A stretch of 20,859 nt of DNA from a virus. How positions within the stretch are numbered: the stretch's first letter is position 1; every line of letters starts with the position of its first letter. The DNA is taken from positions 1 through 20,859 of IMG/VR virus record IMGVR_UViG_3300042892_000324; one strand, written 5' to 3'. The notes under the pieces were generated by a model that saw nothing but the letters and a program-made list of their open reading frames with translations, was not told the DNA's origin and ran no database searches. Below, piece after piece: positions 1 through 20,859 of this stretch. Both the position numbers and the translations under genes were made by a program.

Positions 1-107
1 GCATCTTCTTCACGCTGTCGCACAATGTCGTAGGCCACATCGTCAGCATAGCCTTTTGCAGTCAACTCTGCCATCTGTGCTTCAAACTCTTCTTGACTGT
101 AAAACAT
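1..107 (-). CDS. Small acidic phage protein, N-terminal part only
   Basis: The reading frame opens at an ATG at 107-105 and runs off the left edge, so only 35 residues are visible. It starts MFYSQEEFEAQMAELTAKGY and looks helical and acidic. An AGGAG ribosome-binding site sits 7 nt before the ATG and a perfect consensus promoter lies at 141-169, which together fix the start. The leader is about 27 nt. I do not recognise the family. It is the last visible member of the minus-strand array of small genes. Confidence 0.75.
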   Translation of the reverse strand, partial: MFYSQEEFEAQMAELTAKGYADDVAYDIVRQREED

Positions 108-140
108 GGTGTGCTCCTGTTTGTTGCTGTCTATGTATGT

Positions 141-169
141 ATTATAACACCAAATCAATACCCTGTCAA
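141..169 (-). promoter_or_regulatory. Consensus sigma70 promoter for the gene starting at 107
   Basis: On the minus strand, TTGACA (169-164) is followed by a 17-bp spacer and TATAAT (146-141), matching the consensus in both boxes. Two G residues precede the -35 box, as at most promoters of this array. Confidence 0.92.
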
Positions 170-269
170 CCAGTCGGGATATAGGTGAACCCCGCGATGC
201 TTCACAGCAGGGCAGGGTTCGGGGGTTGCCTGGGACACTACCCCCAGGACTTCGGAGCGAACTCTCTAA
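170..269 (-). other. Intergenic RNA stems downstream of the HTH gene
   Basis: These 100 bases lie between the stop of the HTH gene and the next promoter and hold no gene. As minus-strand RNA they can form two hairpins. One is CCTGGG/CCCAGG around 230-255. The other is a 9-bp stem between 187-195 and 212-220, in which one pair is a U-G wobble only in minus-strand RNA. There is no clear U-tract, so a terminator role is possible but not shown. Confidence 0.4.
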
Positions 270-539
270 TTACGCAAGGCCGAGAGCCATAGCCTTGTAA
301 CCTGCGGCAATGATCTTGCGGCTTGGTTGACCCATAACATACTCGGTCACTTCAACACCGTTACCGGCTTTGCGGTTGTTTGCATACACTGCGAAACCGC
401 TTTGACGAATGCGGCTGACTTCAGCTGTGACATTCTTGATACCGAAACGCTTTGCAGCCTGTGCAGGAGTCAATGCCTCGCCTGCTTTCAATGCTGTGAA
501 TAGTTTCCCGGCTTTGGTTTCTGGATTAATCGTTTTCAT
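270..539 (-). CDS. HTH_39-like winged helix DNA-binding protein
   Basis: This 89-aa protein resembles small phage helix-turn-helix proteins (Pfam HTH_39 type). Residues 12-50 read as a winged-helix unit, with the helix pair LTPAQAAKRFGIKNVTAEVSRI followed by the turn RQSGFAVYANNRK. The C-terminal motif MGQPSRKIIAAGYKAMA is a recurrent ending in phage proteins of this class. The start is the ATG at 539, preceded by AAGGAAG. An upstream in-frame ATG at 608 lies inside the promoter and is rejected. It probably binds DNA; the target is unknown. Its leader carries a small hairpin (CTGC/GCAG, about 559-569) that could serve as an operator. The family call rests on motif recognition only. Confidence 0.8.
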   Translation of the reverse strand: MKTINPETKAGKLFTALKAGEALTPAQAAKRFGIKNVTAEVSRIRQSGFAVYANNRKAGNGVEVTEYVMGQPSRKIIAAGYKAMALGLA

Positions 540-579
540 TTTGTCTTCCTTGTTAGATACTGCTGTGCAGTTATTATCT

Positions 580-608
580 ATTATAGAGAAGACTGACTGG
601 TAAATCAA
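580..608 (-). promoter_or_regulatory. Near-consensus sigma70 promoter for the HTH gene
   Basis: TTGATT (608-603), a 17-bp spacer and TATAAT (585-580) on the minus strand. The TGA stop of the upstream gene (607-605) forms bases 2-4 of the -35 hexamer. Confidence 0.8.
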
Positions 609-823
609 GCACTAATTTTGCCAAATTCACGATCGACATAATGTCCGATCAGTTTACGCTGGATAAGGGTAATCAAATCACCGTGCTGATCCGAAACAAT
701 GAATCGAACAGGGCAACGACCCCAAGTACCGGACCTTTGGAACTCTGCAAACCATTTGCGGTGTTGCTTGTTCTCCGGATCGAATGCCGTCCAAGGACGA
801 CCAATATAATCTAATCTACTCAT
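605..823 (-). CDS. Conserved phage protein of unknown function
   Basis: A 72-aa protein starting MSRLDYIGRPWTAFDPENKQ. It is rich in aromatic and basic residues (WFAEFQRSGTWGRCPVRFIV, IQRKLIGHYVDREF). I have a sense of similar proteins in other large phages but know no function. The chosen start is the ATG at 823, preceded by the purine run AGAGAGAA. A longer version from 853 has no ribosome-binding site. No good promoter lies just upstream: TATAAC at 850-845 has no matching -35, so it may be read from the promoter at 1385-1413. Its TGA stop lies inside the -35 box of the next promoter. Confidence 0.75.
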   Translation of the reverse strand: MSRLDYIGRPWTAFDPENKQHRKWFAEFQRSGTWGRCPVRFIVSDQHGDLITLIQRKLIGHYVDREFGKISA

Positions 824-907
824 AGTGTTCTCTCTGAATACCCCGTTATACATGTTATCGAAGAGGACTTATTGACATTGCCTCTACGCACACTGCAGGG
901 GTTATTC

Positions 908-1327
908 TTAGTAAGGGGCGTCTTCCATGTCAGCCAGCTGGGCAATCACTTGGGCTTTGGTAGGAGTGGGTTTGGATTCTGCCTTCTTAGCAGCCACCTT
1001 GGCTTCGATAGCCTTCATAGTAGGCTTGGCCTTTGCAGCTTTGGCAACCTTAGCCTCTTTAGCAGGCACTTCGCTACGCTTGTCGATCTCAGCAGCCAGT
1101 GCAGCCAACACATCAGCATTGGTCTTGCCGTTGGTAGTGGCAAAGTCGATCTCCATGAGATAAGCAACAGCGTCCTCTTTGGTCATAGCGTGTTTCAGCT
1201 CGATGATATCAATATCGGTATGACCGTTCTTGATCAGCACCTTGGTACGCAGTGCGTCATTGGCAAAACGAACTTTGAATTGGCCATCTTGTTTAGAAAC
1301 GCCAGCATGGGTAAAAGATTTAGACAT
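908..1327 (-). CDS. Conserved phage protein with Lys/Ala-rich tail
   Basis: A 139-aa protein with two parts. Residues 1-75 (MSKSFTHAGVSKQDGQFKVR onward) form a compact domain I have seen in phage proteins without an assigned role. Residues about 85-125 are a low-complexity stretch rich in Lys and Ala (AKEAKVAKAAKAKPTMKAIE), resembling histone H1 tails and plausibly binding nucleic acid. The ATG at 1327 follows AAAGGAAA. An upstream ATG at 1378 is rejected because it sits at the predicted transcription start. The leader is unusually long (about 51 nt) and has a hairpin, ACAGC/GCTGT at 1360-1374, that could regulate the gene. Confidence 0.78.
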   Translation of the reverse strand: MSKSFTHAGVSKQDGQFKVRFANDALRTKVLIKNGHTDIDIIELKHAMTKEDAVAYLMEIDFATTNGKTNADVLAALAAEIDKRSEVPAKEAKVAKAAKAKPTMKAIEAKVAAKKAESKPTPTKAQVIAQLADMEDAPY

Positions 1328-1384
1328 AAAATTTCCTTTGTGTTTGTCTGTGTGTACGAACAGCACCGCGCTGTCCATGTATTA

Positions 1385-1413
1385 ATTATAACCTCTTTTG
1401 GAGGAACTGTCAA
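1385..1413 (-). promoter_or_regulatory. Consensus sigma70 promoter
   Basis: TTGACA (1413-1408), 17-bp spacer, TATAAT (1390-1385), minus strand. The upstream gene's TGA (1412-1410) lies within the -35 box. The spacer contains a small CCTC/GAGG hairpin. Confidence 0.92.
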
Positions 1414-1589
1414 CCAAAATATGGCGAATAGACTTCCTCCTCTTGTGGCGTATCAGCAACACTGTTGCCTTCAATCCAACCGTAGACAAGTTCCACGGGG
1501 CAATCCAATGTCAGTGCAATCATTCTGGCACTCATGCCATCGATGTACAGTTGCTCAATGTCGTATGCCAGTTCAGCGATCTTGCTCAT
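1410..1589 (-). CDS. Small helix-turn-helix-like protein
   Basis: A 59-aa gene read from the minus strand: ATG at 1589-1587, TGA at 1412-1410. The sequence starts MSKIAELAYDIEQLYIDGMS and continues ARMIALTLDCPVELVYGWIE. This matches a helix-turn-helix of the sigma-like or resolvase type (about residues 8-42), with the pattern LYIDG.SA..IA..L.CPVELVYGWIE. A strong GAGGAGG ribosome-binding site lies in the end of the upstream gene, and the start overlaps that gene's stop (ATGA), so translation is probably coupled. The Gly-stop ending overlaps the next promoter's -35 box. Probably a small DNA-binding regulator; the target is unknown. Confidence 0.78.
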   Translation of the reverse strand: MSKIAELAYDIEQLYIDGMSARMIALTLDCPVELVYGWIEGNSVADTPQEEEVYSPYFG

Positions 1590-1999
1590 TCCATTTCCTC
1601 CTCTTGCTTCTCTTGTTCAAATGCCAGTTCTAACGGAATCCAATTCTCTTGTGTGCCGTAGTGACGAACATACCACTGAGCCTTGCCTTTCCAGTTCATG
1701 CTGAGGATGTAGTCGTACTCCTCGCCGCTGACATTTTTGTAATAGTCCTCAATGTCTTTGTATTTCTCAATCGACAACTCTTCACCGCGTTGTGTGTAGG
1801 CACCCTGTTTAGTTTCCTCAACAGAGTCGCACAGGCTTGAGAAACCGCCCAAGTCAATCAAGTCACGCAGTTTGAACGGATCGCTGTAGTGCTTGAGCAA
1901 GAGCTGGCCGTTGTGTGCCAGGTAGCCGTCCCAGTGACAGTAGACTTGCTGTACTGTGCCATCTGCAAACTCAAGTGCGATAGTGCTTCGTGTACCCAT
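1586..1999 (-). CDS. Conserved phage protein, MGTRSTIA family
   Basis: A 137-aa protein opening MGTRSTIALEFADGTVQQVY, followed by CHWDGYLAHNGQLLLKHYSD. This N-terminal signature (GTRSTI, GTV, YCHWDGY, HY) recurs in tailed-phage genomes with no known function. The C-terminus is acidic (EQEKQEEEME). The ATG at 1999 is preceded by GGAG at good spacing and by a perfect promoter, with a leader of about 25 nt. Its stop overlaps the start of the small HTH-like gene by four bases, making a two-gene unit. Confidence 0.82.
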   Translation of the reverse strand: MGTRSTIALEFADGTVQQVYCHWDGYLAHNGQLLLKHYSDPFKLRDLIDLGGFSSLCDSVEETKQGAYTQRGEELSIEKYKDIEDYYKNVSGEEYDYILSMNWKGKAQWYVRHYGTQENWIPLELAFEQEKQEEEME

Positions 2000-2030
2000 T
2001 GTGTGCTCCAGTGTGTTTGTGTAAGTGTTA

Positions 2031-2059
2031 ATTATAGCAAGGTTTTACCAAACTGTCAA
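2031..2059 (-). promoter_or_regulatory. Consensus sigma70 promoter
   Basis: TTGACA (2059-2054), 17-bp spacer, TATAAT (2036-2031), minus strand. The spacer carries the recurrent word GGTAAAACC. The -35 box is one arm of a 13-bp inverted repeat. Confidence 0.92.
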
Positions 2060-2110
2060 CCCCTGCGAAGTACCCAGGCGTGTTGCAGGGTCTAATGGCA
2101 GGGGTTGACA
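2054..2110 (-). terminator. Long hairpin after the acidic gene, sharing its arm with a -35 box
   Basis: Bases 2054-2066 (TGTCAACCCCTGC) and 2098-2110 (GCAGGGGTTGACA) are perfect 13-bp inverted copies. The hairpin starts 2 nt after the stop of the gene at 2113-2379, where a terminator is expected. There is no U-run after the stem, so termination strength is uncertain. One arm is the -35 element of the next promoter. Confidence 0.55.
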
Positions 2111-2112
2111 TT

Positions 2113-2379
2113 TCAGCAATCAGGGTCAAAGCTTTCCCACTCTTGCGCTTCGTCGGGCTGTCCGTCACGCTGTTCCTGCTCGTACTCCTCTTGCAGCTCC
2201 TCGCTCAGCGACATGAAGTCTTCGCAAGTGCTAAACAGCTCTTCAAACGCACGGCGCTCAGTGCGGCTCAGCTCACGCAGGAACTGCGGGCCTTCCTCGT
2301 TCATTGCAGTAACGATCTGACGCATGGCCAGCAGGGTGTTCTCATTCATACAGTAACTCATGTTTGGGTAGCTTGACAT
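2113..2379 (-). CDS. Acidic conserved phage protein
   Basis: An 88-aa protein starting MSSYPNMSYCMNENTLLAMR. Residues about 30-65 look like helices (FLRELSRTERRAFEELFSTC), and the last third is strongly acidic (EELQEEYEQEQRDGQPDEAQ). Similar short proteins occur in other phages; the function is unknown. The start at 2379 follows AAAGGAAA and a perfect promoter. A longer frame from 2439 would begin inside the promoter and is rejected. The negative charge would fit a DNA mimic or an inhibitor of a host protein, but that is speculation. Confidence 0.78.
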   Translation of the reverse strand: MSSYPNMSYCMNENTLLAMRQIVTAMNEEGPQFLRELSRTERRAFEELFSTCEDFMSLSEELQEEYEQEQRDGQPDEAQEWESFDPDC

Positions 2380-2410
2380 TCTGTTTCCTTTAGTGTGTTG
2401 CGATGTATGT

Positions 2411-2439
2411 ATTATAACAAGGTTTTGCCAACTTGTCAA
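2411..2439 (-). promoter_or_regulatory. Consensus sigma70 promoter
   Basis: TTGACA (2439-2434), 17-bp spacer, TATAAT (2416-2411), minus strand. The upstream gene's TGA stop (2438-2436) lies within the -35 hexamer. Confidence 0.92.
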
Positions 2440-2675
2440 CCCATTGTTGCAGAAACCCTATCCGCTGTAGGGTCATATCGCAGGAACATTTTGGCACTGT
2501 CACTGCCGCCTTTGACCTCGTGGACAATGTGATAGCAGAACTCGCTGCCGTTAGTCATGCCTAGGAACTTGACCCCTGTGATAGCATAGCCGCTGATCTT
2601 GTTCTCAACGGCAATGGCTTTCATATGCTCGACTGGGATGTCGATCATGTAGCGAACGTTGGCTGCTGTAATCAT
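2436..2675 (-). CDS. Small protein of unknown function
   Basis: A 79-aa protein starting MITAANVRYMIDIPVEHMKA; I do not recognise the family. It appears to be a single alpha/beta domain with central strands (GYAITGVKFLGMTNGSEFCYHIVHEV) and no membrane segment. An AGGAG site precedes the ATG. The start overlaps the upstream stop (ATGA), so it is cotranscribed and probably translationally coupled to the gene at 2672-2866. It ends in Gly-stop inside the next -35 box. Confidence 0.72.
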   Translation of the reverse strand: MITAANVRYMIDIPVEHMKAIAVENKISGYAITGVKFLGMTNGSEFCYHIVHEVKGGSDSAKMFLRYDPTADRVSATMG

Positions 2676-2866
2676 GCCTGCTCCTTTGCCGACATGTCAT
2701 CAAACTCAATAAAGGTGCAAATGTCGTCAGCAATACTTTGTATTGCAATATGGGTTTCCCAAGTTACATCGCTGTCCCCTAGTGCCTGTTGCACTAGTGC
2801 GTCTGCTTCGTTAAGCATGTCTACTGCTTTGTTGAGTAAAGCACTCTTTTCTGCGTTTGACAACAT
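2672..2866 (-). CDS. Small acidic helical protein
   Basis: A 64-aa protein starting MLSNAEKSALLNKAVDMLNE, predicted to be almost entirely helical and acidic (DDICTFIEFDDMSAKEQA). I recognise no family. An AGGAG site precedes the ATG at 2866 and a perfect promoter precedes that, with a leader of about 19 nt. It is the first gene of a two-gene unit with the gene ending at 2436. Confidence 0.72.
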   Translation of the reverse strand: MLSNAEKSALLNKAVDMLNEADALVQQALGDSDVTWETHIAIQSIADDICTFIEFDDMSAKEQA

Positions 2867-2891
2867 GTCTGCTCCTGTTTAGTGTAAGTGT

Positions 2892-2920
2892 ATTATAACG
2901 CAAAAAGGCACTGCTGTCAA
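2892..2920 (-). promoter_or_regulatory. Consensus sigma70 promoter
   Basis: TTGACA (2920-2915), 17-bp spacer, TATAAT (2897-2892), minus strand. The spacer contains the U-tract of the overlapping terminator. Confidence 0.92.
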
Positions 2921-2935
2921 CTGCACAGCAATGCC
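2901..2935 (-). terminator. Intrinsic terminator overlapping the next promoter
   Basis: As minus-strand RNA, 2935-2925 pairs with 2917-2907 (GGCAUUGCUGU with ACAGCAGUGCC), an 11-bp stem. One pair is U-G, which works only in minus-strand RNA. Five U residues follow directly. It ends the gene at 2944-3294. The TTGACA of the next promoter spans the loop and 3' arm, and the U-tract lies in that promoter's spacer. Confidence 0.8.
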
Positions 2936-2943
2936 CTTCCACT

Positions 2944-3294
2944 TTACTCAGTCATTAGTGCAAATGCGTTAAACTTAGCTTCCCACAGTTGCAGGAACTT
3001 ACCCTCTACGTCTAGCGACACATAGTTGTCCCCTTGCATACCCTGCTCGCTATACTCCACAGCACACAGGCCCTGTGCTACGAGAAACTCGTTAAGCTCT
3101 CGCTTAAACTGTTTGTCTGTATAAATGAGACCCATTGTGTTTACGTCCCACGTGTCTGTGTTAAAGTAAACGCACAACTCGCCGAAGCTCTTTTCGTCGT
3201 TAATGTAATTAATACGCAGGTCAACAATCTCTACTGCCTTAGCAGTGCGGCTCCAATAGCCCAGACCGTTTGTGTTAAATGTAACTGCTTGCAT
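2944..3294 (-). CDS. Protein of unknown function, 116 aa
   Basis: Starts MQAVTFNTNGLGYWSRTAKA. The pattern of alternating strands (VEIVDLRINYINDE, ELCVYFNTDTW, YVSLDVEGKFLQLW) suggests a small alpha/beta domain. I do not recognise the family. The ATG at 3294 follows AAAGGA and a perfect promoter. The longer frame from 3357 starts upstream of the promoter and cannot be on its transcript. It stands alone in its unit, with its own promoter and an intrinsic terminator behind it. Confidence 0.75.
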   Translation of the reverse strand: MQAVTFNTNGLGYWSRTAKAVEIVDLRINYINDEKSFGELCVYFNTDTWDVNTMGLIYTDKQFKRELNEFLVAQGLCAVEYSEQGMQGDNYVSLDVEGKFLQLWEAKFNAFALMTE

Positions 3295-3324
3295 GTTGCT
3301 TCCTTTGCTGTTTAGTGTAAGTGT

Positions 3325-3353
3325 ATTATAACGCAAAAACAGCACAGTGTCAA
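3325..3353 (-). promoter_or_regulatory. Consensus sigma70 promoter
   Basis: TTGACA (3353-3348), 17-bp spacer, TATAAT (3330-3325), minus strand. The -35 box lies exactly in the loop of a terminator hairpin. Confidence 0.92.
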
Positions 3354-3371
3354 CCAAAGACCCTGTGCTGT
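3335..3371 (-). terminator. Intrinsic terminator with the next -35 box in its loop
   Basis: ACAGCACAG (3339-3347) and CTGTGCTGT (3363-3371) form a perfect 9-bp stem with a 15-nt loop. In minus-strand RNA a run of U residues follows. It ends the gene at 3378-3554, 6 nt after the stop. Confidence 0.8.
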
Positions 3372-3377
3372 GTAGTG

Positions 3378-3554
3378 TTATAAAATAAACACTGCTACAG
3401 TGTCTCCTGCTTGCTTAATGCTTTGTGTTGCGTGTGCGAGCATAGTTTTATATTTGTACATGCTTGCTTTATTTTTTTGTGCTACTGCTAGCGGCACAAA
3501 TTTTCCTGCAATTAGATAAGTGTTATTGCGTTGCAGTGTGTACATTTTTAACAT
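3378..3554 (-). CDS. Small basic protein of unknown function
   Basis: A 58-aa protein starting MLKMYTLQRNNTYLIAGKFV and rich in Lys and Tyr (AQKNKASMYKYKTMLAHATQ). It is basic, unlike its acidic neighbours, and uses more A/T codons. The start at 3554 is set by AGGA 6 nt upstream and by the promoter at 3585-3613; the earlier ATGs at 3578 and 3617 do not fit the promoter. No family recognised. Confidence 0.65.
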   Translation of the reverse strand: MLKMYTLQRNNTYLIAGKFVPLAVAQKNKASMYKYKTMLAHATQSIKQAGDTVAVFIL

Positions 3555-3584
3555 TTTGGTTCCTGTTTGTTTTAACATGTGTGT

Positions 3585-3613
3585 ATTATAACACTGTTTT
3601 GTAAAACGAGCAA
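3585..3613 (-). promoter_or_regulatory. Sigma70 promoter with degenerate -35 box
   Basis: TTGCTC (3613-3608), 17-bp spacer, TATAAT (3590-3585), minus strand. The GGTTG preceding and opening the -35 box is kept, but the last three bases have drifted, so this promoter should be weaker than its siblings. Confidence 0.7.
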
Positions 3614-3617
3614 CCAA

Positions 3618-3631
3618 AGCCCCTAAGGGCT
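3618..3631 (-). terminator. Short terminator-like hairpin
   Basis: AGCCC/GGGCT with a 4-nt loop, just after the gene ending at 3638. In minus-strand RNA a U-rich stretch follows, containing the degenerate -35 box. Confidence 0.55.
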
Positions 3632-3637
3632 GTAGGG

Positions 3638-4189
3638 TTATTCTTGATCCTCTTCAGCGTTCTCTGCTTCCCACTCAGCCATGTTCTCACTGATAGCAAA
3701 GTAATCGTCCAGCTCCTCACCGATCATGTCACGCACAGTCTCAGAGGTCTGCCCACCGTACTCAACACAGTAGTCACTACCGTTGTCCCACTTGCCTACG
3801 AACTGCATGCCAGGCTCGTAGTAGAAGGCCACTAGATCAAAGCCCAAGTCCATCAACTGCTCATATGCACGGATGGGTGGTGCCCACGCTGAGTCAAAGC
3901 CCGCTGTGACAGTGTTAGCATCCTCGATCTCTACATTGCTAGACTCTACATCCCACTTGGTGCCCCAGTTGGCCACATTGAAGTCATACCAAGAACTGTA
4001 TCCGTACTTGTCGCGGTTGGCCTTTTCAGCATCATTAGTGCCCATCTGAGCCACAGTCTCTAACAGTTCGGCAGGGCAAGGGATGAACTCCTGCAGGAAC
4101 TTACCTTCCTGGAAAGCCTTAGCGGCTCGTTGGATCATTGCAGGGTCTTCGTGACGCAGGGTAATACCGTTAGCACACCAATTAGGCAT
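3638..4189 (-). CDS. Api92/YubB-like (DUF1281) protein
   Basis: A 183-aa protein. The opening MPNWCANGITLRHED, the central WYDFNVANWGTKWDV (about 67-81), SAWAPPIRAYEQL (about 99-111) and the GFDLVAFYYEPGMQFVGKW stretch match the DUF1281 or Api92-like family, which has a ferredoxin-like fold and occurs in phages and conjugative plasmids. The molecular role of the family is not established to my knowledge. The C-terminus is very acidic (EWEAENAEEDQE). The start at 4189 follows GGAG inside the upstream gene, with one base between that gene's stop and this ATG, so the two form an operon. Confidence 0.85.
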   Translation of the reverse strand: MPNWCANGITLRHEDPAMIQRAAKAFQEGKFLQEFIPCPAELLETVAQMGTNDAEKANRDKYGYSSWYDFNVANWGTKWDVESSNVEIEDANTVTAGFDSAWAPPIRAYEQLMDLGFDLVAFYYEPGMQFVGKWDNGSDYCVEYGGQTSETVRDMIGEELDDYFAISENMAEWEAENAEEDQE

Positions 4190-4190
4190 C

Positions 4191-4457
4191 TTAGATCTCC
4201 ATTTCGTATTCGTAGAACTTAACTTTAGGGTCCAATGCCTTCAACTGCTTTGCCGCAGTCATCAGTTCCTTGTAGCGACGATTGACTTCTGTGCGGCTCA
4301 GTTCGCCATCACAGGTCAAGTTCTCCGGACTCAATGCGGCATCGATCATGTCTGCGATACGCTGGCGACCCTTGGCGCTCTGGATCTCGTATTGCTCGCC
4401 TTTGAAGAAACTGTTCCAGTGATTCTTCTGCTCGATAAACTTCTCTAGTGCTTTCAT
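4191..4457 (-). CDS. Charged helical protein of unknown function
   Basis: An 88-aa protein starting MKALEKFIEQKNHWNSFFKG. It is predicted mostly helical and mixed-charge (NRRYKELMTAAKQLKALDPK) and ends KVKFYEYEMEI. No family recognised. The start is fixed by GGAG and the perfect promoter at 4484-4512. It is the first gene of the unit with the DUF1281 gene. Confidence 0.75.
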   Translation of the reverse strand: MKALEKFIEQKNHWNSFFKGEQYEIQSAKGRQRIADMIDAALSPENLTCDGELSRTEVNRRYKELMTAAKQLKALDPKVKFYEYEMEI

Positions 4458-4483
4458 CTTTGCTCCTTAGTGTGTAAGTGTGT

Positions 4484-4512
4484 ATTATAGCAAGAAAACA
4501 GGGGATTGTCAA
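4484..4512 (-). promoter_or_regulatory. Consensus sigma70 promoter
   Basis: TTGACA (4512-4507), 17-bp spacer, TATAAT (4489-4484), minus strand. The leader contains the shared word ACTTACACACTAAGGAGC. Confidence 0.92.
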
Positions 4513-4693
4513 CTACCCGTTAGTCCGTCTCTAACGTTCGGTGTGCCAAACATTACGCCCTAGTTCCCCGTCAGCAACTCGTGTAAACTTTCGTTTACAA
4601 CTGCCTTCATGCCCCACAGCAACCTGTCCCCGTCGGAACTCTTCGCTTGCTGTGGGCCCTAACGGACTAGGTAACCCTGTTTATTTCTTACTA
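4513..4693 (-). ncRNA. Candidate structured noncoding RNA, about 180 nt
   Basis: A perfect promoter (4700-4728) fires into this stretch, which has no convincing reading frame. As minus-strand RNA it forms a 10-bp stem (4613-4622 with 4647-4656), a 7-bp stem capped by a GAAA tetraloop (4582-4588 with 4593-4599), and a 6-bp stem near the 3' end (4518-4523 with 4531-4536). The GNRA loop exists only on this strand. The 3' stem can instead pair with 4659-4665 near the 5' end. A related block is present twice (about 4563-4579 and 4626-4641). It is not a tRNA or tmRNA by eye: no T-arm and no CCA. The 3' end is inferred from the next promoter; the function is unknown. Confidence 0.68.
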
Positions 4694-4699
4694 TGCCTT

Positions 4700-4728
4700 A
4701 TTATAGCAAGGTTTTACCAACTTGTCAA
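4700..4728 (-). promoter_or_regulatory. Consensus sigma70 promoter with no gene behind it
   Basis: TTGACA (4728-4723), 17-bp spacer, TATAAT (4705-4700), minus strand. The TGA stop of the upstream membrane-protein gene (4727-4725) lies within the -35 box. It drives the candidate RNA at 4513-4693. Confidence 0.92.
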
Positions 4729-4955
4729 CCAAATGCTTTGTATAACCCTACAATGCCTATGGCTAATGATACAACGTTGACTACAGCCTGTGGCTTATTT
4801 GCCACACGGATAGCCCATGCCAAGAACGCTACAGTGCCCACAGCGAATGCGATAATGTTATAAGGATAGACACTGGGACCTATTGCGTTGAGTACGTGCC
4901 CGGCAATGATCGCCACGGCACCTACCCATTGCAGTACTTCATTCTTATTAAACAT
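4725..4955 (-). CDS. Small inner-membrane protein
   Basis: A 76-aa protein with three hydrophobic stretches: about residues 6-22 (VLQWVGAVAIIAGHVLNAIG), 27-46 (YPYNIIAFAVGTVAFLAWAI) and 55-74 (AVVNVVSLAIGIVGLYKAFG). A basic residue cluster (RVANKP) lies between the second and third. The layout resembles small phage membrane proteins and half-size transporter-like folds (YgjV/PnuC-like), but no function can be claimed. The start at 4955 follows AGGTG and overlaps the upstream gene by 8 nt. A longer start at 4973 lacks a site. It ends Phe-Gly-stop in the next -35 box. Confidence 0.78.
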   Translation of the reverse strand: MFNKNEVLQWVGAVAIIAGHVLNAIGPSVYPYNIIAFAVGTVAFLAWAIRVANKPQAVVNVVSLAIGIVGLYKAFG

Positions 4956-5328
4956 TAACACCTTCACGATCAACCATGTCGCTCAACTCAGCGAATTTTT
5001 GTTTGTACTTGTAGACTTCGCGTTTGGCCTCATGCAGTGCTTCGCCGATGCAGTCCTCTGCGGTGCCGTCTGTCAGTACTTCGCGAGCGTCCTTGTACAG
5101 GCACCCTCCCAGGTAGTGCGAACCCATCTCAAGCCCCTCTACCATTACACGTACACGCAACATGAACCAGTCCAAGTTGCCATTGTCGATGTCTTTACAC
5201 ATCTTGCTAACTTCTTCTTCACTATCAAAGTCAAAGCAATCACGTGGGTTCAGGTCTTCGTAGCTCTTGTCTACGATAACAGTAAAGCCATCGCGCTCGT
5301 AAGTTGCCAGTTCATCGTAGTATCGCAT
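4948..5328 (-). CDS. Acidic protein of unknown function, 126 aa
   Basis: Starts MRYYDELATYERDGFTVIVD. The N-terminal half looks alpha/beta (DGFTVIVDKSYEDLNPRDCF, LDWFMLRVRVMVEGLEMGSH) and the C-terminal part is a charged helix (ALHEAKREVYKYKQKFAELS). I do not recognise the family. An AAAGG site lies 5 nt before the ATG and the upstream gene ends 9 nt away. It is the middle gene of a three-gene unit driven from 5609-5637. Confidence 0.75.
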   Translation of the reverse strand: MRYYDELATYERDGFTVIVDKSYEDLNPRDCFDFDSEEEVSKMCKDIDNGNLDWFMLRVRVMVEGLEMGSHYLGGCLYKDAREVLTDGTAEDCIGEALHEAKREVYKYKQKFAELSDMVDREGVNV

Positions 5329-5337
5329 AGTTGCCTT

Positions 5338-5583
5338 TCAATAGTGGTGACGTGAGCCGGGATCGCAGAAGTCTGCATTGTCCGGAGTCCATTCTTCTTC
5401 CTCTTCGGGCTCTTCTTCCTCGTCCTCTACAAGGTCGTTAGCCAGCATCATCTCATGCACGGAACTCTCGCTGAGCCAGCTGAGGCACATGTCTGCCACA
5501 GCACGTGGGTCAAGCAGGCCCTCGTCCATCATCTCAAGCATCTTTGTAGTTGCAGGGCGAATCTTTGCGTACGAATTAAACAT
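5338..5583 (-). CDS. Very acidic conserved phage protein
   Basis: An 81-aa protein starting MFNSYAKIRPATTKMLEMMD. Residues 1-50 form a helical domain (LLDPRAVADMCLSWLSESSV) that I recall from other phages without a function. Residues 51-65 are an almost pure Glu/Asp run (VEDEEEEPEEEEEW). I count 22 acidic against 5 basic residues. The start at 5583 follows GGAG and a perfect promoter; the longer frame from 5637 starts in the promoter. The charge would fit a DNA mimic or a decoy for a host protein, but this is untested. Confidence 0.78.
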   Translation of the reverse strand: MFNSYAKIRPATTKMLEMMDEGLLDPRAVADMCLSWLSESSVHEMMLANDLVEDEEEEPEEEEEWTPDNADFCDPGSRHHY

Positions 5584-5608
5584 ATTAGCTCCTTGTTGCG
5601 ATGTATGT

Positions 5609-5637
5609 ATTATAACAGGTTTTACCAACCCTGTCAA
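5609..5637 (-). promoter_or_regulatory. Consensus sigma70 promoter
   Basis: TTGACA (5637-5632), 17-bp spacer, TATAAT (5614-5609), minus strand. The -35 box lies mostly in the loop of a 6-bp hairpin (5627-5647). Confidence 0.92.
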
Positions 5638-5647
5638 CCGAAGGGTT
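5627..5647 (-). terminator. Small hairpin at stop codon, -35 box in its loop
   Basis: AACCCT (5627-5632) pairs with AGGGTT (5642-5647). The stem begins within the TAA stop of the upstream gene. A second hairpin-like word, GGTAAAACC, follows. There is no long U-run, so it is weak as a terminator. Confidence 0.5.
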
Positions 5648-6008
5648 ATTCAACGCCCACAGACACATCGACCTCAATATCTGTAACGTCGCCAGCGAGA
5701 TCGAACTTCAAGCCCGTCACTGCCGCGCCGTAGTTAACTGCCTTGAGACGCTCGCGAATCATGCTTTCAAGATCGCCCATCATGTCGCCAATGAAGTCAG
5801 TGGCACTGTCTTTTACGCCTTTCAGCGTCTCATTGACGCTTGCCCGTGTAATGTCGCTGCCGCTCTCGCCGTCCATGATCATCTCAATGAACGCTTCTGT
5901 CTGGCTGATCAAGGCCTGCTCTACGATAGCGTTGACCAGTTCCCGTTTAGCCCACAGCACTTCAACGGCTTTGAAAGTCTGCTCACCTGCTTTGTATACC
6001 ACTGTCAT
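5646..6008 (-). CDS. Protein of unknown function, 120 aa
   Basis: Starts MTVVYKAGEQTFKAVEVLWA. Mostly helical in the middle (LVNAIVEQALISQTEAFIEM, DFIGDMMGDLESMIRERLKA) with a beta-rich end (GAAVTGLKFDLAGDVTDIEV). No family recognised. The ATG at 6008 follows AGGAG and a perfect promoter with a leader of about 20 nt. It stands alone in its unit. Confidence 0.75.
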   Translation of the reverse strand: MTVVYKAGEQTFKAVEVLWAKRELVNAIVEQALISQTEAFIEMIMDGESGSDITRASVNETLKGVKDSATDFIGDMMGDLESMIRERLKAVNYGAAVTGLKFDLAGDVTDIEVDVSVGVE

Positions 6009-6034
6009 TTGCTTCTCCTGTTGAACAAGTATGT

Positions 6035-6063
6035 ATTATAACACCAAAGTGCAGGGCTGTCAA
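6035..6063 (-). promoter_or_regulatory. Consensus sigma70 promoter
   Basis: TTGACA (6063-6058), 17-bp spacer, TATAAT (6040-6035), minus strand. The -35 box is entirely in the loop of a 9-bp hairpin. Confidence 0.92.
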
Positions 6064-6075
6064 TAACCCTGCACT
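6048..6075 (-). terminator. Terminator-like hairpin with the next -35 box in its loop
   Basis: AGTGCAGGG (6048-6056) and CCCTGCACT (6067-6075) are perfect inverted 9-mers with a 10-nt loop containing TTGACA. In minus-strand RNA the tail reads UUUGGUGUU, moderately U-rich. It follows the stop of the gene at 6084-6356 by 8 nt. Confidence 0.72.
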
Positions 6076-6083
6076 CTGTAGGG

Positions 6084-6356
6084 TCAAGCCGTTTCCAGCA
6101 TGTTAGCAGGCACCCTCCACAAGCCCTGCGGAGTACGCACAGTGACGAACTTGATAGCGATCTTGTCAACTGTGCCAATGAGGGTCACACCGCTCTTTGT
6201 ACTAGTGAACTTGACTGTGGCACCCAGGCGAAGCGATCGCTTGTTGGTCTCTGTAAGGCGTGCTCGGGCAAACTTCACAGCGTCGATGATGCTGGACAGT
6301 TGCTCGTTAGTGAAGTTGCCTGCGAGGATCTCTGCGTTAACTGTTTGAATAGACAT
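6084..6356 (-). CDS. Conserved phage protein with SH3-like C-terminal half
   Basis: A 90-aa protein starting MSIQTVNAEILAGNFTNEQL. Residues 17-40 form a helix (LSSIIDAVKFARARLTETNK). Residues 43-88 (LRLGATVKFTSTKSGVTLIG, then WRVPANMLE) read as a small beta barrel of the SH3/Tudor type. The same architecture, including the WRVPANML ending, recurs in phage proteins, with no role known to me. The start at 6356 follows GGAG and the promoter at 6384-6413. Confidence 0.78.
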   Translation of the reverse strand: MSIQTVNAEILAGNFTNEQLSSIIDAVKFARARLTETNKRSLRLGATVKFTSTKSGVTLIGTVDKIAIKFVTVRTPQGLWRVPANMLETA

Positions 6357-6383
6357 TCAATGCTCCTTAGTGTGTAAGTGTAT

Positions 6384-6413
6384 ATTATACGGTAAAACCA
6401 ATAACCTTGTCAA
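6384..6413 (-). promoter_or_regulatory. Sigma70 promoter with 18-bp spacer, inside a gene
   Basis: TTGACA (6413-6408), an 18-bp spacer and TATAAT (6389-6384), minus strand. The whole promoter is coding sequence for the last codons of the upstream gene, whose TAA stop (6387-6385) lies in the -10 box. It is the only promoter of the set with an 18-bp spacer. Confidence 0.85.
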
Positions 6414-6546
6414 CCATCGGGTTTTTACGAGCCACAGACCGCCATGCCCGATTGGCCTTGGCGTATTGCTGGGCGTTTGTAGTAAAGCCCGGGAATCGAG
6501 TCCTTGCCCAGATCACGAAGTTCAGTCGTTCAATCTCGTTCTTCAT
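6385..6546 (-). CDS. Small basic protein whose end encodes a promoter
   Basis: A 53-aa protein starting MKNEIERLNFVIWARTRFPG and ending MVDKVIGFTV, basic and aromatic. No family recognised. GGAG lies 6 nt before the ATG at 6546, and the start overlaps the upstream stop by one base (TGATG), so coupling is likely. An earlier in-frame ATG at 6582 lies inside the upstream gene and lacks a site. Its last nine codons contain the downstream promoter, which limits what this C-terminus can be. Confidence 0.7.
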   Translation of the reverse strand: MKNEIERLNFVIWARTRFPGFTTNAQQYAKANRAWRSVARKNPMVDKVIGFTV

Positions 6547-6827
6547 CACATGCTCCAGTAGAGTTCGCTTGAAGGATCGCATGAGCGGGGAGTGTCCGTT
6601 GGGATCTGCACATCTACGCCCGTCATTAGGTTCTTGACAGTCTTCATTGTAGGGAAGTACTCAAAGCGGAAGCCCTTGCTTGCAGGGTACAGCCAGTAGA
6701 GTCCGTTGCACTCATGTCGCATAGCTTCCGCAGTACGATCTGCCCACACTGTAGTAGAGACCAGACGCTCGCCACTCTTGGTGCGCTTGTCTGCTTTATA
6801 AATGTACATGGTGTAGTCTTGTTTCAT
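6546..6827 (-). CDS. Conserved phage protein of unknown function
   Basis: A 93-aa protein starting MKQDYTMYIYKADKRTKSGE. The segments LVSTTVWADRT, KGFRFEYFPTMKTVKNLMTG, and the ending DTPRSCDPSSELYWSM are familiar from other phage genomes, but no function is attached. Two ATGs stand side by side (6830, 6827). GGAG is only 2 nt from the first and 5 nt from the second, so I chose the second. The leader is short and comes from a perfect promoter. Confidence 0.78.
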   Translation of the reverse strand: MKQDYTMYIYKADKRTKSGERLVSTTVWADRTAEAMRHECNGLYWLYPASKGFRFEYFPTMKTVKNLMTGVDVQIPTDTPRSCDPSSELYWSM

Positions 6828-6849
6828 CATTGCTCCTTAGTGTGTGTCT

Positions 6850-6878
6850 ATTATAACATGGTTTTACCAGTTTGTCAA
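6850..6878 (-). promoter_or_regulatory. Consensus sigma70 promoter
   Basis: TTGACA (6878-6873), 17-bp spacer, TATAAT (6855-6850), minus strand. The upstream gene's TGA (6877-6875) lies within the -35 box. Confidence 0.92.
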
Positions 6879-7213
6879 TCCCCACGAACATCTGTGTTCA
6901 ATGCGGGCTTTACCATACGACGGATCTCAACTTCCCTCTTGTGAGCAGCCGCCTTGCCACGAATGACCTCGTGTACATAGACCTCGATCTCGCTCTTGTC
7001 AGCAAGTGTACGCAATTCAGCGCACAAGAGCCAGTTCTTAGTCTCAGTCTTGGCACGATAAAAGTGTTTTGCGGCACGACTCAAAACACTCTTGTTTACA
7101 GTGCTTTCAGTCTTAGCTGTGACGCCAATGTAGTTCTTGCCATTCACGACCAGCTCATAGATGATATGATTGCGGTCTACACGCTTCTTACGGGTTACTG
7201 TTTGTGTCGTCAT
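6875..7213 (-). CDS. GIY-YIG-like nuclease domain protein
   Basis: A 112-aa protein. Residues 17-19 (IIY) and 28-30 (YIG) with a 9-residue gap match the GIY-YIG nuclease core. Arg46/His50 (SRAAKHFYRA), Glu94 or Glu96 (KREVEIRRMV) and Asn106 in KPALN match the later core positions. It is a bare domain without an added DNA-binding module, so a phage-conserved small nuclease fits better than a full homing endonuclease. Targets and activity are unknown. The ATG at 7213 lies only 6 nt after the -10 box with no ribosome-binding site, so the message is probably leaderless. The longer frame from 7240 starts within the promoter. Confidence 0.75.
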   Translation of the reverse strand: MTTQTVTRKKRVDRNHIIYELVVNGKNYIGVTAKTESTVNKSVLSRAAKHFYRAKTETKNWLLCAELRTLADKSEIEVYVHEVIRGKAAAHKREVEIRRMVKPALNTDVRGD

Positions 7214-7219
7214 GTGTGT

Positions 7220-7248
7220 ATTATAGCAAGGTTTTACCAATCAGTCAA
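7220..7248 (-). promoter_or_regulatory. Near-consensus sigma70 promoter, leaderless arrangement
   Basis: TTGACT (7248-7243), 17-bp spacer, TATAAT (7225-7220), minus strand. The start codon (7213-7211) coincides with the expected transcription start. Confidence 0.85.
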
Positions 7249-7286
7249 CCAAAGACCCTACACGATCTCTGTGTTCAAAATACAAC

Positions 7287-7315
7287 AAGACAGGCACTCC
7301 AAAAGATGCTATAAT
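7287..7315 (+). promoter_or_regulatory. Divergent plus-strand sigma70 promoter
   Basis: AAGACA (7287-7292), 17-bp spacer, TATAAT (7310-7315). The sequence after the -10 box (ACATACTTAAACAACAAAGGA) resembles the leaders of the minus-strand cassettes, so this is the same promoter family in reverse orientation. Confidence 0.75.
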
Positions 7316-7341
7316 ACATACTTAAACAACAAAGGAAGCAC

Positions 7342-7593
7342 ATGTCAAAAGTATACACTGCAAACACTGCAAAAGCTAAAATTGTATATAATAAAGAAAA
7401 AGAAGTATATACTATTATCTGCGCTTTTAATGTTACAGAAAAAACAGATAAAGGTGCATATAAGTTTCCCACTCGTGCTAAATGCGACTTTGTTAGCGGA
7501 GATTTTGTTTGGGAAACTATACAAAAAGATAAACTGCGTATTATCTCTACTGCAAAACAAACTATGCGTACAGATAATATTGAGTTTGTTTAA
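7342..7593 (+). CDS. Small basic protein of unknown function
   Basis: An 83-aa protein starting MSKVYTANTAKAKIVYNKEK and rich in Lys and Thr, with beta-strand-like segments (VYTIICAFNVTEKT, KCDFVSGDFVWET). No family recognised. AAGGA lies 6 nt before the ATG and a promoter of the local type lies at 7287-7315. It is the only plus-strand gene left of 9.9 kb and is more AT-rich than the minus-strand genes. A hairpin at 7605-7625 follows its stop by 11 nt. Confidence 0.75.
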   Translation: MSKVYTANTAKAKIVYNKEKEVYTIICAFNVTEKTDKGAYKFPTRAKCDFVSGDFVWETIQKDKLRIISTAKQTMRTDNIEFV

Positions 7594-7604
7594 AAGATAA
7601 TCCA

Positions 7605-7625
7605 GATAATCAGTTATTGATTATC
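7605..7625 (+). terminator. Hairpin after the plus-strand gene
   Basis: GATAATCA (7605-7612) and TGATTATC (7618-7625) form a perfect 8-bp stem with a 5-nt loop, 11 nt after the stop at 7593. There is no U-run, so it is a terminator by position only. Confidence 0.45.
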
Positions 7626-7634
7626 TACATAATA

Positions 7635-7721
7635 GACTATACTGTATATAGTGAGATAATACTCCAATATACCAGTATAGTCATTATATATCCCGTATAT
7701 ACGCAAGTGTCATTATACGGG
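7635..7721. repeat. AT-rich inverted repeats and palindromes
   Basis: GACTATACTG (7635-7644) and CAGTATAGTC (7673-7682) are perfect 10-bp inverted copies. CCCGTATA (7692-7699) and TATACGGG (7714-7721) are perfect 8-bp copies. CGTATATACG (7694-7703) is a 10-bp palindrome, and ATATACGTATAT at 8307-8318 is a 12-bp one. No gene lies here; replication-origin or protein-binding sites are possible. Confidence 0.6.
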
Positions 7722-7906
7722 CCCGCAGACCTTGTTCCTGCTCAATGAGCTAGACTTTGCCGCTTACCACATTCCGGCCGGTCTTTCACTGTATAGTACA
7801 CAGGTCTAGGACTTCTGCTCATGTACTTGGTCCCCACTCCCATCCGGTAAGCGACTGTGGTTAAGCTCATACACTACCTATACAGTTACGGTTTTCTCTA
7901 CTGTAT
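7722..7906 (-). ncRNA. Second candidate structured RNA
   Basis: Nested stems enclose this stretch. The outer one pairs ATGAGCT (7745-7751) with AGCTCAT (7864-7870). The inner one pairs CGCTTACC (7761-7768) with GGTAAGCG (7846-7853). A hairpin inside (7789-7803) has a G-U pair only in minus-strand RNA, which favours that strand. ATACAGT/ACTGTAT (7880-7886, 7900-7906) forms a 5' hairpin. A weak promoter, TTGCCC-17-TATACT, lies at 7913-7941 on the minus strand. There is no reading frame of note. It could instead be a structured replication origin. Confidence 0.45.
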
Positions 7907-7912
7907 GCGTAT

Positions 7913-7941
7913 AGTATAACATCATTAGCTAGTTTGGGCAA
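7913..7941 (-). promoter_or_regulatory. Weak sigma70-like promoter
   Basis: TTGCCC (7941-7936), 17-bp spacer, TATACT (7918-7913), minus strand. Four of six and five of six bases match. It is placed correctly to start the candidate RNA at 7722-7906. Confidence 0.4.
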
Positions 7942-8163
7942 CTGTGGGGCTGAAAAACCCTGCTAATAACCGGTGTATTTCCAGCATTTCTGTGGCGAAA
8001 ATGCCACTTTTCCAGCATAAGATGCTGTGGTTTGGCTGTGGATTCACCGTGATTTCTAGGGTGCGGGCTGTGGTGGGGCCATGGTGAAGAGAGGTTATCG
8101 TAAAATGGTTTTCACCGTTCTCCCACAATTCTCTTAGGTTCCCCCACCGTGCCCCCAGACCAT
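7942..8163. other. Gene-free stretch with small hairpins
   Basis: I see no supported gene. It holds GTGGC/GCCAC (7992-8007) followed by TTTT on the plus strand, CAGCAT/ATGCTG (8013-8027), and a pair GGTGAA ... TTCACC around 8084-8129. The word CACCGT recurs three times. These may be terminator or binding-site remnants; nothing more can be said. Confidence 0.4.
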
Positions 8164-8296
8164 TACAGCGGGGTATTTGCATATACAGTATCACGCTACT
8201 ACACTAATCTCTTATAGTGTTACAGCGGGGTATTTGCATGTATGCACTCATAAGAAACCCGCAGAGCCTATTATAGCTACAGCGGGGTTTTTACTT
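8164..8296. repeat. Three direct repeats with a 57-bp period
   Basis: TACAGCGGGGTATTTGCAT occurs at 8164-8182 and again at 8221-8239. A diverged third copy (TACAGCGGGGTTTTTACTT) lies at 8278-8296. Start-to-start distance is exactly 57 bp both times, while the sequence between is mostly unlike. This looks like iterons or binding sites rather than a simple tandem duplication. Confidence 0.65.
8250..8295 (-). terminator. Bidirectional terminator-like hairpin
   Basis: CCCGC (8258-8262) pairs with GCGGG (8282-8286), extended by AAA/TTT with one bulge. It is followed by U-rich tails in both directions (UUUCUU on the minus strand, UUUUU on the plus). It lies 36 nt after the stop of the minus-strand gene ending at 8326. 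The third 57-bp-spaced repeat overlaps it. Confidence 0.55.
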
Positions 8297-8325
8297 GTAT
8301 ATGTGTATATACGTATATGTTTAGT

Positions 8326-9057
8326 TTAGAACTTAATCCATGTCCAGTCCATACCGTGTACAGGTGTTAGTCCCACATGACTTCTTGGTATAAAGTATTT
8401 GTCCGTGGTGATCTGTAATTGATCCACTAGATTACTATATACGCTGTCAACCATTACTAGACTTTCTGCGCCTTCTATGATCTTTAGCCAGTCGAAGATA
8501 CTGTCAGTTTCCGCTTTGATATACACTGTTTGCCAGTCGCTGGGTATTATACTGGGATCGAAGTTGGCTGTGTGATCGCTGCCTTCTAGATGTACTACTG
8601 CGTATTTTTCATTGGTAATGATCTTGTCATATAGACGTTGTTCTCTTTGTGCATCACGTTGAATACACTCGCTAAGTTTCCACTTGTTTAAGAATGGTAC
8701 GCCCGCTTTGATGTACTTGTATTGATCAAACTTGGTCTGTTGAAAGTACAGTTCTTCGTGGAATTTATGGCCCGTCAGTGCTTGATACAGGGGGATGATC
8801 TCGTCACAATGAAAGTTCTTCAGGGCCTTCATGGGTTGGTCGTAGAAGAAACTGCCCGGGTCTGTTTGTACTGGAATCCATTTGATCCAGGGGACTGTGT
8901 GTTCAAAGTGCGAGATGAATTCACTGCATATGGGCCACAGGCAGTCCCAGCCTTGATCGTGGTAAAATTTAGCTATGGGCAGAGCTATCACTATGTCGCC
9001 TAGACCTCTTGATTGTACTATGCCCAGTTTGGGTCTACGTGGAGATTTTGCTGTCAT
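8326..9057 (-). CDS. GT9/heptosyltransferase-like glycosyltransferase
   Basis: A 243-aa protein starting MTAKSPRRPKLGIVQSRGLG. The GLGDIVIALPIAKFYHDQGW segment (about residues 19-38) matches the opening Rossmann-like strand and loop of GT-B fold heptosyltransferases (GT9), and the C-terminal part (VVHLEGSDH, AESLVMVDSVYSNL) matches their nucleotide-sugar half. It is shorter than bacterial enzymes (about 320-350 aa), as is common for phage relatives. It would transfer a sugar to a surface glycan; donor and acceptor are unknown. I chose the start at 9057; an alternative at 9105 has AGGAA upstream but overlaps the neighbour by 40 nt. It lies 8 nt behind a paralogue, so they form an operon. Confidence 0.72.
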   Translation of the reverse strand: MTAKSPRRPKLGIVQSRGLGDIVIALPIAKFYHDQGWDCLWPICSEFISHFEHTVPWIKWIPVQTDPGSFFYDQPMKALKNFHCDEIIPLYQALTGHKFHEELYFQQTKFDQYKYIKAGVPFLNKWKLSECIQRDAQREQRLYDKIITNEKYAVVHLEGSDHTANFDPSIIPSDWQTVYIKAETDSIFDWLKIIEGAESLVMVDSVYSNLVDQLQITTDKYFIPRSHVGLTPVHGMDWTWIKF

Positions 9058-9065
9058 ATTGTTGA

Positions 9066-9824
9066 TTAAAAGTATTCGCCGCGGGGATGATCCGGGAACC
9101 AGCATTCATTGCGTTCCTGTGGTAGATCTCTGCGTAGTTCACAGGCCCAGTCCGCTCCCAGTCCTATGGCCAGACTCAAACCTAGGCTTTGATTGCCCAC
9201 GAATTGTTCCGCACCCGCAATGACTTCAGCCAACTCCAGTAGGGTCTCTGTGGGATGATAGGGTATGGCCCAGTTGGCAAATTTACAGAACTCTTGGTGC
9301 TCTTCGGGTAGACCCACAAACACAGCTCGATCTTCTGCTTGATCACGAATGGCTGTCCAACCTGTTAGACTGTCGGGACTGTTCCAACGAGCGGACCTGT
9401 TGACCACTATTTCCGCAATGGGCGTGGGCTTGGGCACGGTGAGCCAGGGTTGATTGCGTAAAATTGTGCGCAGACCCGGCTCTCGGATCTTGAATGCTTC
9501 TGCGTAGCAGTCCACATAGTTGCCCGGGTGACCCACGAACAAGGGTCTGAATAGATCCAAATTGTGCGTGATTTCCTCTTTGGGATCCAGTGCATCACAG
9601 CGTGTGATGTAGTCCTGGGCCAGGAAAAAGCTCTGCATGAAGTCTAGATCTTTTGGGGTCATGCGACCCTGATGGAATGGGTTTGGGGGGCTACCGTAGT
9701 AGTGTTGACCTATCCAGTCAACTTGATTGAGGTGTAGATAAAATTCTCCACCGCCAAAGTGACGCATTATGGGCAGAGCATATATGATGTCGCCCATGGT
9801 ACCTGAATGTTTGTATCGTTTCAT
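9066..9824 (-). CDS. Second GT9-like glycosyltransferase
   Basis: A 252-aa protein starting MKRYKHSGTMGDIIYALPIM, with the same GxxGDIIxALP signature as its neighbour but otherwise diverged. HFGGGEFYLHLNQVDWIGQH follows. The C-terminal half has strand-turn patterns typical of a GT-B fold (AVFVGLPEEHQEF, ELAEVIAGAEQFVGNQSLGL, where GNQSLG resembles the donor-binding loop). The start at 9824 has no clear ribosome-binding site; TTGACA at 9857-9852 lies 17 bp before a poor -10 (TACTAA), and ATTAAATA (9840-9833) faintly resembles a T4-type late promoter. It probably acts with its paralogue on one glycan. Confidence 0.72.
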   Translation of the reverse strand: MKRYKHSGTMGDIIYALPIMRHFGGGEFYLHLNQVDWIGQHYYGSPPNPFHQGRMTPKDLDFMQSFFLAQDYITRCDALDPKEEITHNLDLFRPLFVGHPGNYVDCYAEAFKIREPGLRTILRNQPWLTVPKPTPIAEIVVNRSARWNSPDSLTGWTAIRDQAEDRAVFVGLPEEHQEFCKFANWAIPYHPTETLLELAEVIAGAEQFVGNQSLGLSLAIGLGADWACELRRDLPQERNECWFPDHPRGEYF

Positions 9825-9870
9825 AATGTTAGTATTTAATCTAAGCTGATTTGTCAATGTCGAGATCAAG

Positions 9871-9878
9871 GATAAATA
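9871..9878 (+). promoter_or_regulatory. Possible T4-type late promoter
   Basis: GATAAATA differs from the T4 late consensus TATAAATA at one base and lies 22 nt before the first virion-like gene, where a late promoter is expected. A single short match is weak evidence. Confidence 0.35.
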
Positions 9879-9899
9879 TCACACTATTGTAACATCATT

Positions 9900-10727
9900 A
9901 TGACCTATCCACTATATTCCAGTCCATTGACTCTAATCCAGATCGACGACTACAACACCATCTACAACAATGTGGAAGAAATTCTGGGCACGGGCATAGA
10001 TGGCTATGGGTTGACCTGGCTGAACAGTGTGCCCGTGACCAATCGCAACAGGGTCACAGCCCAGGGTTGGCATAACTTGATTGCTGACATTAATCAAATA
10101 CATCTTCACGTACTAAACGTCACTACATCAACAGTGGGCCCCACAACAGGCACTACCCTGGTCTCCACAGCCACACATAATGATCTACACTACAGAGCTC
10201 TTTGGCTCTTGGACGATGTGCGTCGGTACACTTGCCATCCTAGCCAGTACTTCTCAGATGGTGGTAATACTATAGATCGCACAGGCGCTGTGACCACAAG
10301 CCCTTATAGAGGGGGTGTTAGTACCAGTACAACTACATCATGGGTTGGGGAAATCAGCCATGTGGTCACGGCCAGTTGGACTACTAGCCTGCTAGGTCAC
10401 TATTTCTTTAACACTGGGGGTGAGTTTGTTTGGAGCAGTTTCTACGATGACACCACGGGGGTCAACGATCTAGATCAGGAGTGGGCTGCATTTATACTCT
10501 ATATACAGGATACCCAGAACTGGAAATATACCAGAACACAGTGGCGCGACACAGCCTGGCCCACTACCAGTACCTACTGGACCAGTGGTACCCTGCAGAT
10601 CAGCATGGTAGCACAAAAGGACGTTAACACCGGCAAGGGTGTGGAATTTACCATAACCTATACAGATACCACGGCTCCTGGCTTTATCATCACGCCCAAG
10701 ACCCATTTTGAGAACATCGTACTATAA
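9900..10727 (+). CDS. Phage virion or fibre-type structural protein
   Basis: A 275-aa protein starting MTYPLYSSPLTLIQIDDYNT. It is rich in Thr, Ser, Gly and aromatics with few Lys or Cys, as in virion proteins. A central motif GHYFFNTGGEFVWSS (about 176-190) and the following block ending EWAAFILYIQDTQ resemble a segment I know from structural proteins of large aquatic phages. No catalytic motif or signal peptide. The ATG at 9900 is the first in frame, with no clear ribosome-binding site. Composition is near 50% G+C (30 of 60 bases at 9961-10020), unlike the genes after 11.2 kb. It heads the plus-strand block. Confidence 0.68.
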   Translation: MTYPLYSSPLTLIQIDDYNTIYNNVEEILGTGIDGYGLTWLNSVPVTNRNRVTAQGWHNLIADINQIHLHVLNVTTSTVGPTTGTTLVSTATHNDLHYRALWLLDDVRRYTCHPSQYFSDGGNTIDRTGAVTTSPYRGGVSTSTTTSWVGEISHVVTASWTTSLLGHYFFNTGGEFVWSSFYDDTTGVNDLDQEWAAFILYIQDTQNWKYTRTQWRDTAWPTTSTYWTSGTLQISMVAQKDVNTGKGVEFTITYTDTTAPGFIITPKTHFENIVL

Positions 10728-10742
10728 AAGAGAACAACATAT

Positions 10743-11567
10743 ATGGCAGCGGGAAACTTTAAACTATACAACAACAGTGCAAACACCATCACTGTTACCA
10801 CATTCTCTTTTACAATTGACAACACTAAGATACTGCAACACGCGAATCTCACAGTATTTGGAGAGGGCAGTGACATTACCACAACGCCCATTACCCTGGC
10901 TAGTCCGTTGGTGTTGCCCCCACGTACATACAGTTCTGAATTTACCACATTCCATACTTCGGCCACACTGGTCACAGGTGACTATCTCAGTGTTTTAACA
11001 GTGTCTGGTCAGTACCCGGACGCTAGTTCAACTACTACATCAGAGACCACAACAGTGCGTATTTCTGGAACATCGCAGCCAGACCCAGAAGTTCCTTACA
11101 CACCTACAGGTGACGGCGCTGGCGACGGTGGTGTTTCTTGTGCTGACAGCAACAGTAGTAGTTGCTCGGCCAGCGGCAGCGGCAGCGGCAGCGCCGGTGC
11201 TTGCGTAGTAGCAACAGCGTTGACTACCGCTGGCACTTGGTCTTTATCTGAAAAAATGGAATTAGTAAAGTGGTGCGAAAATGCTTTACATGATACAATG
11301 TTAGGTGAAACATTTCGACGCGGTTATCAGGTTATTGGATCAAAAATCATTCTTCCTTTATTGTTTAAAAACGGAACAAGGTGGACATCTAAATATGTAG
11401 AATGGTCATTTACTAATGCTACAAATATGTTACGCGGTAACAGATTTAATAAATTATCTATACCAAATAGTGTTGTTTGGTTAGCGGCAATGACTGTAAC
11501 TGGTGCTGTTGTAAGTAAAAGATATGCAAGAAAATCGTGGATATCCTTATATAGGAAAAACAAATAA
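10743..11567 (+). CDS. Structural protein with CFI-box-like C-terminal domain
   Basis: A 274-aa protein in three parts. Residues 1-118 are a Thr-rich beta domain typical of virion proteins. Residues 119-153 are a Gly/Ser/Cys linker with a DNA-level AGCGGC repeat. Residues 154-274 begin CVVATALTTAGTWSLSEKME and continue ETFRRGYQVIGSKIILP. This matches the CFI-box type C-terminal domain (C-[FV]-[IV]-A-T-A), thought to be a sorting or attachment signal. A hydrophobic stretch (243-257, SVVWLAAMTVTGAVV) followed by a basic tail (KRYARKSWISLYRKNK) fits that idea. Composition changes within the linker. AAGAGA lies upstream of the ATG, 15 nt after the previous stop. Confidence 0.7.
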   Translation: MAAGNFKLYNNSANTITVTTFSFTIDNTKILQHANLTVFGEGSDITTTPITLASPLVLPPRTYSSEFTTFHTSATLVTGDYLSVLTVSGQYPDASSTTTSETTTVRISGTSQPDPEVPYTPTGDGAGDGGVSCADSNSSSCSASGSGSGSAGACVVATALTTAGTWSLSEKMELVKWCENALHDTMLGETFRRGYQVIGSKIILPLLFKNGTRWTSKYVEWSFTNATNMLRGNRFNKLSIPNSVVWLAAMTVTGAVVSKRYARKSWISLYRKNK

Positions 11568-11570
11568 GTC

Positions 11571-13100
11571 ATGGCAAATAATTTTGATACTAATCTAAGA
11601 ATTACCAGTTCACTCGGATTTAGAATATCTGGTGGCGCTGTTAAAGGCCCAGTTCCAACATTAGAGACACTGAAATATCTATGGGAACCAGTTAAGAGGG
11701 CACCTACGGCTGTTACTCAAACAAAGATATTACGAGTAACACCTAATCCCGTTCCTACCTTTGTATTTCCACCAGCTTCGACCAGTACCACAGATCTTGT
11801 TTTGCAAAATCCAACTAACTGGGCAGATTTGTTAAAATGGTACAGTACTGCTACACGACAGACTCTTACCCTACATAATGACGGAAATACTCCTTTGACA
11901 GTGGGGGACACTGATGGTAATGGTATTAAACGATCTTTTCCTAACGGAGTCTTTCCAATATTTCATACTACCAGTTCCTTTGTTATCCCTCCGGGCGGCA
12001 GTCAAAACTTTATTATCTCTTATTATGGAACTGAAGTAGGTCAATATTCTAATTTCTTAAATATTGTTTCTGATTTTGATGCTGTAAACTATAAGATACC
12101 TACATTTCAAAATGTAGAACGTACCTTTAGTATGCGTGTAAGTCCCATCACTGCAACTACCACGGCAACACAGCTAGGAGAACAAGTACGTCAAAGTTTT
12201 GAAATTATGCCCGTATATGATCTAATTGATCAGCCAGATGTACTATTAGATTTTACTACATCGTTTGGAAACAACAACCCAGGATGGAGCATCGTTGATA
12301 AAGCCAACAATACCTTTACTGTAAGATTGCGTGTGCTAGAGCTAAACAACACACCCGGAACCTATACTAACAATGTAACTATTGCATCTGAAGGCGGTGT
12401 TGGAATTAACTCTGTAGTCACAGTCACTAACATAGTTAATGTAGCTATTGACCTTTCGAGATTTGAATCCTTGGGTTATTGGGTAAGTCCTGCTGCACCG
12501 TATAACAGTGTTATAGGAATGAGTTACGACAAGATTGATCAAGTTAAAGTTCTTACCATAGGTGTAGGTACAGGTGGAGATGGCACAGATTTATATGGTG
12601 CTGGTGGTCAAGTCTTTACAGCAACCAGCACATTGGGCTATCTTGCCACAGCTACAGACTATCCGTATAGTGGATGGGCCACTGTATATAGATTCCCGTT
12701 ATCGTCTACTGGACCTGTACAGCATCTCAGTAGCGCCACAAATAGTGACGGCCTGCCACTGTATAAGGTAAAGAGTACACCAGGATTGGACTACGAAACA
12801 TCTTTTGGTTTAGAATCTTCTGTAGGATCTATGTTCATTGTCAATGACGACGGCAACGGAAACGTTAATGTTTCATTAAATCAGTTGAGGGACATATCGG
12901 ATCTTAACAGTGATTTTGATACAACACTAAAAAATCTAACTAGAGCATTCCATTATTATTCGAATGTTGATACTCCGCCTAGGTATTACCAGTTAGACTC
13001 CGGCGCTATACTTGATGGAACAGTGACACGTAAATTTATAGGATTTGACAATTCGGGTACAGTACTGACCAGCATTGTGTCGCTGCCTAAGAGTTTCTAA
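11571..13100 (+). CDS. Large virion-type protein with ASH/Ig-like domain
   Basis: A 509-aa protein starting MANNFDTNLRITSSLGFRIS. Residues about 97-170 (LTLHNDGNTPLTVGDTDGNG, then FVIPPGGSQNFIISYYGTEV) match the ASH/Hydin-type immunoglobulin fold, with its 'N-x-G-N-x-P-L-x-V' and 'I-P-P-G' signatures. A second similar stretch appears near 205-290. The rest is Gly/Thr/Ser-rich beta sequence. There are no Cys residues and no enzyme motifs. Probably a tail or fibre-associated adhesin. It starts 4 nt after the previous stop with only a distant AGGAAAA. AT-rich, like everything to its right. Confidence 0.68.
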   Translation: MANNFDTNLRITSSLGFRISGGAVKGPVPTLETLKYLWEPVKRAPTAVTQTKILRVTPNPVPTFVFPPASTSTTDLVLQNPTNWADLLKWYSTATRQTLTLHNDGNTPLTVGDTDGNGIKRSFPNGVFPIFHTTSSFVIPPGGSQNFIISYYGTEVGQYSNFLNIVSDFDAVNYKIPTFQNVERTFSMRVSPITATTTATQLGEQVRQSFEIMPVYDLIDQPDVLLDFTTSFGNNNPGWSIVDKANNTFTVRLRVLELNNTPGTYTNNVTIASEGGVGINSVVTVTNIVNVAIDLSRFESLGYWVSPAAPYNSVIGMSYDKIDQVKVLTIGVGTGGDGTDLYGAGGQVFTATSTLGYLATATDYPYSGWATVYRFPLSSTGPVQHLSSATNSDGLPLYKVKSTPGLDYETSFGLESSVGSMFIVNDDGNGNVNVSLNQLRDISDLNSDFDTTLKNLTRAFHYYSNVDTPPRYYQLDSGAILDGTVTRKFIGFDNSGTVLTSIVSLPKSF

Positions 13101-13108
13101 AAGATTCG

Positions 13109-13146
13109 GAAGCATTCTCTACTAAGATAATTAGTAGTAATGCTTC
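13109..13146 (+). promoter_or_regulatory. Hairpin covering the start codon of the fusion enzyme
   Basis: GAAGCATT (13109-13116) pairs with AATGCTTC (13139-13146), and inside it CTACTAA (13119-13125) pairs with TTAGTAG (13131-13137) around a 5-nt loop. The ATG start (13140-13142) is in the outer stem. It follows the virion gene's stop by 8 nt, so it may act as a terminator, a processing site or a translation brake. Confidence 0.65.
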
Positions 13147-15746
13147 TAGATCAATACCCCAAAATCAATACAGACTTAGTTAAAGAAATCCCCTGGGAGG
13201 GAGATGAGCTTTATTATGACCAACAATTGTACAACTTAGGTGAACGCGACACTGAATTTTTAGTGATAAATCCTTACATAAGACATCCAAGTATCTTGAA
13301 CTTTGTAAATTATGTTCCTAAAACTAGAAAATGTATAGTCTGGACATATAAAGGCGAATGGACTGCTAAATTATTCAAAAACGGATGGCATCCTTATCAT
13401 GGATATGAAACTTACGAAATAGAAGTGCTAAACAATTATGTATGGAAAAGAAATCCTGCAATCAGTCATTCTATTACGTTTGATATAAATCCTATAGAAA
13501 ATCATACACATGAGTGGAGTGATTTGGAGTATAAACTAGTTTGGTATATTGATCCTAGAGTAAATCCCTTAGAAGATAAAGTATGGGCATTCAGTTGTGA
13601 AGCAACTAATGTTAAGACTAAAGGCGAAAAAGATATGGGATATGTAATGCCCGATCTAACAGTTACATGGAATCCAGATATACCTAAAATGCAGGTCAAC
13701 ATTGATGAATGCTATCCTGCATTTTGGTCGTTAGACAATGTATCAGTAATTGAATTAGACCCTAATTATAGTCCAGCACCAGCTACATGGATGATTAAAT
13801 TTGAACCTAAACATAAGAAAAGTAGCAAATGGGAGTGGATGGGTACTGTAAGTCCTGAGTTTAAAATTGAACAAAATCCTAGCCTACCAGAAATGCGTTT
13901 TGATTTAGATTACGACATTCCTTGGCACGATCTAGCCTATGAACATATATGGTATCTAGATAAAGAAATAAACGGGGAGAAGGTTTGGGCTTTGAAAATT
14001 ACTCCCAGTGCAGAGATTGTAGGTGTTAAAGAAATGGGAACAGTTACTCCTCTAATTGCTGCAACTATGGATGTGATCTTTATTAGTTACAATGAACCTA
14101 ATGCAGAAGAGAACTGGGCTCGTGTATTAGAAAAAGCCCCACACGCTAAACGAGTAAACGGAGTTGAGGGTATATTTGAAGCACACAAGGCCGCCGCCAA
14201 ATTAGCAATAACAGATATGTTTTTTGTAGTGGACGGTGATGCATATCTCGTAGATGATTGGCAGTTTAATTTCCAGCCTGGAATATTTGATAGAGACTGT
14301 ACATATGTCTGGCATAGTAAGAATCCTCTAAATGATCTAACATACGGATACGGAGGAGTTAAATTATTTCCACGAAAATCTTTAACCAGAGCCAGAAAAT
14401 GGAATACATTGGACCTATCTACAACAATAACATCTAAATTAAAAGTAATCGAAACAGTTAGTAATATTACTGCATTCAATACAGATGAATATTCTACCTG
14501 GCGCAGTGCATTCAGAGAAGTAGTTAAACTATGCGAGACAATTAAACGAGATACTAATGATACAGATGCTATACATAGGCTAGATACATGGAAGACGGTA
14601 GGGTTAGATAAACCATTTGGCAATTATGCAATTGCCGGAGCTAACGCCGCTGTTGCTTTCTTTGATAGGAACTATGATACACCGCAATTGCGACAAATAA
14701 ATAATGGAGAATGGTTATACACAATGTTTAAAAATGAGAAGCCTTCAGTCTTTAATTATAAACCTATTAAGATTGTCAAACAAGAAGAGATTGTAGTTGA
14801 TCCTACAGTATACACAAGATTAGAACACTCAAATCCAGACCACGCAGACTGGTTTGTAGTCAACTGGTGCCTTGGCAATACCTGCAACTTTAGTTGTAGC
14901 TACTGCCCGATAGATCTTCACGATGCATCTATCCCCTGGCCTGACTTAGATGTTATAAAGAACTTCATTATGAAGATCAAGCAGGCACATCCTAGTAAGA
15001 AGATATACTTTGAATTTACAGGCGGTGAAGTTACACTATACAAACACTTTGTTGAACTGTGTCAGTTTTGTACAGAACACGGTGTTAAAGTTGGATTGAT
15101 TAGTAACGGCAGTCGTACATTGCGTTACTGGGAAGAAAATAAACAATACTTTGATCATGTATGTCTAAGTTTTCATCCAGAAGAGGCTGATGAAAAGCAT
15201 TTTATTGAAGTTGTTAAAATTTTAAACAACGATGTACGCACTCATGTCAACATTATGATGAGCCCCGAGAAGTTTGACTTTTGCTATGCCGTGGCGAATA
15301 AGGTTAAGAACTTAGGTAATATATCAATGGCATTGCAACCACTGATACATGACTTTGGTGACACTTTATACGACTATAACGAATTTCAAAAGAAGATATT
15401 TGATAAACAACACGAGTTAATTGTCAAACATATCAAATACACGAAAACGTTTGATTACTATCGAGGCGCAATGGTTAAACTCTTTCCAGACGGCAACAAA
15501 CAAGTATCGAGCGCACAGCGTTTTGTCAGTGACAAAACAAATGACTGGTCTGGTTGGAAATGTTACGCAGGAGTTGAACAATTAATTGTTGATAAAGACG
15601 GTAGTGTTCATAGAGGTTGGTGCAAAGAAGGCGGCATGATTGGGCGTATTACAGACCCTGAATTAAACTTATCGATTGGGCCCGTGGTATGCGGTAGTAC
15701 AATGTGCCATTGCAATTTTGATATTATGTGTACTAAAGAAAAATGA
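13140..15746 (+). CDS. Glycosyltransferase-radical SAM fusion
   Basis: An 868-aa protein in three regions. Residues about 100-305 hold diverged repeats with the pattern MG-x-V-x-P ... NP-x-[IL]-P-x-M-x-[FV]-x-[IL]-D (copies near 166-189 and 234-257, partial ones beside them). Residues about 308-545 look like a GT-A glycosyltransferase: MDVIFISYNEPNAEENW opens the fold and VVDGDAYLVDDW (363-374) holds a DxD-like metal motif. Residues about 570-868 are radical SAM: CNFSCSYC gives C582, C586, C589 (CX3CX2C), and TGGE is at 627-630. Late cysteines (C808, C828, C851, C856, C858, C864) suggest a SPASM-like auxiliary cluster. The product would be a SAM-dependent modification tied to sugar transfer; the substrate is unknown. 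Confidence 0.8.
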   Translation: MLLDQYPKINTDLVKEIPWEGDELYYDQQLYNLGERDTEFLVINPYIRHPSILNFVNYVPKTRKCIVWTYKGEWTAKLFKNGWHPYHGYETYEIEVLNNYVWKRNPAISHSITFDINPIENHTHEWSDLEYKLVWYIDPRVNPLEDKVWAFSCEATNVKTKGEKDMGYVMPDLTVTWNPDIPKMQVNIDECYPAFWSLDNVSVIELDPNYSPAPATWMIKFEPKHKKSSKWEWMGTVSPEFKIEQNPSLPEMRFDLDYDIPWHDLAYEHIWYLDKEINGEKVWALKITPSAEIVGVKEMGTVTPLIAATMDVIFISYNEPNAEENWARVLEKAPHAKRVNGVEGIFEAHKAAAKLAITDMFFVVDGDAYLVDDWQFNFQPGIFDRDCTYVWHSKNPLNDLTYGYGGVKLFPRKSLTRARKWNTLDLSTTITSKLKVIETVSNITAFNTDEYSTWRSAFREVVKLCETIKRDTNDTDAIHRLDTWKTVGLDKPFGNYAIAGANAAVAFFDRNYDTPQLRQINNGEWLYTMFKNEKPSVFNYKPIKIVKQEEIVVDPTVYTRLEHSNPDHADWFVVNWCLGNTCNFSCSYCPIDLHDASIPWPDLDVIKNFIMKIKQAHPSKKIYFEFTGGEVTLYKHFVELCQFCTEHGVKVGLISNGSRTLRYWEENKQYFDHVCLSFHPEEADEKHFIEVVKILNNDVRTHVNIMMSPEKFDFCYAVANKVKNLGNISMALQPLIHDFGDTLYDYNEFQKKIFDKQHELIVKHIKYTKTFDYYRGAMVKLFPDGNKQVSSAQRFVSDKTNDWSGWKCYAGVEQLIVDKDGSVHRGWCKEGGMIGRITDPELNLSIGPVVCGSTMCHCNFDIMCTKEK

Positions 15747-16489
15747 AATATTGTATTGTTGCTGGGCCTCGAAGTGGTAGTACTTGGTTAGAATTTATAT
15801 TGATAGAGCATTTAAAGTCTATCAATATACATCCAACTCGCCTAGGCGAATTTCTTCAACCAGTAGTTGCTAAAAATGAACAGTTTACATTATCTGCTGA
15901 TAACAATATTGTGTATGGAAAAAGACAATGGACAACAGATCAAGAAACATTTGATGGTAGATTATCGATGATACTACACAGTAATCATTATCAATCATTA
16001 ACTATGCGACTATTTCCACAAAATTATTTTTTTAATTTTATAGATTATATAGATGTTGCTAAAAAACTAAAATCTTATAATTTTAAATTTCTTTCTTTAC
16101 ATAGAAATGTATTTTCAAGAGCACTAAGTTGGGCTGTAATGGAGCATACCTCTATCATACACTTGTTTAATGTAAATAATACTCAATATCATACTACCTT
16201 TCAAGGTAAGAAAGAGAAAACTAGTATTGAGCCATTTTATGTATGCCCAATAAACTTTACAAGAATATTGCTAATGGCAGTTCAAGACGATATTAGTAGA
16301 AGGATAATTAATGAGGTAGTCGACGCTGTTGAAGTAGACTATGACAGTTTAGAACAAGATATTCAACAACTTAAAATTACTGTACTTCCTACACAGATAT
16401 ACCCGGTACATGAACTGCCTTATGAATCACTTATTACGAATTATAACCAGTTACTGGACATTTATTACAAACTAAAGAATACTATATGA
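15743..16489 (+). CDS. Sulfotransferase-like P-loop protein
   Basis: A 248-aa protein starting MKYCIVAGPRSGSTWLEFIL. The GPRSGSTWL segment (8-16) matches the 5'-phosphosulfate-binding loop of PAPS-dependent sulfotransferases, and LHRNVFSRALSW (119-130) supplies the Arg (121) and Ser (125) expected at the 3'-phosphate site. The remainder is diverged, as in many phage and marine sulfotransferases. It would move sulfate from PAPS to a sugar, lipid or peptide hydroxyl. The start overlaps the previous stop by four bases (ATGA), so translation is coupled. The catalytic base cannot be assigned by eye. Confidence 0.75.
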   Translation: MKYCIVAGPRSGSTWLEFILIEHLKSINIHPTRLGEFLQPVVAKNEQFTLSADNNIVYGKRQWTTDQETFDGRLSMILHSNHYQSLTMRLFPQNYFFNFIDYIDVAKKLKSYNFKFLSLHRNVFSRALSWAVMEHTSIIHLFNVNNTQYHTTFQGKKEKTSIEPFYVCPINFTRILLMAVQDDISRRIINEVVDAVEVDYDSLEQDIQQLKITVLPTQIYPVHELPYESLITNYNQLLDIYYKLKNTI

Positions 16490-17883
16490 AAACAATACCA
16501 ATAATTCCCGAAGCTCCGACTAGAGGTAATCCAATGGATACCATGTGCGAGTTTAAATGGAACTATCCTATATTTCAAATTGACCGAGGCGAATTTAGAA
16601 GTTGCTGTCGTACCCCGTCAGTGCCTATCCCCGAATCACTTCTAGAAGAGAAAGGTATTAATGCATTTCTCAATAACGATCATCTTGTTAGAAGCAGATT
16701 AGACCTAATCCAGGGAGTGCGACATTCTGATTGTCAGAGTTGCTGGAATCTTGAAGATAGAGGCATGAAAAGTCCGAGAGAGCCTGAGAACTTTTGGAAT
16801 TTTTTAAAAAGAGAACAAGTTATTCCTCGAGATATGGAATATACAGAAGAGAATGTTAGAACAGAATTGGGGAAAATTAATTCACTAGACCATCCTTTTC
16901 TAAAAGCTAAAACTCCTTATATGATGGAAATTAGTTTAGGAAATACATGTGATTTAAAATGTATGTATTGTAATCATCATTATTCAACACAGTGGGCAAC
17001 TGAACTGATCAAGTTAGGAGAACTCACTCAAGAACAGTATGATAGAGAGTTTCCTAAATCTTCATCTAGTTTTGAAGAAAAGTATTGGGAATGGTTTGAC
17101 AAGGTAGGCTGCTGGCATATACATCGTGTTAATATGATTGGGGGAGAACCACTTATCATTCCTGAATTTTATGAATATGTGGAACGTATGGCAAATCGTA
17201 TTACTAGAATTATGCCTATCAAGAAGTTAAGACCAACTCTGTGTATTGTGACAAACCTCAACACTCCAGCAAATTATTTTAATAGGTTCATTGAAAGACT
17301 TCCAAAGATTATTGAAGCATTTGATCTAGAAATATTAATTAGTATGGAATCATTAAATGATAGAGCGGAGTATATTCGAAACGGTATTACATGGAATCGA
17401 TTTAATTCAAATGTAAATAAATTATTATCAATTACTACCACTAAATTCCAAGTTGGATTCTTAATGTCAGTTAGTGCATTGAGTATTGCTACAACAAAAG
17501 ATTTTATTGAATATGCAACTAACTTGTCAGATCAATACAGCAGGCCAATAGGACTAAAGCAGAACATTATTAATTTCCCCTCGTGGCAAAATCCAATGAT
17601 ATTACCTCCAGAGTTTTCCAAGTATCTAAGTGATACTATTGAATACATGGAGCAACATGTATCGAGGATGCCAAACGTTACTGACTTCTTTGGACGATAT
17701 GATCAATACATGATATTTTTAAAGAGCTTGACAGAAAGTATGAAAAACAATACAGGTGATTACACGGCAGACAGGAAGAAGTTCTATGAATGGTATAATA
17801 CATTTGATCAACATCGAAATCTCAATCTCCTTAATACTTTTCCCGAGTATGCAGACTTTTATGAAATGTGTAAAGGATTATAA
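16486..17883 (+). CDS. Radical SAM protein with N-terminal Cys module
   Basis: A 465-aa protein starting MKTIPIIPEAPTRGNPMDTM. Residues 153-162 (NTCDLKCMYC) hold the CX3CX2C cluster motif (C155, C159, C162), and IGGEPLI (218-224) is the GGE motif that contacts SAM. Before the core, C40, C41, C83 and C86 (CRTP, then CQSCWNLEDRG) form a twitch-like auxiliary cluster module placed N-terminally. The C-terminal 100 residues are helical with no further cysteines apart from the last few residues. Such proteins modify peptides, sugars or nucleotides; this substrate is unknown. ATGA overlap with the sulfotransferase gene. Confidence 0.8.
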   Translation: MKTIPIIPEAPTRGNPMDTMCEFKWNYPIFQIDRGEFRSCCRTPSVPIPESLLEEKGINAFLNNDHLVRSRLDLIQGVRHSDCQSCWNLEDRGMKSPREPENFWNFLKREQVIPRDMEYTEENVRTELGKINSLDHPFLKAKTPYMMEISLGNTCDLKCMYCNHHYSTQWATELIKLGELTQEQYDREFPKSSSSFEEKYWEWFDKVGCWHIHRVNMIGGEPLIIPEFYEYVERMANRITRIMPIKKLRPTLCIVTNLNTPANYFNRFIERLPKIIEAFDLEILISMESLNDRAEYIRNGITWNRFNSNVNKLLSITTTKFQVGFLMSVSALSIATTKDFIEYATNLSDQYSRPIGLKQNIINFPSWQNPMILPPEFSKYLSDTIEYMEQHVSRMPNVTDFFGRYDQYMIFLKSLTESMKNNTGDYTADRKKFYEWYNTFDQHRNLNLLNTFPEYADFYEMCKGL

Positions 17884-19100
17884 TGTCTAGAAAATGTCTT
17901 TTTCCTTTTACCAATCTTGTTGTTAATCCTAATGGAACCGCAACACCTTGCTGTAAGTATAACATCAATAAAACAGATGAGGATATAGAAAAGCAAACAC
18001 TCTATGATAAAAACATAAAGGAATTATTCTTTCAGCCAGCAATGGAAGATATCAGGAAACAATTTAATAACAATATTGAGCCCACAGCGTGCCAAATATG
18101 TTGGGACGAAGAAGCAGTGGGAATTACTTCATTACGACAACACAGAGATAACATTGCAAAATGGCACAACACTCATAAATCAAAATATATAGGAAGATTT
18201 GATGATCCTAAAATTGTTACTATTGATTTTAAATTTAGCAGTTTATGCAATCTAAAATGTAGAATCTGCGGACCTTATTGCAGTTCTAAATGGCTTGAAG
18301 AATCTCAGGAGACGGGCGAATTTCATGAGCACACTATAAAGATATTTGCAAAGTATGCAGATAGAAAATTTATTGATAATGAAATTAATTTTGAAATATT
18401 TAAAGAACTGATCCCAGATCTACACATAATTGAGTTTTATGGCGGCGAACCCTTAATGCAGCCCGAACATGAAAAAATTATGAATATATTGAGAGAATAC
18501 CCGCTTGTTGAACGGTATAAGTTTGATCTATTATATAATTCCAACGGAACTATATATGATCAAAGTGTAGTAGATACTTGGAAGAAAGTCGGCCTTGTAG
18601 AATTCAATATTAGTGTCGATGACATTGGCCCTAGATTTGAGTATCAGCGGTATCCTGCAAAATGGGATCAAGTATTAGAAAATATATTAAAATATAAGAC
18701 TAATTGCGGAAACAATGTTAAGATGAATATATATGTTACTGTTAGCCTTTACAATATATTTTACATTGACGAGCTAATCAAGTTTAATGCAGAAAATCTT
18801 AAGTTGCCTTTAAGATTTAATCTGTTACATTTTCCCGACAAAATGTCTATTAAAAATCTTCCGTTGGATATTAAGAATATTATCAAAAGTAAAATAGATA
18901 TTATTCCAGATGAACACAGGCAATATATTGACAAACTATTTGGGATAGATGCGGTTATAAACTTTATGACGAGCACTGAAAAATCGGATGAGGATTATAA
19001 TGAGTTTATAAAGACAACTCTCCTGCACGATGACTATAGAAGCCAGTCGTTTGAAGAAACATTTCTTGAATATTGGATATTATTGAATGAAACCAATTAA
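17883..19100 (+). CDS. Second radical SAM protein with N-terminal Cys module
   Basis: A 405-aa protein starting MSRKCLFPFTNLVVNPNGTA. C122, C126 and C129 (LCNLKCRICGPYC) form the radical SAM site, with C133 close by, and FYGGEPLMQP (185-194) is the GGE motif. N-terminal C5, C23, C24, C70 and C73 (PCC, then CQICWDEE) mirror the cysteine module of the preceding gene, so the two are paralogues of one architecture. SAM is reduced at the 4Fe-4S cluster to make a 5'-deoxyadenosyl radical; the substrate is unknown. It starts within the previous stop (TAATG), so the pair is made together and may act in sequence or as a heterodimer. Confidence 0.8.
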   Translation: MSRKCLFPFTNLVVNPNGTATPCCKYNINKTDEDIEKQTLYDKNIKELFFQPAMEDIRKQFNNNIEPTACQICWDEEAVGITSLRQHRDNIAKWHNTHKSKYIGRFDDPKIVTIDFKFSSLCNLKCRICGPYCSSKWLEESQETGEFHEHTIKIFAKYADRKFIDNEINFEIFKELIPDLHIIEFYGGEPLMQPEHEKIMNILREYPLVERYKFDLLYNSNGTIYDQSVVDTWKKVGLVEFNISVDDIGPRFEYQRYPAKWDQVLENILKYKTNCGNNVKMNIYVTVSLYNIFYIDELIKFNAENLKLPLRFNLLHFPDKMSIKNLPLDIKNIIKSKIDIIPDEHRQYIDKLFGIDAVINFMTSTEKSDEDYNEFIKTTLLHDDYRSQSFEETFLEYWILLNETN

Positions 19101-20325
19101 CTTTGCATACGACGGCACCGTTGGAAATCAACTTACGTGGCATTGGCACGTTAATACCTACGACAATAAGTTTTATCCCATTAATGGATTATTTGAAGAA
19201 TGTTATTACGATTATCATGCACCATTACAGACAGTATTTGAAAAGAACGGATATCAAACAAATACGCTTACAGTTAAAGATGCATTAAAAGGAACCGAGA
19301 AGTTTGTTTACGTTTTAACATTTAGATATCTGCGCAATACAATATTAAACGACCCTAGTTTTAATTTCTTTAAACATATTCCTATCGGTATCATTGATGC
19401 AGTTAATGCAGGACAATGTATTTTAATTTTAAATGATTCTCACGAAAGTGCGTTATATACTCCGGATTTCCACGAAACACTTTTTAAAAATTTATGTGAC
19501 GCGAGAATCGAGATTAGTAATATTATTTTACTAACTGGTAATCATATTAACAATACAGCAGATTCAAAAGTACCATTAATATTTTGGCAATTCTTTGAAA
19601 CGGCTGTTAGGCTTGCTACTGAGGATATGAATATCGATATATCTAATAAGTTTAATAATCTTGCTTTACTTAGGAAGTTTTTGTGTCTTAATAGAATTCC
19701 TAGAGAGACTCGATATTATTTTATGTACAAAATATACGAAAAAAACTTAATAAATCATTTTCGTGCTAGTCTTGACAAAGTTAATAATGTAGAAGATATT
19801 GTAAGTTATAATAACAATCTGTTCATAGATCAAATAAAAGATGAACCGATGTTTAAACAAATGTTAACAACGCTGCCGTGGGTAATTGATTCTACTAATT
19901 TTAAAATGAACCATTGGGATACAAACAGGAACGATTTTTCATATAATAATTTAATTTTTATAGTCACTGAAACACTATTCCAGGGTGATATTAACAATAT
20001 ATTTTTAACGGAAAAAACGTTTAAACCTATCTCACTAAAAATGCCATTCATTGTAATAGGACAACCATTAACCTTACGGCGTTTGCGAGAATCAGGATAT
20101 AAGACTTTTAGTCATTTATGGGACGAAAGTTATGATGAGACATTCGATCCAGTTCAGCGGATGGAAAAGATATGTAATGTTGTTGAACATCTATCAACTA
20201 TGTCCACAGCAGATTTGGCAGATATAGTTAAACAAAGTTTTGACATACTAGAACATAACAGTAAATTATTAAAATCTAGAAGACCGGAATTCCAGATTAT
20301 GGAATGCATTAAGGGAAAACTATGA
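19087..20325 (+). CDS. Glycosyltransferase-like protein of large phages
   Basis: A 412-aa protein starting MKPINFAYDGTVGNQLTWHW. The C-terminal block LTEKTFKPISLKMPFIVIGQ, then RLRESGYKTFSHLWDESYD (about 307-350), with CLNRIPRETRYYFMYKIYEK (about 200-219), matches a family seen in phage and bacterial surface-sugar loci. Its EK-[TI]-...-P-[IF]-x-x-G pattern recalls donor-binding ends of GT-B enzymes such as fucosyltransferases. The N-terminal half is not recognisable. It overlaps the preceding gene by 14 nt. The glycosyltransferase role is inferred from the motif and neighbours, not shown. Confidence 0.62.
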   Translation: MKPINFAYDGTVGNQLTWHWHVNTYDNKFYPINGLFEECYYDYHAPLQTVFEKNGYQTNTLTVKDALKGTEKFVYVLTFRYLRNTILNDPSFNFFKHIPIGIIDAVNAGQCILILNDSHESALYTPDFHETLFKNLCDARIEISNIILLTGNHINNTADSKVPLIFWQFFETAVRLATEDMNIDISNKFNNLALLRKFLCLNRIPRETRYYFMYKIYEKNLINHFRASLDKVNNVEDIVSYNNNLFIDQIKDEPMFKQMLTTLPWVIDSTNFKMNHWDTNRNDFSYNNLIFIVTETLFQGDINNIFLTEKTFKPISLKMPFIVIGQPLTLRRLRESGYKTFSHLWDESYDETFDPVQRMEKICNVVEHLSTMSTADLADIVKQSFDILEHNSKLLKSRRPEFQIMECIKGKL

Positions 20326-20859
20326 AAGTTGCAATGATAGGATGTGGTAAGTTAGGTCTACCATGTGCAGAAGTAATGAGTCAGCATTATGATGTTGTGG
20401 GATATGACGTAGTTAAAGACCCTGCTGCACAAATACCCTTACTTGATACAATAAAAGATGCGGTAGAACATAGAGATTTAATCTTTGTTGCAGTACCTAC
20501 GCCTCATGATCCGGTGTATGGCGGTAGTAAACCTATTGCTAGCCTACCATCAAAAGATTTCGATTATAGCATTGTTCAGCAAGTACTTACCGAGATTAAC
20601 AAACATGTTAACAAGACACAATTAGTTGTCCTTATCAGCACAGTGTTACCGGGAACAGTTAGAGTACATTTGGAACCATGCATTACCAATGCTAGATTCA
20701 TATATAATCCGTATCTTATTGCTATGGGCTCAGTTAAATGGGACATGGTCAATCCAGAATGCCTTATCATCGGAACAGCAGACGGATCACATACAGGCGA
20801 TGCACAGGTACTAATTGATTTTTATAGGCCTGTTATGGAGAACACTCCTCAGATCAATG
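20322..20859 (+). CDS. UDP-glucose/GDP-mannose dehydrogenase family, N-terminal part
   Basis: The first 179 residues are visible before the window ends. It starts MKVAMIGCGKLGLPCAEVMS; GCGKLG (7-12) is the GxGxxG NAD-binding loop. VAVPTP (56-61), ISTVLPGTVR (105-114) and NPYLIAMGSVKWDMVNPECL (129-148) match the successive conserved blocks of UDP-glucose 6-dehydrogenases, although the usual NPEFLREG is here NPYLIAMG. The catalytic cysteine lies beyond the window. It would oxidise a nucleotide sugar to a uronic acid or act on a relative of one. ATGA overlap with the upstream gene makes it part of the same operon. Confidence 0.8.
   Translation, partial: MKVAMIGCGKLGLPCAEVMSQHYDVVGYDVVKDPAAQIPLLDTIKDAVEHRDLIFVAVPTPHDPVYGGSKPIASLPSKDFDYSIVQQVLTEINKHVNKTQLVVLISTVLPGTVRVHLEPCITNARFIYNPYLIAMGSVKWDMVNPECLIIGTADGSHTGDAQVLIDFYRPVMENTPQIN

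Follow-up and report, generated by a model that had tools for sequence, protein, structure and literature searches.

A small gene in the viral DNA analysed here ends inside the promoter that precedes the next gene. The locus raises the question of what determines the last residues of the encoded protein, and the original prediction had left two answers to choose from: the tail is tolerated junk, or promoter and protein are jointly constrained. In what follows, the window is the whole stretch of DNA that was analysed (20,859 nt), and loci from its relatives carry L numbers.

Promoter and gene end

Sigma-70 promoters were defined as TTGACA and TATAAT separated by 16-18 bp, and one was found at positions 6413-6384 on the minus strand. 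It reads TTGACA-AGGTTATTGGTTTTACCG-TATAAT; the spacer is 18 bp long, and all hexamer positions agree with the sigma-70 consensus (12/12). The 53-aa gene (6385-6546, minus strand; MKNEIERLNF...NPMVDKVIGFTV*) carries this promoter in its 3' end and is read straight through it, as ...GTT GAC AAG GTT ATT GGT TTT ACC GTA TAA. The -35 box (6408-6413) is read (G)TT GAC A, giving V D K, and the spacer (6390-6407) is read KVIGFTV; the TAA stop (6385-6387) lies within the TATAAT of the -10 box (6384-6389). At 6391-6399, and thus ending 1 nt before the -10 box, the spacer contains GGTTTTACC, which is the spacer motif of the array, GGTAAAACC, inverted. All of these features are on the minus strand, as are the AAGGAGC ribosome-binding site of the next gene (6362-6368), recognized by its sequence, and that gene itself (6084-6356, 90 aa), which is putatively driven by the 6413-6384 promoter and is replaced in relatives by other genes of the array. 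A promoter inside the 3' end of the 53-aa gene with TAA within TATAAT, and a terminal VDKVIGFTV that is a translated promoter, had both been predicted; coordinates and reading frame were confirmed, and the 53-aa frame does spell the -35 box and the spacer.

The ATG of the 53-aa gene is part of a TGATG overlap with the upstream 94-aa gene (6546-6830, minus strand); most of the 18 loci tested have a homologue of the 94-aa gene in this upstream position. A longer, mechanically called ORF of 65 aa was unsupported, the homologues starting at MKNE or its equivalent. The gene is encoded on 26 IMG/VR contigs at 73-100% identity, and its homologues range from 49 to 63 aa in length. Over codons 2-43 of 11 distinct homologues pN/pS was 0.20, which marks the 53-aa frame as a real gene. 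No family match to the protein was found in Pfam or PHROGs, no tblastn match among isolated phages, and no relative in a scan of GTDB genomes.

Shuffling the window gave an expectation of 0.01 perfect matches at a spacer length of 18 bp, and one was seen; for 17-bp spacers the expectation was 0.00 and 11 were seen, all on the minus strand. A promoter-like string falling by chance within a spurious ORF has nothing in its favour except the small size of the ORF, and against it stand this expectation of 0.01 per window, the conservation across 26 contigs and the low pN/pS of the frame; this reading, exceedingly improbable, is already refuted.

Gene ends in homologues

Of the 26 closest homologues, 24 likewise translate the -35 box, without a change of frame, and three endings were observed among them. 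Thirteen contigs have an 18-bp spacer, and there the TAA of TATAAT stops translation, giving 53 aa. Eight have a 17-bp spacer; TATAAT is then read Y-N and followed by a TAA codon, giving 54 aa, with the frame continuing to TATAATTAA. In the remaining three (L022-L024) the frame crosses the leader to a TGA overlapping the next ATG, giving 63 aa. The promoter of L025 and L026 is in another register and begins at the stop codon, which there, as in the distant homologues L252, L253, L255 and L256, is the TGA inside TTGACA; the corresponding box of L257 is TTGACG, and its TGA is also the stop.

Where the promoter register differs (L025, L252, L253, L255-L257) the proteins have tails such as RMVIQQID, SRVIG, RVVYPKTN and RRVVD. 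It had been suggested that homologues be aligned for conservation of the tail away from the promoter; the tail proved not to be conserved where the register differs, but NP...V is kept in these homologues (DP...V in L257). Retention of NP...V weakens the view that the C-terminus from residue 41 is translated cassette and nothing else, and part of what looks like cassette near the gene end may reflect constraint on the protein.

Constraint on the tail

Comparison of the homologues gave zero synonymous change in codons 45-48 (V/I-D-K-V), which cover the -35 box and its flank, with the caveat that codons 31-38 are as low in synonymous change as these promoter codons. The sole amino-acid change in codons 45-48, GTT/ATT, leaves TTGACA intact. 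In the last four codons (50-53), which span the remaining spacer and the -10 box, pN was 0.42-0.54 vs 0.075 in the body of the gene. Because the -35 codons are frozen and pN in codons 50-53 is far above that of the body, the promoter appears to dictate the tail residues and the protein to tolerate them. Both of the alternatives set out at the start therefore apply, each to its own part: the last four codons answer to the description of tolerated junk, and joint constraint describes the frozen codons 45-48 and fails for the last four.

A stronger form of joint constraint, in which VDKVIGFTV serves the protein in its own right and selection acts on both promoter and protein along the entire stretch, is improbable. 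Close homologues hardly vary at codons 44-49 (M V D K V I) and P...V is invariant even in distant ones, as such a function would have it, but the residues that stay constant are those specified by the -35 box and its flank. The last four residues are the most variable of all, the length of the protein varies, and homologues that lack the promoter in that register differ at V-D and past I49. The tail presumably has no protein function of its own.

The 18-bp spacer

The 18-bp spacer had been singled out as the only one of its set. This holds among the 12 perfect promoters of the window and fails in the relatives, where 18 of 479 distinct perfect promoters have spacers of this length. A spacer of 18 bp puts the TAA of TATAAT in the 53-aa reading frame and one of 17 bp does not. 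Two accounts of the extra base were weighed. In one, which we consider rather unlikely, the 18-bp spacer was selected to place this TAA in frame, stopping translation before the leader. With 17 bp the frame reaches TATAATTAA (54 aa) or the next ATG (63 aa, L022-L024), and the combination of long spacer and in-frame stop also occurs in two other gene families, L021/L049 (46-47 aa) and L222 (127 aa). An initial count by hand yielded p = 0.0003, but with one consistent ORF threshold the figures became 2/20 vs 19/502 (p = 0.19). Furthermore, L055 has an 18-bp spacer and the same inverted motif with no ORF overlapping them, and the context of most 18-bp spacers is non-coding.

In the other account, which can be entertained tentatively, the promoter is a hybrid whose left part comes from the 53-aa gene and whose right part (GGTTTTACC-R-TATAAT and the leader) comes from the promoter of the 90-aa gene, the join producing 18 bp. 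Promoters with inverted GGTTTTACC precede the 90-aa gene despite a different upstream gene in L048, L049 and L055, and 53-aa genes with other downstream genes have AGAACCTGC or similar in its place, both as expected of a hybrid. However, L055 is alike in the left part too, the inverted motif is missing from L022-L024, which have both the 53-aa gene and the 90-aa gene, the promoters of L048 and L049 have 17 bp, and the direction of change is ambiguous. Given the p value of the consistent count and the untranslated 18-bp promoter of L055, a link between the 18-bp spacer and the stop codon is not established.

Sharing of tail and promoter between gene bodies

The bodies of the homologues in L258-L260 belong to a distant clade, sharing 90/117 nt with L256 and 68/117 (58%) with L018. 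Over the last 45 coding nucleotides they nevertheless match L018 exactly (45/45), and the match continues through TATAATTAA, making a shared segment of 51 nt that comprises tail and promoter; the genes downstream of this segment differ between L258-L260 and L018. The same string, TAAAGACCCTANGGTTGACA, stands untranslated behind a 94-aa-gene homologue and behind one other gene, with its TAA serving as their stop codon; within the 53-aa gene it is read in the +1 frame, which leaves that TAA out of frame. The non-coding and the translated forms occur within one contig (L292 and L294, from the same contigs as L018 and L019). Across the relatives, the gene directly 3' of the 53-aa gene is a homologue of window gene g6084, g4948, g5338, g4191, g2113 or g5646; all six are members of the window's own array, joined in differing orders. 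In L048, L049 and L289 the promoter follows the end of the 94-aa gene, and the 53-aa gene is absent.

Tail and promoter thus appear to form a swappable cassette that mediates gene shuffling, presumably by homologous recombination. The bodies of L258 and L018 are themselves homologous, and recombination could therefore be driven by the genes rather than by the promoter.

Hairpins

A hairpin of the form RACCC..GGGTY was found just upstream of the -35 box at 58 of 524 promoters vs 4 at control positions, and stems of at least 7 bp enclosing the -35 box numbered 37 vs about 8 with swapped partners. Strong RNA hairpins whose loop contains the -35 box are located at 3353-3320, 2920-2888 and 6063-6030 on the minus strand (z -3.5 to -4.8). 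Those at 3353 and 2920 are followed by TTTTT, and the 3' arm and T-run form the promoter spacer, terminator and promoter sharing the same bases. At the 6413 junction the hairpin is degenerate and the RNA fold was not better than shuffles (z +1.3); folding lends no support to a terminator at this junction itself. A compact non-coding cassette at 5609-5650 (minus strand), AACCC-TTCGG-TTGACA-GGGTT, has the same layout as the translated one at 6384-6425.

The array of small genes

The early-type sigma-70 promoter is repeated between the small genes of an array, and its 12 perfect copies in the window are all on one strand (minus). The fetched loci of relatives yielded the 479 distinct perfect promoters mentioned above, and the search of larger relatives (107-208 kb) showed perfect promoters concentrated in one region in most of them. 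Gene ends were counted as ORFs of at least 50 aa ending within 45 nt of the start of the -35 box, and 356 of the 479 promoters had one. The TGA inside TTGACA was by far the commonest stop position (80/356), about 70 further ORFs run through the -35 box, and 102 of the 204 ORFs reaching the box do so in frame 1; the ORFs were called mechanically, and some are surely spurious. Within the window, four minus-strand genes stop at the TGA of the next TTGACA: 1410-1589 (TGA at 1410-1412, box at 1413-1408), 2436-2675 (2436-2438, 2439-2434), 4725-4973 (4725-4727, 4728-4723) and 6875-7240 (6875-6877, 6878-6873). Overlap of the -35 box with gene ends is a general property of the array, which the original prediction had missed.

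The spacer motif GGTAAAACC is nearly confined to promoters, 108 of its 110 distinct occurrences in L001-L106 and the window being inside promoter spacers. It occurs in the spacers of promoters 2059, 4728, 5637, 6878, 7248 and others, mostly at offset 4 of a 17-bp spacer; its inverted form, ending 1 nt before the -10 box, was seen in nine cases, and spacers of other relatives have GCCAAAAGGC-like sequences instead. A phage regulator of the early array could bind at this motif. A fully symmetrical operator was disfavoured by the orientation bias at the other promoters (98 forward vs 10 inverted).

Between the strong promoters at 4728-4700 and 4512-4484, the minus strand has a stretch (4510-4680) with no evident gene. 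It folds strongly (z -4.7), and 11 pairs have compensatory changes in six sequences, with homologues in L185, L164, L138, L162 and L222; a search of Rfam gave no family match. The stretch probably gives rise, from a promoter of its own, to a small phage RNA not described before. In the right part of the window, on the plus strand, a radical SAM protein is encoded at 13140-15746 and further genes extend to 20325, forming a module different from the early array.

No hallmark gene was found in the window itself. The sister contig G002, from which L007 was taken, encodes a large terminase of T4 type, 54% identical to that of Pseudomonas phage PA5oct. The group consists of uncultured freshwater phages that are putatively related to T4.

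Discussion

The gene end at 6413-6384 is probably the product of a composite terminator-promoter cassette, similar to the elements known as PeSLs, that was joined out of frame to the 53-aa gene and supplies its C-terminus and stop codon. A junction in the early-gene array of this phage would consist of a hairpin (5'-RACCC...GGGTY), a consensus sigma-70 promoter, a leader, AAGGAGC and the next ATG. Elsewhere the cassette would begin at or just past the preceding stop codon, or would provide the stop itself (the TAA of TAAAGACCC or the TGA of TTGACA). After the 53-aa gene it would have been joined in another frame, and translation would therefore traverse hairpin arm, -35 box (together NP-MVDK-VI) and spacer, ending at the first stop that the cassette offers: the TAA of TATAAT with an 18-bp spacer, the TAA just past TATAAT with a 17-bp spacer, or the TGA overlapping the next ATG. 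Host RNA polymerase with its main sigma factor presumably uses the promoter to transcribe the next gene, and transcription of the array is likely to be early. The cassette would double as a joint for recombination.

Internal promoters in the 3' ends of upstream genes are known, for example the trp internal promoter P2 in trpD of E. coli. The present case resembles it in that the promoter of a downstream gene lies within coding sequence; promoters of the trp P2 type are within long conserved genes, whereas here a perfect consensus promoter forms the gene end and its hexamers supply stop codons. Compact phage genomes also have stop/start overlaps (ATGA, TGATG, TAATG), in which neighbouring genes share signal bases, as the 94-aa and 53-aa genes do here. 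Those overlaps involve translation signals, whereas at 6413-6384 the last codons of a reading frame have bases in common with a transcription signal. Literature searches on promoters overlapping phage gene ends returned nothing directly on point.

The closest parallel is with the promoter early stem-loops (PeSLs) of T4-like phages, composite promoter-terminator motifs that are reported to mediate gene shuffling (PMC4503421, referring to Arbiol et al. 2010 and Comeau et al. 2014). The elements described here are like the PeSLs of T4-type myoviruses in combining, across the group though not at the 6413 junction, an early host-type promoter with a stem-loop, in occurring in many copies between small genes and in shuffling at the element. 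They may differ from PeSLs in overlapping the end of the preceding gene and giving it a stop or C-terminal residues, in often having the -35 box in the hairpin loop, and in the recurring spacer motif GGTAAAACC. The cassette is a variant of an already known kind of element, and the surprise is how generally promoters supply stops and tails, with tail plus promoter shared as one unit by diverged genes.

The cassette may further be a portable gene end, a proposal to which we give a little less than even weight. It would bring along a stop codon, plus a C-terminal tail in some frames; recombination would swap promoter, stop and tail together, and the frame of joining would decide the tail. Small phage genes could then be shuffled unbroken, the hexamers of the junction element holding stops that fit nearly any frame. 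Because the same tail stands on different bodies and different tails stand on the same body, these loci would provide a natural test of the importance of C-terminal tails. For annotation this is a warning that many small phage proteins may end in translated promoter rather than in conserved protein sequence.
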